This document shows, piece by piece, positions 1-64,000 of a stretch of DNA of 64,000 bases. The stretch is from Lactobacillus pasteurii DSM 23907 = CRBIP 24.76 (lineage in GTDB: Bacteria > Bacillota > Bacilli > Lactobacillales > Lactobacillaceae). Position numbers and translations under genes: made by a program. Each line of letters begins with the position of its first letter. Position 1 is the stretch's first letter. Location of the stretch: the NCBI RefSeq assembly GCF_000297025.1, contig NZ_CAKD01000021.1:62001-126000 (forward strand). The letters run 5' to 3'. A model generated the notes under the pieces. That model had not been told where the DNA came from and searched no databases. It was given only the letters and a program-made list of their open reading frames with translations.

Positions 1-1889
1 CCTGGTCTAAATAAAGCATTGACTGCTACTAGATCTTCAAAATTATCGGGATGCAGTTTTTTGAGAACTTGTTTTATTCCCTCAGATTCAAATTGAAAAA
101 TTGCATCCGTGTCAGCTCTTCTAAAAAGGTCTAAAGTTTGTTCATCATTTAACGGTATTCTATTTGGATCAAAATTAATTCCTTGGGAGCGAATCAAATC
201 GATTGTATTTCCCAAAATAGTCAAATTTCGCAAACCCAAAAAATCAATCTTCAAAAGTCCTAATTTTTCAACATATTTCTTGGTTTGCTGAGTTATCGGA
301 ACGCCCATCTGACCAGCTTGCAAGCCTGAAATAGCATCAATTGCTTGATCACTGATGACTAACCCGGCAGCATGGATTGAGTAGTGTCTAGGCAAACCTT
401 CTAACGCTCTAGCAGTTTGGAACAAGAGTTGATTTTGCTGACTAGAATCTACTAGCAAACGCAATTCTCTGGATTGTTCATAAGCATCTTGCAGCTTAAT
501 TTGCGTCTTGGAAAATGGAATTGCATTTGACCACTTGGACAATTCCGCCATACTTAGACCAAAAACTCTCCCTACATCCCTAAGGGCCTGTTTAGCCGCC
601 AAAGTTCCAAAAGTCAAAATCTGTGCAGCATGCTCACTGCCGTATTTATGGAACATGTAGCTGATTACCTGATCTCGCTTATTGTCTGGAATGTCTAAGT
701 CTATATCTGGCATTTCATGTCGAGCAGGATTCAAAAATCGCTCAAACAGTAAATTATAAGCTATCGGGTCTACCCCAGTAATTCCCAAGCAATATGAGAC
801 AAGCGAGCCACAAGCCGAGCCTCTTCCTGGACTAGTGGTTATTTTTTCTCGATGGCAAAAATTGATAACATCCCAAACAATCAGGAAATAATCATCAAAG
901 CCCATTTGATTGATGACTTTCAATTCATAAGCCAATCTCTGAACATAATTTCGGGGAATCATTTTGCTGCCAAAGATTCGCTCTAATCCTTTTTTGGCCA
1001 AACTTGATAAAAATTCCTTGGAGGTAGGATATTTATCTTGCCGATACTTTGGCAAAACTGGACTCTGAAAGACAACTTCAGCTGAACATTGCTCGGCAAT
1101 TTTCCAAGTATTTTCAAGTGCTTGATCTAGATCATATTCATGATATCTTTCGATCATTTCTGCTTTTGAAGTTAAATAATGCGAGCCATTTTGCTTTGAC
1201 AAAGGCAGATAATCTTGAAGAAGCTGGCCACTTTTAATAGCCATTAGGGTCTTTTGCAAAAATTGCTGTCTAGGTTCCAAATATTGACTGTCTTCAAGTG
1301 CAACCAAAGGCAAATCAAATTGCTTGGCTAAAGTTTTTACATAGTCGATATATTCAACTTGAGTTTTTGATGCATATACACCTAAATATAGCGAACTATT
1401 AGCTGCTAGCAAGCCTTGCAGTTCCCGTAAATAATTGCTGCCCATTGATTCATTTTCTTGATGTAGCTTAACGAGCTCACTATGCACGTTAGCTGGTACG
1501 ATTACGATCAAATCGTTTAAATCATTTTGCAACTCTTGTAAAAGCACCATCTTATCGTTTTGGCCATTATCAGTTTGCAGATTGACTTTGCTAGAAAGCC
1601 TCAAAATATTTTTATAGCCTGCATTATTTTTAGCCAATAAAATCAAATCATATTTGCTTGCTTGTGTTACTAACCCATTGATGCGCAATTGCATCCCCAG
1701 CAGCGGCTTAATTCCGCCTATCTTTTTGGCTTGTTCATAGAAGTTGACCAAGCCATAGGTAACATTTACATCGGTCAAAGCAATTGCTTCATACTTGCGC
1801 TTTTTGGCAATCTCTAATAAATCAGTGATCCTTGTTGGACTTTCCAAAAGAGTAAAAGAGCTTATATTTTGTAATGCTGCAACTTCCAT
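1..1889 (-). CDS. dnaE: DNA polymerase III subunit alpha (DnaE), 3' end outside window
   Basis: This is the replicative DNA polymerase alpha subunit of the DnaE type, which in low-GC Gram-positives works beside PolC and extends primers on the lagging strand. I read about 629 residues; the remaining C-terminal part (tail of the fingers, OB fold) lies left of the window. The catalytic motif PDIDLD is at residues 394-399 and a third likely catalytic Asp sits in KIDFLG near residue 549. The N-terminal PHP domain is present, but the usual metal-binding HxH stretch is replaced by ALQNISSFTLL, so its nuclease site looks dead. The ATG at 1889 is preceded by AAAGGA at good spacing. It is divergent from the small membrane gene at 2004. 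Identity is secure. Confidence 0.96.
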   Translation of the reverse strand, partial: MEVAALQNISSFTLLESPTRITDLLEIAKKRKYEAIALTDVNVTYGLVNFYEQAKKIGGIKPLLGMQLRINGLVTQASKYDLILLAKNNAGYKNILRLSSKVNLQTDNGQNDKMVLLQELQNDLNDLIVIVPANVHSELVKLHQENESMGSNYLRELQGLLAANSSLYLGVYASKTQVEYIDYVKTLAKQFDLPLVALEDSQYLEPRQQFLQKTLMAIKSGQLLQDYLPLSKQNGSHYLTSKAEMIERYHEYDLDQALENTWKIAEQCSAEVVFQSPVLPKYRQDKYPTSKEFLSSLAKKGLERIFGSKMIPRNYVQRLAYELKVINQMGFDDYFLIVWDVINFCHREKITTSPGRGSACGSLVSYCLGITGVDPIAYNLLFERFLNPARHEMPDIDLDIPDNKRDQVISYMFHKYGSEHAAQILTFGTLAAKQALRDVGRVFGLSMAELSKWSNAIPFSKTQIKLQDAYEQSRELRLLVDSSQQNQLLFQTARALEGLPRHYSIHAAGLVISDQAIDAISGLQAGQMGVPITQQTKKYVEKLGLLKIDFLGLRNLTILGNTIDLIRSQGINFDPNRIPLNDEQTLDLFRRADTDAIFQFESEGIKQVLKKLHPDNFEDLVAVNALFRP

Positions 1890-1944
1890 TTCAAACGTCC
1901 TTTCTTCTGCTATAATTAGTATATCAAATGGACTGTTTCAAAGT

Positions 1945-1973
1945 TTGAATTGTAACTGATATTTTGCTAAAAT
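1945..1973 (+). promoter_or_regulatory. Putative promoter of the DUF2929 gene
   Basis: TTGAAT (1945-1950) and TAAAAT (1968-1973) are separated by 17 bases and lie about 30 bases before the start codon at 2004. This is a sequence match only. The match is moderate. Confidence 0.4.
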
Positions 1974-2003
1974 ACTTCTGTCGAAGAAAGAAGGTATCTT
2001 GAT

Positions 2004-2210
2004 ATGGGGCGTTATCTTATTACTATTTTTTGGAGTGTTATTTACATGATCGTCATTGGCTTCATCGCTGGTCCATTGACTCAAACAACATTCAATCCTA
2101 TTCAAGCAGTTATTATCGGTGTCGTATTTGGCATTCTATTTTCTGCTATTATTCCTACAATTACTGCAAATTCACATAAAGATAAGAGCAAGTATTCTAA
2201 TTTGAAATAA
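2004..2210 (+). CDS. DUF2929 family small membrane protein (YjzD-like)
   Basis: This is a 68-residue protein with two predicted membrane helices (about residues 5-25 and 33-53) joined by a short loop, and a lysine-rich hydrophilic tail, which suggests a cytoplasmic C-terminus. Length, helix arrangement and the N-terminal GRYLITIFWS pattern fit the DUF2929/YjzD family of Firmicutes. No biochemical role is known for this family. The ATG has AAGGT upstream. The gene stands alone, divergent from dnaE, and ends just before a two-way terminator. The family call is from recognition, not a search. Confidence 0.75.
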   Translation: MGRYLITIFWSVIYMIVIGFIAGPLTQTTFNPIQAVIIGVVFGILFSAIIPTITANSHKDKSKYSNLK

Positions 2211-2248
2211 TATTTGTGTTGCGAACTTATCTATATGAAAATAAAAAA

Positions 2249-2277
2249 CTGTTGAGTCTCGGCTCAACAGTTTTTTT
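2249..2277. terminator. Bidirectional intrinsic terminator
   Basis: A perfect 8-base-pair stem, CTGTTGAG/CTCAACAG with a 6-base loop, is followed by seven T on the plus strand and preceded by a run of A that gives T on the minus strand. It lies between two convergent genes and can serve both. Confidence 0.9.
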
Positions 2278-2283
2278 GTATTT

Positions 2284-3840
2284 CTATAAAAATTTATAAT
2301 TTTTATTAGTGTCTACCTTGATATCTGCTTCAGTTAGATATTCTGTAAACATTTGAACGTAATCTTTATCCAAAGTGAACTCGATCTTGTCCATAGAATA
2401 TTCTGGATAAAATCCTCCACCCATTGCACGATAATTATTAACCGCTAGATGGTAAATTTTATCGTCATCGATTTCTTGGCCATTTAAAGTCAAACTGATC
2501 AATCGCTCACCAACTGGCTTAGAAATATCAGCTTCGTAGTTAACTGGATAAAATACATCAAAATGATAGAGTTGAGGTTTTGGCTTAATCCATCTATCAA
2601 GGAAAGTAATGTTGCCAGCTTCATCTTCTTGCAAAAAGCTCAAACTATGTTCGATAATATTGCGTAATTCTTTTCCAGTTAGCTTTACTCGGCAAAGTTG
2701 GTTTGCATATGGATAATTCAAAATTACATCTCTTAAAGTTACTTGCTTGCCAAAGCCTTTGGCCTTTTCGCTCATGACAGCTGTAGCTGAAACATCTGCC
2801 TTAGTAAACCACATTTGCATCTGCTGCAAAAGATTGATGAAAGGTGCACCTTCAAGTCTCCCCTTCATCGCATTCTCGATTGGAGCTGGTTCGTTGATTG
2901 TAGCAATTGGTTGGTCTAGCCAGGCTTGAGTGCGGCGATCTAGATCAGAAACTAAAGATACCATCTTAGGATCTGGCTGGTAATCTTTAGTATCAATCAA
3001 ACTAGTGGTCAAATTAGTTATCTTCTTAGTTTGATCATCAATTTCAACTTCAATCTTTGCAACTGCTTCTCCACGATAACCTGGTTGAACCAAGGCAGTA
3101 TTATCTACTACCATGTTAAGGCGACGATGTTGGTGACCGGTCAACATCAGATCAACTTCTGGAATTTTAGTTAAAATCTTGTAGCCTTCGTTTTCGCCGC
3201 GGTGTGGTTCTGTTGCTTCGCCTGTTTGAGGATCACTTTCAAATCCACCGTGGTACATAACTGCCAAAATATCCACCTGAGGACGCAAGATTTTAGCATA
3301 GTGCTTAATTTGTTCATAGGCTGACTTAAAGCTTAAGCCTTGAATATGATCCTTAGATTCCCAATGAGGGATGTATTGAGTCGCTATTCCAAGCAGACCG
3401 ATTTTAATTCCGTTTCGTTCAATAATCTCATACTCTTTGCCAAAAGCTGGAGTTGAAGTTTCAGCATCCAAAATATTATCGTTGATAATTGGTGCTTTGT
3501 TATTATCGACGTAATATGCCAAATAGTCCAAACCAAAATTAAAATCGTGATTACCCAAACAACGCGCATCATAGCCGATTAAGTTATAAGCTTGGGTAAA
3601 AACATCTAAGTCTGCCATATTCTCAGTTGAATGTGCATATGAGGCTAAAGGTGAGCCTTGTAGGCAATCTCCAGCATCAGTTACGATAACATTTTCTGCC
3701 CCATATTTTTCCCGCTCAGCCTTAATTACTGCACTGACTCTGCTCAAACCAATTGGTGAAGTGTAGTCTCCAGCAGTCTGGTAATCTGTTGGCAACAAAA
3801 AGCCATGTGTATCACTTGAGTGTAAAAAAATTAATTTCAT
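2284..3840 (-). CDS. Metallophosphoesterase / 5'-nucleotidase family protein (YunD-like)
   Basis: This is a two-domain calcineurin-like phosphoesterase of the UshA/5'-nucleotidase family. Metal-site motifs are visible in order: HSSDTHG at the N-terminus, GNHDFNFG near residue 90, MYHGG near 195 and GHQHR near 240. The C-terminal substrate-binding domain contains the NYRAMGGGFYP segment near the end. There is no signal peptide, so it is probably cytoplasmic, like the YunD subgroup, and would hydrolyse nucleotides or related phosphate esters; the exact substrate is unknown. I place the start at the ATG at 3840 because GGAGAA lies just upstream; a 14-residue longer frame has no ribosome binding site and would run into the rpmF terminator. 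Length 518 residues is normal. Confidence 0.88.
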   Translation of the reverse strand: MKLIFLHSSDTHGFLLPTDYQTAGDYTSPIGLSRVSAVIKAEREKYGAENVIVTDAGDCLQGSPLASYAHSTENMADLDVFTQAYNLIGYDARCLGNHDFNFGLDYLAYYVDNNKAPIINDNILDAETSTPAFGKEYEIIERNGIKIGLLGIATQYIPHWESKDHIQGLSFKSAYEQIKHYAKILRPQVDILAVMYHGGFESDPQTGEATEPHRGENEGYKILTKIPEVDLMLTGHQHRRLNMVVDNTALVQPGYRGEAVAKIEVEIDDQTKKITNLTTSLIDTKDYQPDPKMVSLVSDLDRRTQAWLDQPIATINEPAPIENAMKGRLEGAPFINLLQQMQMWFTKADVSATAVMSEKAKGFGKQVTLRDVILNYPYANQLCRVKLTGKELRNIIEHSLSFLQEDEAGNITFLDRWIKPKPQLYHFDVFYPVNYEADISKPVGERLISLTLNGQEIDDDKIYHLAVNNYRAMGGGFYPEYSMDKIEFTLDKDYVQMFTEYLTEADIKVDTNKNYKFL

Positions 3841-3866
3841 AAGTCTTCTCCAAAAAAGAAATAAAA

Positions 3867-3893
3867 AAAGACACCCAATCAAAAGGTGCCTTT
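3867..3893 (-). terminator. Intrinsic terminator after rpmF
   Basis: On the minus strand a GGCACC/GGGTGTC stem (with G-T pairs) and an 8-base loop is followed by seven T. It falls between the rpmF stop and the ribosome binding site of the phosphoesterase gene, so the latter needs readthrough or its own promoter. Confidence 0.8.
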
Positions 3894-3896
3894 CTA

Positions 3897-4088
3897 TTAG
3901 TTATTGTCAGCTGAGTTGCTTTCGTTAGCAACTTGACGACCCTTGTAGTAACCCTTAGGTGAAACGCGGTGACTCAAACGGTATTCACCAGTAGTTGCAT
4001 CATAGTGCATAGCTGGCACAGTCAACTTAATGTGGCCACGACGTGAACGTTTCTTTTGCTTAGAAGTATGTCTTGCAGGAACTGCCAT
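3897..4088 (-). CDS. rpmF: 50S ribosomal protein L32, zinc-independent form
   Basis: This is ribosomal protein L32, a 63-residue basic protein of the large subunit. The N-terminal [17 protein letters not shown] and the [14 protein letters not shown] segment are diagnostic. The four cysteines that bind zinc in the C+ form of L32 are absent: the positions carry T, G, S and G/Y instead, so this is the C- form, which does not need zinc. The ATG is preceded by AAGGAG. A promoter and leader hairpin lie upstream and a terminator downstream, so it is probably a single-gene transcript. Identity is certain. Confidence 0.97.
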
Positions 4089-4120
4089 TTATTATGATCT
4101 CCTTTATTGTAGTCTTAAGC

Positions 4121-4147
4121 ATCAAGTACCCAAAATAGAAACTTGAT
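4121..4147 (-). promoter_or_regulatory. Leader hairpin in the rpmF 5' UTR
   Basis: A perfect 7-base-pair inverted repeat ATCAAGT/ACTTGAT with a 13-base loop lies between the rpmF promoter and its ribosome binding site. It would form in the mRNA leader. Its function is unknown; autoregulation by L32 is only a guess. Confidence 0.45.
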
Positions 4148-4164
4148 TCACTCATATGGTATTT

Positions 4165-4193
4165 ATCATACTATTGATGAGGCCATAAATCAA
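4165..4193 (-). promoter_or_regulatory. Promoter of rpmF
   Basis: On the minus strand TTGATT (4193-4188) and TATGAT (4170-4165) are separated by exactly 17 bases, about 75 bases before the rpmF start. It is a good vegetative-type match. Confidence 0.7.
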
Positions 4194-4197
4194 GATA

Positions 4198-4416
4198 TTA
4201 ATTTTTCTTAATTTGTTTATCTTGTCCCAAAAACCATCCAATCACTACTCCAATAATGATCATCACAACCAAAACTATCACTAAAGGTAGTTTTAATTGG
4301 AACAAACCAAAGTTAATAGCGACTGGATGAGTATTCAAAACAACAAATATTACGGCCAATAAAATCAATACTAAACTTATAACTAATTTTGTTTGTCGTT
4401 TTTTATTCTCATCCAT
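4198..4416 (-). CDS. LapA-domain (DUF1049) small membrane protein
   Basis: This is a 72-residue protein with a charged N-terminus, two membrane helices (about 11-28 and 42-64) around the pattern VVLNTHPVAINFGLFQLKLPL, and a lysine-rich tail. This pattern is typical of the LapA/YrvD family. In Gram-negatives LapA helps regulate LPS synthesis, which cannot apply here; in Firmicutes the function is unknown. It starts six bases after the stop of the SDR gene and probably shares its transcript. Its ribosome binding site is weak, which suggests translational coupling. Confidence 0.8.
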   Translation of the reverse strand: MDENKKRQTKLVISLVLILLAVIFVVLNTHPVAINFGLFQLKLPLVIVLVVMIIIGVVIGWFLGQDKQIKKN

Positions 4417-4422
4417 CTTAGA

Positions 4423-5217
4423 TTACTTTCTAGAGGCAAATTCTAATGATAAAAAATCACCAACAGTTGGGAACAATGCATATAGCTTTGAAGCAACAGC
4501 CAAGCTAACTGGCAAGTTTAATTCTCGCTTGTTGCTACCGAAATAATGTACTACTTGCCATGCTACATCGTCTGGGTCCAACATAAATGCCTGTACATTT
4601 TCAACATATTTCCCACTCTTATCTGCAGTGTTAAAGAAATTAGTGTAAACTGGGCCTGGATTTACAGTCATAACTTTAACATTGAATGGCTTAAGCTCTA
4701 ATCTCAAAACATTTGAAAACTGAATAACCGCCGCTTTAGAAGCGCTGTAGGCAGCTGATTTGGTAGTCGGAACCTTGCCAGCAATCGATCCAAAGTTGAC
4801 GATCTGGCCTTGTTTTTGGTCGATCATTACGCGTCCGATCAATCTGGTGAAATACATCAAGCCAAGGACATTTACTTGGAACATGCTTGTTACATCTTGA
4901 GTGCTACTTTCCATAAAGGTTTCAAACTTACCAAAGCCTGCACAGTTAACCAAGTAATCAATGTGATCTACTTTAGCAATTAAATTCTTAAAGCTTGCTT
5001 CGATCTCATCAGCTTTACCCATATCTGTTGGCAAGACGATTGCCTCAGTTCCGGATAATTCTCTTGCTTCTGCAGCGATTTCAGTCAATTTGTCGACATT
5101 TCTAGCCATCAAAACAACTGTTGCGCCCCGTCCAGCACTCTCCAATACGATGGATCTACCAATACCACTAGAAGCGCCTGTTACAACAACAACTTTATTT
5201 CTTAGTGAGTCACTCAT
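4423..5217 (-). CDS. Short-chain dehydrogenase/reductase (YqjQ-like)
   Basis: This is a classical SDR oxidoreductase of 264 residues. The NAD(P)-binding TGASSGIG is at residues 13-20, NCAG near 91-94, the catalytic Ser at 144 (GSIAG) and the YSASK catalytic Tyr157/Lys161. ARN after strand 2 suggests NADP preference, which is inference. Its start codon overlaps the last four bases of rnz, the same pairing seen for yqjQ next to rnz in Bacillus, so translation is coupled. AAAGGA precedes the ATG. The substrate is unknown. Confidence 0.85.
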   Translation of the reverse strand: MSDSLRNKVVVVTGASSGIGRSIVLESAGRGATVVLMARNVDKLTEIAAEARELSGTEAIVLPTDMGKADEIEASFKNLIAKVDHIDYLVNCAGFGKFETFMESSTQDVTSMFQVNVLGLMYFTRLIGRVMIDQKQGQIVNFGSIAGKVPTTKSAAYSASKAAVIQFSNVLRLELKPFNVKVMTVNPGPVYTNFFNTADKSGKYVENVQAFMLDPDDVAWQVVHYFGSNKRELNLPVSLAVASKLYALFPTVGDFLSLEFASRK

Positions 5218-6152
5218 TTTTCTGATCCTTTCATCGGAATTACCATGTAATCAAAATCATTAGCAAGACGAGTATTCTCAAATACTTTTTGTGCTTGCCT
5301 CTCCAATTTCTTAGCATCATTGCCCAAATATCTTGCAGAAATATGATCTAAATAGAGCATCCCCACTCCATTGTCTCTAGCGACTGTTGCTGCTTGAACA
5401 CAAGTAGAGTGATAGTAAGAATAAGCCAATTTAGCTTCATTGCCGCCAAAAGTTGATTCATGAACCAATACATCAGCATTTTTAGATAATTCAGCAATAG
5501 CGGGAGTGGATCTTGTATCGTAGATAATAGATACAATTCTTCCTGGTCTTTCTGGTCCTAAGAAATCCTTTCCATCTATTATATTACCATCTTCTAGCTC
5601 AACCTTCTCACCAGCTTTTAATTTTCCATAAATTGGACCATTAGGGATGTGATACTGAGCTAATTTATCGACTAGCAATTCACCTGGACGCGACTCTTCT
5701 TCGACTCTAAAACCGTAACTTGCTACTCGGTGATCTAGCTTCTTGGTGTAGACTTTGAAACCTTGACCTTTATAAATTAAAGCATCTCCAGTTAACTCTA
5801 TAAACTTAATCGGATATGAAACCTTGGTTTTTGAGACTTTTAAGGCAGTTCGAACATATTGTTCTAAACCAGCTGGTCCATAAATTGTAATTGGACCAAC
5901 ATCGCCTTGAAAAGATCTAGTTGCCAATAATCCTGGTAAGCCAAAAATATGGTCGCCGTGATTGTGCGAAACGAAAATCTTGGTAACTTTACGCAATCTA
6001 ATGTTGGTTCTCAAAATTTGATGCTGTGTAGCTTCGCCTACATCAAATAACCAGATCTCATTCAATTCATCTAATAATTTGAGAGCCAAACTTGCGACAT
6101 TGCGCTGCTTTGAAGGTTGTCCAGCCCCTGTTCCTAAAAATTGTATTTCCAT
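5214..6152 (-). CDS. rnz: Ribonuclease Z
   Basis: RNase Z is the metallo-beta-lactamase-fold endonuclease that cuts the 3' trailer from tRNA precursors lacking an encoded CCA. The zinc motif HxHxDH is seen at residues 63-68 (SHNHGDHIFGLPG), with further ligands in HESTFG and DHISARY near the C-terminus, and the flexible exosite arm near residues 150-190. The 312-residue length is that of the short bacterial form. The ribosome binding site (GGA) is weak. The downstream SDR gene overlaps by four bases. Confidence 0.95.
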   Translation of the reverse strand: MEIQFLGTGAGQPSKQRNVASLALKLLDELNEIWLFDVGEATQHQILRTNIRLRKVTKIFVSHNHGDHIFGLPGLLATRSFQGDVGPITIYGPAGLEQYVRTALKVSKTKVSYPIKFIELTGDALIYKGQGFKVYTKKLDHRVASYGFRVEEESRPGELLVDKLAQYHIPNGPIYGKLKAGEKVELEDGNIIDGKDFLGPERPGRIVSIIYDTRSTPAIAELSKNADVLVHESTFGGNEAKLAYSYYHSTCVQAATVARDNGVGMLYLDHISARYLGNDAKKLERQAQKVFENTRLANDFDYMVIPMKGSEK

Positions 6153-6164
6153 TTAATATCCATT

Positions 6165-8093
6165 CTAAAAATTCAGTTTCTTAATAATTGAATTTACAAT
6201 ATAAGTACTATAGAACTTCGATCCTTGAACTGTAGGGTGAGTTTTATCCTGGTAGAACCACTTAGGATGACTTGCAGAATAGTCATACCAATCGATAATC
6301 GTTAAGTTCTTGTACTTCTTTCCAGCTTGCGCTAATAAACTATTTACCTGACCTTGCCATGGACGTGTAGGAACGTGAGTATTAATCCAAAAGACATGTC
6401 GATTTGGACCAACAATTTGCATTAAATGATCCACATCACTCATTGGGAAAGGACCGTTTGTTCCTAAGCCAATTAACACGTTATTAGCCAAAACGCCTTG
6501 ATTTGCATAACTAGTCAACAAGCCAAAAGCAACATTTACTTGTCTAGATACCGCTGCATCAATAATTGATTTAGGCATCAAGGTCTTCAAATTGTCACTA
6601 GAGCCTGCCATCACCGAATCACCAATTGCCGTAATCTGCAAGTTTTTGGCTAATTGCAAGTTCACTTGCGAAATTCCATACTTTTCAAAATCCTGATTTA
6701 TTGGATTCTTCTTAGCAGCTATTTTAGCTTGTTTCAAAACCTCGCTAGCTGGTTCAGCCTGCTTCTTTTTCTTCTTTTCTTTCTTTAAGTGGTCAATGAT
6801 CTTCTTGTTATCTGCAGCTTGCTTCTTTGAATTTGCTTTAATTCTTTGTGCTAGTTGAGATTTATTAAAGTCCTCACCTTTAACGTGTGGAGATACGCCA
6901 ATTCCGATACTTCCGACGATAATAATCAATGTAGCAAAGATAAATGGGATTTTTTTCGTTAATCGAACTTCTCTATTTAAAATAGTCTGCTTGAAATATG
7001 CTTTAGCTTGCTTGAAAGTGAGTTTAGCAAACGGCTTTTCAATCATACGATAAGTAAACTCACTTAAGAATATGATCATAGCCAATTCAATTACGCGGTA
7101 AAGCACAGGATGATCGGCAATATTTTGAAATTTATCTTCAAAAAAGATCATAACTGGGAATTGATACAAATAAATCCCATAGCTTCTTGACCCAATCCAA
7201 TTGAAAACTGGATTGGTCAACCATCTATTCCAATGACTACCTGGATGAGCAATTACTCCGACTAAAACTGTAACCAAAACTGTAAAAATAAACATTCCGC
7301 CTAAGTAAGGCAAGGCAGTTTCAGCATTCATGGCTTTAGTGAAGAATAAGCTCATCATCCCTACAAAAGCAATTAAGCCAGTAACATCAAGAATTAGCGA
7401 ACTTTTTGCATCGACATCTGTTCTCAATTCTTCAATTGGCCAAAGAACTGCTAGAAGCGCTCCTAAACCTAAAGCAAAGAATCTTGTATCTGTTCCATAA
7501 TAAATTCGATTGATATCAGCTTTGCTTACGAACAATACTGCCATTTCTATCGCCGACAATATGGTTAAAGTCGAGAATACTCCGACGATAATCTTTTTGC
7601 TTTTGGCATACTTATACAAAAGAAAAAGTACAATTGGCCAAAAGATATAAAATTGACCTTCTAAAGACATGGTCCAAAGATGAGTAAACGGTGACTGATT
7701 AGCAGCAAATCTTTCAAAATAGCTTTGGCCATTATGAATCTGCCAAATATTGTAAACATTCAGCAAATTGCTTGTAACGATTTGATTTAGCTTTGGCAAT
7801 AAATTGCGCTGAAAAAGCAAAATCCAACTAGAAGACAGCCATAAAACTGTAATCAATTGCGGGTATAGTCTTTTCAATCTAGACAAATAAAAGCGTTTAA
7901 AATTATAGCTATTGGTTTCTCGTAATGATCTAAAGACATGGTCTGTAATCAAATATCCAGTCAACACAAAAAAAATCGGTACACCCAGATATCCTCCAAC
8001 AAAAATATTAGGATCAAGGTGATATAAAATCACCCCTATCACAGCTAACGCTCTTAGTCCTGAATACCCAGTTATAAACCGATTCTTTTTCAT
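6165..8093 (-). CDS. OatA-like acyltransferase with C-terminal SGNH domain
   Basis: This is a membrane acyltransferase-3 protein (about residues 1-390, ten or so helices, starting RFITGYSGLRALAVIGVILYHL) fused to an extracellular SGNH esterase/transferase domain (about 470-642). The SGNH serine is in GDSVMAGSS near residue 490, and the catalytic Asp/His pair in DKTHPT near 616-619. A very lysine-rich linker (six consecutive K near 445) joins the two parts. This architecture is that of peptidoglycan O-acetyltransferase OatA, which gives lysozyme resistance, and of related cell-wall polymer acetylases; the acceptor cannot be decided from sequence. It follows obgE by 24 bases and precedes rnz by 12, so it may be co-transcribed. 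Confidence 0.85.
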   Translation of the reverse strand: MKKNRFITGYSGLRALAVIGVILYHLDPNIFVGGYLGVPIFFVLTGYLITDHVFRSLRETNSYNFKRFYLSRLKRLYPQLITVLWLSSSWILLFQRNLLPKLNQIVTSNLLNVYNIWQIHNGQSYFERFAANQSPFTHLWTMSLEGQFYIFWPIVLFLLYKYAKSKKIIVGVFSTLTILSAIEMAVLFVSKADINRIYYGTDTRFFALGLGALLAVLWPIEELRTDVDAKSSLILDVTGLIAFVGMMSLFFTKAMNAETALPYLGGMFIFTVLVTVLVGVIAHPGSHWNRWLTNPVFNWIGSRSYGIYLYQFPVMIFFEDKFQNIADHPVLYRVIELAMIIFLSEFTYRMIEKPFAKLTFKQAKAYFKQTILNREVRLTKKIPFIFATLIIIVGSIGIGVSPHVKGEDFNKSQLAQRIKANSKKQAADNKKIIDHLKKEKKKKKQAEPASEVLKQAKIAAKKNPINQDFEKYGISQVNLQLAKNLQITAIGDSVMAGSSDNLKTLMPKSIIDAAVSRQVNVAFGLLTSYANQGVLANNVLIGLGTNGPFPMSDVDHLMQIVGPNRHVFWINTHVPTRPWQGQVNSLLAQAGKKYKNLTIIDWYDYSASHPKWFYQDKTHPTVQGSKFYSTYIVNSIIKKLNF

Positions 8094-8117
8094 TTTATCT
8101 ATTCCCTTTATCTTTTT

Positions 8118-9425
8118 TTATTGTACAAATTCAAAGTTAAAGTCGCCAATGTAGACATCATCGCCATCTACTGCGCCCTTTTCTCTTAATGCGTCATCAA
8201 CACCTAAGTTCTTAAGCTTTCTAGCTAATAGCATAATACCATCTTGGTGGTCAAGGTTAGTTCTTTGAACCAATCTTTCCAATCCTTCGCCATGAATCTC
8301 ATATTCATGTTCACTAAGTTTCTCGATGGTAAATTCACTAGCCTTTGGAGCCTTGTTAAAGGTGTATTCCTTAACTTCATCTTGAACTTGTTCTTCTGTC
8401 TCTGCAGCTTCTGCTTTAACCTCATCTAATAGATCTGCAGCCATCAACATTAATTTATCAACGCCTTGGTGAGTAACACTTGAAATCGCCAAAATTGGTT
8501 CTTCAACTCCTTGCTCTTCAAGTGCTTGTTTAAATTCTGCCAATTTTTCGTCTGAACCCGGAATATCCATTTGAGTTGCAACGATAATTTCGCGTTTAGT
8601 TGACAAATCCGTTGTGTAACTAGCAAGTTCCTTCTTGATTGTGTTGTAGTCTTCAATTGCTACTCGTTCATTGCTTGGATCCATTGAAACAAGGTGCAAA
8701 ATTACCTTTGTCCGTTCAATGTGACGCAAGAATTGAATACCTAATCCAACGCCTTGACTCGCCCCTTCAATCAAGCCTGGCAAGTCAGCCATTGAGAAGT
8801 CACGACCATCTGGCAAAACAACCATACCCAAATTAGGAGTCAAAGTTGTAAATGAATAAGCCGCAATCTTTGGCTTAGCCTTAGTAACAACAGATAGTAA
8901 AGTTGACTTTCCTACAGATGGGAAACCAACCAAACCAACATCAGCTAAAAGTTTTAACTCTAAACGTAAAACTCTATCTTCTCCTGGCTCACCATTTTCG
9001 GCAATTTCTGGAGCGGTGTTGACACTGTTAGCAAAGTGAATATTGCCTCTTCCTCCGCGGCCACCCTTTGCAACCACTAATTCTTGACCATTTTCAACTA
9101 AGTCACCAATTAGTTCATTAGTATTAAAATCATAAACTACTGTGCCAACAGGAACCTTCAAATAAAGATCCTTGGCACCACGTCCGTATTGTGACTTAAT
9201 TCTACCGTTTTCGCCGTTTTCGGCTTTAAACTTTCTACGATAACGGAAATCCATCAAGGTTCTCAATCCGTTATCCGCAACAAAGATGATGCTTCCTCCG
9301 CGGCCACCATCACCACCAGCAGGTCCTCCATTAGGAACATACTTTTCATGGCGAAAGGCAACCATACCATCTCCGCCCTTACCTGCTTGTACTTCGATTT
9401 TAGTTTGATCCACAAATGTTGGCAT
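8118..9425 (-). CDS. obgE: GTPase Obg/CgtA
   Basis: This is the essential ribosome-associated GTPase of 50S assembly and stress signalling. Three domains are visible: the glycine-rich Obg fold (1-158, with GGRGGRGN), the G domain with Walker [10 protein letters not shown] near 167-175 and DLPG switch II, and a C-terminal OCT domain (YTFNKAPK... near 350-435). The 435-residue length matches lactobacillar Obg. GGAGGTAG precedes the ATG. The acyltransferase gene follows closely. Confidence 0.97.
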
Positions 9426-9501
9426 GAAATACGCTACCTCCGTCTATATAACTATATAATAATATCACATGTTGTTAATCTTTTTTAGATTTTAGTTAAA
9501 A

Positions 9502-11304
9502 CTACAGACTTAATTTTATTGATTGTGCCTGGGTCAATGATAACCCAGCTGCTCTAAGTTCATCAATAGACGCTTCCTTTATTTTTTTCAAAGAACCGAA
9601 TTCTCGCAATAACTTATTACGCGTCTTTGGACCAATTCCTTTAATTGAATCCAGTTTACTTGATAAAGCATTCTTAGCGTGGGTTTTACGGTGAAAAGTT
9701 ATTGCAAAGCGGTGAACTTCATCTTGAATTCTTGTCATCAAGTAAAAGCCCTGAGACTTAGGATCTAGCGGAATCAGTTTTAGTGGAACGCCATTAATAG
9801 GATCTCCAAATAGCAAGTGATTAGTTCGGTGTTTGTCATCCTTAACCATCCCTGCCACTGGAATATTTAAATTCAATTCGTTTCTTAAAACGTCTTCGCA
9901 GGCATCAATTTGAATTTGTCCACCATCCATCAAGATTAAATCCGGCATTTTTTTATGCTCTTTTAGAAGTCTACTATAGCGTCTACGAACTACTTCCCGC
10001 GTATTCTTAACTTCATCTCCACCTTTTTGGTGTTCAACTTCGCCTTTAAGCTTGTACTTGCGGTAAGCCGTCTTATCGGGTTCTCCATCTTTAAACACTA
10101 CCAAAGCTGAAACTGGGTCAGCACCTTGAATGTGCGAGTGGTCAAAACTTTCAATAATATGTCCATATGGTAAGCCAAGTGCATCAAAAATTTCTTTTTG
10201 CGCACCCTTGGTCTTTCTATTTCCTAGTTCAAGCAAGCGGAACTTGTCATCTAATTTCAACTTAGCATTTTCTTTAGCCATATCAAGCAAAGATTTCTTT
10301 GTGCCCCGCTGAGGAGTTCTAACTGGAACCTTCAATATTTCTGCTAAACTGGCGTTATCTAGACCTTTAGGTACTAGAACTTCTTTAGGCATAATACGAT
10401 TTTTTTGATTGTAAAATTGCACTATAAATGAAGCAAATTCATCTTCTGGGTCGGTCACATCAGTCAGAGGAAACATCCGAGTTTCTCTTCTAAGCAGCTT
10501 AGCCTGACGAATGAAAAATATTTGAACTGACAGCCATGATTTATCAACGTAGAAGTTGAAAATATCTCTTTGAGTATGGTCATTTGAGATAATCTTTTGC
10601 TTTTCAACTGTTTCTTCAATGTATTTCAGTTGATCGCGAATTTCAGCTGCTCTTTCAAATTCCAAGTTTTCAGAGGCTTGTTCCATTTGCTTGGTCAAAT
10701 TAGCCTTAACTTTAGAAATATCGCCATTCAAAAAGCTCTTTATTTTTTTGATTTGCTGATCGTATTCTGCCTCGTCAACCGTTTTAAAGCATGCCCCCAG
10801 GCACTGTCCCATATGGTAATACAAGCAAGGTCTACCCTGGAAACCATTGCATCTTCTTAAAGGAAAAACTTTTTGAATAAATTTCAAGGTTGCTTGTGCC
10901 GCATAGACATTAGGATATGGGCCAAAGTAATAGCCCTTATCTTTTCTGACAACACTAGTCAATTTTGTTTGTGGATCACGTTCGTTGGTTATTTCAATAT
11001 AAGGATATCCAGTTCCTTGCTTTAATTGGACATTGTAATATGGTTGATATTTCTTGATTAGAGTTATTTCTAATAGAAAAGCTTCTTTATCTGTTGAGAC
11101 GGTAATAATGTCATAGTCCCTAATTTCTTCAACTAGCTCTGCTCTTCTTCCAACCTGTTTGCTTTTAAAATAAGATCTAACTCGATTTTTTAGATTTTTT
11201 GACTTTCCGACATAAATTACTGTTCCAGTGATGTCCTTCATTAAATAGCAACCTGGCTTTTCAGGTAATAATTTTAGCTTATTTTCAATATACTCAGTTG
11301 CCAA
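9502..11304 (-). CDS. uvrC: Excinuclease ABC subunit C
   Basis: UvrC makes both incisions in nucleotide excision repair together with UvrB. The GIY-YIG nuclease domain is at the N-terminus (PGCYLMKD...VIYVGKSKNLKNR), the UvrB-binding UVR motif near residues 200-230, the RNase H-like half with DGG near 460, and a helix-hairpin-helix tail (SIKGIGPKTRNKLL near 570). I choose the TTG at 11304 as start: AAGGAGT lies six bases upstream and the protein then begins MATEYIENKL as in relatives, giving 600 residues. An upstream ATG in frame has no ribosome binding site. Confidence 0.95.
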   Translation of the reverse strand: MATEYIENKLKLLPEKPGCYLMKDITGTVIYVGKSKNLKNRVRSYFKSKQVGRRAELVEEIRDYDIITVSTDKEAFLLEITLIKKYQPYYNVQLKQGTGYPYIEITNERDPQTKLTSVVRKDKGYYFGPYPNVYAAQATLKFIQKVFPLRRCNGFQGRPCLYYHMGQCLGACFKTVDEAEYDQQIKKIKSFLNGDISKVKANLTKQMEQASENLEFERAAEIRDQLKYIEETVEKQKIISNDHTQRDIFNFYVDKSWLSVQIFFIRQAKLLRRETRMFPLTDVTDPEDEFASFIVQFYNQKNRIMPKEVLVPKGLDNASLAEILKVPVRTPQRGTKKSLLDMAKENAKLKLDDKFRLLELGNRKTKGAQKEIFDALGLPYGHIIESFDHSHIQGADPVSALVVFKDGEPDKTAYRKYKLKGEVEHQKGGDEVKNTREVVRRRYSRLLKEHKKMPDLILMDGGQIQIDACEDVLRNELNLNIPVAGMVKDDKHRTNHLLFGDPINGVPLKLIPLDPKSQGFYLMTRIQDEVHRFAITFHRKTHAKNALSSKLDSIKGIGPKTRNKLLREFGSLKKIKEASIDELRAAGLSLTQAQSIKLSL

Positions 11305-11377
11305 AAAAACACTCCTTAGTTTTTCAATTTTCAAGTTAAATTATAATCGATAATAAGTAAAGTTTTTCTTATAATGC

Positions 11378-11406
11378 TTGTCTTTTTGAGACTTACTTGA
11401 TATCAT
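11378..11406 (+). promoter_or_regulatory. Promoter of the DedA-family gene
   Basis: TTGTCT (11378-11383) and TATCAT (11401-11406) are separated by 17 bases and lie about 35 bases before the start codon at 11441. Confidence 0.55.
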
Positions 11407-11440
11407 CCAAAAATAAAACACTATACAAAGGAACATTGAT

Positions 11441-12052
11441 ATGATAAGTTGGATAATTCATTTTATTAATCAGTTTGGTTACCTGGCTGTTATTCTTTTG
11501 ATTGCCTTAGAAGGCATCATACCACCTATTCCCTCAGAAGTAATTCTTGCCTTCAGTGGTTTTTTATCAACTCAAAGCAAGTTAAATCTTCCTATGCTAG
11601 TTATTAGTTCAACTATTGGTTCTTTAGTTGGAGCATTAGTACTTTATCTAATTGGCTATCTTTTAAATGAACAAGTCTTAGAGAAGCTAGTTAGCCTGCC
11701 ATTTTTTAAAAAACTAGGCTTCAAAAAAGGCGATGTGTCTAAAGCAATCGCTTGGTTTGATCGTTACGGCACAAAGAGCATCTTTTTTGGACGTTTCATC
11801 CCGATTGTGCGCAGCTTAATTTCAATCCCAGCTGGTACAGCCAAAGTCTCTATGATCAAGTTTCTTGCACTCACATTTTGGGGAAGTCTTATTTGGAATT
11901 CAATTATTTTATACTTAGGTCAACTTGCCGGCGAAAATTGGGGACTAATCGTCACAATTATCGATGATTATGCAATTGTTGCTTTAATTATCTTTATTGT
12001 ACTCTTTGCCTACCTTGTTTATAAATGGTATCAAAAGAGAATCAAAAATTAA
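11441..12052 (+). CDS. DedA family membrane protein
   Basis: This is a 203-residue integral membrane protein of the DedA/SNARE-associated family. The signature regions EGIIPPIPSEVILAFSG (near 25-41) and FGRFIPIVRSLISIPAG (near 117-133) are present, with about five hydrophobic segments. DedA proteins are proton-dependent transporters; some relatives flip undecaprenyl phosphate or phosphatidylethanolamine. Which lipid this one handles cannot be told. AAGGAA precedes the ATG. The gene is divergent from uvrC and convergent with the HAD gene, with no clear terminator in the 22-base gap. Confidence 0.9.
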   Translation: MISWIIHFINQFGYLAVILLIALEGIIPPIPSEVILAFSGFLSTQSKLNLPMLVISSTIGSLVGALVLYLIGYLLNEQVLEKLVSLPFFKKLGFKKGDVSKAIAWFDRYGTKSIFFGRFIPIVRSLISIPAGTAKVSMIKFLALTFWGSLIWNSIILYLGQLAGENWGLIVTIIDDYAIVALIIFIVLFAYLVYKWYQKRIKN

Positions 12053-12074
12053 GTTTACATAATTATTTATATGA

Positions 12075-12887
12075 CTAATCAATAAATTTATTCAAAGCAA
12101 CTGCAACACCGTCGTGATCGCAATCTGCACTGACATAATCTGCTCCAGCCTTAGTAATTTCGACTGCATTACCCATGGCAACGCCAACTCCAGCGTACTC
12201 AATCATTGACAAGTCATTAGCTTGATCTCCGATAGCCATCACCTGATCGGATGATAAATTCAAATGTTCAGTCAATGTTTTAAGTGCAAAGCCTTTATTG
12301 ATTCCAGCAGCCGTTGCTTCATAGTAAAAGGGTTCAGTTTTAGATAAGTTCACTTGCCCCTGCATCGCTTTTAACAATGGACTTTGAATTTGCTCATCTA
12401 GATACTCTTCTTGATCGATATACATCGCCTTGATAATCTTGATATTTTTCATCTCGGCTGGTGTTCGATATGATATACCCAAATTTACAATCCGAGAATT
12501 ATATAAGGTATATGGAGCAATATCTTTTTCTGCTGTGTAAATTCTATCTAAGCCAACAGCATGAAAATGTAAATTCAATTTTCGAGCAATTGCCTCTAAA
12601 TCAACATAGTCTGTATAATTTAAGCCTTTTTGAAAAATTACTTCTCCAGCAGTAGTCTCCACTGCTGCCCCATTGAAGCTAATTACGTATTCATCAGCAG
12701 CATTGTCTAAATTCAACTCTTTTAAGTATTTTTTGGCACCAGATAAGGGACGTCCTGTTGTAATAACAACTTTGACTCCCTTTTGCCGGCTAGCTTGAAT
12801 TGCCTCTCTGACGGCTGCTGTTATTTCTTTTTGTGAATTAACTAATGTTCCATCTATATCGATGGCTACTAGTTTAATCTTACTCAT
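12075..12887 (-). CDS. Cof-type HAD-IIB family hydrolase
   Basis: This is a haloacid-dehalogenase superfamily phosphatase with a type IIB cap. Motif I is DIDGTLV (residues 9-15), motif II TTGRP near 43, and motifs III/IV are Lys (NKGFALK near 197) and GDQANDLSM near 219. Such YidA/YwpJ-like enzymes dephosphorylate sugar phosphates, flavin precursors or pyridoxal phosphate; the substrate is unknown. The start codon overlaps the coaBC stop (TAATG), so translation is coupled, but a metabolic link to CoA is not implied. A paralogue lies at 50824-51648. Confidence 0.9.
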   Translation of the reverse strand: MSKIKLVAIDIDGTLVNSQKEITAAVREAIQASRQKGVKVVITTGRPLSGAKKYLKELNLDNAADEYVISFNGAAVETTAGEVIFQKGLNYTDYVDLEAIARKLNLHFHAVGLDRIYTAEKDIAPYTLYNSRIVNLGISYRTPAEMKNIKIIKAMYIDQEEYLDEQIQSPLLKAMQGQVNLSKTEPFYYEATAAGINKGFALKTLTEHLNLSSDQVMAIGDQANDLSMIEYAGVGVAMGNAVEITKAGADYVSADCDHDGVAVALNKFID

Positions 12888-14071
12888 TAAAATCTCTTCC
12901 TAATCAAATTCAAAAGCTTTTCTGCTACTTGTTTTTTGGTCATTTTTGGCCACTTTTCAGGCTGCTTATTCTGAGCCAAAATAGTGACTTGATCTTCATC
13001 TGAGCCAAATACATTTTGCGAAACATCATTAGCTACAATATAGTCTGCGCCTTTTTGTTCCAATTTTCTTTGCGCATTCTCTAATAGCTCTGTTGTCTCT
13101 GCTGCAAAGCCGATGACAAGCTGGTCAGCTCTTTTAGCGTGGGCTAATGTTTTTAAAATATCGATATTTTTGACAAAAGTGAGCTGAAGTTCTGCTTGAT
13201 CAGCTTGCTTTTTCAATTTATTTTTGGCAACAGTTTTTGCTCGCCAATCGCCTACAGCTGCAGCCATGATCAAGACATCTGCATCATTAAAATTTGTAGC
13301 AATAGCCTCATACATATCCTGAGCGGATTTTACTGCAATCGTGTTAATACCGTCTGGTAAAGCAGCTTGAATATTTCCGTAAACTAAAGTTACATCGGCT
13401 CCTGCATCTCTGGCAGCCTTGGCAATTTCTATTCCCATCTTGCCACTTGAATGATTGCTGATATATCTAACTGGGTCGATGCTCTCAATTGTTCCACCGG
13501 CTGAAACAATAATTTTTTTGCCTTGCAATCTCTTATTAGCTGTAAGATATTTTTCCTCCAACCAAGAAAAAATTTGATCTGGCTCTGGCATTCTTCCCTT
13601 AGCCTGGTAACCTTCTGCTAATAAGCCAACTACAGGTTCCATGATCGCAATGCCATCTTTTTTTAATAGCGATAGATTTCTTTGCGTAGCTGGATTGGAC
13701 CACATCTGATCATTCATTGCTGGAACAACAGCCTTCGGTGCTGCTGTTGCTAGGATCGTTGTGCTAGCTGCATCATCAGCAATCCCGTTTGCCATTTTAG
13801 CCAAAAAATTAGCACTAGCGGGTACAACAATAGCTAGCTGTGTCCATCTAGCTAGCTCAATATGTGGAATAGTAGCTTCATGCTCTTTTGTCCATAAGTC
13901 ATCTAGAACTGGTTGCTTGGTCAAAGCAGCCAAAGTATTGCTGCTGACAAAGCGCTCAGCATTTTTTGTCATAACAACTCGAAGTTTATGGCCTGCTTTT
14001 TGAAGATGACGCACTACTTCCACTGCCTTGTAGACAGCTATTCCACCGGTCATATATACAGTTATTTTCAT
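12887..14071 (-). CDS. coaBC: Bifunctional phosphopantothenoylcysteine decarboxylase / phosphopantothenate-cysteine ligase
   Basis: This enzyme carries out two middle steps of coenzyme A synthesis: ligation of cysteine to 4'-phosphopantothenate, then FMN-dependent decarboxylation. The CoaC flavoprotein half is at residues 1-180 (TGGIAVYKA, PAMNDQMW near 117), the CoaB half from about 185 (SAGGTIESIDPVR, NHSSGKMG, then KxKK near 280). The length of 394 is typical. A later CoA enzyme, coaD, lies at 38085. AGGTGA precedes the ATG. On the minus strand TTGAAT and TATTAA, 16 bases apart near 14090-14117, may be its promoter. Confidence 0.95.
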   Translation of the reverse strand: MKITVYMTGGIAVYKAVEVVRHLQKAGHKLRVVMTKNAERFVSSNTLAALTKQPVLDDLWTKEHEATIPHIELARWTQLAIVVPASANFLAKMANGIADDAASTTILATAAPKAVVPAMNDQMWSNPATQRNLSLLKKDGIAIMEPVVGLLAEGYQAKGRMPEPDQIFSWLEEKYLTANKRLQGKKIIVSAGGTIESIDPVRYISNHSSGKMGIEIAKAARDAGADVTLVYGNIQAALPDGINTIAVKSAQDMYEAIATNFNDADVLIMAAAVGDWRAKTVAKNKLKKQADQAELQLTFVKNIDILKTLAHAKRADQLVIGFAAETTELLENAQRKLEQKGADYIVANDVSQNVFGSDEDQVTILAQNKQPEKWPKMTKKQVAEKLLNLIRKRF

Positions 14072-14160
14072 ATTTCACCTCAATCACGCTTAATACCTAA
14101 ATAATACTACTATTCAAGCAATAAATATATTTAATTGACAGTCACTTCGTGTGATAATCA

Positions 14161-14191
14161 TGTTTACATATGCGTGTATATTTGCTATTGT
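14161..14191 (+). promoter_or_regulatory. Promoter with overlapping GntR-type operator
   Basis: TTTACA (14163-14168) and TATTGT (14186-14191) are 17 bases apart. The -35 box is embedded in TGTTTACATATGCG, whose first ten bases TGTTTACATA recur exactly at 17951-17960 before the second GntR gene. Autoregulation or cross-regulation by one of the two GntR proteins is inferred. Confidence 0.5.
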
Positions 14192-14240
14192 TTATCTTAA
14201 ATGATTTTCATAACGATAAGTATAGAAATTAGATGATAAA

Positions 14241-14963
14241 ATGACCAAAAGCAAATATCTTATTATAGCAGAAAAAATCAGGGAGAAAATTCAACAGGGT
14301 GTTTATCAGCCTAACACCATACTACCTGATCAAGAAACTTTAGCTCAAGAAATGAATGTTAGCAGACTTACCGTAAAGAAGGCCTTAGATGGTTTAGAAC
14401 GACAAGGAATCGTTTATAAGCAATCCGGACTTGGAACCTTTGTTGCTGGTGACACACCAATTAAGGATGAAATAGATGCTCCATCAAACTTTTTCACTGG
14501 ATTAGGTAACGAGTTAGGAAAAGATCGAATCAAAAGCAAAGTTTTAAACTTCACAGTGGAGTTCCCTGATCAAGCCATTCAAAAAAATCTTTCCCTAAAG
14601 AAAAACGAACCAGTATATAATATCACTCGCCTTCGCTTGCTTGATGATGAACCATATATTTTAGAATATACATTTATGCCGGTTAAACTAGTGCCAGACT
14701 TAGATGAAAAAGTCCTACATGATTCCATCTATAATTATATTCACCATAAATTGCATCTGAAGTTTGGTCGAGCTTATCGTAAAATTAAAGCTGTCCGATC
14801 TGAAGAAAATGACTTGCTCTACTTGCAAGCAGATAAAAATGACCCTTTGCTTGAACTAGAACAAATAGTTTGGCTGACTAATGGTCAACCAATTGAATAT
14901 TCTCGAAGCAGAAGTCGATTTGATAGACGTGCTTACACGGTAGTAGAAAACAATCGTTTCTAA
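14241..14963 (+). CDS. GntR family transcriptional regulator (HutC/UTRA type)
   Basis: This is a 240-residue regulator with an N-terminal winged helix (residues 1-75; LPDQETLAQEMNVSRLTVKKALDGLERQGIV then GLGTFV) and a C-terminal UTRA ligand-binding domain (about 95-235). UTRA domains bind small molecules such as sugar phosphates. It is convergent with the PTS operon, separated by a two-way terminator, and shares an operator sequence with the second GntR gene at 17992, so it probably belongs to the same beta-glucoside island. The ribosome binding site is weak. The target genes are not proven. Confidence 0.88.
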   Translation: MTKSKYLIIAEKIREKIQQGVYQPNTILPDQETLAQEMNVSRLTVKKALDGLERQGIVYKQSGLGTFVAGDTPIKDEIDAPSNFFTGLGNELGKDRIKSKVLNFTVEFPDQAIQKNLSLKKNEPVYNITRLRLLDDEPYILEYTFMPVKLVPDLDEKVLHDSIYNYIHHKLHLKFGRAYRKIKAVRSEENDLLYLQADKNDPLLELEQIVWLTNGQPIEYSRSRSRFDRRAYTVVENNRF

Positions 14964-14967
14964 CACA

Positions 14968-15008
14968 AAAAGAGGTTGACAACCTGGACTGGGTTATCAA
15001 CCTCTTTT
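14968..15008. terminator. Bidirectional terminator between GntR gene and PTS IIC
   Basis: AAAAGAGGTTGA/TCAACCTCTTTT forms a 12-base-pair outer stem with a further CAACC/GGGTT pairing inside. T runs are available on both strands, so it can end both convergent transcripts. Confidence 0.9.
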
Positions 15009-15034
15009 AAATTTATCAAATTTGATTATTCTAA

Positions 15035-16387
15035 TTACTTAGCACTTGCATCTGCTTTTTCTTTAGCTAACAAAACATTGTCGTAGTGCTTAATAAATGG
15101 ATACCAAACTAAGAATGCAACAATTGCACAAACGATAGATAATACCGCACCTTGCCAACTAGTAGTTGCAAGGAAACCACTAAGTCCAACTGGTGTTGGC
15201 CATGGTTGTTGAACAATAATCTTTGGTACAAGGTGTGATGAAACTGCAAGGTAACCTACGATACCTGAAGCAAGAGGTGCACAGATAAATGGAATCATCA
15301 AGTTAACGTTATAAACAATTGGCAAACCAAACAAGATTGGTTCGTTAATGTTGAAGATGGCAGGTACAAGTTCTACCTTACCAATTTCTTTCAATTGACT
15401 TGAACGTGCACGGAATGCTAACCAGATAGCCATACCTAAAGTAGCACCAGAACCACCAATGATAACGAATGAGTTCATCGGGTCACCTGCGAAGAAGTGA
15501 GAAGCACCCTTTACGTTTTCAGCCATGTTAGCCAAAACAATAGGTGTGTAGAAGGCACTCATGATAGTTGCACCGTGAATACCAAACCACCATAAGAAGT
15601 GGATAAGGAAGACAATAATCAAGAATCCCCACCAAGTATCAGCAATGTTGCTGATGAATGAGAATGGAATAAACAATACCTTGAAAATATCAGTTCCAGA
15701 TAGAACTAAAACAGTGTTAATAATAGTTACAACGATCGCAACGCAGAAACCTGGAATCAATGAACTAAATGAGTTAGAAACACCTGCTGGAACAGAAGCT
15801 GGCATCTTGATTCTCCAGTTATGCTTGACAGTGTAGCGGTAAATTTGAACCGTAAGCCATGCCATAACCAAACCAGTAAAGATACCTACTGAACCTAATC
15901 TAGTAACACCACCAGCACTTGCTTCAATACCACCGATGATGTTTTGTGACTTGCTGATCTTTTCAACAAATCCAACAACGCCATCCTTCAAAACTAATTG
16001 TGGAACAGTAATGAAGAAGGCAATCAAGAACATCATCAAACCGTTCAACGGTACCATATCAAGCTTTTCTTCTTGACGGTAAATGTTGGTATATGAATAA
16101 GCAAATGTACCTGCAAAAACAAGTGACAAGATACCCATTGTAGAGTTGTATACTACTTGGAACAAATTAGCAAATCTGCCAAGGGTATTTGCATAAAAGT
16201 CTGCAAATCCTGGAATTGGAAATGCTTGAGGCAATACCATCAAAATTAGGAAAAATGCCCCAATAATTGAGAATGAAATAACACTATATCCCGCGTCCAT
16301 AACTGCTCTAACAAATCGTGAGCTAGCAAATTTACCAGCGCCAGCTGCAAATCTTTCTTTGAAAGAGCCAGAGTTTGATCCTGCCAT
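15035..16387 (-). CDS. PTS cellobiose/lichenan-type transporter subunit IIC
   Basis: This is the membrane channel subunit of a lactose/cellobiose-family PTS: 450 residues, about ten hydrophobic segments, with the conserved region EPILFGLPIVYN (near 345) and WWFGIHGA (near 265). It imports a disaccharide such as cellobiose or another beta-glucoside while IIA/IIB phosphorylate it. I place the start at the ATG at 16387, which follows GGGGAGAAG; a longer in-frame start has no such site. It is last in the operon IIB-IIA-membrane protein-IIC. The exact sugar is inferred from the neighbouring GH1 enzyme. Confidence 0.92.
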   Translation of the reverse strand: MAGSNSGSFKERFAAGAGKFASSRFVRAVMDAGYSVISFSIIGAFFLILMVLPQAFPIPGFADFYANTLGRFANLFQVVYNSTMGILSLVFAGTFAYSYTNIYRQEEKLDMVPLNGLMMFLIAFFITVPQLVLKDGVVGFVEKISKSQNIIGGIEASAGGVTRLGSVGIFTGLVMAWLTVQIYRYTVKHNWRIKMPASVPAGVSNSFSSLIPGFCVAIVVTIINTVLVLSGTDIFKVLFIPFSFISNIADTWWGFLIIVFLIHFLWWFGIHGATIMSAFYTPIVLANMAENVKGASHFFAGDPMNSFVIIGGSGATLGMAIWLAFRARSSQLKEIGKVELVPAIFNINEPILFGLPIVYNVNLMIPFICAPLASGIVGYLAVSSHLVPKIIVQQPWPTPVGLSGFLATTSWQGAVLSIVCAIVAFLVWYPFIKHYDNVLLAKEKADASAK

Positions 16388-16482
16388 AATACTTCTCCCC
16401 TCGATATTAAAAAGCTTTATCAAATCTGAACATTTTATAATATATTTTGCGTTTTATCGCTTTAAAATATATCCTTTAGTAA

Positions 16483-16989
16483 CTATTGCCGATTTTTCTT
16501 AAAAGTATTGATTACAGAAGTGTATCTATCAGTACCATTAATAATCTTGTTAATCTTAAGTTCTGAAACTACACATAAGAGAACTCCAATCAACAAAATA
16601 CCAGCAATAAGCAATGTTGAATTGCCATCCTTAGCAAATGGAAATAAGCTTGACCTAAATGGCGTTAATAAGACGACAAGTAAAAGAAGATTCATTGATA
16701 ATTGCAGCCAGAGAAATTTTCTAGTCAAAGGCACATCTGCCTTTCGACTATGCATTTTAGATAACTGTTCAATTCCTACCACAACAGTACCTATAAACAT
16801 TCCTGCTGATAAAATCAAGCCAACTAGCTGTTGGTAATTAATACAAAGTATCATCCAAAATAGATTGGCAAACAGAAATATTGAAGCGATATATCTAATC
16901 ATCAAATATCTACTGAAATATAGATACTTTATACTATCTTCATGCTTTACTTTTTCAACATCTCGATCATATTTAGGGTGTCTTCTCAT
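16483..16989 (-). CDS. Four-helix membrane protein of unknown function in PTS operon
   Basis: I do not recognise this 168-residue protein. It has a basic, charged N-terminal stretch (about 1-40; RRHPKYDRDVEKVKHED), four hydrophobic segments (about 43-62, 66-85, 104-122 and 132-150) and a basic tail. The ATG at 16989 follows AAGGAGTG. It sits between IIA and IIC of a beta-glucoside PTS operon and is transcribed with them, so a role in assembly, regulation or accessory transport is possible but unproved. The gaps of 49 bases upstream and 95 downstream contain no terminator that I can see. Confidence 0.75.
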   Translation of the reverse strand: MRRHPKYDRDVEKVKHEDSIKYLYFSRYLMIRYIASIFLFANLFWMILCINYQQLVGLILSAGMFIGTVVVGIEQLSKMHSRKADVPLTRKFLWLQLSMNLLLLVVLLTPFRSSLFPFAKDGNSTLLIAGILLIGVLLCVVSELKINKIINGTDRYTSVINTFKKNRQ

Positions 16990-17037
16990 CAAAACACTCC
17001 TTTGCAATCAAAAGATAATCAGACCTACTGATAAGAT

Positions 17038-17397
17038 TTAGTTATCTTTCTTTAATGAGCCACTTTCGTACAACTTTTCGTACAAGTCAACCATTTCACC
17101 AGCTAAGTCTCTAAAAGTAATAGCGTTCATCAAATGGTCTTGTGAGTGAACTACTAACAATGAAACAGGCATGTGGTCGCCTTGAGCTTCCTTAGTAAGC
17201 ATTCCTGTTTGTGAGTTGTGGGCTTCAAGCAATGACTTGTCTGATTCTGCCAACTTTTCGCGTGCACCTTCAATGTCGCCAGCCTTAGCTTTTCTGATTG
17301 CTTCAAATGCTAGTGACTTAGCGTTGCCACCGTTGGCAATAAGGCCCATAGCGGCCATCAATGCTTCTTGTTCTTTTTCTTCAGTCGTTTGTGCCAT
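17038..17397 (-). CDS. PTS lactose/cellobiose-type subunit IIA
   Basis: This is the cytoplasmic IIA phosphocarrier, 119 residues, all-helical. The phospho-accepting histidine is in VVHSQDHLMNA (the first His is residue 84; His88 is also conserved), and the N-terminal half carries the AFEAIRKAKAGD pattern of the family. It accepts phosphate from HPr and passes it to IIB. It lies 18 bases after the IIB gene in the same operon. AGAAAGAG is its ribosome binding site. Confidence 0.94.
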   Translation of the reverse strand: MAQTTEEKEQEALMAAMGLIANGGNAKSLAFEAIRKAKAGDIEGAREKLAESDKSLLEAHNSQTGMLTKEAQGDHMPVSLLVVHSQDHLMNAITFRDLAGEMVDLYEKLYESGSLKKDN

Positions 17398-17415
17398 ATT
17401 AATACTCTTTCTAAA

Positions 17416-17751
17416 TTATTCGCCCATCAATTCTTCAGCTTGTGCAAGAACCTTTTCGCCATTCATCATGCCGTAAGCTTGCATATCAATAACGCCCAAA
17501 GGAACATCCTTGCCACCTTCGCCTTTGCCCTTAACCTTGCCTTCAAAGTCACCCTTCATGTAACTTACTTGAGGCCCAAGCAATACTACGTCGATGCCGC
17601 CCTTTTCTAAGTGTTGGTCAGCTTCTGATGCAGGGCAAGCAAAGATTTCTCTATCTAAGCCTTGAGCTTCAGCAGCTTGTTGCATCTTAGTAACAAGTAA
17701 TGAAGTGCTCATACCAGCAGCACAGTTTAACATAATAGTCTTCTTAGCCAT
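17416..17751 (-). CDS. PTS cellobiose-type subunit IIB
   Basis: This is the IIB phosphocarrier of 111 residues, which receives phosphate from IIA on a cysteine and gives it to the incoming sugar. The active Cys10 is in LNCAAGMSTSLL at the end of the first strand. The start is the ATG at 17751, eight bases after GGAGG; the five extra residues possible upstream are not needed. It is the first gene of the operon, under the promoter at 17810-17838. Confidence 0.94.
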   Translation of the reverse strand: MAKKTIMLNCAAGMSTSLLVTKMQQAAEAQGLDREIFACPASEADQHLEKGGIDVVLLGPQVSYMKGDFEGKVKGKGEGGKDVPLGVIDMQAYGMMNGEKVLAQAEELMGE

Positions 17752-17809
17752 AATAAATGCCTCCATAAATTCAAATCCCTTGATAGGGCTTTCTCTTGTT
17801 TACGGTTTT

Positions 17810-17838
17810 ATTATAAACCGCTTACATTTGTTTGTAAA
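17810..17838 (-). promoter_or_regulatory. PTS operon promoter with operator and cre-like site
   Basis: On the minus strand TTTACA (17838-17833) and TATAAT (17815-17810) are 17 bases apart. The -35 box is part of the dyad TTACA-6-TGTAA (17822-17837), resembling the operators at the neighbouring promoters. TGTAAGCGGTTTAT (17826-17813), covering the -10 region, matches 12 of 14 positions of the cre consensus for CcpA. Both repressions are inferred from sequence. Confidence 0.65.
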
Positions 17839-17931
17839 CATTTTTTTGAACATGCGGTAAATAAAGTATATACTTTTTTGCAGCTGATATCTGATATCGT
17901 TGTCAGCGCTTTATTTATCGGCCTTTTGTTG

Positions 17932-17970
17932 TACAATATTTTTGTACATATGTTTACATACCGCATATGC
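17932..17970 (+). promoter_or_regulatory. Upstream region of the second GntR gene: -10 and operator
   Basis: TACAAT (17932-17937) is a good -10, though no strong -35 is seen. Just downstream TGTTTACATACCGCATATGC (17951-17970) shares its first ten bases with the site at 14161. The dyad TTGTACAA and a following TTGTACA also lie here. Probably autoregulation; binding is not shown. Confidence 0.45.
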
Positions 17971-17991
17971 TATGGAGGAAAACGAGTAAAA

Positions 17992-18732
17992 ATGAGTAAG
18001 TATAAAGATATTGCCGATGATATTGAGAATAAAATCCACTCTCACTTTTATTCTGAGCAATTGCCCGACCAACATGAACTTGCAGAGATATATGCTACTA
18101 GCCGGGTAACTATTGTTCGTGCTTTAAAATTATTATCTAAACGAAATTTAGTTAAAACTGTCAAAGGACATGGAACTTTTATAGTTTCTAAGACCTTGCC
18201 TGATGTATTTTTGAACTTCGATGCCACTGACAATAAGGGATATTCACATTCGCTACAAGGCAAGCTTGATGTCTCAAATAAATTGATTTCTTATAAGATG
18301 CGCATGCCTTCAAATACAGAAGTAGATTCATTGCAAATCGAAGCACATGACCTTGTATATGATATTTGCCGCATGCATGCAGTCAATCAAAAAGAAATAA
18401 ATTTAGAATACATTATTATTCCAGTAAATCGCATCCCTGGATTAACTGAAAAAGTGGCCGCCCAGTCTATCTATGCCCATGTAAAAAATGATTTAAAATT
18501 TGGAATTGGAAAATCCTCATGTATTGTTACTGCACAAAAAGCTGACAGTTATGATATCCGCTATTTAAATTGTCAGGCAGATGATCCAATCTTGTGTCTT
18601 CACCAAAAGAATTTTCTCGTTGATGGACGTCCATTTGAACTAAGCGAATCCCACATTAGATTCGATCGTGGCTCTGTCAGTTTTGAAAATGATCCTCTTG
18701 TCAATCAATACCCTCTTGATTACGAACCATAA
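17992..18732 (+). CDS. GntR family transcriptional regulator of the beta-glucoside genes
   Basis: This is a 246-residue HutC-type regulator with a winged helix (about 1-68; LPDQHELAEIYATSRVTIVRALKLLSKRNLV, HGTFI) and a UTRA sensor domain (about 85-230). I start it at the ATG at 17992: GGAGG lies 13 bases upstream and the protein then opens MSKYKDIADDIE as expected; an in-frame TTG at 17878 would put the operator inside the coding region. It is divergent from the PTS operon and 61 bases before the 6-phospho-beta-glucosidase gene, so it most likely represses both and senses a phosphorylated beta-glucoside. Confidence 0.88.
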   Translation: MSKYKDIADDIENKIHSHFYSEQLPDQHELAEIYATSRVTIVRALKLLSKRNLVKTVKGHGTFIVSKTLPDVFLNFDATDNKGYSHSLQGKLDVSNKLISYKMRMPSNTEVDSLQIEAHDLVYDICRMHAVNQKEINLEYIIIPVNRIPGLTEKVAAQSIYAHVKNDLKFGIGKSSCIVTAQKADSYDIRYLNCQADDPILCLHQKNFLVDGRPFELSESHIRFDRGSVSFENDPLVNQYPLDYEP

Positions 18733-18743
18733 AAAAAGTATAA

Positions 18744-18744
<1 letters not shown>
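18716..18744 (+). promoter_or_regulatory. Promoter of the 6-phospho-beta-glucosidase gene
   Basis: TTGATT (18716-18721), inside the last codons of the GntR gene, and a consensus TATAAT (18739-18744) are separated by 17 bases. The operator starts at the last base of the -10 box. Confidence 0.8.
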
Positions 18745-20242
<1,498 letters not shown>

Positions 20243-20259
20243 TAATAATTTTTAAAAAA

Positions 20260-20284
20260 GAACCCAAATACGGGTTCTTTTTTA
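20260..20284 (+). terminator. Intrinsic terminator after bglA
   Basis: GAACCC/GGGTTC with a 6-base loop, flanked by A and followed by seven T. Confidence 0.9.
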
Positions 20285-20339
20285 GTTTATCTAGTAAAAT
20301 TTACTTAGTTAGCTGTTTAAAATCAGAAAGGAATATAGC

Positions 20340-21266
20340 ATGAAAGAAATTTATTTTAACCATGATGGAAATGTAGATGATTTCATCTCTTACCTCCTAC
20401 TTTTGCAAGCACCTGATATTCACCTGCTCGGCGTAGGTACTATTGGAGCAGATGGTTATGTTGAGCCTTCAGTTGAAGCTTGCAGAAAAATGACTGACCG
20501 CTTCAACTTGCGCGGTGATGAAATCGAGATTGCTAAGTCCAATTCACGCCCTGTCAACGAATTTCCTAGCGAATGGAGAATGGCTTCATATTCCTTCAAC
20601 TATTTGCCTATTTTAAATGAATCGGGAAAAGTTACCACCAAACAAGCAAGCTTGCCTGCACACCTAGATTTGATTGATAAATTAAAGAATTCAAGTCAGG
20701 CAGTCACTCTAGTTATGACTGGTCCATTGACCGATTTAGCTCGCGCACTTGAAATAGCACCAGAAATTCAAGATAAGATCAAAGAATTATATTGGATGGG
20801 TGGTTCATTAGATGGACACGGCAATGTCTTCACTATAACTGCAGACGGCAGCCAAGAATGGAATGCCTTTTGGGATCCTGAAGCGGTCAAAACTGTCTTT
20901 GATTCTAAAATCAAAATTACGATGATTGGCCTAGAAAGTTCTGAAGAATTGCCATTGGATGATAAATTTAGAATGCACCTTAGTAGCCTTAGATGCTATC
21001 CAGCCTTCGATTTAGCTGGACAAGGATATAGTTTAATTGTTTCTGTTCCAACAGCTGAACTCTTTTTATGGGATGTCTTAACTACCATGTGTGCATTATA
21101 TCCAGAAATTGCGACGGTTAAAGAAGTTAAAGCTAAAGTCGTGACCGAAGGTCTAGCAGCTGGCAAGACTTATGAAGATGAGGATGGCCGACCACTTACC
21201 TTAGTAACTAAGGCCGATAAGGACTTATTCTTTAAGAAGGTCGACGAGCTATTGATGAGAAAATAA
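20340..21266 (+). CDS. Nucleoside hydrolase family protein
   Basis: This belongs to the inosine/uridine-preferring nucleoside hydrolase family (308 residues), which cleaves nucleosides to base and ribose. The calcium-site pattern DxDxxxDD appears as NHDGNVDDF at residues 7-15, with Asn in place of the first Asp. MTGPLTDLA (near 128) and MGGS (near 154) are family motifs, as is the WNAFWDPEA segment near 178. AAAGGA precedes the ATG. It is a stand-alone gene with a terminator on each side. Substrate range cannot be told, and the first-Asp change may alter metal binding. Confidence 0.85.
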   Translation: MKEIYFNHDGNVDDFISYLLLLQAPDIHLLGVGTIGADGYVEPSVEACRKMTDRFNLRGDEIEIAKSNSRPVNEFPSEWRMASYSFNYLPILNESGKVTTKQASLPAHLDLIDKLKNSSQAVTLVMTGPLTDLARALEIAPEIQDKIKELYWMGGSLDGHGNVFTITADGSQEWNAFWDPEAVKTVFDSKIKITMIGLESSEELPLDDKFRMHLSSLRCYPAFDLAGQGYSLIVSVPTAELFLWDVLTTMCALYPEIATVKEVKAKVVTEGLAAGKTYEDEDGRPLTLVTKADKDLFFKKVDELLMRK

Positions 21267-21273
21267 GATAATT

Positions 21274-21303
21274 AAAAAGCCATAGCCAAAAGCTATGGCT
21301 TTT
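21274..21303 (+). terminator. Intrinsic terminator after nucleoside hydrolase
   Basis: AAAAGCCATAGC/GCTATGGCTTTT forms a perfect 12-base-pair stem with a 5-base loop and a short T tail. Confidence 0.9.
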
Positions 21304-21329
21304 AAGTCAAAATGATATGAGGTGAAATT

Positions 21330-21857
21330 ATGGAAATCCTTGACTTGTACGATATCAACCGGCAAAAATTACCCGATCAAACAATGATTCGAGACCAATA
21401 TCAGCCAAAAGATACCTACAGAATTGCTTGCGGAGTCGTTATTTTTAATTCACAAGGTCAAATGCTAATTCAAAAACGCCATCAAGATAAGATTCTATTT
21501 CCAGGTATGTGGGACATTTCTGCTGCTGGATCTGTCATCAGCGGAGAAAGTAGTCAAATGGCTATTGAACGCGAACTCAAAGAAGAATTGGGATTGTCAG
21601 TTGATTTTAGCAATACTCGGCCAAAATTAACTACCCACTTTCCAGCAGGATTCTGTGACTTCTACACCCTTGAACTTGATGTAGACCTAGATGAGCTAAC
21701 TTTGCAAAAAGAAGAAGTAACTGCCGTAAAATGGGCTAGCTTAGCTGAAATAAATCAAATGATCTTTGCTCAAGAATTTATCCCTTACTTCAGCGATTTC
21801 ATCAATTTAATTGCAGTAATGGCCAAGAAACATGATCTATATTATAGCGAAGACTAA
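21330..21857 (+). CDS. Nudix hydrolase (isopentenyl-diphosphate isomerase-like fold)
   Basis: This is a 175-residue Nudix protein. The Nudix box is seen as GSVISGESSQMAIERELKEE followed by LGL (near 63-86), with the catalytic RE and EE present. The N-terminus (MEILDLYDINRQKL) and overall layout resemble the YfcD-like subgroup that is often annotated as a possible IPP isomerase relative or nucleotide-diphosphate hydrolase. The substrate is unknown. GAGGTGA precedes the ATG. Its 3' end overlaps the convergent membrane gene by four bases, with no terminator between. Confidence 0.85.
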   Translation: MEILDLYDINRQKLPDQTMIRDQYQPKDTYRIACGVVIFNSQGQMLIQKRHQDKILFPGMWDISAAGSVISGESSQMAIERELKEELGLSVDFSNTRPKLTTHFPAGFCDFYTLELDVDLDELTLQKEEVTAVKWASLAEINQMIFAQEFIPYFSDFINLIAVMAKKHDLYYSED

Positions 21858-22369
21858 ATTGCCTTAGTATAGCGCTTGTACATGATGATTGATATCCAAG
21901 CTGAAATAAACGATGGCAAGATAGTTAAGACAATCACATTAGGATCAAGGAAATTCCCCACTCGGATATATTCTCCTAACCCCTTGATGTGCTTTAAATT
22001 GCTAAAAATAGCTTGGTAAACTGTTACATAGATCAAAATCCATTGAATGTAGTATTCAATTAAGGTTAAGGTAGTATTTGAAAAGCGAATAACTTTACCA
22101 ATCAGTCGCATCCCCCAATAAAGCAGGATGCCTGATATCAAAATGAATAAAGCTAGGAGCATAAACAAGTTGCCAAAGTTGATATACTTGTCATTGCTCA
22201 TCAAAATAAAACTTACTAAAAAGAGCAGGATAAAATTAATGATCGAACAAATAATTTGAACTACAAAGATTATCCCAGCTTTAATCCATTGGTATCTATC
22301 TTCTGCCCGAAAAGTAACTATTAATCCTGTGACTATTAAGATTGATAAAAAGATATACGTTAATCGCAT
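21854..22369 (-). CDS. Integral membrane protein of unknown function
   Basis: This is a 171-residue protein with about five hydrophobic segments (2-19, 28-57, 66-90, 105-124 and 143-163) and few charged residues. It resembles a widespread Firmicute membrane family related to S. aureus SA1002, but I cannot name a function. The ATG at 22369 follows GGTGGG. It has no evident partner gene: it is convergent with the Nudix gene and divergent from the 47-residue small protein. Confidence 0.7.
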   Translation of the reverse strand: MRLTYIFLSILIVTGLIVTFRAEDRYQWIKAGIIFVVQIICSIINFILLFLVSFILMSNDKYINFGNLFMLLALFILISGILLYWGMRLIGKVIRFSNTTLTLIEYYIQWILIYVTVYQAIFSNLKHIKGLGEYIRVGNFLDPNVIVLTILPSFISAWISIIMYKRYTKAI

Positions 22370-22411
22370 TGCTTATCCCACCTAGCAAATATTGCTTTTA
22401 GCAATAAAAAT

Positions 22412-22441
22412 TTGACTGATATTTTTATTTCCCTGTACAAT
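22412..22441 (+). promoter_or_regulatory. Promoter of the small SPJ_0845-like gene
   Basis: TTGACT (22412-22417) and TACAAT (22436-22441) are 18 bases apart, about 60 bases before the start codon. It is a strong match. Confidence 0.7.
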
Positions 22442-22452
22442 AAAGATATAAA

Positions 22453-22484
22453 TTCAGCAATACTCGTATTGTATCACACTGAAT
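22453..22484 (+). promoter_or_regulatory. Leader hairpin upstream of the small gene
   Basis: ATTCAG and CTGAAT enclose a tight inner hairpin CAATAC-TC-GTATTG. It would form in the 5' UTR just before the ribosome binding site AAAGGA. Function unknown. Confidence 0.45.
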
Positions 22485-22502
22485 AACGAAAGGAAGTTCA
22501 TT

Positions 22503-22646
22503 ATGGGCTTAACATTTGATAACCCTAACAATTTAGACAAAATGCTCGAAAAGTTCGCAGTTGTTCCTGATCCAAAGAAGTCACCTATGAACAAGCGAAA
22601 GGAACAAGAAAAAGCTGAAAAAAAGGATAGCGATCAAAAAAAGTAG
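22503..22646 (+). CDS. SPJ_0845-type conserved small protein, 47 residues
   Basis: This short gene encodes 47 residues: MGLTFDNPNNLDKMLEKFA, then a PDPKKSP turn and a very charged Lys/Glu/Asp tail. The MGLTF...DLDKMLEKFA start resembles a small-protein family of lactobacilli and streptococci annotated after SPJ_0845; this is recognition from memory. A good promoter, leader hairpin, ribosome binding site AAAGGA and a strong terminator all support a real gene. No membrane helix or known domain is present. The function is unknown. Confidence 0.75.
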   Translation: MGLTFDNPNNLDKMLEKFAVVPDPKKSPMNKRKEQEKAEKKDSDQKK

Positions 22647-22670
22647 CTCTATCCTTCTGCTTAATTCATT

Positions 22671-22706
22671 AAAGCCACGTCCATATTGAATATGGATGTG
22701 GTTTTT
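22671..22706 (+). terminator. Intrinsic terminator after the small protein gene
   Basis: GCCACGTCCATATT pairs with AATATGGATGTGGT (one G-T pair), flanked by A on the left and five T on the right. A very stable hairpin. Confidence 0.9.
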
Positions 22707-22715
22707 ATTTACAAA

Positions 22716-22746
22716 AAACTCGAAATCCTAACTGGACTTCGAGTTT
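22716..22746 (-). terminator. Intrinsic terminator after the ABC-F gene
   Basis: On the minus strand AAACTCGAAGTCC pairs with GGATTTCGAGTTT and is followed by a T run, ten bases after the ABC-F stop. Confidence 0.85.
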
Positions 22747-22756
22747 ATAAATTTAT

Positions 22757-24379
22757 TTAGTAAAGTTGTTCAACTCTATCTTGGATATCTTGACTATCTA
22801 AGAATTCGTCATAAGTGGTATCCATTCGGCTAATAATTCCCTTTGGTCCTACTTCGATGATATGGTTGGCAATCGTTTGAATAAACTCATGGTCGTGAGA
22901 AGTAAACAAGATTGACCCCTTGTAAGCTACCAAAGCATCGTTTAGCGAAGTAATTGATTCCAAATCTAAGTGGTTGGTTGGATCATCCATCACCAATACA
23001 TTCGCCGGTTGAAGCATTAATCTAGATAATTGACAACGAACCTTTTCACCACCGGAGAGAACATTGATCTTCTTTTCAATGTCATCCCCACTGAAAAGCA
23101 TTCTACCCAAGAAACCTCTTAAGAAAGTATTGTCGTCCTGTTCTTTATCAGCGTATTGACGTAGCCAATCTAAAATTGATAGATCATCATTGTTGAAGTT
23201 AGCGTTCAAATCGCGAGACATGTAATTAAAGGCGGTTGTTTGACCCCAAGTTACAGTGCCAGTGTCAGGCTTAATATTACCTACAATAATTTCCATCAAA
23301 GCAGTTGTAGCAACTGTATTTCTTGATAAGAATCCAACCTTGTCACCTGGACGAACAATGAATGATACGTTGTCTAAAAGCTTCTTGCCTTCAACAGAAT
23401 AAGAAACATTTTCAACTTTTAGTAAGTCATTACCTAAATCGCGGTGAAGATCAAACTTAACAAATGGGTATTTTCTTGATGATGGACGAATGTCATCAAG
23501 TGTGATTTTTTCAAGCTGTTTCTTTCTTGAAGTCGCTTGCTTTGATTTTGAGGCGTTGGCTGAGAATCTTGCAATAAATTCTTGCAACTCTTTGATCTTT
23601 TCTTCTTTTTTGGCATTTTGATTTGCGGCTAATTCAGCTGCCAGCTTACTTGACTTGTACCAGAAATCGTAATTACCAACATAAAGCGTAATCTTACCGA
23701 AGTCCACATCACACATTTGCGTACATACTTGATTCAAGAAGTGTCTGTCGTGCGAAACTACAATAACAATATTTGGATATTCGGCTAGGAAGTTCTCTAA
23801 CCATTCAACGGTATGAACATCCAAACCGTTAGTAGGTTCGTCCAAAAGCAAGATGTCAGGATTTCCAAATAAAGCTTGTGCTAGCAATACCTTAACCTTA
23901 GCTGATTCAGGGAAATCCTTCATTAGCATGTCATATTGGTCTTCAGTAAAGCCCATAGATTGTAACAATTTACCAGCATCGGCTTCTGCATTCCAGCCAT
24001 CTAGCTCAGCGAATTTGCTTTCTAATTCTGCAGCTCTAACTCCATCTTCATCGCTAAAATCAGGCTTAGCATAAAGAGCATCCTTTTCTTGCATTACTTG
24101 GTAGAGTTCTTTATGACCTTGGATAACCGTTTCCATGATTGAAAAATTATCAAAGGCAAAGTGGTCCTGGATTAAACTGGACATTCTTTCATTTGGATCA
24201 ATACTAATTTGACCGGTTGTTGGTTCAAATTGACCTTCAAGCAACTTTAGGAATGTAGACTTTCCTGCACCATTTGCTCCGATTACTCCATAACAATTTC
24301 CTGGAGTAAATTTCAAATTGACATCTTCATACAAGGTCTTTCCTGATAAGTTGAGACTTAAGTCTGAAACAGTGATCAT
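22757..24379 (-). CDS. ABC-F family ATPase (YkpA/YbiT type)
   Basis: This is a soluble protein of 540 residues with two ABC ATPase domains and no membrane part. The first has Walker A GANGAGKST (near 34-42), an altered signature region, and LLDEPTNGLD (near 176). Between them lies a charged inter-domain linker (P-site tRNA interaction motif, about 245-300). The second has a degenerate Walker A (GFLSRNTVATT near 352) but an intact LSGGE signature near 445 and VMDDPTNHLD. ABC-F proteins act on ribosomes, resolving stalls or protecting from antibiotics; the YkpA/YbiT group is mainly housekeeping. A structured RNA ending in a terminator lies immediately upstream, suggesting attenuation. Confidence 0.9.
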   Translation of the reverse strand: MITVSDLSLNLSGKTLYEDVNLKFTPGNCYGVIGANGAGKSTFLKLLEGQFEPTTGQISIDPNERMSSLIQDHFAFDNFSIMETVIQGHKELYQVMQEKDALYAKPDFSDEDGVRAAELESKFAELDGWNAEADAGKLLQSMGFTEDQYDMLMKDFPESAKVKVLLAQALFGNPDILLLDEPTNGLDVHTVEWLENFLAEYPNIVIVVSHDRHFLNQVCTQMCDVDFGKITLYVGNYDFWYKSSKLAAELAANQNAKKEEKIKELQEFIARFSANASKSKQATSRKKQLEKITLDDIRPSSRKYPFVKFDLHRDLGNDLLKVENVSYSVEGKKLLDNVSFIVRPGDKVGFLSRNTVATTALMEIIVGNIKPDTGTVTWGQTTAFNYMSRDLNANFNNDDLSILDWLRQYADKEQDDNTFLRGFLGRMLFSGDDIEKKINVLSGGEKVRCQLSRLMLQPANVLVMDDPTNHLDLESITSLNDALVAYKGSILFTSHDHEFIQTIANHIIEVGPKGIISRMDTTYDEFLDSQDIQDRVEQLY

Positions 24380-24457
24380 TAAGTTAGCAATTCCCTTCTA
24401 AAAACACTTATATCATTATTTGGTTAATTATACAGAATATTCAACGGTAATACCAAC

Positions 24458-24605
24458 AAAAAAGAGAAAAATTCCTCACACAGAATTTTCCTCTTAAAAG
24501 ATATATAAGAACATCTAGCATGTCTACCCTGAATGACATACCAGAAAAATAAATATGAGTATACCATGAGCTAATAGCTCCATACTAGGTAGTTGACCCT
24601 ACCCA
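24458..24605 (-). ncRNA. Structured leader RNA or small RNA upstream of the ABC-F gene
   Basis: Reading the minus strand, three hairpins follow each other: GGTAG/CTACC (24603-24588), AGTAT/ATACT enclosing GAGCT/AGCTC (24586-24558), and an 11-base-pair stem with a 10-base loop ATTCAGGGTA (24545-24514). A strong intrinsic terminator follows (stem 24495-24462, then a run of T). A weak -10 (TATAAC at 24612-24607) precedes them. A 19-codon frame with no clear ribosome binding site runs from 24583 to 24524. I cannot assign it to a known class: there is no T-box, and the ends do not pair as in 6S RNA. It is either an attenuator for the ABC-F gene or an independent small RNA. Confidence 0.6.
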
Positions 24606-24658
24606 AGTTATATTTTACCATGTTTTGGCAAAAAAAGGATATAGACGCTTTAGCCCCA

Positions 24659-25246
24659 CTAGTCTTCTAATCTATCTTCCACCCAGCCTTGCAATTCAGC
24701 TAAATGAAACTTTTGAACGGAACTAAAGGTCAAAAGCTGATCCTTGTCTCTTAAGCCCAAAGACTTTTTAATAACTGAAATAGCTTTATTCACCTGGCTT
24801 TTCTTAATCTTATCGATTTTTGTAGCTACAACCAAAATTGGAAGGTCAAGATATTGAGCGTATTGATACATAGCAATATCGTCTTGGGTTGGCTCATGTC
24901 GACCATCAACCAAGATCATCAAACCTTTTAAATTTTCTCGAGTTTCAAGATAGTCTTGAATCATTTCACCAAACTCTTGGCGCTTTTTTTGTGATACCTT
25001 AGCATATCCATACCCTGGTACGTCAACTAAATAAAATTCGCCATTGATTCGATAAAAATTTAAAGTTTGTGTCTTACCCGGTTGTGAAGACGTTCGAGCT
25101 AAATTTTTCCGATTGATTAAGGTATTGATCAAACTAGATTTTCCTACATTTGATCGACCGGCCAAAGCAATTTCAGGAAAATTATCTTTAGGGTATTGGC
25201 TTTCTTTAACTGCACTTACGGCATATTCACTCTTTTTAATTATCAT
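24659..25246 (-). CDS. engB: Ribosome biogenesis GTP-binding protein EngB (YsxC/YihA)
   Basis: This small essential GTPase of 195 residues assists late 50S subunit assembly. Walker A is in [13 protein letters not shown] (near 29-41), followed by the DVPGYGYA switch region and TKIDK near 146. I start it at the ATG at 25246, where AAAGG lies upstream, giving the same length as the Bacillus protein; an earlier ATG at 25264 lacks a site. It overlaps the end of clpX by 11 bases, and the clpX-engB pair is a common Firmicute arrangement. Confidence 0.95.
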
Positions 25247-26504
25247 TGGCTGAAACCTTTTCATCTAGTTCATCATCACTATGACGAATTATCTTTGGTT
25301 GAGCATGCTCTGTGATAACTTCTTTAGTTACTTGAACTTCCTTGATGTCATCATCACTTGGAGTTCTGAACATAATGTCCATTAATGCATTTTCAATAAT
25401 CGTTCTAAGGCCACGTGCACCCATATTTCTGTCAGTAGCTAGTTCTGCTATGGCCTGCAATGCATCAGGGTTAAAAGTCAATTTTACGTTATCTAGCGAT
25501 AATAATTTTTGGTATTGCTTAATCAATGCATTCTTTGGTTCAGTTAAAATTCGAATCAAGTCTTCATTGTTCAACTTGTTTAAAGTAGTAATTACCGGAA
25601 TTCTACCAATAAATTCTGGAATTAAACCAAATTTAACCAAATCGCCAGTAGTTAAGTGCTTAGTCCAATCATCAGCATCAACTGTGTTCAAATCGTTTTC
25701 TGCACCAAAACCGATAGTCTTCTTGCCTAAACGGTTCTTAACGATTTCTTCGATACCATCAAAGGCACCACCAACAATAAATAGAATATTAGTAGTATCC
25801 ATACGGATCATTTCTTGTTGTGGGTGCTTTCTACCACCTTGAGGTGGCACAGAAGCAATCGTACCTTCCAAAATCTTTAGCAAGGATTGTTGCACGCCTT
25901 CGCCTGATACATCACGAGTGATTGAGACATTTTCTGCCTTTTTAGAAATCTTATCAATTTCATCGATATAGATGATGCCTCGTTCTGCTCTTTCCAAATC
26001 GTAATCAGCATTTTGCAACAATTTTAGCAAGATATTTTCAACGTCTTCACCAACATAACCGGCTTCAGTCAATGTAGTAGCATCTGCAATTGCAAATGGC
26101 ACATTTAAGATTCTAGCTAGAGTTTGAGCCAAGTATGTTTTACCTGAACCTGTTGGTCCGATCATTGCAATGTTTGATTTTTGAAGTTGAGTTGATGAAT
26201 CAATATCTGCTTGGCCAATTCTCTTGTAGTGATTATAAACGGCTACTGATAAGACTCTCTTAGCGTAATCTTGACCAATTACATATTCATCAAGCTTTTC
26301 CTTGATTTCCATTGGCTTAGGCAATTCACTAGAACTCTTCAAATAATCAGCCTTTAGTTCATCGTCAATTATTCTCTTGCAAAGGTCCACACATTCATTA
26401 CAGATATAAACACCATTACCAGCAATAATCTTTTTTACTTCTGCTTGTGTTTTGCCGCAAAAAGAACATTTTATTTCTTCTTGTTCTGGGAACTGTGTTG
26501 GCAT
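25236..26504 (-). CDS. clpX: ATP-dependent Clp protease ATP-binding subunit ClpX
   Basis: ClpX is the AAA+ unfoldase that feeds tagged proteins to ClpP. The N-terminal zinc-binding domain has Cys13, 16, 35 and 38; Walker A GPTGSGKT is at 116-123, Walker [10 protein letters not shown] near 187, and the C-terminal lid carries [10 protein letters not shown]. The ClpP-binding IGF loop is seen in KKTIGFG. Length of 422 is normal. GGGGAG precedes the ATG. It is followed by engB and preceded by tig, as usual in Firmicutes; a terminator separates tig from clpX. Confidence 0.97.
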
Positions 26505-26583
26505 AAATTTTCTCCCCTTCCTATATTTACAAACTTAAGATTATCATAAAATCGAAGATAATAAAGCAATTAGCTTAATAAAG

Positions 26584-26615
26584 AAAAAAGCGACTGCTCT
26601 ACAGTCACCTTTTTT
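26584..26615 (-). terminator. Intrinsic terminator after tig
   Basis: On the minus strand AAAAAAGGTGACTG pairs with CAGTCGCTTTTTT (G-T pairs allowed) around a 5-base loop, followed by T. Confidence 0.9.
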
Positions 26616-26650
26616 CTTAACAAACAATAATTTGATCGCTTGTGTTTATT

Positions 26651-27961
26651 TTAGTCTTCTTTTTCTTCCAACTTAGCCTTAGCAACTTGCTTTGCGTTGT
26701 CAGTTACTAATTCCATTGCCTTACGAACAGTAATGTCGTGAGTCAACATTTCATCGCTCAAAGTGTTACGAACAGTCTTTTCATCCATGTTGTATTCGCT
26801 AGCAAGAGCTTTGATTTCGTCGTTGATTTCTTCTTCTGTAGCCTTGATATCTTCCTTCTTAACGATTGCTTCAAGAACCAAGTTAGTCTTAATTCTTTCT
26901 TCTGCATTAGTTGCAAATTGAGCTCTCATTTGTTGTTCGTTGGTGTTAGTCAACTTGTAGAAAGTTTGAGGGTCGATACCTTGACGTTGCATACCACCCA
27001 AGTATTGGTTCATTTGAGCAGTTACATCTTCTTGGATCATTGCGTCAGGAATTTCATCGATCTTAGCATTCTTTACTGCACCTTCAATAGCAGCTTCTTG
27101 AATGTTGTCGTTAGCAGTTTCTTCCTTTTGTTCCTTCAATTCCTTCTTGATCTTTTCCTTTAATTCATCAAGAGTTTCAACTGAGTCATCAACATCCTTA
27201 GCGAATTCATCGTCTAATTCTGGAAGTTGCTTAGTCTTAACTTCGTGAATCTTAGTTGCAAAGTGAGCTTCCTTACCAGCAAGATCCTTTGCACCGTATT
27301 CTTCTGGGAAAGTTACAACAACATCAACGTCTTCGCCAGCTGCGTGACCTTCAAGTTGATCTTCGAAACCAGGAATAAATACGCCTGAACCTAATTCAAG
27401 TGAGTAGTTTTCTGCTGAACCACCGTCAAATGCTTCACCATCGATAGTACCCTTGTAGTCGATTACAACAGTGTCGCCCTTTTCAGCCTTGTCCTTCTTA
27501 AGAACTAATTCAGCGTTCAATTCTCTACGCTTTTCTAATTCAGCGTCGATGTCCTTTGCGTAAACACGAGTGTTTTGCTTTGGTACTTCGATGCCCTTGT
27601 ATTCGCCCAATTCAACTTCTGGTTCAACTGAAACGATAGCCTTCATAGTCCAAGCTGCACCTTTGTCCATTGAAACTGGTTCAATTCTTGGTTGACCAAC
27701 AGCAGCAATCTTAGCTTCCTTGATAGCTGCAGTATATGCGTTTGGTAAAACCATGTTCAAAGCATCTTCGTACAATGCTTCTTCGCCGTAGAATTGATCG
27801 AAAATAGCACGTGATACGTGACCCTTTCTAAAACCAGGAACACGCAAGTTCTTCTTTACTCTCTTAAAAGCTTGGTCTAAACCTAATTTGATTTCTTCTT
27901 GTGAAATTTCAAAAGTTAATTCACCGGAAGTCTTACCGGTCTTTTCCCATTTAACAGACAT
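26651..27961 (-). CDS. tig: Trigger factor, ribosome-associated peptidyl-prolyl isomerase
   Basis: Trigger factor is the chaperone at the ribosome exit tunnel. The N-terminal ribosome-binding domain contains the signature GFRKGHVSR (near 44-52; usually GFRKGKVP), then a PPIase domain ([20 protein letters not shown] near 162-181) and a long helical C-terminal domain. Length 436 is typical. GGAGG precedes the ATG. A promoter lies at 28014-28042 and a terminator follows, so it is mainly a single-gene transcript. Confidence 0.96.
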
Positions 27962-28013
27962 TAATTAAATACCTCCAATGTCAAATTTGAGTTTGCTACT
28001 TGCATACTAAAAT

Positions 28014-28042
28014 ATCTTACCTTAAACAGACTTAAATTACAA
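28014..28042 (-). promoter_or_regulatory. Promoter of tig
   Basis: On the minus strand TTGTAA (28042-28037) and TAAGAT (28019-28014) are 17 bases apart, about 50 bases before the start. Confidence 0.6.
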
Positions 28043-28052
28043 ATTTTAGGAT

Positions 28053-28090
28053 AAAAAAAGATACACTCCTTATGAAGAAGTGCATCTTTT
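28053..28090 (-). terminator. Intrinsic terminator after tuf
   Basis: AAAAGATGCACT and AGTGTATCTTTT pair on the minus strand, with extra CTT/AGG pairs inside, followed by T. Confidence 0.9.
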
Positions 28091-28107
28091 ACATATATCG
28101 TTAGAAA

Positions 28108-29298
28108 TTAGTCAAGGATTTCAGTAACTTGACCGGCACCAACGGTACGACCACCTTCACGAATAGTGAACTTAGTACCCTTTTCGATGGCAGCTGGCTT
28201 AATCAAAGTAACAGTAAATTCTGTGTTGTCACCAGGCATAACCATTTCAGTACCTTCTGGCAATACGATTTCACCAGTGATATCAGTAGTGTGGAAGTAG
28301 AATTGTGGACGGTAGTCTGAGAAGAATGGAGTGTGACGACCACCTTCGTCCTTCTTCAAAACATAAACTTGTGCCTTGAATTTTTCGTGAGTTTGGATTG
28401 AGCCTGGAGCAGCCAATACTTGACCACGAACAACTTGGTCACGGTCAATACCACGAAGCAATACACCAACGTTATCGCCGGCTTCACCCAAGTCCAAAGT
28501 CTTGTGGAACATTTCCAAACCAGTAACAACTGACTTGATAACCTTTTCTACCAAACCAACGATTTCAACTTCATCGCCGACCTTGATTTGACCACGGTCA
28601 ATACGTCCTGAAGCAACAGTACCACGACCAGTGATAGTAAATACGTCTTCAACTGGCATCAAGAATGGCTTGTCAGTTTCACGTTCTGGAGTTGGAACGT
28701 ATTCATCAACGATGTTCATCAATTCCATGATCTTAGCTTGAGCTTCTTCGTCACCTTCCAAAGCCTTCAATGCTGAACCACGAACAACAGGAACATCATC
28801 ACCAGGGTAATCGTATTCGCTCAACAAGTCACGAACTTCCATTTCAACCAAGTCAATAAGTTCTGGGTCGTCAACTAAGTCGCACTTGTTCAAGAATACA
28901 ACGATGTAGTCAACACCAACTTGACGAGCAAGCAAGATGTGTTCACGAGTTTGAGGCATAGGACCATCAGTTGCAGCAACAACTAAGATAGCACCATCCA
29001 TTTGAGCAGCACCAGTGATCATGTTCTTGATGTAGTCTGCGTGTCCTGGAGCGTCCATGTGTGCGTAGTGACGCTTTTCAGTTTCGTATTCAACGTGGGC
29101 AGTGTTGATAGTGATTCCACGTTCCTTTTCTTCTGGAGCTGCGTCGATACCAGCGTAGTCCTTAGCTTCTGCCAAACCTTGCTTAGCTAAAACAGTAGTA
29201 ATAGCCGCAGTTAAAGTAGTCTTACCGTGGTCAACGTGACCAATAGTACCAATGTTAACGTGTGGCTTAGTTCTAACGTAATGTTCTTTTTCTGCCAT
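28108..29298 (-). CDS. tuf: Elongation factor Tu
   Basis: EF-Tu delivers aminoacyl-tRNA to the ribosome. The protein begins [20 protein letters not shown], with GHVDHGKT Walker A, RGITI switch I, DAPGH, and NKCD. I use the ATG at 29298, which has GGAGGG upstream and gives the usual 396 residues. Codon choice is strongly biased, as expected for a highly expressed gene. It is not in a str operon here but alone, with its own promoters and terminator. Confidence 0.98.
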
Positions 29299-29367
29299 TA
29301 AAATGACCCTCCTGTATATTTGCAAGAAGTCCGTTGAGATAAGCTAACGGATAATTCTCTGTTGAAT

Positions 29368-29468
29368 ATTGTACTACTTTCATTCGCAAATTCCTAGTAA
29401 AAAATATCGGAGTTTGTACTAATGAAAATAACCTTAGCTAATTATACTAAATCGTGTTTAAAAGTAAA
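29368..29468 (-). promoter_or_regulatory. tuf promoter region
   Basis: On the minus strand TTTACT (29468-29463) and TATAAT (29446-29441) are 16 bases apart. A second possible -10, TACAAT, lies at 29373-29368, with a weak -35. A CCGTT/AACGG leader hairpin (near 29353-29331) follows before the ribosome binding site. Confidence 0.6.
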
Positions 29469-29482
29469 CTGTTTTTACAAAA

Positions 29483-30310
29483 TTATTTTGGCAAGTTGCT
29501 TGCAATTTTCTCTAAAAGAAGCTGATCTTCGTGTCCATTTCGATTTTCGATAAAATCAAGCATGTTTCTAGTGAAGCTAGCAGTGTTGCTGATATAATTT
29601 GCTAGCAGCGGATATAACTGCCCTACAAACAAGTTTACTTCTCCAATTACATATGGCAATTGATTAGGTCGATTGCGATATCTATCGCCCACTCCATACA
29701 TGATTTCGCGGTATATTGGAGATTTCTGCATTAATTCTGTTTGCAATGGAATAAATTTTTCCAGCTTTCCTAAGACTAACACACTGATCTCTTCATCAAT
29801 TTTTAGTCTGATCAAATCCTCACATAAGGATATTCTTACAGCAAAATTTGTCGTAGGATCCAATAATAAACTTTGCGCAAAATTCATAAAATTAGACAGA
29901 TTCAGCTTCAGCAATTGCTGATAATCTGACAAAGTTACTTCCTTTTGGTTTCTAAAATCAGCCATGATTTTGTTTTGTTCTGATTCAGATACTGGTTCAA
30001 TTACTAGATTTAATTTTTGATTTAACTGTCTTTGAAGTTCTTCAGCTTCAATAAAGAAATTATTTCTTGAAAGAATTTGACAATAAGTATCAAAGATATT
30101 TTGATCTGAAAAAAGATCAGACTCCTCCTTGATTAGTGAGTATGCCTGATCATTTTGATCATTCTTACAATATAGCCGTGAAAGATAAACTGCTATTTTC
30201 TTTGAATACCCAATTCTCAGTGCATCTTCAAGATACTGAATTGCTTCTTCCAACTTACCCTGAGCATCGCTTTCTTTAGCAAGTTGATATAAATTTTCTT
30301 GGCTATTCAT
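29483..30310 (-). CDS. TPR-repeat protein of unknown function
   Basis: This is a 275-residue soluble protein. The N-terminal part has helix-pair repeats of TPR type (YQLAKESDAQGKLEEAIQYL, then DALRIG and YSKKIAVYLSRLY), followed by a mostly helical region without recognised motif. It starts nine bases after rnjB and is likely co-transcribed with it. It probably mediates protein contacts; no partner can be named. A second TPR protein is at 49531. Confidence 0.78.
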   Translation of the reverse strand: MNSQENLYQLAKESDAQGKLEEAIQYLEDALRIGYSKKIAVYLSRLYCKNDQNDQAYSLIKEESDLFSDQNIFDTYCQILSRNNFFIEAEELQRQLNQKLNLVIEPVSESEQNKIMADFRNQKEVTLSDYQQLLKLNLSNFMNFAQSLLLDPTTNFAVRISLCEDLIRLKIDEEISVLVLGKLEKFIPLQTELMQKSPIYREIMYGVGDRYRNRPNQLPYVIGEVNLFVGQLYPLLANYISNTASFTRNMLDFIENRNGHEDQLLLEKIASNLPK

Positions 30311-30319
30311 TTTAAAATA

Positions 30320-32149
30320 CTATTCCTTGTCTTCCTTGTCTGCTACTTTCTTTCCAGCTTTATTTGAATTGTTTGTCTTGTGTCTTGGTGAACGATTCTT
30401 TGTGTTCTTTGGGCGCTTAGTTGCTTTTTCATCTTGTTCTGCCTCGCCAGCCTTCTTTTGAGCAATTCGGTGACGATTTTGATTTACTTCCATTACAACT
30501 GGAAGAACGACAGGACGACGATTAGTTTGTTTGTACAAGAATTTTTCTAAATCATTGCGAATATCTTGCTTCAATTCTGTCCAATCAAACTTCTTGTGCT
30601 CAAAGTTATTGGCAATCGTAGTCTTGATCAGTTCTACTGCATCCCTCATCAATTGATGATTTGCCTTAATGTAGACAAAGCCTCGACTAGTTACTTGAGG
30701 TTGAGCAATGATCTTTTTCTTCTTGCGATCAATCGTTACTACAGCTATGAAAATACCATCATCAGACAATATTTCACGATCACGCAAAACGATATTACCA
30801 ACATCGCCGACACCGGAACCATCAATCATAATATCTTCGCCTGGAACTGGAGCTGATAAGAAGAATCTTTCTTGCTTAAAGTCGTAGTCATAAGACTCAC
30901 CATTATGGGAAATAAAGATATTATTCTTATCCATACCGGTTTTAATTGCTAAATCGCGATGAATTTCCATCAAACGATATTCACCAATTACTGGGAACAA
31001 GAATTTCGGCTTTAAGATGTCAATTAGCATTTGCAAATCACGCCCTGTGGCATGGCCACTAGTATGCTTATCTCTACCTAGTTCGATAACCCTACCACCT
31101 GCGCGGTAAACCATATCGCTAGTTTCAGCTACCATTGTTTCAACCGCATGAGATGGCGTAGTCGCAATAAAGACCAAGTCATTTTCGTGAATGCGAATCA
31201 TGCTGTGACGCTTATTAGCCATCTTTTGCAATGAATTCAATGGCTCGCCCATTCTGCCAGTTTCAAGAATAACTGTCTTATCATCTGGAACAGTCTTTAA
31301 ATCCTTTACGCGCATTAAAAGTCCGTCTGGAATATCTAAATATCCCAAATCCATTGCTGTTCTGACAATCTTAGCTAAGTCTCTACCAGTTAAAAGCACT
31401 CTGCGACCAGTAACTGCTGCTGCAGTAATAACTTCTTGCACGCGGTTCAAGTTACTTGCCTTAGCGGCAACAATAATTCGTCCCTTGGCATTTCTAAATA
31501 CATCTGTTACATAATGTGCAATATCTTGCTCTGAAACACTTGGATACCAACTTTCAGCATTAGAAGAATCACTCAAAAGCGCCAATACGCCTTTAGTTTC
31601 AATTTCTGCTAATCTATCCATGTCAGTTCGATACATTGGATCAGCAGTTGGATCAAACTTAAAGTCGCCAGTATATACGATTTCACCAGCTGGTGTATGT
31701 ACGACAATTCCTAATGAATCAGGAATTGAGTGAGTTGTATGGAAGAATGAAATGCTTGCATTCTTGAAGTCAATTTCAGTATCTGCATCGATGACGTTAA
31801 ATAGATGATTCTTGATCTTTTTATTTTCGCGCTTAACTTCAATTTTAGCTAATTCAATTGTCAACTCGGAACCAAATACTGGAATATCATATTTTCTTAA
31901 AATATATGGCAATGCTCCGATTGAATCAGCATGTCCATGAGTTAAGAAAATCCCCGCAACTTTATCTCCATATTGTTCAAAGAAATTTAAATCTGGGATA
32001 ACTACATCAATTCCAAACAAAGAGCTGTCTGGATATTTTAGTCCTGCATCCAATACAAATATTTCATCGTTAACTTGAACGGCAAACATATCCTTTCCTT
32101 GTTCACGAACGCCGCTCAAAATCATAATTTTGATTTGATCTGCCATCAT
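30320..32149 (-). CDS. rnjB: Ribonuclease J2
   Basis: RNase J2 is the partner of RNase J1 in the Firmicute mRNA decay and maturation complex. It has a metallo-beta-lactamase and beta-CASP core and a C-terminal domain, 609 residues, with a basic, low-complexity tail. The metal motif that is HGHEDHIG in J1 reads HGHADSIG here (residues 71-78), so two ligand positions are changed and nuclease activity is probably weak, as known for J2 proteins. Two adjacent ATG codons (32149 and 32146) follow GGAAAGAG; I take the first. The J1 gene is at 43920. Confidence 0.94.
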   Translation of the reverse strand: MMADQIKIMILSGVREQGKDMFAVQVNDEIFVLDAGLKYPDSSLFGIDVVIPDLNFFEQYGDKVAGIFLTHGHADSIGALPYILRKYDIPVFGSELTIELAKIEVKRENKKIKNHLFNVIDADTEIDFKNASISFFHTTHSIPDSLGIVVHTPAGEIVYTGDFKFDPTADPMYRTDMDRLAEIETKGVLALLSDSSNAESWYPSVSEQDIAHYVTDVFRNAKGRIIVAAKASNLNRVQEVITAAAVTGRRVLLTGRDLAKIVRTAMDLGYLDIPDGLLMRVKDLKTVPDDKTVILETGRMGEPLNSLQKMANKRHSMIRIHENDLVFIATTPSHAVETMVAETSDMVYRAGGRVIELGRDKHTSGHATGRDLQMLIDILKPKFLFPVIGEYRLMEIHRDLAIKTGMDKNNIFISHNGESYDYDFKQERFFLSAPVPGEDIMIDGSGVGDVGNIVLRDREILSDDGIFIAVVTIDRKKKKIIAQPQVTSRGFVYIKANHQLMRDAVELIKTTIANNFEHKKFDWTELKQDIRNDLEKFLYKQTNRRPVVLPVVMEVNQNRHRIAQKKAGEAEQDEKATKRPKNTKNRSPRHKTNNSNKAGKKVADKEDKE

Positions 32150-32264
32150 TAACTCTTTCCTATACTTATTAATTTGTTTTTTTAAAACTTATGGATCTTT
32201 AGATCACAACGTAGACATAAATCTGTACTAATTTTAGCATAAAGACATACATGATGACAAAAAC

Positions 32265-32296
32265 AAAAAAGCCAATCCAAACGGATTGACTTTTTT
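32265..32296 (-). terminator. Intrinsic terminator after rpsO
   Basis: AAAAAAGTCAATCC and GGATTGGCTTTTTT pair on the minus strand around a 4-base loop. Confidence 0.9.
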
Positions 32297-32300
32297 AAGA

Positions 32301-32570
32301 TTAACGACGTAATCCCAATCTCTTGATAAGGCTACGGTAACGTTCAACATCATTATTTTGTAAGTAACGAAGCAAGTTACGACGGTGACCGATCTTCTTA
32401 AGCAAACCAACGTATGAGTGGTGGTCGTGCTTGTGTTCCTTCATGTGAGCAGTCAAGTTGTTGATGTCAGCAGTTAAAACTGCAACTTGTACTTCAACAG
32501 AACCAGTGTCACCTTCGTGAGTTGCGTATTCCTTAATAATAGCGTCTTTTTCTACTTTTGAAATTGCCAT
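32301..32570 (-). CDS. rpsO: 30S ribosomal protein S15
   Basis: S15 binds the central domain of 16S rRNA. The 89-residue length, [21 protein letters not shown] and RRNLLRYL are diagnostic. The ATG at 32570 follows AAGGTGA; a longer frame from 32588 has no such site. The long leader (about 85 bases) contains a TTACGGTAA palindrome, and S15 is known to autoregulate in other bacteria, but this leader is unproved. Confidence 0.98.
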
Positions 32571-32666
32571 AATTATTTCACCTTTCAATATTTAAAATTG
32601 CCACTAACAACGTTTACCGTAAGGTGTATACGAATAAACAGCGTCAATGGTTCAACAACATCATAT

Positions 32667-32695
32667 ATGATACCTGCTATTTTTTTAAAAAGCAA
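32667..32695 (-). promoter_or_regulatory. Promoter of rpsO
   Basis: On the minus strand TTGCTT (32695-32690) and TATCAT (32672-32667) are 17 bases apart, leaving a leader of about 90 bases. Confidence 0.65.
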
Positions 32696-32707
32696 GTATA
32701 ATTTACC

Positions 32708-32736
32708 TTGCACTTATCACTATTCTTAAGTATAAT
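32708..32736 (+). promoter_or_regulatory. Promoter of rpsT
   Basis: TTGCAC (32708-32713) and a consensus TATAAT (32731-32736) are 17 bases apart, about 40 bases before the rpsT start. It is back to back with the rpsO promoter. Confidence 0.8.
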
Positions 32737-32774
32737 CATTAAAGTAAAACTATCGACTGATGGAGGTGAAATTC

Positions 32775-33026
32775 ATGCCACAAATTAAATCAGCTATTAA
32801 GCGTGTAAAGACTCAAGAAGAATCTAGAAAGCGTAACGCTGCTCAAATGAACAAGTTAAGAACTGCTGTAAAGAAGTTCAAGACTGCAGCTGCAGCTGGC
32901 GACGAAGACGCCTCCAAATTACGTTTGGAAGCAGAAAGCGCATTGGACAAGGCAGCTTCAAAAGGTTTAATCCATAAGAACAAAGCTGCTCGTGACAAGA
33001 GCCGTTTAGCTAAGTTAGCTAAGTAA
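32775..33026 (+). CDS. rpsT: 30S ribosomal protein S20
   Basis: S20 is a small basic helical protein of the 30S subunit: 83 residues, [21 protein letters not shown] start and the [14 protein letters not shown] end. The ATG at 32775 follows TGGAGGTGA. It is convergent with holA, as in many Firmicutes, and the two share a terminator. Confidence 0.98.
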
Positions 33027-33033
33027 TGAATAA

Positions 33034-33066
33034 AAAAGATCAGGAATTAAATTTCCTGATCTTTTT
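33034..33066. terminator. Bidirectional terminator between rpsT and holA
   Basis: AAAAGATCAGGAA and TTCCTGATCTTTT form a 13-base-pair stem. T tails exist on both strands. Confidence 0.9.
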
Positions 33067-33075
33067 ATTTTACCC

Positions 33076-34059
33076 TTAAACACCTAAAACAAATAATTTG
33101 ATAAAGCTATTGTCGCGATAAATTCCAGACTTATATTTAAATTCTAGTTCAATTAACTGATTTAATAACTGCTTTAACCTTTCGGCCGTTGCCCGTGATT
33201 TCAAAGCAAGCTTTACCCGGTAAGGATGAACGCCTAATTCTTTCACGATTTGCATTTCTGATCTACCTCTTTTAGATAGAACTTTAACCATCAGTAGCAA
33301 TTCAATCTGATTTTGAAACACTGCAATTAATTGAACTGGATATACGCCCTCTCTTAGTTGATCATCAAGTCGCTTAACGGCTTCACTATACTTACCACCA
33401 AAAGCTGATTCTAAAATTGCAAAGATATTTTGTGCTAACGACATATCTATGTTGCTATCAATCAATTTTTCGGTCAATTTATTGCCATCGCTAATATTTT
33501 TCAATTTTACGTAATTGCTTAAAGCAATATCAACCACTTGATCGCTTCGATCCAATAACATCTGCAAAGCAGATTGTGAGATCTGATATCCTTCTAGCTT
33601 TATCAAAGACTTGATAAAGGATGGAAGCTCGTATTGCTTGATTTGTGTTTCGACAACATTGAAATTTGCCACTGCAACTTTACTAATTTTCTTGCGTCGA
33701 TCGATATTTTCATAACTTGCTTCAATGATAATTACATCATCCAAATTATTGCTGTTTTGAAAGATCTGAAGCAATTGCTTAACTTGACTTTCATACTTTT
33801 TAGGACTTTTAGCAGTCAAGAAGAATGGATTTTTGACAGTAATTAATCGCTGACTAGAAAACAGACTTGCTTCTGTTAAAACAGCGATCAATTCATCTAA
33901 GCCATCAACTTCACAATCAATCGTAATTTTATCAAAAGAATTGAACCTATCTTCTTTAGAAATAGATTCAACTACATAATCATTCAAAAAGTTATCACTC
34001 CCATAAATGAGAGTGTTATTTTGTTTGCTACTATTTTTAAATAAAGATAGAATTGTCAC
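33076..34059 (-). CDS. holA: DNA polymerase III subunit delta
   Basis: HolA is the delta subunit of the clamp loader, which opens the sliding clamp. The 327-residue protein has the three-domain layout with TLIYGSDNFLNDYVVE at the start and the conserved C-terminal collar helices (LKSRATAERLKQLLNQLIELEFKYKSG...). It uses a GTG start that overlaps the comEC stop (GTGA), so translation is coupled. The comEA-comEC-holA order with rpsT opposite is well conserved in Firmicutes. Confidence 0.92.
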   Translation of the reverse strand: MTILSLFKNSSKQNNTLIYGSDNFLNDYVVESISKEDRFNSFDKITIDCEVDGLDELIAVLTEASLFSSQRLITVKNPFFLTAKSPKKYESQVKQLLQIFQNSNNLDDVIIIEASYENIDRRKKISKVAVANFNVVETQIKQYELPSFIKSLIKLEGYQISQSALQMLLDRSDQVVDIALSNYVKLKNISDGNKLTEKLIDSNIDMSLAQNIFAILESAFGGKYSEAVKRLDDQLREGVYPVQLIAVFQNQIELLLMVKVLSKRGRSEMQIVKELGVHPYRVKLALKSRATAERLKQLLNQLIELEFKYKSGIYRDNSFIKLFVLGV

Positions 34060-36338
34060 TTTTTACCTCGATTAAAAAATTCAAATTTTGTTTGATCAAA
34101 ATCGTTATAATACCAGCTAATCATACCACATTCTTGAGTCGAAACCCACGGTATTCTCTGCTGGCTAAGCGTTAACAAGGTTTCTTGATGGGGATGCCCA
34201 AATCGATTGTTTCGCCCGGCAGAAATAAATACCATCCTAGGTGCTATAGCTTGCAAAAACTCCGGATTGGATGAAGTTTTACTGCCGTGATGTCCTAATT
34301 TGAAATAATCGACTTTAAATGCTTGGTGTTTAATGATTTCTTTTTCACCAGCTTGATCCAAATCCCCTGTAAATAACCAGCGCTTTTTAGCTAAAACAAA
34401 GGTTAGCGATAATGAATCTTCGTTTTTTCCTTGTCCTTCTACATATGGATAAACAACCTCAAAGTTGATTTTGCCAGTATTAACCTGCATCCCTGCTAAG
34501 AGTTCAATGATATCCGTATTTCTAACCACCCCATCAATTCTTTTTTTAAAGGATTTATTCTCTAATAAACCCTTAGCACAATACAATTTTTCTACTTTTA
34601 TCTGTTTGAGCAGTTCGCGCAAATCACCTACATGGTCAGCATCTTGATGAGTGACAAAAACTCCATCAATTTTGCCTATTCCTTTTGCTTTCAGAAATGG
34701 GATAGTTATTCGATTAAGTTGCGGATCAATTTTCTTGTTAGAAAAATTCAACTTTCCTCCTGTATCGATCAAATAAACTTTGCGAAAAACTGGTGTTGTA
34801 ATTAAAATACTATCCCCTTGTCCAACATCAATAAAAGTCACCTGCCCTGAAAGCGGAAAATGAATTCCAACAAAACAGGCAATATATCCAGCTATCAAGC
34901 CTAATTTCAGGCTATTTTTTATTTTTAAATTACATTTAGGCTGACAGCAGTAAAGGATCAAAACAATCGTAACCAAAAACAAAATAATGCATTGCCACCA
35001 ATTTATTTTACCAAAAGTAATTAAGCCCCAGTGCTTTTGAGCTATTTCATAAATCTCGTATTCAAATATTCGCAGCACTTTTTCAAAATAAAGCGACCAA
35101 GCAGGATTAATTGCATAAACAAATAAATTTACGAAGACAATTGGCATAACTATGAAATTAAAATATGGTACTACAATCCAGTTAAAAGTGACAGTTAAAA
35201 AATTGATTTGAAAGAAAAAATACAAAAGAAATGGCGTCAAAAGCAAATTCAGAAAAAGCGATTGCTTAAATTGCGAAAGTTTTTCTGTCAGAATTAATCC
35301 TAGCATTAAGACATAGCTTAGTATTGCACCTACTCCTAAAAATAATTTAGGAACAAGCAATAGATGAAGTATGCAAGTCAGCCCTAACAGATCTAGCTTG
35401 CTAAACATCCAGCCATGCCATTTGGTTATTTTTCCAAGAACATAAGTTAAAGAAGCACGGATAAATCCGGCCTGGCCCGCACTCAAAAATATTTCAACTA
35501 GCAAAATTAACAAACAGCAAACAAATGCTTCTTCTTCAGTTAGTTTCAATTTATAGCAGATAAGATTGATAATTAGCGTATAAATTCCCACATGAAGTCC
35601 TGAAATACTCAACAAATGAATTACGCCAAGATCTCGATAATTATTTAAAATCTGCCGGGTATCTCTGGATGGATTTTCAGCCAAAAACAATTCACTAGTA
35701 AAAAATCCTAATAAAGCCGGCATTTTGGCAAAATACTGTTGCAAATAATATCTGATCTGATGCAATTTATCAATCCATCTTTGCTTAGAATAAATAAACT
35801 CAGCTTCTTTAAAGCTGACTCGTTGATAAATATTTTTATCCCGGCTGTATTGTTGATAATCAAATTCACCATAGTTCGTGGCTCCATCTATCGGTCTGAT
35901 TTCTCCTTTAATATTAGTCAAATAAAAGCTTCGTCCTTTAGCTATCTGCTGCTTTTTTACTTTTCCAGCAAGCAAAACTGTTTGCCGTCCGATATGACCT
36001 TTTCCAGATAGCCAGCCATCCTTTATGCTTATTTGATCTGGGTAAACCAAAATCTTACTTTCAGGAGTAAGCTCTGAATAAATTCGCCGATTTCGATTGC
36101 TAAAAGAACATGCCAAACAAGATCCCAAACTTATAAGCAAGATCAAAATCAACATTTCTTTATACTTAACTAGCAAAAGAGCCAAAAAGTACAAAGCAAT
36201 TGCCAAAACAACAATTTTTTGTGCTAGTCCGAAATTTGCTTGAATTAACAAGCTGCACGAAATCAGCCAAGCAGCCAATAAAAAGAGCAGCCCTGGCTGA
36301 GTTAGTTTAAACTGCCAATTGATCTTTGAAACCTGCAA
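34056..36338 (-). CDS. comEC: Competence protein ComEC, DNA uptake channel
   Basis: ComEC forms the membrane channel that brings single-stranded DNA into the cell during transformation. All three parts are present in 760 residues: an N-terminal OB-fold region, the competence membrane domain with many helices (LLSISGLHVGIYTLI near 240), and a C-terminal metallo-beta-lactamase domain (VDVGQGDSILI-like start near 505, THQDADHVGD near 575, HHGSKTSS near 670). The TTG start at 36338 lies inside the end of comEA and follows AGGAG. The gene is intact, although natural competence is not generally reported in these lactobacilli. Confidence 0.94.
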   Translation of the reverse strand: MQVSKINWQFKLTQPGLLFLLAAWLISCSLLIQANFGLAQKIVVLAIALYFLALLLVKYKEMLILILLISLGSCLACSFSNRNRRIYSELTPESKILVYPDQISIKDGWLSGKGHIGRQTVLLAGKVKKQQIAKGRSFYLTNIKGEIRPIDGATNYGEFDYQQYSRDKNIYQRVSFKEAEFIYSKQRWIDKLHQIRYYLQQYFAKMPALLGFFTSELFLAENPSRDTRQILNNYRDLGVIHLLSISGLHVGIYTLIINLICYKLKLTEEEAFVCCLLILLVEIFLSAGQAGFIRASLTYVLGKITKWHGWMFSKLDLLGLTCILHLLLVPKLFLGVGAILSYVLMLGLILTEKLSQFKQSLFLNLLLTPFLLYFFFQINFLTVTFNWIVVPYFNFIVMPIVFVNLFVYAINPAWSLYFEKVLRIFEYEIYEIAQKHWGLITFGKINWWQCIILFLVTIVLILYCCQPKCNLKIKNSLKLGLIAGYIACFVGIHFPLSGQVTFIDVGQGDSILITTPVFRKVYLIDTGGKLNFSNKKIDPQLNRITIPFLKAKGIGKIDGVFVTHQDADHVGDLRELLKQIKVEKLYCAKGLLENKSFKKRIDGVVRNTDIIELLAGMQVNTGKINFEVVYPYVEGQGKNEDSLSLTFVLAKKRWLFTGDLDQAGEKEIIKHQAFKVDYFKLGHHGSKTSSNPEFLQAIAPRMVFISAGRNNRFGHPHQETLLTLSQQRIPWVSTQECGMISWYYNDFDQTKFEFFNRGKK

Positions 36339-36981
36339 AAATCTTCTCTCCTATTCCAGAGACTTCCATTATGTCTTCGACCTTCTTGAATCCACCATTT
36401 TTCTCACGATATTCAATGATCTGCTCAGCTCTTTTTTGACCTACGCCATTTAATTTTTGCAATTGATCAACCGTGGCTGTATTAATATTGACTATTTCCG
36501 CATTTTTATTGTCAGATGCAGCGGATGAAGACGTTGAGGTAGTCGCCTCATTTCCGGCCTGTGCAGCAATTTTTTCGCCTTTATGAGGAACATAGATCTT
36601 ATCTTGATCCTTTAACATCAATGCCCGATTAATTACCTTGATATTTGCTGATTTAGTCAATCCCCCAGCAGCTTCAATTAATTCCTGCACTCTGGCGCCA
36701 CTTTTCAAAGTATATACGCCTTGCCTCTTCACAGCTCCAAAAATATCGCAGGTCACAGTACTACTGTTTTGACTAGAGGCAGCAGTTTGGCTACTAGTAG
36801 CATTTTCTTTGTCCTGCACCCTTTTGCTTGTAGCACTATTTTCAGAATAGCTTCCAACTAATTGATCATCTGTTTGATCATTTTTTCTAAAAAGAAGAAA
36901 CACTACTGCCAATAAACAGATTCCAATAAGCAGATAATTCTTCTTTTCTTTGATAAATTTTTTGATTAAATCAATATCCAT
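36307..36981 (-). CDS. comEA: Competence protein ComEA, DNA receptor
   Basis: ComEA binds double-stranded DNA outside the cell and hands it to ComEC. In 224 residues it has one N-terminal membrane anchor (near 17-31), a Ser/Thr/Gln-rich linker, a SLBB domain (VTCDIFGAVKRQGVYTLKSG near 75-95), a second low-complexity linker and a helix-hairpin-helix DNA-binding pair (NINTATVDQLQKLNGVGQKRAEQI... near 165-220). GGAGGG precedes the ATG. It overlaps comEC by 32 bases. A terminator separates it from sepM upstream. Confidence 0.94.
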   Translation of the reverse strand: MDIDLIKKFIKEKKNYLLIGICLLAVVFLLFRKNDQTDDQLVGSYSENSATSKRVQDKENATSSQTAASSQNSSTVTCDIFGAVKRQGVYTLKSGARVQELIEAAGGLTKSANIKVINRALMLKDQDKIYVPHKGEKIAAQAGNEATTSTSSSAASDNKNAEIVNINTATVDQLQKLNGVGQKRAEQIIEYREKNGGFKKVEDIMEVSGIGEKIFAGFKDQLAV

Positions 36982-37014
36982 AAAATTACCCTCCTAATAT
37001 TAAATACGCAAAAA

Positions 37015-37038
37015 AAGCCCAAAAATTTTTTTGGACTT
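37015..37038 (-). terminator. Intrinsic terminator between sepM and comEA
   Basis: AAGTCCAAAAA and TTTTTGGGCTT pair on the minus strand, followed by a T run. It ends the ftsW-to-sepM transcript before comEA. Confidence 0.8.
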
Positions 37039-37060
37039 CAAATTTTTTAAAATTTTTTAT

Positions 37061-38095
37061 TTAATATTGCTTTTTTAGGTAATTCAATGCATCTTCAAAT
37101 GTGCTCACTGGCACAATTTTCATTTTGCTATGAATCTCTTTAGCTGTTTTCTTTGCAACGGCATAGTTAGTTTGTGACTTCTTGATGCCTGTTGAATCAG
37201 TTGGAGCAAAGAAAACTTCTGCTCCTGCACGATCAGCAGCAACGACTTTCTTGTCAACTCCGCCAATCATTCCAACTTTGCCATTTACATCAATTGTTCC
37301 TGTTCCAGCAACAACATGATTTTTAGTTAGATTTTGTTTGGTGAAGACTTGGTAGCATTCCAGCGTAAACATCAATCCTGCCGATGGCCCACCTATGTTG
37401 CCAGCATCAATTTCAATCTTAGGTCTTGTTTGAACAGTTGTATGTTCTACCAGCTGTATTCCAATTCCAGCTTTCCCTGTCCCCTTAACCTTAACGATTT
37501 TTCCAGTATAACGTTTCGTTTCTTTATTGCGCAAAATCTCGATCTCTACCTTGCTACCAACCTTTTGGCTTTGCAAATACGACATCATATCAGCAGTAGA
37601 CTTAAATTTATGGCCGTTAGCAGCTATCAGTGTATCTCCAATTTGGAGCTTATTTTTAAAGCTGGAATTTTTCTGTACTCCCATAACGTATACACCATGA
37701 TAGTTCAATTTCGGTTTAATACCTGCTTTTTTGGCCGCATAATAAATCGCCGTCTGCTGTGAGGTCTCCATGTACCAATTCTGCAATTCATTATATTGGC
37801 TATTGCTTTGCCCGCTTAGTAATTCTTTACTAGAAACGCGCTCATCATATTTTTGCGTAAAACTCCACAAGTATGCAATTACTGGGACGGGCTCATTGCT
37901 AATGCTGACCGTTACCATATACAGATTATTGGGACTCTTGGTCTTGCTTTTTACAAATTGGCCAACTAGGAAAGCCTCACCTGGACTTTCTAGATAATAA
38001 TCTGTTGGCCATAGCGCCACAATAACAAGTAATGATGCAAGTGCAATCCCAAGCAGCCATTTTTTTAGTTTCTTTTTACCGCGTTTATTTTTCAT
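37061..38095 (-). CDS. sepM: SepM/YlbL family PDZ-Lon serine protease
   Basis: This is a membrane-anchored protease of 344 residues. It has a basic N-terminus and one membrane helix (about 10-28), a PDZ domain (about 125-205; GVYVMGVQKNSSFKN), and a Lon-type protease domain with the catalytic Ser in GGPSAGLMF (near 237) and Lys in DKKVVAADRAGAEVFF (near 282). In streptococci SepM trims a competence pheromone; in Bacillus YlbL is linked to DNA damage recovery. Its target here is unknown. It overlaps coaD by 11 bases. Confidence 0.9.
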   Translation of the reverse strand: MKNKRGKKKLKKWLLGIALASLLVIVALWPTDYYLESPGEAFLVGQFVKSKTKSPNNLYMVTVSISNEPVPVIAYLWSFTQKYDERVSSKELLSGQSNSQYNELQNWYMETSQQTAIYYAAKKAGIKPKLNYHGVYVMGVQKNSSFKNKLQIGDTLIAANGHKFKSTADMMSYLQSQKVGSKVEIEILRNKETKRYTGKIVKVKGTGKAGIGIQLVEHTTVQTRPKIEIDAGNIGGPSAGLMFTLECYQVFTKQNLTKNHVVAGTGTIDVNGKVGMIGGVDKKVVAADRAGAEVFFAPTDSTGIKKSQTNYAVAKKTAKEIHSKMKIVPVSTFEDALNYLKKQY

Positions 38096-38573
38096 GATTT
38101 AACTTTTCGTTTAACACCTTTGCAACTTCAGCTGGCACAAACTTAGAAATATCCCCATTGAAATAGGCAATTTCTTTAACCATGCTGGAAGCTATTGCCA
38201 TATTTTCGGCTTTAGTTGTCAAAAATATCGTCGCTACCTCTGCATCCAACTTTTCATTCATAATGGCAATTTGCTGCTCATAGACAAAATCACTCGTATT
38301 GCGCAAGCCGCGAACTATTACTTGCGCATTAACTTCTTTAGCAACTTCAACTGTCAATGCAGCTGGACGAGCTATTATTGTTACATTAGACCAATTACTT
38401 GTTGAACTTTTGAGTAAATCTACCCGTTCTTTAGCTGTTAACAAGCCTTTTTTATTGGTATTGGTCATTACAACAACATATAAATGATCAAATAGTTTAG
38501 AAGCTTTAGCTATGATATCCAAATGTCCATTAGTAACCGGGTCAAAGCTGCCGGGGAAAATTGCAACTGTCAT
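38085..38573 (-). CDS. coaD: Phosphopantetheine adenylyltransferase
   Basis: CoaD transfers AMP to 4'-phosphopantetheine, the step before the last in CoA synthesis. Visible are the nucleotidyl-transferase motif FPGSFDPVTNGH (6-17), VRGLRNTSDFVYE near 90-102, and SSMVKEIA near 129. The 162-residue length is normal. The ATG overlaps the rsmD stop (ATGA). Position between rsmD and sepM is conserved. Confidence 0.97.
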   Translation of the reverse strand: MTVAIFPGSFDPVTNGHLDIIAKASKLFDHLYVVVMTNTNKKGLLTAKERVDLLKSSTSNWSNVTIIARPAALTVEVAKEVNAQVIVRGLRNTSDFVYEQQIAIMNEKLDAEVATIFLTTKAENMAIASSMVKEIAYFNGDISKFVPAEVAKVLNEKLNHEK

Positions 38574-39124
38574 TTTTCTACCTTCTGATAAAATCGTACA
38601 ATCGTCTTGCCTAAATGATGTTCTTTAAATAAATCAAAACCTTCAACATCTGGCAAACTAGTTTCATTATCTGTTTCAGCCACAACAATTGCCTCAGGAT
38701 TTAACAATTCAAGCTTATCCATTTTTTTCATGTCTTTAGCAATTTGCTGCTTAGCATATGGTGGGTCCAAAAAAACTAAATCAAACTTTGCATTATTTTT
38801 AGCTAAGAACGGCAAAGCTGCTGAACTAGGCTTTTTGTAAATTTCAAATCTATCCTCTTCTTTGGTCAAAGCAACATTTTTACGGATAATTTCGACAGCT
38901 TCAAAATTGATATCAACCAAAACTGCCCGGTCAAAGCCTCTTGATACGGCTTCAATCCCCAAAGCACCACTTCCAGCGTATAAATCTAACACCGCTCCTC
39001 CATCAAAAAATTGCCCTAAGGAGTTAAAAAGAGATTCCTTTACTTTATCGCTAGTTGGTCGCGTTTTGTTGCTTTTTAAAGTAAATAGATTTCGCTTGGC
39101 GTACTTTCCAGAAATTATTCTCAC
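38570..39124 (-). CDS. rsmD: 16S rRNA (guanine(966)-N(2))-methyltransferase RsmD
   Basis: RsmD methylates a guanine in 16S rRNA using S-adenosylmethionine. The Rossmann motif DLYAGSGALGIEA is near 47-59, and the catalytic DPPY near 119-122. The opening MRIISGKYAKRNL and TRPTSDKVKESLFN are family hallmarks. It uses a GTG start overlapping the ylbG stop (GTGA). Length 184. Confidence 0.95.
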   Translation of the reverse strand: MRIISGKYAKRNLFTLKSNKTRPTSDKVKESLFNSLGQFFDGGAVLDLYAGSGALGIEAVSRGFDRAVLVDINFEAVEIIRKNVALTKEEDRFEIYKKPSSAALPFLAKNNAKFDLVFLDPPYAKQQIAKDMKKMDKLELLNPEAIVVAETDNETSLPDVEGFDLFKEHHLGKTIVRFYQKVEK

Positions 39125-39462
39125 TGAAGTTTATCCTCACTTCCGTTTTGTCTTTTTTCTAATTCTTGCTCTGCTGACAAAGCCAAATCAGAAACTTGTT
39201 GTTCAATATGCTCGCTTGTCAAATCTAGTTGATCTGTGACCGATAATTCAATTCTTTCAACAAATGGCAAAGCTCTAATTTCATCAATAGTCGCTTGGTC
39301 ATCTCCATCGATATACATTATGCAATACCGAAATTTCTTAGAGAAATATACTATATCGCCGTAATACCTCAATTTAAATTGCTCGCTAACATTCGTTAAG
39401 TAGACAATCAATCCCTGTCTACCAGTCATACCTGCTACTGTTAAATCAGTATTGATGTTCAT
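39121..39462 (-). CDS. ylbG: YlbG family protein (DUF2129)
   Basis: This small cytoplasmic protein of 113 residues has the pattern RQGLIVYLTN...LRYYGDIVYFSKKFRYCIMYID, typical of DUF2129/YlbG. Biochemical function is unknown. It overlaps the ftsW stop by one base (TAATG) and the rsmD start by four, so it is translationally coupled on both sides. The C-terminal end is a charged helix. Confidence 0.9.
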   Translation of the reverse strand: MNINTDLTVAGMTGRQGLIVYLTNVSEQFKLRYYGDIVYFSKKFRYCIMYIDGDDQATIDEIRALPFVERIELSVTDQLDLTSEHIEQQVSDLALSAEQELEKRQNGSEDKLQ

Positions 39463-40646
39463 TATTCTACCCCTTCTTGTTTTTGTTGTAGTCTTTTTTC
39501 GGTTGCTGAAACATTAAGCACGATTCCAACACAAGCCGTTAAAACCATGATTGATGAACCACCATAAGAGATAAATGGCAAAGTAACCCCAGTAATTGGA
39601 AGTAAACCCAATAAAGCACCTACGTTGAAGAAGGTTTGGGTGAAAATGATTGTTGTAATTCCGTAGCAAAGCAAAGCATTGTATTGTGACTTAGCTTTAA
39701 CACCAACATCCATAATCCACCACATCATCCAAAACAGCAAGAATAGGATAATGATCGTAACAATTACCCCTAATTCTTCCGCAGTAATTGATAAGATAAA
39801 GTCAGTATATGGTTCAGGCAAATAGCCCTTCTTCTGCATACTGTTTCCTAACCCTGTACCAAATAGGCCTCCATTATGAATGGCATAGTATGAGTTTACT
39901 AGCTGTGCTCCGGATCCTTTTTCCAATTTGAAGGGGTGCAAAAAGGCCAATAACCGTTGGAACTGGTAGCTGTCTTGGATAAATTTAGGATTCCAAATAA
40001 CAATAAGTGAAAAAACTACTACAACAAATAGCAATAACCCTAATAGACTTCTTAGAGCTAATTTTGTTGGTATTCCTGAAACCATCATCATTACAAAAGC
40101 AATCATGAATAAAATCGACATACCACCAAAGTCTGGTTCCATCAAAACCAACACCATCAAAAAGCCAGTGATGATCATTGGGTGAATTAGATTTTCTAAA
40201 AACCGTCCCTTGACCAATTTTCCATCTCGTTTATCAAGAACAAATGCTAAATAGAAAACTAAGCTCAATTTGGCAATTTCCAATGGTTGCAAGTTAATAG
40301 GGCCAAGATTAATCCAACCAACTGCCCCATTGACAGCTGCTGCTGATCCCTTGGTAAATTTCAAGACAAGCAAAAACCCTAGCATAGCAATACTTACCAG
40401 TAAAAGCCATTTAACTACCTTTTTGTTCTTAAATATGCTCAATTTTACTGCAAAGCACGGAATACCTATAAACAAAAATGAGAACGCAACAAAAAAGGCC
40501 TGCCTTACTCCATAAGTAGTAGGATTAAATCCATTAATCAACAGAATATAGGAGCTTGAGGAATAGACCATGACGATTCCTAAAATAGTCAAAATAACAT
40601 ATGGCACAAATATTTTCCAGTCAAGATAATGTAGTTTTTTCCACAC
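39462..40646 (-). CDS. ftsW: FtsW-type peptidoglycan glycosyltransferase
   Basis: This is a SEDS-family membrane enzyme (394 residues, about ten helices) that polymerises lipid II at the division septum with a partner penicillin-binding protein. Family motifs include MVYSSSSY near 25, the LEIAKLSLVFYLA segment near 122 and LPFISYGGSS near 355. Its position before ylbG-rsmD-coaD supports FtsW rather than RodA. The GTG start follows AAGGAG at a somewhat long distance. It is the first gene of its operon. Confidence 0.92.
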   Translation of the reverse strand: MWKKLHYLDWKIFVPYVILTILGIVMVYSSSSYILLINGFNPTTYGVRQAFFVAFSFLFIGIPCFAVKLSIFKNKKVVKWLLLVSIAMLGFLLVLKFTKGSAAAVNGAVGWINLGPINLQPLEIAKLSLVFYLAFVLDKRDGKLVKGRFLENLIHPMIITGFLMVLVLMEPDFGGMSILFMIAFVMMMVSGIPTKLALRSLLGLLLFVVVVFSLIVIWNPKFIQDSYQFQRLLAFLHPFKLEKGSGAQLVNSYYAIHNGGLFGTGLGNSMQKKGYLPEPYTDFILSITAEELGVIVTIIILFLLFWMMWWIMDVGVKAKSQYNALLCYGITTIIFTQTFFNVGALLGLLPITGVTLPFISYGGSSIMVLTACVGIVLNVSATEKRLQQKQEGVE

Positions 40647-40767
40647 GGATAAATTCGGCTCCTTACAAAAAAAGATTATCTTTAATTATAAGCCTTTTTT
40701 ACTTATACGGGAAACCCTAACTTCGTCTTCAGTTAACTAATTCTGTCAAAAATTTTTGCTCAAAAAC

Positions 40768-40803
40768 AAAAAAGAATTATCGCTAATGCGGTAATTCTTT
40801 TTT
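40768..40803 (-). terminator. Intrinsic terminator after typA
   Basis: AAAAAAGAATTACCGC and GCGATAATTCTTTTTT pair on the minus strand around a short loop. Confidence 0.9.
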
Positions 40804-40813
40804 AACTGATTTG

Positions 40814-42658
40814 TTAGTTTACACGATTTCTCTTCTTGTCAGCCTTTTGTCTTTCAGAAGTGTTCAAGATCTTCTTTCTCAAACGAACTGATTCAGGAGT
40901 TACTTCACAGTATTCATCATCGTTCAAGAATTCAATTGCTTCTTCAAGAGTAAGCTTCTTAGGGGTCTTGATTGCTGCTGCGTGGTCCTTACCAGCCGCA
41001 CGCGTGTTAGTCAAGTTCTTACCCTTAGTTACGTTAACCGCAATATCTCTTTCACGGCTTGATTGACCAACGATCATACCTTCGTAAACTTCAACACCAG
41101 CACCGATGAACAACATACCACGTTGTTCAACTGATTGAAGTGAGTAAGTTGTAGATTGACCTTGGTTAATTGAAACCAAAGCACCATTTCTACGTCCTGG
41201 TTCCCAGTTCTTAACTACTGGCTTGTATTGATCGAATGTATGGTTCAAGATTCCGTAACCACCAGTTTGTGACATGAATTCGTTGTTGTAACCAATCAAA
41301 CCACGTGAAGGAACTAAGAAAGTCAAACGAGTTTGGCCGTTACCGTTTGATTCCATATTTTGCATTTCACCTTTTCTTTGTGAAAGGGAATCGATAACTG
41401 AACCAACGTATTCATCTGGAACGTCAACTTGAACAGCTTCGTAAGGTTCACACATTTGACCATCAATTTCACGGTAAATAACCTTAGGACGTGATAATTG
41501 AAGTTCAAAACCTTCACGACGCAATTCTTCAACTAAGATTGAAAGGTGCAATTCACCACGACCAGATACAGTCCAAGCATTCAATTGATCGGTTGGTTCA
41601 ACCTTCAATGAAACGTCAGTACGAGTTTGACGAATCAAACGATCTTCCAACTTCTTAGGAGTTACTTGGTCACCTTCACGACCAGCAAATGGTGAGTCGT
41701 TGGCAACAAAGTCCATTTGAAGAGTTGGTGGGTCAATCTTAAGGAATGGCAATGCTTCTGGTTGTTCAGCAGATGCAATAGTTTCACCAACGAAAATGTC
41801 GTTAATACCACTAATTGCAATGATATCGCCGGCCTTAGCTTCCTTGATTTCGTTTCTCTTCAAACCGAAGTATCCAAAGAGCTTAGTAACACGGAAGTTT
41901 TGAGTTGAGCCGTCGCGCTTCATAACAGTAATGTTGTCGCCAACCTTAACATGACCGCGGTAAACTCTACCTACACCAATACGACCTACGTAGTCGTCCC
42001 AGTCAAGCATAGTGATTTGGAATTGAAGTGGTTCATCTTCATTATCAACTGGGGCTGGGATGCTCTTGATAATAGTATCGAAAATTGGATCCATAGTTTC
42101 CTTTTGGGCAGCTGGATCAGAATCATATGATGAAGTACCGTTCAAAGCAGAAGCGTAAACTACTGGGAAGTCAAGTTGTTCATCATTTGCTCCCAATTCA
42201 ATGAAAAGTTCAAGAACTTCGTCCAAAACTTCATCTGGGCGGGCACCTGGACGGTCAATCTTGTTAATAACAACGATTGGCTTAACACCTGCTTCAAGCG
42301 CCTTCTTAAGAACAAAACGAGTTTGTGGCATAGTACCTTCGTAGGCATCAACCAAAAGCAAACAACCGTCTACCATGTGCATGATACGTTCTACTTCACC
42401 ACCAAAGTCCGCGTGTCCTGGGGTATCCAAAATGTTAATAGTTGTATCATGGTACTTCACAGCAGTGTTCTTTGACAAGATAGTAATACCACGTTCACGT
42501 TCAATATCATTTGAGTCCATTGCACGATCTTCTAGATTTAAGTGCTCAGGTAAAGTATCTGATTGCTTAAGCAATTGGTTAACCAAAGTAGTCTTACCGT
42601 GGTCAACGTGGGCAATAATCGCGATATTCCTAAGATCGTCTCTTCTTTTTTCTGACAA
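40814..42658 (-). CDS. typA: Ribosome-associated GTPase TypA/BipA
   Basis: TypA is a translational GTPase related to EF-G, involved in ribosome assembly at low temperature and stress. Walker [11 protein letters not shown] is near residues 14-23, followed by RGITI, DTPGHADFGGEVER and NKIDR; the C-terminal domain ends with the RKKILN region. I use the TTG at 42658, eight bases after GGAGG, giving 614 residues as in relatives; an upstream ATG at 42682 lies before that ribosome binding site. A leader with a terminator hairpin precedes it. Confidence 0.95.
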   Translation of the reverse strand: MSEKRRDDLRNIAIIAHVDHGKTTLVNQLLKQSDTLPEHLNLEDRAMDSNDIERERGITILSKNTAVKYHDTTINILDTPGHADFGGEVERIMHMVDGCLLLVDAYEGTMPQTRFVLKKALEAGVKPIVVINKIDRPGARPDEVLDEVLELFIELGANDEQLDFPVVYASALNGTSSYDSDPAAQKETMDPIFDTIIKSIPAPVDNEDEPLQFQITMLDWDDYVGRIGVGRVYRGHVKVGDNITVMKRDGSTQNFRVTKLFGYFGLKRNEIKEAKAGDIIAISGINDIFVGETIASAEQPEALPFLKIDPPTLQMDFVANDSPFAGREGDQVTPKKLEDRLIRQTRTDVSLKVEPTDQLNAWTVSGRGELHLSILVEELRREGFELQLSRPKVIYREIDGQMCEPYEAVQVDVPDEYVGSVIDSLSQRKGEMQNMESNGNGQTRLTFLVPSRGLIGYNNEFMSQTGGYGILNHTFDQYKPVVKNWEPGRRNGALVSINQGQSTTYSLQSVEQRGMLFIGAGVEVYEGMIVGQSSRERDIAVNVTKGKNLTNTRAAGKDHAAAIKTPKKLTLEEAIEFLNDDEYCEVTPESVRLRKKILNTSERQKADKKRNRVN

Positions 42659-42683
42659 AAGTATTTCCTCCCCATCCTTCAAT

Positions 42684-42728
42684 AAAAAAACTGTGACCCT
42701 GTCACAGTCTCGGTAGCGTAAAACGCTA
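42684..42728 (-). promoter_or_regulatory. typA leader with tandem hairpins and a terminator
   Basis: Between promoter and ribosome binding site the minus strand encodes TAGCGT/ACGCTA (42728-42714) and then a perfect 8-base-pair hairpin ACTGTGAC/GTCACAGT (42708-42690) followed by seven T. The second is a textbook intrinsic terminator inside the leader, suggesting attenuation or a short stable RNA. No known riboswitch class is recognised. Confidence 0.65.
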
Positions 42729-42767
42729 TATCGAAGTACTTCATATTCTGTATGGTTTCGTTGTTTG

Positions 42768-42796
42768 ATTGTACCACCTAGTTATTAATGGGTCAA
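42768..42796 (-). promoter_or_regulatory. Promoter of typA
   Basis: On the minus strand TTGACC (42796-42791) and TACAAT (42773-42768) are 17 bases apart, a near-consensus promoter about 105 bases before the start codon. Confidence 0.8.
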
Positions 42797-42914
42797 CGAT
42801 TTTGCGCTAAATGTTCAAGACTTTTATGCGTAAAATTTTTTGCACTAACCTAGCAACCAACCGGCTTTTTATGGTACAAATATAATATAGAAAATTTATA
42901 AAGAGGTAATTACA

Positions 42915-43469
42915 TTGATTTTAATGAAAGATATTACTCGTGATGGAAATCCTGTTTTAAGACATGTTGGTAAGAAACTAACTTTTCCATTGAGCGAGCA
43001 TTACCAACAATTAGCTAATGATATGATGGAATACTTGATCAACTCTCAAGATCCAAAAATCGCTGAAAAACATCAATTACGTGCTGGTGTAGGTTTAGCC
43101 GCACCACAAGTTGGCGAAAGCGTTCAAATGGCTTCTCTTTTAGTGCCTGACGATCAAGGCAATATCATTTTCAAAGAAACTTTTGTTAACCCAGAAATTA
43201 TTTCTGAATCCGTTCGCCAAGTATGCTTAAGCGAAGGCGAAGGTTGCTTGAGCGTTGACAAAGTTATCGATGGTTATGTACCAAGACCTGATAAGTTAAC
43301 TATCCACTACTTCACAGTTGATGGCGAAGAAAAGACTATCCGCTTGAAGGATTACCCTGCTATTGTTGCTAGTCACGAAATTGATCACCTTAATGGTCAC
43401 CTTTTCTACGACCGTATCAATAAGCAAAATCCTTTTGCCTTGGCTGACGACACTATCGTTATTTCTTAA
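42915..43469 (+). CDS. def: Peptide deformylase
   Basis: Peptide deformylase removes the formyl group from new proteins. The three motifs are present in 184 residues: [10 protein letters not shown] (near 57-66), EGCLSV (near 112-117) and the metal-binding HEIDHLNG (near 155-162). I start at the TTG at 42915, eight bases after AGAGG; an ATG three codons later is possible but its spacing is poorer. A TATAAT at 42881-42886 is a likely -10 with a weak -35. Confidence 0.95.
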
Positions 43470-43493
43470 TAATCGTCATTGACATTTAACATT

Positions 43494-43542
43494 TAAAAGA
43501 CCAGTAGATTATCTTAACGAGTTATAATTTACTGGTCTTTTT
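43494..43542 (+). terminator. Intrinsic terminator after def
   Basis: GACCAGTA (43499-43506) and TACTGGTC (43530-43537), flanked by A and T runs, with a long 23-base loop. The remaining bases to 43692 hold no gene; a TATGAT near 43612 may be a -10 for rpoY but no good -35 is seen. Confidence 0.75.
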
Positions 43543-43692
43543 ATATGAAAGCGATATTATTTCAGATTAATAAAATAAGATTAAGCTTGATTCTATACTT
43601 GAAAGTTCAAATATGATAGACTTTTATTAGCTATTGGGCATTTTTGTGTCCTATTTCGAACAATTTTCAAATTAATAAGGAGATTATAAATT

Positions 43693-43914
43693 ATGATCTA
43701 CAAAGTTTTGTATCAAAAAGACAAGATTGTTAACCCACGTAGAGAAACTACTCAAACTCTTTACATGGAAGCAGACAACCAAGTCCAAGCACGTACATTG
43801 GTTGAGGATAACACCCCCTACAACATCGAACTCATCCAAGAACTTACTGGAAACTCACTTAAGTACGAACAAGAACACGCTGATTTTAAATTAACGTCGT
43901 TCGATGAGAAGTAA
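43693..43914 (+). CDS. rpoY: RNA polymerase epsilon subunit
   Basis: This 73-residue acidic protein is the small epsilon subunit of Firmicute RNA polymerase (DUF1447). Its start [27 protein letters not shown] is diagnostic. It binds the core enzyme; its role is debated and includes protection from phage proteins. AAGGAG precedes the ATG. It lies five bases before rnjA, the usual arrangement, and is co-transcribed with it. Confidence 0.95.
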
Positions 43915-43919
43915 TTCGC

Positions 43920-45599
43920 GTGCGAATCAAAAATAATGAAGTTGCCATTTTCGCAATTGGGGGTTTACACGAAATTGGCAAGAACATGTATTGTGTTCAA
44001 TATCAAGACGAAATTGTCATTATGGATTGTGGGATCAAGTTCCCTGAGGATAACCTCCTAGGTATCAATTACGTTATCTCTGACTACTCATACTTGGTTA
44101 AAAACCGTAAAAAAATCAAGGCTTTAGTTGTCAGTCACGGACACGAAGACCATATTGGTGGTATTCCTTTCTTACTTGAAAAGATTCCAGAAATTCCAGT
44201 TTATGCCACTCCATTTGCATTAGCCTTAATCAGAGGCAAGCTAGATGAACATGGAATTTTGAGTACTACTGAAATCCACGAAGAACATGAAGATACTGTT
44301 CTAAAATTTAACAAATTAAGCGTTAGCTTCTTCAGAACTACCCACTCAATTCCTGATACTCTAGGAATCGCTGTTCACACCCCATTAGGTGCGGTAATTT
44401 TTACAGGAGACTTCAAGTTTGACTTAACGCCTGTAATGAATCAACCTGCTCCAGATTTCCAAAGAATGGCTAAGTTGGGGGATGAAGGTGTTTTGGCCCT
44501 TTTATCGGATTCAACTAATGCAGAAGTATCGCAGTTCACAAAGTCTGAGCGATTTGTTGCTAAGTCATTGCATGATATCATAACTGGAATCGATGGCCGT
44601 ATTATTTTTGCCACTTTTGCATCTAACCTCTATCGTGTATCTACAGCTATTGAAGCTGCGATCGATACTGGGCGCAAGGTCGCAATTTTTGGTCGTAGTA
44701 TGGAAAACGGCGTACAAAACGGAATAGATTTAGGTTATCTAAATCTACCAAAGGGATTGATTGTCGATTCAGATGAAATCAATCGTTTACCGCCTGAAAA
44801 AGCTATGATTCTATGTACTGGTTCTCAAGGTGAACCACTTGCAGCTTTATCTAGAATTGCTAATGGTACTCACCGTCAAATCAGCTTACAACCAAATGAT
44901 ACAGTTATCTTCTCTTCTAACCCTATTCCTGGTAACACGCTTAGCGTAAATCACCTGATCAACAAGTTGATGGAAGGTGGCGCCAATGTTATTCACGGTC
45001 GTGTAAACAACGTTCACACCTCTGGACATGGTGGACAAGAAGAATTGAAGATGATGGTTAGATTGGCTAAGCCAAAGTACATGATCCCCGTTCACGGCGA
45101 ATACCGTATGCAAGTAATTCATACAGAACTAGCTCAAGAAGCCGGTGTCCCTGCAGAAAACACTTTTGTTTTAAGCAACGGTGAAGTTATCTGCTTTGGA
45201 CCTGATTCTGCAAGAATTGCTGGCCACATCCCTGCCGGAGATGTTTATGTTGATACTTCCGGTACTGCTGATGTTGGAAACGTGGTTGTTCATGATCGTC
45301 AAGTTCTTTCTGAAGAAGGTTTAGTTGTTGCAGTAGCAACTGTTGACTATAAGCATAAACGCGTTTTAGCCGGTCCTGATATTTTAAGTCGTGGATTTGT
45401 TTACATGCGTGAATCAACTGAATTAATCAGTCAAGCTCAAAAGCATGTATATCACGTTCTTAGAAATGAAATGGCTAAACCTGACAAATCTAAGGATAGC
45501 GACATTAGAAAAGCAATCGTTGACAATCTTTCCGACTTCTTGTATTCAAAGACTGAACGTCGGCCGATGATTCTGCCAATGATTATCGAAAAGAAGTAA
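43920..45599 (+). CDS. rnjA: Ribonuclease J1
   Basis: RNase J1 is the 5'-3' exonuclease and endonuclease of Firmicute RNA decay. The metal motif HGHEDHIGG is intact at residues 73-81, with the beta-CASP domain (TNAEVSQFTKSE, HTSGHGGQEEL near 365) and C-terminal dimerisation region. The 559-residue protein uses a GTG start after GAGAAG. Unlike the J2 protein at 30320, all expected ligands are present. It is co-transcribed with rpoY. Confidence 0.96.
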   Translation: MRIKNNEVAIFAIGGLHEIGKNMYCVQYQDEIVIMDCGIKFPEDNLLGINYVISDYSYLVKNRKKIKALVVSHGHEDHIGGIPFLLEKIPEIPVYATPFALALIRGKLDEHGILSTTEIHEEHEDTVLKFNKLSVSFFRTTHSIPDTLGIAVHTPLGAVIFTGDFKFDLTPVMNQPAPDFQRMAKLGDEGVLALLSDSTNAEVSQFTKSERFVAKSLHDIITGIDGRIIFATFASNLYRVSTAIEAAIDTGRKVAIFGRSMENGVQNGIDLGYLNLPKGLIVDSDEINRLPPEKAMILCTGSQGEPLAALSRIANGTHRQISLQPNDTVIFSSNPIPGNTLSVNHLINKLMEGGANVIHGRVNNVHTSGHGGQEELKMMVRLAKPKYMIPVHGEYRMQVIHTELAQEAGVPAENTFVLSNGEVICFGPDSARIAGHIPAGDVYVDTSGTADVGNVVVHDRQVLSEEGLVVAVATVDYKHKRVLAGPDILSRGFVYMRESTELISQAQKHVYHVLRNEMAKPDKSKDSDIRKAIVDNLSDFLYSKTERRPMILPMIIEKK

Positions 45600-45603
45600 T
45601 TTG

Positions 45604-45650
45604 AATAAATAAAGGATAAAGTCTAGGAGCAATCCTGGACTTATTTATTG
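45604..45650 (+). terminator. Hairpin between rnjA and the lipid kinase gene
   Basis: AAGTCTAGGA/TCCTGGACTT (one G-T pair) with a 4-base loop is extended by AATAAA/TTTATT. It may terminate rnjA, but it lacks a pure T run and ends only five bases before the next start codon, so it may instead control that gene. Confidence 0.5.
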
Positions 45651-45654
45651 TTGT

Positions 45655-46617
45655 ATGAGCAAGAAAATCAATCTATATATTTTATTGAACCCTATTGCTG
45701 GTCATGGTCAATCAATAAAAACTTGGAGCAAATTCGAGCATTTGCTTGAAAAAGAAGGTGTAAACTACTCGACAGAAGTTAGTCCCTATCCTGGTGCTTT
45801 TATTAGCATAGCTAAAGAATATGCCGATCATGCACATGATAAAGATGATTTCTTGGTCGTAATTGGTGGGGATGGTTCACTTAATGACGTTTTAAATGGC
45901 ATCAAGCTCTCTAATTATCCTGAAACGCCAATCGTGTATATACCGGCTGGATCTGGTAATGATTTTGCTCGCGGGGCAAAAATATCTGACAATTTACATC
46001 AGATCCTCGACGCCCTACTAGATGATCCCGAAGTTGTTTCGATGGATTGTGGTTCATATACCGGCTATGATCGCAATAGCCTGCTGAGCAAGCGATCCTA
46101 TTTTGTAAACAACTTTGGAATAGGTTTTGATGCCTTTGTAGTACACGCCAGCAACCGGCAACGCCTCAAGAACGCTTTAAATAAAATTAACGTAGGAAGC
46201 CTGATTTATCGGCTAAATGTCTTGGGTGCTCTTCACAAACAAGACACCTTCAAAGTTACAATTAAAGCTGATGGGAAAAGATATGACTACGATAATGCCT
46301 ATATGGTAACAACAACTAATCATCCTTATTTCGGTGGTGGAGTTCCTATTCTGCCTTCCGCAAATGTTCATGATAATAAGCTTTCTACCGTAGTGGTTCA
46401 AAAACCAAATCTTTCAAAGTTTATCCATCTTTTCACCAAAATCTTGAGTGATGGTTCGCAAATTGAAGATCCACATTTTCATTTTGTTAAAGCTGACGAG
46501 ATAACTGTCCAAACCAGTAAGCCAGAATATTGTCAGGTTGATGGCGAAGACAGTGCAGAAAAACTTATCTTTAAGGTTGAATTTAAAATCGATCATTTTA
46601 ACTTGATCAAATACTAA
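45655..46617 (+). CDS. Diacylglycerol kinase family lipid kinase (DagK/YegS-like)
   Basis: This 320-residue protein has the lipid-kinase catalytic domain: LNPIAGHGQS (near 11-20), VIGGDGSLNDVLNGI (near 65-79), PAGSGNDFARG (near 97-107), and a C-terminal beta-sandwich domain. Such enzymes phosphorylate diacylglycerol or related lipids, recycling them into phospholipid after lipoteichoic acid synthesis. No ribosome binding site is seen within 15 bases of the ATG; the nearest AGGAG lies within the hairpin 26 bases upstream. The frame is open only slightly further with no alternative start. Confidence 0.88.
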   Translation: MSKKINLYILLNPIAGHGQSIKTWSKFEHLLEKEGVNYSTEVSPYPGAFISIAKEYADHAHDKDDFLVVIGGDGSLNDVLNGIKLSNYPETPIVYIPAGSGNDFARGAKISDNLHQILDALLDDPEVVSMDCGSYTGYDRNSLLSKRSYFVNNFGIGFDAFVVHASNRQRLKNALNKINVGSLIYRLNVLGALHKQDTFKVTIKADGKRYDYDNAYMVTTTNHPYFGGGVPILPSANVHDNKLSTVVVQKPNLSKFIHLFTKILSDGSQIEDPHFHFVKADEITVQTSKPEYCQVDGEDSAEKLIFKVEFKIDHFNLIKY

Positions 46618-46667
46618 AAAAAGAGGTTAATAATCCATATCAAAATTGGATTTATTAACCTCTTTTT
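46618..46667. terminator. Bidirectional terminator after the lipid kinase gene
   Basis: AGAGGTTAATAA and TTATTAACCTCT form a long stem with an inner CCA/TGG pair; A and T runs flank it on both sides. Confidence 0.9.
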
Positions 46668-46677
46668 GCATCTATTT

Positions 46678-47070
46678 TTATCCTAAATAAGAAATTGCAA
46701 CCTGAATCTGTGCTAGTCGCATAATTGCTTGAGCTAAGTCCTCTTCTTCAACTTCAACAAATATCTCACAAGTTTCTTCATCAAAGTCATACCCTGCACC
46801 CAGTGCTATTTCAGCTGCCGTTTCATACATGTCGAGATTGCTTTCACCAGGGTCGAGCTTAAACAGCAATCTTCCATCATCACCTACTCGATAACCCCAT
46901 TCGGTCTTTTCAACGAATACGTAAATCGTATCCCCAAAAGAATCTATTTCAAAAGTAGCAATTGCATAGCCACCATCCTTAAATTGGACAATTCCTGTAT
47001 TTCTTTGGGCCCACTTGCCTATTTCTGAAGTAACCTTATCTATTTCCAGACTCATAAAATTTTTCTCCAT
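46678..47070 (-). CDS. DUF1828-like protein of unknown function
   Basis: This is a 130-residue acidic, soluble protein. The central pattern (FEIDSFGDTIYVFVEK...YRVGDDGRLLFKLDPG) resembles DUF1828, a family found in phage and chromosomal contexts with unknown function; the match is from memory and moderate. I start at the ATG at 47070, eleven bases after GGGAGG, rather than at the longer frame from 47127. Its ribosome binding site lies in a perfect hairpin, see the entry at 47080. It stands between a two-way terminator and recD2. Confidence 0.7.
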   Translation of the reverse strand: MEKNFMSLEIDKVTSEIGKWAQRNTGIVQFKDGGYAIATFEIDSFGDTIYVFVEKTEWGYRVGDDGRLLFKLDPGESNLDMYETAAEIALGAGYDFDEETCEIFVEVEEEDLAQAIMRLAQIQVAISYLG

Positions 47071-47079
47071 TTCAAAATA

Positions 47080-47099
47080 CCTCCCAAGAAAATGGGAGG
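47080..47099 (-). promoter_or_regulatory. Hairpin sequestering the ribosome binding site
   Basis: On the minus strand CCTCCCA (47099-47093) and TGGGAGG (47086-47080) form a perfect 7-base-pair stem with a 6-base loop. The 3' arm is the Shine-Dalgarno sequence of the DUF1828-like gene, so translation would need the hairpin to open. Confidence 0.65.
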
Positions 47100-47173
47100 C
47101 CTGGACATTAAAATTTGACCCTAACAAAATAATTTTACCAAATAATTCATACGGAAAATACTCAATTTAGAAA

Positions 47174-49534
47174 TTATTGTAAATGAATGCCTTCCATTCC
47201 AATCATTGGATCAATTCTACCAGAATAAATTTTTTCTTTTGTCAAAATAAAATCTTCTTCTGCCCTTGTCTCATTAGCATCCTCAACTAAATCTACTGAA
47301 GTGCTTTCTTGCTTACTATCAGGGATATCTTCTTCAAGCTTCAATGCTTGGCGAATTTTTGAAGCTAACCCGGTTTTTCGATCATTTCCTGGAGTACTAA
47401 TTGCAGTAAGATACGCTCTAGGTTCACCAACCAAGATGAGGCTTTTTTCTGCTCTTGTAATTGCCGTATAAAGCAAATTTCGCTTAAGCATGACATAATT
47501 TTGCATCGTTAAATTCAAAATCACCAAAGGAAATTCTGACCCTTGAGACTTATGAATGGTCATCGCATATGCCCTAGTTACATCAGTTAAGTCATTTTTG
47601 TTAAAGTTTATTTCGCGATCATCGAAATTAGCTGTCAAATATTCCTTGGAAGAGTCAGGATCTATCCCAATGATTTTTCCAACTTGGCCATTATAAATAT
47701 TCTTTTCTGGATTGTTTTGCAATTGAAGAATACGATCTCCAATCTTAAACTTCTCATCGTGAACTACAATTGCCTTTTGCTTAGGATGATCTGGGTTGAT
47801 AATTTCTTGAACAACATTGTTCAAATTGGTAATGCCGCCATTTCCATGATACATTGCAGCCAAGACCTGAATATCATCTGGATCAAAGCCTTTCTTCAAG
47901 GCCAAGCGAATAATTTGGCTAATTGCATCGCTTACCTGGTTAGGTTGACAAGGAATAAAAGAGTAGTTTTTAGTTTTTTCAAAAATATCAGCCTTGCTAT
48001 CGCCATCATTAACCTGATGGGCCAAGGTGATGATAGTTGATTCATCCCCTTGACGATGAATCTTGGTCAAAATTGTTGTTGGAAATGCAGTCGATTTAAT
48101 CAAATCCGCAAAAATGTTTCCTGCTCCAACTGATGGCAACTGGTCCTTATCGCCCACAAAAACAATGTGTTTGGTCTGGCGAATGGAGGCAACCAATTGC
48201 TTAAACAAAAACATATCCACCATCGACATCTCATCGATAATTAGCAATTCGCCATTAATTTCATTTAAATCGGCTAGATCACTTTCGCCAATTCCAATTC
48301 CTAGCATTCGATGAATAGTCTTAGCACTAATACCTGTGATCTCTCCCATTCTTTTTGCAGCTCTTCCAGTTGGAGCAGCCAAAATGAAAGGTGGATCTTC
48401 ACTATACAAAGCAGAAGCTGGTATTTCAGCTAATTTTCGCAATACCAAGATAATCCCATTGATAATGGTCGTTTTACCCGTACCAGGTCCACCTGTTAGA
48501 ATCGAAATTCGGTGTTTGACCGCATTCGCAATGGCACTTTTTTGTGTATCGTCATAACTGATTTTTAATTGCTTTTCAGCCCAATCAATTGCCTTTTCGA
48601 TATCCTTATCCTTGTAATCTGTTTTTTCAAAAGATTTATCTTCAATTATGTTTTTCAGGATGCGAGAAATCTCATATTCAGTTGAATATATATTAGCTAA
48701 AACGGCTTGATTGTTATCTACAATCACCTTGCCGTCTACTTGCAACTGATTAATTGCCTTAGCGATTGGATCATATTCATTAATTCCCAGCAATTTACTT
48801 GCTTCTAGCAATAAATTGGGCAATTCAACGCAAGTATCTCCTTCACTAGTTAAGCGATCAACCAAAATTTGTGAGACAGCACCTGCTAGTCTTCTAGGAT
48901 CATCTGAACTGATGTTAAAGGTTCCGGCAATCGCATCAGCAGATTTAAAGCCATATCCACTTACATCGGAAATTGGCGCATAGGGATCTTCTTGCAGCTT
49001 ATTTAAAACATCGCCTTGATAGATTTGATACAGCTTCGTAGCAACTTTTTTACGAATGCCCATTTGTTCTAGTTTTAGGATAATTTCTGAAAAAGAATCA
49101 ATGGTATTAAGACCAGCTAGCAAGCTATCTTTTTGCTTTTGAGTTAAGCTCAATTCCGCAATTTTAGCAGGATTCTCTTTCAATACGGTTAAAGCATCGA
49201 GTCCCACTTCATCAATGATTTTCTCTGCTGTTTTCCTACCAATGCTAGGGAACTTATCTGAACTTAAATATTTTGCCAAGCTTCCTTGCTTATTTGGCAA
49301 AAGTTCCTGATAGCTTTCAGACTTAAATTGCAAGCCGAATTTGTCATGCATCACCAAATTGCCTGAAAATTCATATCTCCCTGCAATTTTAATGTCCGCA
49401 AAAGTTCCAGTGACTTTTATTTCTTGCCTAGAATAATTTTCGAGCTCTTTTTCTATTTCAACGTCCAAAATTTTGAACATGTCTTGATTATTTTCAAAGA
49501 CGATTCCATTAACTCGCCCGATAAATTTCGTCAT
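47174..49534 (-). CDS. recD2: RecD2-type DNA helicase
   Basis: RecD2 is the RecD-like 5'-3' helicase of bacteria that lack RecBC, involved in replication and repair. In 786 residues it has the N-terminal OB and helix-hairpin-helix region (LSSDKFPSIGRKTAEKII near 90), Walker A TGGPGTGKTT near 350, DEMSMVD near 425, QLPSVGAG, and a C-terminal helicase motif (AYAMTIHKSQGSE near 665). Its ATG overlaps the stop of the TPR gene by four bases. Confidence 0.93.
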   Translation of the reverse strand: MTKFIGRVNGIVFENNQDMFKILDVEIEKELENYSRQEIKVTGTFADIKIAGRYEFSGNLVMHDKFGLQFKSESYQELLPNKQGSLAKYLSSDKFPSIGRKTAEKIIDEVGLDALTVLKENPAKIAELSLTQKQKDSLLAGLNTIDSFSEIILKLEQMGIRKKVATKLYQIYQGDVLNKLQEDPYAPISDVSGYGFKSADAIAGTFNISSDDPRRLAGAVSQILVDRLTSEGDTCVELPNLLLEASKLLGINEYDPIAKAINQLQVDGKVIVDNNQAVLANIYSTEYEISRILKNIIEDKSFEKTDYKDKDIEKAIDWAEKQLKISYDDTQKSAIANAVKHRISILTGGPGTGKTTIINGIILVLRKLAEIPASALYSEDPPFILAAPTGRAAKRMGEITGISAKTIHRMLGIGIGESDLADLNEINGELLIIDEMSMVDMFLFKQLVASIRQTKHIVFVGDKDQLPSVGAGNIFADLIKSTAFPTTILTKIHRQGDESTIITLAHQVNDGDSKADIFEKTKNYSFIPCQPNQVSDAISQIIRLALKKGFDPDDIQVLAAMYHGNGGITNLNNVVQEIINPDHPKQKAIVVHDEKFKIGDRILQLQNNPEKNIYNGQVGKIIGIDPDSSKEYLTANFDDREINFNKNDLTDVTRAYAMTIHKSQGSEFPLVILNLTMQNYVMLKRNLLYTAITRAEKSLILVGEPRAYLTAISTPGNDRKTGLASKIRQALKLEEDIPDSKQESTSVDLVEDANETRAEEDFILTKEKIYSGRIDPMIGMEGIHLQ

Positions 49535-50157
49535 TCCTTATTTTCCTTATTGCTAATCAATTTCATTAGACTCGTATATTGATCCAATGCCTTGGCGTAA
49601 TAACTAGGATCCTTTTCTTTAGCTAATTCAAAATAACGATCAGCTTGGCCTTTATCTGATTCAAGCAGAGCAACGCCAATTAAGAAGTTAACCTTAGCTG
49701 ATCTTTTGCCTTCTTCTATACTCAAAAAAGCTTCCTTAGCAGATGATAATTCACCTAAGCTTAGCCAAACGTCTCCAATCAATTCTTTAACTTGATTATC
49801 AATCTTTTTGATTGATAAAGCATAAGCTAAAGCCTTTTGGTTTTGGCCTAGTTTTAGATAAACTAATGCTTTTTGATACATTGATAAATCATCGTTAGGA
49901 ATTTTTTCTAATAGAGCTAAAGCTTGCTCAAAGTTGCCTTGCAAATAATAACAAACGGCCAAATTATAATCTAAGTCTTGGGGATGTTTTACTAAGCCAC
50001 GTGCTTTTTCTAATAGCTCTTTTGCCTGATCAAAACTTCCTTGTTCAATTAACTTAGTTGATAGTGATAAATAATTATCAACCTTCTTGGGATCTTGATC
50101 GATTTTCTTAATTAGATCAAGTATCTGTTTATTTTCTTCTTTGTTTTCTTTAGTCAT
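49531..50157 (-). CDS. TPR-repeat protein upstream of recD2
   Basis: This 208-residue soluble protein consists of tandem TPR-like helix pairs (for example FDQAKELLEKARGLVKHPQDLDYNLAVCYYLQGNFEQALALLEKIP as consecutive repeats, described by position 56-101). It starts directly after the phosphatase stop (TAAATG) and overlaps recD2 by four bases, so these three genes form one operon. It likely serves as a protein-binding scaffold; the partner is unknown. Confidence 0.82.
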   Translation of the reverse strand: MTKENKEENKQILDLIKKIDQDPKKVDNYLSLSTKLIEQGSFDQAKELLEKARGLVKHPQDLDYNLAVCYYLQGNFEQALALLEKIPNDDLSMYQKALVYLKLGQNQKALAYALSIKKIDNQVKELIGDVWLSLGELSSAKEAFLSIEEGKRSAKVNFLIGVALLESDKGQADRYFELAKEKDPSYYAKALDQYTSLMKLISNKENKE

Positions 50158-50817
50158 TTATAGTGAATCCGTCTTTGATAATTCTCTTCCTAGATAATCT
50201 GTCTTGTTCCAAACATCTATCTTAAATGTTTTTCCGCCATCATTGGTTTCGAGAATGGTTAAGCTAGTATTGCTTAACCCGCCATTTTTTCGTAGATTTT
50301 CTAAATCATAGCCTAAAAGCCCACCCATAATTGCTGCCAAGGCTGCACCATGACTGACAGCTAAAACCTTATCATCTTTGTCAGGATATTTGCTGGCTAA
50401 CATTTTTGCAAAATCTTTGCCTCGATTTATAACTTCTGGATAGCTTTCGCCATTGATAATGCTTGGGTCATACTTATCAGGCCTATTCCAAAAATTATCC
50501 ATCAATTCAGGATATTTTTTATTTGCGACAGCAAATTTCATCCCTTCTAAATCGCCCAAATTGAACTCGCGCAAGCGCTCATCAATAATAACTGACAGTC
50601 CTGCATTCATTGTCCAACTCAATTCTTGTGCAGTGTTAAAAGCTCGCTGAAGAGGACTAGAATAAATTGCCTTAAACTTGGTCGTCTTCAAATACTTGCC
50701 TAATTTCTTGATATCTTCATGGCTTTCCTTTAACAAAGGAGAATCACCATGTCCACCTTGAAACCTGCTCTCTAAATTCCACTCCGTTTTGCCATGTCTT
50801 ACAAAATAAATTTGCAC
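50158..50817 (-). CDS. Histidine phosphatase family protein (phosphoglycerate mutase-like)
   Basis: This 219-residue enzyme has the phosphohistidine motif VRHGKTEWN (His8 as acceptor), a second conserved region SSPLQRAFNTA near 55, EFNLGDLEG near 89 and the C-terminal SHGAAL near 157. It belongs to the GpmB/PhoE branch of cofactor-type phosphatases, many of which are broad-range phosphatases rather than mutases. The symbol is left blank because substrate is unknown. It is co-transcribed with the neighbouring HAD gene and TPR gene. Confidence 0.88.
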   Translation of the reverse strand: MQIYFVRHGKTEWNLESRFQGGHGDSPLLKESHEDIKKLGKYLKTTKFKAIYSSPLQRAFNTAQELSWTMNAGLSVIIDERLREFNLGDLEGMKFAVANKKYPELMDNFWNRPDKYDPSIINGESYPEVINRGKDFAKMLASKYPDKDDKVLAVSHGAALAAIMGGLLGYDLENLRKNGGLSNTSLTILETNDGGKTFKIDVWNKTDYLGRELSKTDSL

Positions 50818-50823
50818 TTACTA

Positions 50824-51648
50824 TTATCCCCTTCTATCTGCTAACACAAACTTTTCAATGGCTTCTGCAACACCGCCATTATTATTGTCAGCCTCAGTAA
50901 TATAATCACAATATGGTTTAATGGCTGGATTGCTGTTTTGCATCCCTACACCTAAACCTGCGCGAGTAATCATTGAGAGATCGTTAATATTATCCCCCAT
51001 TGCAATAGTTTCTTCAGGTTTTATTTTCAATTGCTGTGCTAGCCAAATTAAGCCTTCACCTTTGTTAACGCCCTTTTTGTTAAATTCTAAATAGCGATTT
51101 GAAGAATAAGAAATATCGAATTGATCACCAAGCTCACCCATAGATTCAGCAAGCATATGTAGATATTCCTGGTCGGTATTTTGATATAAAACTTTGGCAA
51201 TATCTTCTGTTTTCAAAAAATCCAAATTGTCTGTATCTATTTCCTTATAAGCATGGCGGCCGCTCATATAGTTACGCTCATCCTCGTCCATATTGTAGAC
51301 GTAAACCATATCTTTGGTATAGACATGCATGCATACATCATAGTTTTGACCGTATTGATATAGCTTTTGAGCTTGCTGATGTTCAAGACCATTAAAATTT
51401 AGTACGTGATTATTCTTATTTTCGCTAATACATGCACCGTTAAAAGAAATTACGTATTCATTTTCTTGTTGCGCCAGATTTAACTCTTTTAAAGTATTTT
51501 GAACAGAGATGTATCCTCTTCCTGTTGCTAGTACAAACTTGACACCCAATTGCTGCAGTTTCATGATTGCATCACGATTTCGCTGGCATACATGGGTATC
51601 GTCACTTAATAGAGTTTCATCTAAGTCACAAGCAATTAATTTATACAT
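50824..51648 (-). CDS. Cof-type HAD-IIB family hydrolase (second copy)
   Basis: This is a 274-residue phosphatase of the HAD superfamily with a IIB cap. Motif I is DLDETLLSDD (8-17, a variant with Glu in place of Gly), motif II ATGRG near 42, and GDNINDLSM near 217 is motif IV. The substrate is unknown. It lies six bases before the histidine phosphatase gene and heads the operon running to recD2. Paralogue at 12075. Confidence 0.9.
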   Translation of the reverse strand: MYKLIACDLDETLLSDDTHVCQRNRDAIMKLQQLGVKFVLATGRGYISVQNTLKELNLAQQENEYVISFNGACISENKNNHVLNFNGLEHQQAQKLYQYGQNYDVCMHVYTKDMVYVYNMDEDERNYMSGRHAYKEIDTDNLDFLKTEDIAKVLYQNTDQEYLHMLAESMGELGDQFDISYSSNRYLEFNKKGVNKGEGLIWLAQQLKIKPEETIAMGDNINDLSMITRAGLGVGMQNSNPAIKPYCDYITEADNNNGGVAEAIEKFVLADRRG

Positions 51649-51730
51649 CTGTCGTCACCTGACTTTCTAACAAACTATCATTAGTTTAACATTTTTACCC
51701 CAAAACCAGTAGCTAGTTCAATAAAAAGCA

Positions 51731-51797
51731 AAAAATCTGGTAATGTAATGCAATGATATCATAAAGATCTCTATTGTTATTACAAAACCAGATTTTT
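51731..51797 (-). terminator. Long intrinsic terminator after mnmA
   Basis: AAAAATCTGGT and ACCAGATTTTT (minus strand) close a long stem that continues with TGTAAT/ATTACA and ACAAT/ATTG, ending in a T run. It begins three bases after the mnmA stop. Confidence 0.85.
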
Positions 51798-51799
51798 CA

Positions 51800-53273
<1,474 letters not shown>

Positions 53274-53320
53274 ATTTTACCTCACTTATTAATAATAAGT
53301 TACTTCCTTTTTAAAAGCAA

Positions 53321-54469
53321 CTATTTCTGCTTTCTTTTAGCCAATTTTGCTAAGGCCTTAGCAAATTTAGCTACTTCATCATCATTATTATACCGTCCAA
53401 AAGATATTCTGATTGATTCATCTATTCTTGGTGAATCTTGACCAAAACAAGCTATTAGGACATGAGAAGGTTCAACTGAACCCGCAGTACATGCTGAGCC
53501 ACCAGAAACTGCATAACCAGCTAAATCCAAGTTTGTCTGCAATACCATCGTGGAGATCCCGATAATATGCAAATTTAGAACGTGATGGGACATATTTTCG
53601 CCAACCCCACCATTGATTTCATACTTAACTCCAGCCTCATCAAGTTCTTTTAGAATAATCTCTTGGAAATGACGATACTTAGCTTGAAGTGCTGCACGAT
53701 CAATCTGACTGATTTCCTTAACAGCCTGTCCAAAACCAGCAATTCCTGGAACGTTTTCGGTTCCTGCGCGTCTTTTAACTTCTTGTTCGCCACCCATAAT
53801 TAAACTCGGAATTGAAACATTGCTATTTTCATATAAGAAACCTAAAAACTTTGGCCCATTGATCTTATGTGCCGATACTGATAAGAAATCAATATTCATT
53901 TTTCTGACATCGATTTCGATATTGCCCATCCCTTGAACATTATCGACGTGGAAATATGCGTTTGAATCCTTTACCAGTTTACCAATTTCTTCAAGTGGAT
54001 TAATTGCACCGACTTCATTATTTACCGACATAACCGAAACTAAAATAGTATCTGGTCTTAAGGCAGACTTAAGTTCATCTAGGCTAATGTGTCCTGTTTG
54101 ATCTACATCAAGATAAGTTACCTCATAACCCTGTCTTTCCAATTCACGCATTGGATTCAAAACTGACGGATGTTCAATTTTCGTCGTTATGATATGTTTG
54201 CCTATCTCTTTGCGTGAACGTGCTACACCAAAAATTGCAGTATTATTGCTTTCTGAACCACCTGAGGTAAAAATAATTTCTCCATCATGGGCGTTTATTG
54301 CTTCTGCAATTTGGTGACGCGCAAGATCAATAGCTCTTCTAGCCCTTCTACCAAGTTCATAAGTACTAGATGCGTTGCCAAAATCTTCTTGCATCTCCTT
54401 AGTTATTACCTTAATAACATCTGGAGACATTGGAGTTGTTGCAGCATTATCTAAATAAATTTCTGTCAA
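53321..54469 (-). CDS. iscS: Cysteine desulfurase
   Basis: This pyridoxal-phosphate enzyme of 382 residues removes sulfur from cysteine. It begins IYLDNAATTPMSPDV; the PLP lysine is in SAHKINGPKFLGF near 202, and the active-site cysteine in SGGSACTAGS near 326-330. Being IscS/NifS-like and placed before a DUF1831 gene and mnmA, it probably serves tRNA thiolation rather than general iron-sulfur assembly. It starts two bases after the mtnN stop, so the four genes are one operon. Confidence 0.93.
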   Translation of the reverse strand: MTEIYLDNAATTPMSPDVIKVITKEMQEDFGNASSTYELGRRARRAIDLARHQIAEAINAHDGEIIFTSGGSESNNTAIFGVARSRKEIGKHIITTKIEHPSVLNPMRELERQGYEVTYLDVDQTGHISLDELKSALRPDTILVSVMSVNNEVGAINPLEEIGKLVKDSNAYFHVDNVQGMGNIEIDVRKMNIDFLSVSAHKINGPKFLGFLYENSNVSIPSLIMGGEQEVKRRAGTENVPGIAGFGQAVKEISQIDRAALQAKYRHFQEIILKELDEAGVKYEINGGVGENMSHHVLNLHIIGISTMVLQTNLDLAGYAVSGGSACTAGSVEPSHVLIACFGQDSPRIDESIRISFGRYNNDDEVAKFAKALAKLAKRKQK

Positions 54470-54470
54470 T

Positions 54471-55166
54471 TTAATTCATCTTTTCTAAATAGTTACTAAT
54501 TAATTTTGCAGCCTTAGCTCCTACCCGTTTTACGAAAACATCAAAGACTTCGCCAGAATCATCATCTGCATTATCTGAAATAGCTCTCATTGCAATCAAC
54601 GGAACATTGAATTGATAAGCCACTTGAGCAAAAGCTGCTCCTTCCATTTCAACGCCTAATGCATCTGGGAAGTTAGCTTTAATTTGCTTTTTGGTTTCCT
54701 CAGATGAAATAAATGAATCTCCTGTTACCACCAAGCCACGACGATAATCGATTGAATTTTCATTCAAATACTTGATGAAATCATTTCTTTGAGCAGATTC
54801 CAATTTGAATCTTGCTGGTTGTCCAGGTATTTGTCCTTCAACATAATCACCAGCATTGGCATTATGTGCGTCGTGATAAGCAAATTCGTCCACTAAAATA
54901 ACGTCTTCTTTGTGAACATCCTTATCCATCGACCCAGCTGATCCAGTCATAAAGATGCAATCGATCTTGACCGCTGTTAACAAACTAGCTAGATTCATAG
55001 CTGCTTGAACTTTGCCAATTCCACTCAAACCCAAATAAACATCATTGTTATTAATAGAAAAATGTTCGAATACAGTTGATCCGAACATTTCCTTCTTATC
55101 TGAGTGAAAATTGTTCTTATAATATTCTGCCTCAACATCCATTGGGACAATAATCGCAATTTTCAT
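54471..55166 (-). CDS. mtnN: 5'-methylthioadenosine/S-adenosylhomocysteine nucleosidase
   Basis: MtnN (Pfs) splits methylthioadenosine and S-adenosylhomocysteine, recycling products of methylation and polyamine synthesis and giving the AI-2 precursor pathway its substrate. The 231-residue protein has VPMDVEAE at the start, GSAGSMD near 80, and EMEGAAFAQVA near 173 with the catalytic Glu and the conserved Asp (SDNADD) near 198. It is coupled to the cysteine desulfurase gene by a two-base gap. Confidence 0.94.
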   Translation of the reverse strand: MKIAIIVPMDVEAEYYKNNFHSDKKEMFGSTVFEHFSINNNDVYLGLSGIGKVQAAMNLASLLTAVKIDCIFMTGSAGSMDKDVHKEDVILVDEFAYHDAHNANAGDYVEGQIPGQPARFKLESAQRNDFIKYLNENSIDYRRGLVVTGDSFISSEETKKQIKANFPDALGVEMEGAAFAQVAYQFNVPLIAMRAISDNADDDSGEVFDVFVKRVGAKAAKLISNYLEKMN

Positions 55167-55181
55167 TGATATCCTCTTTCT

Positions 55182-55475
55182 TTATAACTTAAATAAAGCT
55201 AACAAAACTAGTGCTATAAGAATCACTACTATTAAGATAGCGCTATTGAGCCGCTTTTTCAGAATTAAAGACTTATCGACTTCAGTTTGTAACTTCTCAT
55301 CAGTAAAATTATCCGCTTCGCCATCTCCAGCAAGTGGACGATGTTTTTCTTCAACTTCAGTTGCTTGATCATCTATTTGATCCTTATCGCTAAATGCTGA
55401 AGTTAAATTAGAAAGCATACTCTTTCTTTTTTCTGATCGGATTTTTTTCTGATACTCTGATCTTTTTTCAACCAT
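55182..55475 (-). CDS. Small tail-anchored membrane protein of unknown function
   Basis: This 97-residue protein has a charged, probably disordered N-terminal part (about 1-70) rich in Lys, Glu and Asp, and one hydrophobic helix at the C-terminal end (about 76-95, SAILIVVILIALVLLALF). I do not recognise a domain. It sits between a Nudix gene (two-base gap) and mtnN in one operon, a place where similar small proteins occur in other lactobacilli. No function can be given. Confidence 0.72.
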   Translation of the reverse strand: MVEKRSEYQKKIRSEKRKSMLSNLTSAFSDKDQIDDQATEVEEKHRPLAGDGEADNFTDEKLQTEVDKSLILKKRLNSAILIVVILIALVLLALFKL

Positions 55476-55477
55476 AA

Positions 55478-56044
55478 TTACTCACTCATGTTCTTAGTTC
55501 CAGTCAATAACATATTTTCCCAAAAAGTTATTGCGAACACAGTTTTAGCGTCGATAATCTTGCCTTCTGATAAAAGCTTCTTCAAATCATCTAAACTATA
55601 CCATTCAGCGGTTAAAAATTCGTCTTCATCCAAGGATCTTTTTTCCGTTAATTTGGTCAAAGTATCACAGTAATAAAGATACATCTTTTCATCGCTAAAG
55701 CCGACGGATGAGTAAAATTGAGATACTTCTTCCCAATAATCTGCCTTATATCCGCCTTCTTCATTCAATTCACGCTTGATTGCGTCCAAAGGACTTGCAT
55801 CAGTTTCGTCAATTAAACCAGCAGGAATTTCTAAAGTGATTTGCTTGATTGGTTCGCGCCATTGCTTGACAAGTAGCATTTGTTGCTGATCGTTAATCGC
55901 AATCACACCAGCAGCTGGACGATGCTGAACAATTTCTCTAGTAGAAGTTTCTCCATTAGGCAATTTAACTGTTCTGACTGATAGATCTACGATTCTACCA
56001 GAAAAAATATGTTTGGATGAAATTTCAACTTCTTCTAAATTCAT
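55478..56044 (-). CDS. nudF: Nudix hydrolase, ADP-ribose pyrophosphatase type
   Basis: This 188-residue enzyme cleaves ADP-ribose or ADP-sugars. The Nudix region reads PAGLIDETDASPLDAIKREL then NEEGGY (near 95-120), with the REL and EEGG core present and an upstream EIPAG that is typical of ADP-ribose pyrophosphatases. The expected Glu after the first part is Asp here. AAGGTG precedes the ATG. It lies in the run mtnN, tail-anchored protein, Nudix, cold-shock protein, ileS on one strand. Confidence 0.88.
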   Translation of the reverse strand: MNLEEVEISSKHIFSGRIVDLSVRTVKLPNGETSTREIVQHRPAAGVIAINDQQQMLLVKQWREPIKQITLEIPAGLIDETDASPLDAIKRELNEEGGYKADYWEEVSQFYSSVGFSDEKMYLYYCDTLTKLTEKRSLDEDEFLTAEWYSLDDLKKLLSEGKIIDAKTVFAITFWENMLLTGTKNMSE

Positions 56045-56058
56045 TCTTTCACCTTTTT

Positions 56059-56265
56059 CTAGTCAGCTAGGTAAACATTAACACATTGAAGGCCATTTTT
56101 ACCCTGTGCTAATTCATATTTAACCCTTTGACCTACTTCTAAGCGCTTATATCCTTCTTCTTTGATTGCTGTATAAAAAACGAAATAAGATTTATGATTC
56201 ATATCATCATCGATAAATCCATATGGACTTCTAGGCTCAAATTGTTTTACGGTACCAAATCGCAT
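56059..56265 (-). CDS. Cold-shock-like domain protein, divergent
   Basis: This 68-residue protein looks like a cold-shock domain (beta-barrel that binds single-stranded nucleic acid): [21 protein letters not shown] at the start and a C-terminal GQRVKYELAQGKNGLQCVNV strand. The RNA-binding motif RNP1 (normally KGFGFI) is SPYGFI and RNP2 (normally VFVHF) is YFVFYT, so binding residues are partly changed. It overlaps the ileS stop by one base (TAATG). It may be a specialised, not cold-induced, member. Confidence 0.78.
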   Translation of the reverse strand: MRFGTVKQFEPRSPYGFIDDDMNHKSYFVFYTAIKEEGYKRLEVGQRVKYELAQGKNGLQCVNVYLAD

Positions 56266-59042
56266 TATTCTAATCCTTCTTCAAGCGCTGCTGGGAAGTT
56301 ATCTCTAACAATCTTAGCACAGCGACCACAAATAGTTGGTAATGCTTCATCTGCACCAATATCATTTCTGATCATTCGGCAACGTGGGCATTCTTCGCCA
56401 TCTGCATGCTTAACTTCAACTGCAAGATGTTCATACTTAGTTGCTTCTGCTGGAGCATCTTCTTGAATAATTGTTAATTTAGAAACAATCAAAATTTCTC
56501 TAAAGTCAGCATCCAAATTATCAAGAACTTTTCTACTTTCATCATCTGGATAGATAGTTACATCTGCTTCAAATGATTTGCCGATCAACTTGTCATTTCT
56601 AGCTGCTTCTAAAGCCTTCAAGATGTCATCACGAATAGCCATGAACTTTTGCCAGTTTTCAAGCAATTCATCATGATTTGTATAAGTTTCCACTTCAGGC
56701 ATGTTAGCTAATTGAACGAAATCTTCATCTTCTTTCAAGTAAGCCCAGATTTCTTCCATAGTGTGTGGCAAAATTGGAGTCAAAATCTTGTCTAACTTAA
56801 CAGCTGCGTCATAAATGACAGTTTGCATTGAACGTCTAGCCTTGCTATCAGCTGCTTCAATGTACAAAACATCCTTGGCAAAGTCTAAGTAGAAGGCAGA
56901 AAGATCATTGGAGATAAAGTTGAAAACCTTTTTGAATACAGTATTAAAGTCAAACTTGTCATATGCTGCTAAACAGTCAGCAACTAAATCATTCAATTTA
57001 ACTTCCATGTATTGGTCAACAGATCTTAAATCCTCATATGCAACTCTATTAGTTGCTGGTTCAAAGTCTGAAGTGTTTGCCAACATATATCTGAAAGTAT
57101 TTCTGATCTTACGGTAGCTTTCAGCTGCTTGGTTCAAAATATCATATGAAACTGCAACATCAGAAGTAGTGTCTGCTTGAGCAACCCATAAACGAATAAT
57201 TTCTGCACCCATCTTCTTAATTACGTCGGTAGGTGAAATTACATTACCCAAAGACTTAGACATCTTATGTCCCTTGTCATCCAAAACAAATCCTTGAGAC
57301 AAGATTTGCTTGTAAGGTGCTTTTCCAGTGTTGGCAACTGAAGTAATTAAACTTGAGTTGAACCAACCACGGTATTGGTCTGAACCTTCAAGGTATAAAC
57401 TTGCTGGGTATTGCAAACCATCGCGCTTTCTCATAACAGCAGCCCAAGAAGAACCTGAGTCAAACCATACATCGAGGATATCAGTTTCCTTCTTAAATTC
57501 GCCATTTGGTGAATGTTCAGATGTAAAGCCTTCTGGCAACAATTCCTTAGCAGTATGAGTATACCAAGCGTTTGATCCTTCTTTTTCAAAGATCTTGGCA
57601 ATGTGTTCAATGGTTTCTGCATTGATAATTGGAGTCCCGTCTTCTGCGTAGAAGATCGGCAATGGAACACCCCAAGCTCTTTGACGAGAAATTACCCAGT
57701 CTCCACGGTCCTTAATCATGTTGTAAAGACGAGTCTTACCCCATGATGGAACAAAGTTTGTCTTTTCAATTTCATCCAAAATTTCTTGTCTAAACGATGA
57801 AATCGAAGCAAACCATTGTGTGGTTGCACGGAAAATTACTGGCTTCTTAGTTCTCCAGTCGTGTGGGTATGAGTGGACGATCTTCTTAAGTTTAAGCAAA
57901 GCCTTAGCTTCTTCAAGCTTCTTAACCATCAATTCATCAACATCTTGGTAGAACATTCCAGCCAATTCAGGAATTTCATCAGTAAACTTACCTTGGTTAT
58001 CAACTGGACTGAAGATAGGAAGATCATACTTTTTACCAACATTGTAGTCGTCTTCACCAAAACCTGGTGCAGTATGAACTAAACCTGTACCACCATCTAA
58101 AGTTACGTGCAATCCTTCGATCAATAAGCTTTCGCGATCGAATAATGGGTGCTTAGCAGTCATGTATTCTAATTCTGCACCCTTTAGGCTCTTAACTACT
58201 TCATAATTTTCCCAACCAATTTGTTCAGCTACAGTGGTTAATAAGCCGTCTGCGACAACATATTTCTTATCACCAACTTTAACCACGTCATAAACGAATT
58301 TAGGGTTAACACAGATAGCTTCGTTAGCTGGAATAGTCCAAGGAGTAGTAGTCCAAATGATGAAGTAAGTATCATCATCAAGAATGCCTTTACCATCTTT
58401 TACTTGGAAAGCAACGTAGATAGTGTTAGCTTCAACGTCCTTATATTCAACTTCGGCTTCGGCTAAAGTTGATTCACTTGACCATGACCAGTAAACAGGC
58501 TTCTTACCCTTGTAGATATAGCCCTTCTTGTACATTTCACCAAAAACGCGAATTTCTTCTGCTTCAAATTCTGGTTGAAGAGTAATATATGGATGATCCC
58601 AATCTGCCATAACACCTAAGCGCATGAAATCTGCTTTTTGCTTAGCGATTTGTTCTTCAGCATATTGATGACAAAGTTCACGATATTTTGCCCGATCCAT
58701 TGTCTTGCGATCAACGCCTTGTTTAGCAAGTTGTTGTTCAATTGGAAGACCGTGAGTATCCCAACCTGGTACATACGGTGCATAAAAGCCACGCATACCC
58801 TTGTAACGTACAATAATATCTTTTGATACCTTGTTCAAAGAGTGACCCATGTGAATATTGCCGTTAGCAAATGGAGGGCCATCATGTAAATCAAATCTTT
58901 CGTGACCTTGATTTAGCTTAAGTCTTCTTTGGTAAATATCATTGTCTAACCAGTCTTTTTGCCATTCTGCTTCGCGTACGGGCAAATTGCCGCGCATCTT
59001 GAATTTAGTTTTACCCAAATTCAAAGTCTCTTTAATTTTCAT
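56265..59042 (-). CDS. ileS: Isoleucyl-tRNA synthetase
   Basis: IleRS of 925 residues charges tRNA-Ile. The class I motif HMGH is at 64-67 (GNIHMGH), the KMSKS motif near 595, editing domain residues in between, and a C-terminal zinc finger with Cys in [10 protein letters not shown] and CGRC. GAGAGG precedes the ATG. The gene is under a T-box leader with an Ile specifier (59060-59256). Confidence 0.97.
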
Positions 59043-59059
59043 AAAAATCCTCTCTAAAA

Positions 59060-59256
59060 AAACAAAACCCCGTCCTAATTAGGACGAGGTTAACCGTGGT
59101 ACCACCTAAATTGAGCTACTGCTCCACTTGGCTTTGCGTAACGTGCAAAAAATCGAATAGGCCAATTGGCAGCTGATCAACTTATTCAGGCTCTAATGCT
59201 GATCTTTCACCGTCATCAGCTCGCTGATATGCCATAAAGTTTTACTGTCGGTCTAT
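59060..59256 (-). promoter_or_regulatory. T-box riboswitch controlling ileS
   Basis: The leader has the T-box AGGTGGTACCACGG (59107-59094), followed by a 10-base-pair terminator (59090-59067, T run after it). Upstream a Stem I-like fold contains GCGAGCTGAT and GGTGAAAG; AUC (59177-59175), just after the AAGTT arm, is the likely specifier, an Ile codon, which agrees with ileS downstream. Uncharged tRNA-Ile would pair with the T-box and stop termination. The divIVA stop lies directly upstream. Confidence 0.92.
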
Positions 59257-59258
59257 TA

Positions 59259-60074
59259 TTAATTATGATCTTTATAATTATCCGGAAAAACAATTGTAGG
59301 TGCATTATCACTGAAATTGATTTCAGGATTACTGCGATCAACTGTTTCTTGACTCGGACTGTCACCAGACAAAATGGTAGATGAGCTATCCAGATCATCA
59401 GGTTCTTGAGTAGAGTTTAAGCCATCTAAGTCCTCGTTGTCAATAATATCCGGCTCATCATCATCAATTTCATCGTCTAAAGCGGATTCACGAGCAAATT
59501 CTTCCTCTTGACTTTGAGCATAAGACAATGGTTCAGAGCCATCTCCTGGATAAAATCTTTCAGTATGATAAAACTCATCCAAAGTATGTTGCCAATTTTC
59601 ATCTGACAAATCATTGATTTGCTTCTCTAACAAATCCTGAATATGCTTTCTGAAAACAGCAACTTCTTCCTTAATTCGCTTATAATCAGCTGAAATAGTT
59701 TCTTGTTGTTGCTTTTGGAAGTTGGTATCAGTTTCTGCTTGTTTCTTAGCATCCTCAATAATTTGAGCTGCTTCTTTTTCTGCTGCCAATTTCAATTCGT
59801 TAGCAGATTGTCTTGCAGAAACCAAAACATCGTTAACTTCCATTTTCTTCTTGTTATAGTCATCGACTTGACTTTGAAGCTTTTCAATCTTTTCGTCTTG
59901 AGCTACGATCTGGTTCTTCAGATCGATCATTTCATCTAAAGTATCACCATAGCTATCAACAATATCATCCAAAAAAGAATCTACTTCATATCTATCATAG
60001 CCATTGCGACCTCGACGGGTAAACTCTTTATTATGAATATCCATTGGAGTTATTTGTTTCTTTTTGCTTGCCAA
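59259..60074 (-). CDS. divIVA: Cell division protein DivIVA
   Basis: DivIVA is a coiled-coil protein that marks curved membrane at poles and septa. The N-terminal lipid-binding region reads ITPMDIHNKEFTRRGRNGYDRYEVDSFLDDI, then long coiled coils (about 45-165), and an acidic disordered tail (Asp/Glu/Ser rich, 195-270). The 271-residue length is ordinary for lactobacilli. I use the TTG at 60074, 12 bases after AAAGGTGG; it lies inside the end of ylmH. It is last in the division cluster. Confidence 0.92.
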   Translation of the reverse strand: MASKKKQITPMDIHNKEFTRRGRNGYDRYEVDSFLDDIVDSYGDTLDEMIDLKNQIVAQDEKIEKLQSQVDDYNKKKMEVNDVLVSARQSANELKLAAEKEAAQIIEDAKKQAETDTNFQKQQQETISADYKRIKEEVAVFRKHIQDLLEKQINDLSDENWQHTLDEFYHTERFYPGDGSEPLSYAQSQEEEFARESALDDEIDDDEPDIIDNEDLDGLNSTQEPDDLDSSSTILSGDSPSQETVDRSNPEINFSDNAPTIVFPDNYKDHN

Positions 60075-60853
60075 AACTTTAGCACCACCTTTAATTTACC
60101 TTTTTTAGTTGCTTGAACATCTAAAACTTGAGCACGTCCAAGATGACGCAAACTAATAATATCATTCACCTTAACTATTATATTAGAATTTTTTGTCTCA
60201 AGCCAATTTAATTTTGCCTGTCCACCTTCGATTAACTGCTTAATCTGCACGCGACTTTGTTTGCTAAGCGACGACAAAATTGCGTCAAGTCGCATCGAAG
60301 AAACAATCGCTGTAACTTCAATTGAATTATCTTCTGGAACAAGGACCTCTTTTGGACTAATTTGTTTGATTCTAACTTTATTTTTTCCGATTCGAGAAAT
60401 TTGGTCTGTGAAAAATACAGCTAAGTCTTTTTTGACAAAAAATTGCCAGCGTCCCATACCGTCGCCAATTATATCGCCAAAAGTATTTAAACTAACTCCA
60501 GAATTGGCTAGAGTTCCGAGAATATCGCTGTGCCTTAAAGATATAAATTTGCTTGGATATTCTATCTCAAGTGGAACAATTTCAAAATCATCGGGCAAAA
60601 TACCATTCCAATTCGACGATAAGTATACACGCCGGCGTTCAGAATCTTTGTAACCACCATAGCTTTGAATTAGGCTTGCTTGCCCTATTACCTCATTTAG
60701 AATATATCTTTGAGCAGGATCCAAAAAACTAGTTAAAATTTCGTCATCAGAATACATTAGACGGTTATAAATATCGATGATTTCATCAATATCGCTGCTT
60801 TTTCCGTATCTGGAATAAAACCATTCTTTGTTTTTCTTTGCTTTCACATTCAT
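60050..60853 (-). CDS. ylmH: YlmH, S4-domain RNA-binding protein
   Basis: YlmH is a 267-residue cytoplasmic protein found in the division cluster of Gram-positives. Its C-terminal part (about 185-245) is an S4 RNA-binding domain (LSSLSKQSRVQIKQLIEGGQAKLN), and the N-terminal part is the family-specific domain. Relatives bind ribosomes and help rescue or quality control. A terminator lies just upstream (60869-60892) between ylmG and ylmH. The end overlaps divIVA by 25 bases. The ribosome binding site is weak. Confidence 0.9.
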   Translation of the reverse strand: MNVKAKKNKEWFYSRYGKSSDIDEIIDIYNRLMYSDDEILTSFLDPAQRYILNEVIGQASLIQSYGGYKDSERRRVYLSSNWNGILPDDFEIVPLEIEYPSKFISLRHSDILGTLANSGVSLNTFGDIIGDGMGRWQFFVKKDLAVFFTDQISRIGKNKVRIKQISPKEVLVPEDNSIEVTAIVSSMRLDAILSSLSKQSRVQIKQLIEGGQAKLNWLETKNSNIIVKVNDIISLRHLGRAQVLDVQATKKGKLKVVLKFWQAKRNK

Positions 60854-60868
60854 AGTAGTTTCAAAAAT

Positions 60869-60892
60869 AAAAGCGAGGCAAATCCTCGCTTT
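60869..60892 (-). terminator. Intrinsic terminator between ylmG and ylmH
   Basis: On the minus strand AAAAGCGAGG and CCTCGCTTTT form a perfect 10-base-pair stem starting right after the ylmG stop. The T run is interrupted by an A, so leaky termination within the cluster is likely. Confidence 0.8.
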
Positions 60893-61198
60893 TTATCCAA
60901 ATAATTTAAGTAAAATATTGTACAACCAAAATATTGCCTTGGTTTGAATGAAATAAAGTACAAGCAGTGCTAGCACCGATGATAGATCTATTCCAATCGA
61001 ATAAGCCAATTGCTTAATTGGGCCTATTCTAAAAAGATTTAGATAAGGATCAACGATTCTATCTAGCAACTTACCCACTGTTGAATTCGCCAAAAACGGC
61101 ATCCAACTCATAATGGCATCAATTACAATACAGATGGAATAAAACCAAAGGATGTATTGTAGAGCCATAATGATGTAATAAACTACCATCATTCCCAT
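60893..61198 (-). CDS. ylmG: YggT/YlmG family membrane protein
   Basis: This 101-residue protein has two membrane regions (about 4-30 and 68-95) and the signature ILWFYSICIVIDAIMSWMPF...LDRIVDPYLNLFR. YlmG proteins occur in division clusters and affect shape or division; the mechanism is not known. The start overlaps the sepF stop by one base (TAATG). A second ATG two codons later is possible. Confidence 0.92.
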   Translation of the reverse strand: MGMMVVYYIIMALQYILWFYSICIVIDAIMSWMPFLANSTVGKLLDRIVDPYLNLFRIGPIKQLAYSIGIDLSSVLALLVLYFIQTKAIFWLYNILLKLFG

Positions 61199-61635
61199 TA
61201 ATTTAGGTTATCTTTCTTATCAACTAAATCGCTAATTTTGCCATCTGTTTGAAACTTTGGTGGAGTAGCCAAGAAAATCTTATCGCCAATCCTTTGAATT
61301 TCCCCATTCAAAGCATAAACAGTACCTGTAATAAAATCAACGATTCTTCTAGCCGAGCTGTCTTCCATCCGACTAAAATTAATCACAACTGCTTTATTTT
61401 TCAATAAGTTTTGTGCAACATCTTTTGCATCAGAATAAACACGAGGCTCATAAAGGACAATTTGACTCTTTGCGGAATCGATTCCCGCCTTTATTGACAC
61501 CACGTTGTTGCGATTAATTGAATTCAACGGTGCTTGAGAACTCTCAGTATTTTCTTGTGGTTGAGCATACTCTTCTTCATCGTATAACTCATCATCATCC
61601 GAAATACCAAGGAACTTTCCAAAATCAAAAGCCAT
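61198..61635 (-). CDS. sepF: Cell division protein SepF
   Basis: SepF is a membrane-binding protein that organises FtsZ filaments. The 145-residue protein has an N-terminal amphipathic membrane helix (MAFDFGKFLGI), an acidic linker, and the C-terminal SepF domain (VVLY...ARRIVDFITGTVYALNGEIQRIGDKIFLATP). It lies 15 bases after ftsZ. Length and order are typical. Confidence 0.95.
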   Translation of the reverse strand: MAFDFGKFLGISDDDELYDEEEYAQPQENTESSQAPLNSINRNNVVSIKAGIDSAKSQIVLYEPRVYSDAKDVAQNLLKNKAVVINFSRMEDSSARRIVDFITGTVYALNGEIQRIGDKIFLATPPKFQTDGKISDLVDKKDNLN

Positions 61636-61650
61636 TATTTATGCTCCTAA

Positions 61651-62988
61651 CTAATTTTCACCACGGTGCTTAAAAAATGGAATGCTACTGTTGTCGTCAT
61701 CATCATCTGAAGCACTTGTTTCAATTTGTGGGATACTATTTGCTTGATCTACATTGTTAAATGCATCAAAATCATCTTGTTCTTGAACTGCATGAGCACG
61801 ACGAGTTCCAGTTGAAGCTGGACTTTCATTCAATCCCCAAATATCATTAGGGTCATCAATTGCCAAAGAACTGTGTGGCTTAGCCTGGTTTAGTTGCGGC
61901 TTAGGTTGAACTTCTGGCTGTGGTTGCACTGGAGCTGCTTTTTGTTCAGCAACTTCAGCTTGTGGTTTAGCTTCTCTACCAGAAACTTGATGACCACGAC
62001 CTGGCATTTGCTTTGATGCTCTTTCTTCAACTTCTGAGTCAATTCCAGTTGCAATTACTGTAACAACAACTTCATCACCTAAGTTTGGATTAATTGACGT
62101 ACCGAAGATAATGTTAACATCGTCGCCAGCTGCCTTAGATACGATTTCTGAAGCATCTTGAGCTTCAAACAAAGTCAAATCTGGTCCACCAGTAATATTC
62201 AATAGAACTTGCTTTGCACCATCAATTGATACTTCAAGCAATGGAGATGAAATAGCCAACTTAGTAGCTTCAACTGTTCTGTTTTCGCCACTAGCACGAC
62301 CAATTCCCATCAAAGCAGCACCTTGGTTCTCCATAACTGTCTTAACATCGGCAAAGTCAAGGTTCACGTAGTCAGTTGAAGTAATCAAGTCTGAAATACC
62401 TTGAACACCTTGCTTAAGAACGTTGTCTGCTTCCTTGAAGGCATCCATCATTGGGGTCTTCTTATCAACCATTTCTAGCAAGCGGTTGTTAGCGATGATA
62501 ACTAAAGTATCAACGTATTGCTTTAATTGAGTAATACCTTCTGCAGCGTTTCTAGCACGCTTAGGTCCTTCAAAAGTAAACGGACGAGTAACAACACCAA
62601 CAGTTAAAGCACCTGTTTCACGAGCAATTTTTGCAACAACTGGAGCTGCACCAGTTCCAGTTCCACCACCCATTCCGGCAGTTATGAAAATCATATCTGC
62701 ACCTTTAAGTGCATCTTCAATTGTTTGTTCACTTTCTTCAGCAGCTTTTTGCCCAACTTCTGGATGAGAACCAGCACCTAAACCTCTAGTAAGCTTAGGT
62801 CCTAATTGAATCTTTTCTTCTGCTTTATTACTATTTAATGCTTGGACATCAGTGTTAGCTGCAATAAAGGAAACACCTTGTACGCCATCGTCAATCATTC
62901 TGTTAACGGCATTACCACCGGCACCACCAACACCGATTACCTTAATGACAGCGTTCTTGTTGTCATCTGAATCGAATGTAAAATCCAT
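61651..62988 (-). CDS. ftsZ: Cell division protein FtsZ
   Basis: FtsZ is the tubulin-like GTPase forming the division ring. The GTP-binding motif [10 protein letters not shown] is near 107-116, the T7 loop region [11 protein letters not shown] near 205, and the C-terminal conserved peptide ([10 protein letters not shown]) is at the end after a long Gln/Pro-rich linker (about 330-430). Length 445 is usual for lactobacilli. It is preceded by ftsA at 15 bases. Confidence 0.98.
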
Positions 62989-63003
62989 CTAAATTAACCA
63001 CCT

Positions 63004-64000
63004 TTAATCAAAGAACTTCTTGAAAAAGCTTTTTACGCTTCCAGTTCTCATTTTTGAATCTTTCGCTTGTTTTTGTGAAGAAGCTGATCTTCCTTTTTCT
63101 TTATTATTATAAGCTACTTTGCTTTCAGTTTCACTATCAGAGACTGTTCTTTTAGGAATTTTTTCTCTTTGCACATGTGGTGCAGGAGTTTCTTTCTTTA
63201 GAATAGTCGTTCCATAAATAGCAGAATTGACCAAATTGTCAATTTCTGACAATCTCGTAGCATAAATCACAATGCCATATGCTGCTGCATAAATTGGATT
63301 TCGCATTCCCATTTGTGAAGGTTGATAAATTCTTGTCTTAGTTGACAAAGTATTTTCGACAATTGTATCAATACCTTGCAACAGACTTGTTCCACCAGTA
63401 ATTACTATTCCACCTGGCAATTTTAGCGCATTAGTCTTGGCTAATCCTTTACCTATTCTCGTGGTCATCTGCATAACTCTTGCGTTAATAATTTCGCTCA
63501 AGTATTTTTCTGTGACCATCTTTTGACCATTGGAACCGACGCTGTTAACAGCAAACTGATCCTTATCTGAAGCTAACTCAGGATCGGCATAGCCATAATC
63601 CAATTTGATTTGTTCAGCATCCTTTTTAGACGTACTTAATACTATCGAAATATCATTAGTAATATCGCTACCACCTTCAAGATCAATCTTGGCATACTTG
63701 ATCTGTCCTTCGTGAATAACTGTGGCGGTAGTGGTACCTCCACCCAAATCTAGTATAATTGAACCGAAAGTTCTTTCTCCTTCGTCTAAAGCAACACTTG
63801 CAATAGCTAAAGGAGTTGGTACAAAGAAACTATTCTTATAGCCAGCACGTTCTACTGCTTTTCTGATGTTGTGAAGTGGACCAGAAGGTGCGGTCAAAAG
63901 CACTCCACGTACAGCTAAAGAATGCGCGATCATCTTTCTAGGATCGTCTACATCAGTTTTACCATCAATCATAAATCTATTTGGCAAGAATGAGATAGGA
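63004..64000 (-). CDS. ftsA: Cell division protein FtsA, 5' end outside window
   Basis: FtsA is the actin-like protein that ties FtsZ to the membrane. The visible C-terminal part (about 332 residues) includes the ATP-binding DLGGGTTTATV, GGTSLLQGID and the IDGKTDVDDPRKMI region of subdomain 1C. The reading frame continues to the window edge, so the true start is to the right; a TTG at 63987 is only an internal codon. The end has a basic tail and the membrane-targeting helix (VKSFFKKFFD). Confidence 0.94.
   Translation of the reverse strand, partial: PISFLPNRFMIDGKTDVDDPRKMIAHSLAVRGVLLTAPSGPLHNIRKAVERAGYKNSFFVPTPLAIASVALDEGERTFGSIILDLGGGTTTATVIHEGQIKYAKIDLEGGSDITNDISIVLSTSKKDAEQIKLDYGYADPELASDKDQFAVNSVGSNGQKMVTEKYLSEIINARVMQMTTRIGKGLAKTNALKLPGGIVITGGTSLLQGIDTIVENTLSTKTRIYQPSQMGMRNPIYAAAYGIVIYATRLSEIDNLVNSAIYGTTILKKETPAPHVQREKIPKRTVSDSETESKVAYNNKEKGRSASSQKQAKDSKMRTGSVKSFFKKFFD

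Follow-up and report, generated by a model that had tools for sequence, protein, structure and literature searches.

Within the window, i.e., the whole 64,000-nucleotide stretch of Lactobacillus pasteurii DNA considered here, the gap between engB and an ABC-F gene contains a structured element which, on a roughly even judgement of the sequence comparisons, would be a diverged representative of a structured-RNA family found in Lactobacillus. In its 'leader' form this RNA would precede, and be the leader of, a small FMN_bind gene, and in the ABC-F lineage it would instead be a self-contained, terminated transcript. The gap spans 24380-24658 (279 nt), with both of its flanking genes found on the minus strand. 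The features of the locus, in their direction of reading, are as follows.

24659..25264, minus strand: engB, the upstream gene, for a YsxC-type GTPase (open reading frame; NCBIfam TIGR03598, 238.5 bits versus a cut-off of 124.45).
24612..24620, minus strand: extended -10 TGGTAAAAT, the probable RNA promoter (sequence; TGATAGAAT at the equivalent place in L. gigeriorum).
24458..24611, minus strand: structured RNA, probable extent (fold; L. gigeriorum conservation; match of covariance model R3 to 24496-24610, 22.5 bits).
24586..24605, minus strand: P1 hairpin, with a stem like that of the family P1 and a shortened loop lacking AAGGGGAU (19 of 20 columns shared with L. gigeriorum).
24568..24580, minus strand: hairpin 2, conserved in neither sequence nor register (fold; L. 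gigeriorum comparison).
24515..24544, minus strand: hairpin 3, or P3 (in L. gigeriorum, two pairs changed on both sides, one on one side, none broken).
24496..24505, minus strand: pyrimidine-rich linker UAUAUCUUUU (identical in L. gigeriorum; a similar stretch in many family members).
24458..24495, minus strand: intrinsic terminator, that is, a 14-pair stem (24495-24462) plus a T-run to 24458 (terminator scan, fold; the same as L. gigeriorum at 32 of 38 columns).
24427..24456, minus strand: probable ABC-F promoter, TTGGTA-18-TATAAT (consensus matched at 10 of 12 positions; L. gigeriorum retains TATAAT).
22757..24379, minus strand: ABC-F ATPase gene, 540 aa (best NCBIfam model PRK15064, 674.6 bits, under that model's cut-off of 762).

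PRK15064 I take to be the YbiT type, and the ABC-F protein scores far under the cut-offs of the listed resistance-type ABC-F models of NCBIfam. Terminator scanning gave 5 sites with 1.9 expected. Promoter scanning was near chance, with 15 sites versus 12.3 expected, and the promoters proposed here thus rest instead on conservation. The window RNA is present as a single full copy in its own genome, and a repeat was rejected on that ground. A mobile element was rejected as well, there being no match in plasmids or phages, with the exact patterns also absent from viral contigs.

Folding of the minus strand from 24456 to 24620 (RNAfold) gives three hairpins plus the 14-pair terminator at -46.1 kcal/mol, with a z of -3.9 and 0 of 200 shuffles as low. 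With the terminator removed, z is -2.6 for the window RNA (3 of 300 shuffles as low) and -3.4 for the L. gigeriorum copy (1 of 300). The plus strand of the region also folds well (z -4.3), as inverted repeats must. It is the minus strand which is favoured, by the 4 G-U pairs that each of the two species has among its 28, by a T-run following the stem, and by the extended -10. A preliminary description of this DNA had proposed hairpins and a strong terminator on the ABC-F strand, and these are borne out at 24458-24611, by a fold which beats shuffles and which recurs in L. gigeriorum. Hairpin 3 indeed has the 11 pairs claimed for it (RNAfold) and a loop containing CAGGGTA. Three stem-loops do all fold in the window; the sequence and register of hairpin 2, however, are not kept in L. 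gigeriorum. Not conserved at all is the alternative pairing suggested for CAGGGTA with CTACC, which is seen in the window only, as in L. gigeriorum GGTAG (the complement of CTACC) occurs solely in the 5' arm of hairpin 1. The RNA was also described as new, and Rfam 15 accordingly offers no matching family at gathering threshold, whether in the window or in 8 family loci, with none found for three members at E up to 1; at a relaxed E of up to 10, there are 8 matches in the gap, all under threshold.

A plain DNA search of 75 Lactobacillus genomes (E up to 0.01) matched four, i.e., the window's own, that of L. gigeriorum DSM 23908 (G015; query 1-161 of 165, 73%), and two with short matches of 19 and 33 nt. 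L. gigeriorum, presumably the sister species of L. pasteurii, is the closest relative with the whole RNA, has the same gene order as the window, and keeps the stems, this being the only relative in which that search gave the whole RNA. A loss of the stems in relatives, named in the preliminary description as what would refute the RNA, is thus not what is seen. P1, hairpin 3, and the terminator have 28 pairs together, none broken between the two species: P1 is invariant, the terminator has three one-sided changes, and hairpin 3 retains all ten compared pairs, two by way of compensatory changes and a third with a one-sided change. Identity to L. gigeriorum is 95% in P1, 84% in the terminator, 61% in hairpin 3, 48% in the hairpin 2 region, and 69% over the whole RNA, versus 55-56% in the spacers on both sides of the RNA, 65% in the clpX-tig spacer, and 84% in the tig-tuf spacer. 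Conservation therefore sits in P1 and the terminator rather than in the RNA as a whole. The P1 loop in the fold is GGTCAA in the window and GATCAA in L. gigeriorum, with AAGGGGAU gone in both.

That latter motif belongs to a wider family, first seen in DNA upstream of ABC-F orthologues of other Lactobacillus species. Its members display a -10, then P1 with loop AAGGGGAU (present in 14 of 14 clear members), P2 (GGGUC...UAAGGACUU...GACCC), P3 (GUAUAUC...GGUAUAC), a linker which often is AUCUUUAUAUCUUUU, and a terminator. Three covariance models are distinguished here. R1 was built from the window and L. gigeriorum copies only, R2 from seven species with neither of those two among them, and R3 from the 14 members (13 of them distinct), with the window left out. 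A related RNA is clearly found in 14 of 75 Lactobacillus genomes: R2 gives 17 genomes at E up to 0.1, with 14 under 1e-13, one copy each, and 7 of these 14 were not used in building R2. R3 recovers the same 14 plus a decayed copy in G029 (39.3 bits). In a 397-genome family sample ('family' here in the taxonomic sense), with only 8 candidates scored per genome, R3 matched seven genomes, one of them marginally (E 0.0084) and the other six belonging to the same genus, and distant members in other genera may be missed by a search of that depth. R1 matched 19 of the 75 genus genomes, strongly at its two source copies and otherwise weakly (29.1 bits or less), and in the 397 genomes gave its own copy and two matches, of 33.9 and 35.9 bits. 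The R1 route was set aside, the alignments examined being mostly terminator-driven or poor.

Kept out of all counts are weak matches in G069, G059, G002, G021, G014, and G286, and at a second place in G015. G069 has an R2 E of 0.0023 and 34.7 bits from R3, yet shows neither the P1 loop motif nor the gene context. A regular-expression scan missed one member, G020, whose P1 arm differs. Ten regions beside the Mbeg1-like gene (below), from genomes without a clear copy, were without visible RNA and have a differing divergent neighbour (that of G002 is cut by a contig end), with R3, filters off, giving two matches there, at E 0.24 and 0.79.

Helix cells are paired at 93% in the 14-member alignment, versus 26-43% when the alignment is slid, and three pairs are changed on both sides. 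With an alignment that is itself fitted to the model, the covariation score of the family is reached by 0 of 500 shuffles, and the count of extra pair types, by contrast no better than chance, is reached by 219 of 500. RNAalifold on the 14 members predicts P1 and P3 but not P2, and does so with a covariation term of only -0.22; P1 hardly varies among members and hence is little tested by covariation. Folded alone, the P2 domain has an equivalent stem in 11 of 13 distinct members (not in G036 or G060), with its outer bases differing among species, e.g., GACGGUU/AACCGUC in G004. Mean fold z for the 13 is -3.4, ranging from -0.85 (G036) to -5.9.

All 14 clear members have an Mbeg1-like gene as divergent neighbour. 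The divergent promoter region holds a palindrome, ATAAC-N4-GTTAT, which ends 7-9 nt before the -10 of the RNA, with 0-1 mismatches in 12 of the 14 and two in the alike pair G060 and G013; it possibly is the operator of a regulator shared with the Mbeg1-like gene. It is the gene following the RNA which differs. In seven genomes that gene is ABC-F (G042, G016, G020, G026, G073, G036, G004), and in the other seven it is a small FMN_bind gene (G060, G068, G013, G027, G003, G010, G005), with ABC-F found elsewhere. One and the same leader thus would appear to have undergone a swap of the gene behind it. Downstream of ABC-F in the window, at 21854-22369, is a gene for an SA1002-family membrane protein, and in several loci of the FMN_bind type a membrane ORF of similar appearance comes after FMN_bind.

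The two sides differ also in how the terminator is placed. On the FMN_bind side, the end of the terminator stem lies 21-27 nt from the start codon in six of the seven (G060 and G013 being alike there), and because of that proximity no promoter would seem to fit between terminator and gene in those six genomes. In the seventh, G005, the script found no terminator, and the linker AUAUCCUUU instead pairs, in the fold, with the Shine-Dalgarno (SD) region AAAGAGGAUA. On the ABC-F side, the same distance is 54-116 nt (82 in the window, 73 in L. gigeriorum), and a -10 resembling TG-n-TATAAT, as read by eye, lies between terminator and ABC-F in all seven ABC-F-side members and in both window-type species.

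FMN_bind domains as such are common: at E up to 1e-10, 54 of the 75 genomes have them, for the most part within large proteins. Orthologues of the small gene, at 68% identity or more, are found in just nine of the 75, i.e., the seven with the leader, G029 with its decayed copy, and G072, from which the RNA is gone. In the ABC-F tree, all nine species fall into a single clade (100/100), and in them ABC-F stands elsewhere, without the family RNA. G072 may be viewed as a natural leader loss, with FMN_bind present, no RNA, and, about 30 nt upstream of the start codon, a TATAAT. That TATAAT is without the family palindrome and is equated with the RNA promoter by position only. It is because of terminator placement, orthologue distribution, G072, and the FMN_bind clade that the family is read here as an FMN_bind 5' leader, with the ABC-F side secondary.

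In the FMN_bind form, then, the RNA would be the 5' UTR of the small FMN_bind gene, with polymerase starting before P1 and, by default, stopping at the terminator that immediately precedes the start codon. A signal read by P1-P3 would let polymerase through. In the second lineage, the slot after the terminator would have come to be occupied by ABC-F, which brings a promoter of its own, so that the RNA is left as a terminated transcript complete in itself. The copies in the window and L. gigeriorum would be a worn form of that latter type, with the window transcript running from about 24606 to 24458 and seldom reading into ABC-F. A short, terminated transcript is the simplest reading of the window RNA because the ABC-F promoter follows the terminator, and such a transcript, whether relic or small RNA, likely is what the window copy gives.

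How a signal might be passed to the terminator was considered in several ways. Neither a P1 loop-linker switch (Fisher 0.43) nor a P2 loop-linker switch (Fisher 0.17, with the G004 P2 loop mis-picked by the script) pairs any better than do shuffled linkers. Pairing of linker with SD gives a weak signal (Fisher 0.02), which three FMN_bind members drive (G003, G010, G005). Targeting by CsrA, via GGA in hairpin loops, was rejected given PF02599 in 0 of 75 genomes, in a search whose control was found in 3 of 14 named genomes.

As to whether the window copy belongs to this family, it is absent from the R2 matches at E up to 10. The best R3 match within the gap does sit on the window RNA, in register for P1, P3, and linker/tail, with 22.5 bits (E 5e-5 for 281 nt) and the next at 6.3. 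For the L. gigeriorum RNA, R3 gives 18.2 bits with filters off, next 10.0 within 3.1 kb, and misses it under default filters. R3, though, scores 21-24 bits at unrelated places in four other matches, and 34.7 bits in G069, and since equal scores thus occur elsewhere by chance, the window score is significant only locally. Two family traits seen in 14 of 14 members are absent: the AAGGGGAU loop, missing from the window and L. gigeriorum, and the divergent Mbeg1-like neighbour, in place of which the window has engB upstream (both the window genome and L. gigeriorum have a single Mbeg1-like gene, on another contig). The palindrome is absent from both as well. In the ABC-F tree, which leaves out G016 and G036, the window and L. 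gigeriorum pair (90/95), and they group weakly (68/87) with the five included ABC-F-side RNA species. The window copy, because it is missing the AAGGGGAU loop, is probably best called a diverged relative of the family rather than a full member, possibly a fading one. The case for linking it to the family is made by the local R3 match, together with its position before the same ABC-F, its strand, and its order of terminator, promoter, and gene; its descent from that family is what we infer from these.

From a different perspective, the window copy might be solely a fading relic, that is, a former leader whose target gene was lost from this lineage and which is retained above all as a transcription terminator behind clpX-engB. 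Loss of the palindrome and the Mbeg1-like neighbour, together with the worn P1 loop and P2, would fit with that, as too would the existence of decayed (G029) and lost (G072) copies, and the P2 region at 48% and the whole RNA at 69% identity compare with 65% for the clpX-tig spacer. Set against this wear are a hairpin 3 which keeps all ten of its pairs via two compensatory changes and a P1 which is 95% identical, and a relic in this strict sense is therefore possible but on the improbable side. Alternatively, the RNA, of about 150 nt, could act in trans as a small RNA in its own right, having a promoter and a terminator of its own, and any FMN_bind leader role would be secondary; an independent small RNA had been allowed for in the preliminary description. 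Promoter-like sites on either side of the RNA in genomes of the ABC-F and window types, the retention of P1 and terminator by L. gigeriorum, and a family P1 loop found in 14 of 14 are all what one might expect of such an RNA. The lack of room for a promoter ahead of the gene in 6 of 7 FMN_bind-type genomes is not, however, nor is the RNA-less G072, which keeps TATAAT directly before its FMN_bind gene, and as an account of the family this reading seems rather unlikely.

Returning to the preferred reading, that of a leader of FMN_bind, the family resembles terminator-type riboswitches and other 5' attenuator leaders in having a structured 5' part and then an intrinsic terminator directly before the FMN_bind start codon. 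The terminator-before-gene arrangement, without a promoter in between, is seen in 6 of 7 FMN_bind-type genomes, and not on the ABC-F side. Unlike those riboswitches, the family has no ligand assigned to it, and neither a conserved anti-terminator nor an Rfam match was found. With the FMN riboswitch (RFN), the sole likeness is the flavin link of the FMN_bind gene, as the three members searched are without Rfam match at E up to 1. That link nonetheless supplies a concrete first guess at a ligand. It may be imagined that a signal tied to flavins or redox state is sensed by the invariant AAGGGGAU loop to control FMN_bind, in what would be a new Lactobacillus riboswitch class, with a gene swap in the ABC-F lineage having freed the RNA as a small RNA and the window representing a late stage, though this fuller scenario is speculative and rather unlikely.

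Six motifs have been described from Lactobacillales (asd, L17 downstream element, lactis-plasmid, Lacto-int, Lacto-rpoB, and Lacto-usp; PMC2864571, going by the portions available). Like the present family, these are computationally found RNAs of the same order. Unlike what would be expected of a shared identity, there is no Rfam match to those that are Rfam-numbered, Lacto-int being outside of that comparison as it lacks an Rfam number in the table concerned. The word Lactobacillus is absent from the main text, as available, of PMC11109978 and PMC8632094, and no report of this RNA was found in the literature searched, coverage of which was partial. The family, without counterpart in Rfam 15, is a good candidate for an orphan leader, adding to the leader-type structured RNAs a family whose loop motif is tightly kept and behind which a gene swap appears to have taken place. 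Its members form a natural series: a leader with terminator, a leader possibly pairing with the SD, a leader lost, a leader decayed, and a leader ahead of another gene that has a promoter of its own. That series makes the step from cis-acting leader to independent RNA testable in lactobacilli.

There is, lastly, the suggestion that the RNA is an attenuator of the ABC-F gene, perhaps answering ribosome-targeting antibiotics. The vmlR leader of Bacillus subtilis consists of a translated upstream ORF (uORF) in the first hairpin, an anti-terminator, and an SD hairpin, with the gene in the same transcript (PMC9226507, in the portions available). The window RNA is like that leader in its ABC-F gene, its several hairpins, and its intrinsic terminator, and is unlike it in that the window-family RNA is without a conserved uORF and a promoter-like site follows its terminator. 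More generally, the conserved short leader ORF of uORF-type ABC-F attenuators (vmlR, msrD) is absent from the family. Attenuation of ABC-F is very improbable despite a same-strand terminator ahead of that gene, an RNA which precedes ABC-F in 9 of 16 genomes with a clear or window-type copy, and the use of such leaders by antibiotic-resistance ABC-F genes (PMC9226507, as available), since 9 of 9 have a promoter-like site past the terminator, half of the clear members stand before another gene, no upstream ORF is conserved, resistance-type models score far under their cut-offs, nine FMN_bind-clade species have ABC-F elsewhere without this RNA, and the CAGGGTA/CTACC switch is not conserved.

An ORF list covering 17 leaders contains no conserved uORF, and a conserved small ORF within the RNA was likewise discarded as a candidate. 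A frame reading GGT CAT AAT AAG GAC TTA does recur in several FMN_bind leaders, where it coincides with the P2 stem. Three leaders (L121, L125, L126) have possible 7-codon ORFs, xGH(N/Y)KDL, some 35-60 nt past the RNA start, with start codons that vary; these overlap the P2 stem and loop and may be coincidence.

Elsewhere in the window, the tig-tuf spacer (27962-28107), at its 84% identity to L. gigeriorum, equals the tig coding sequence in conservation and may hold a conserved tuf leader.
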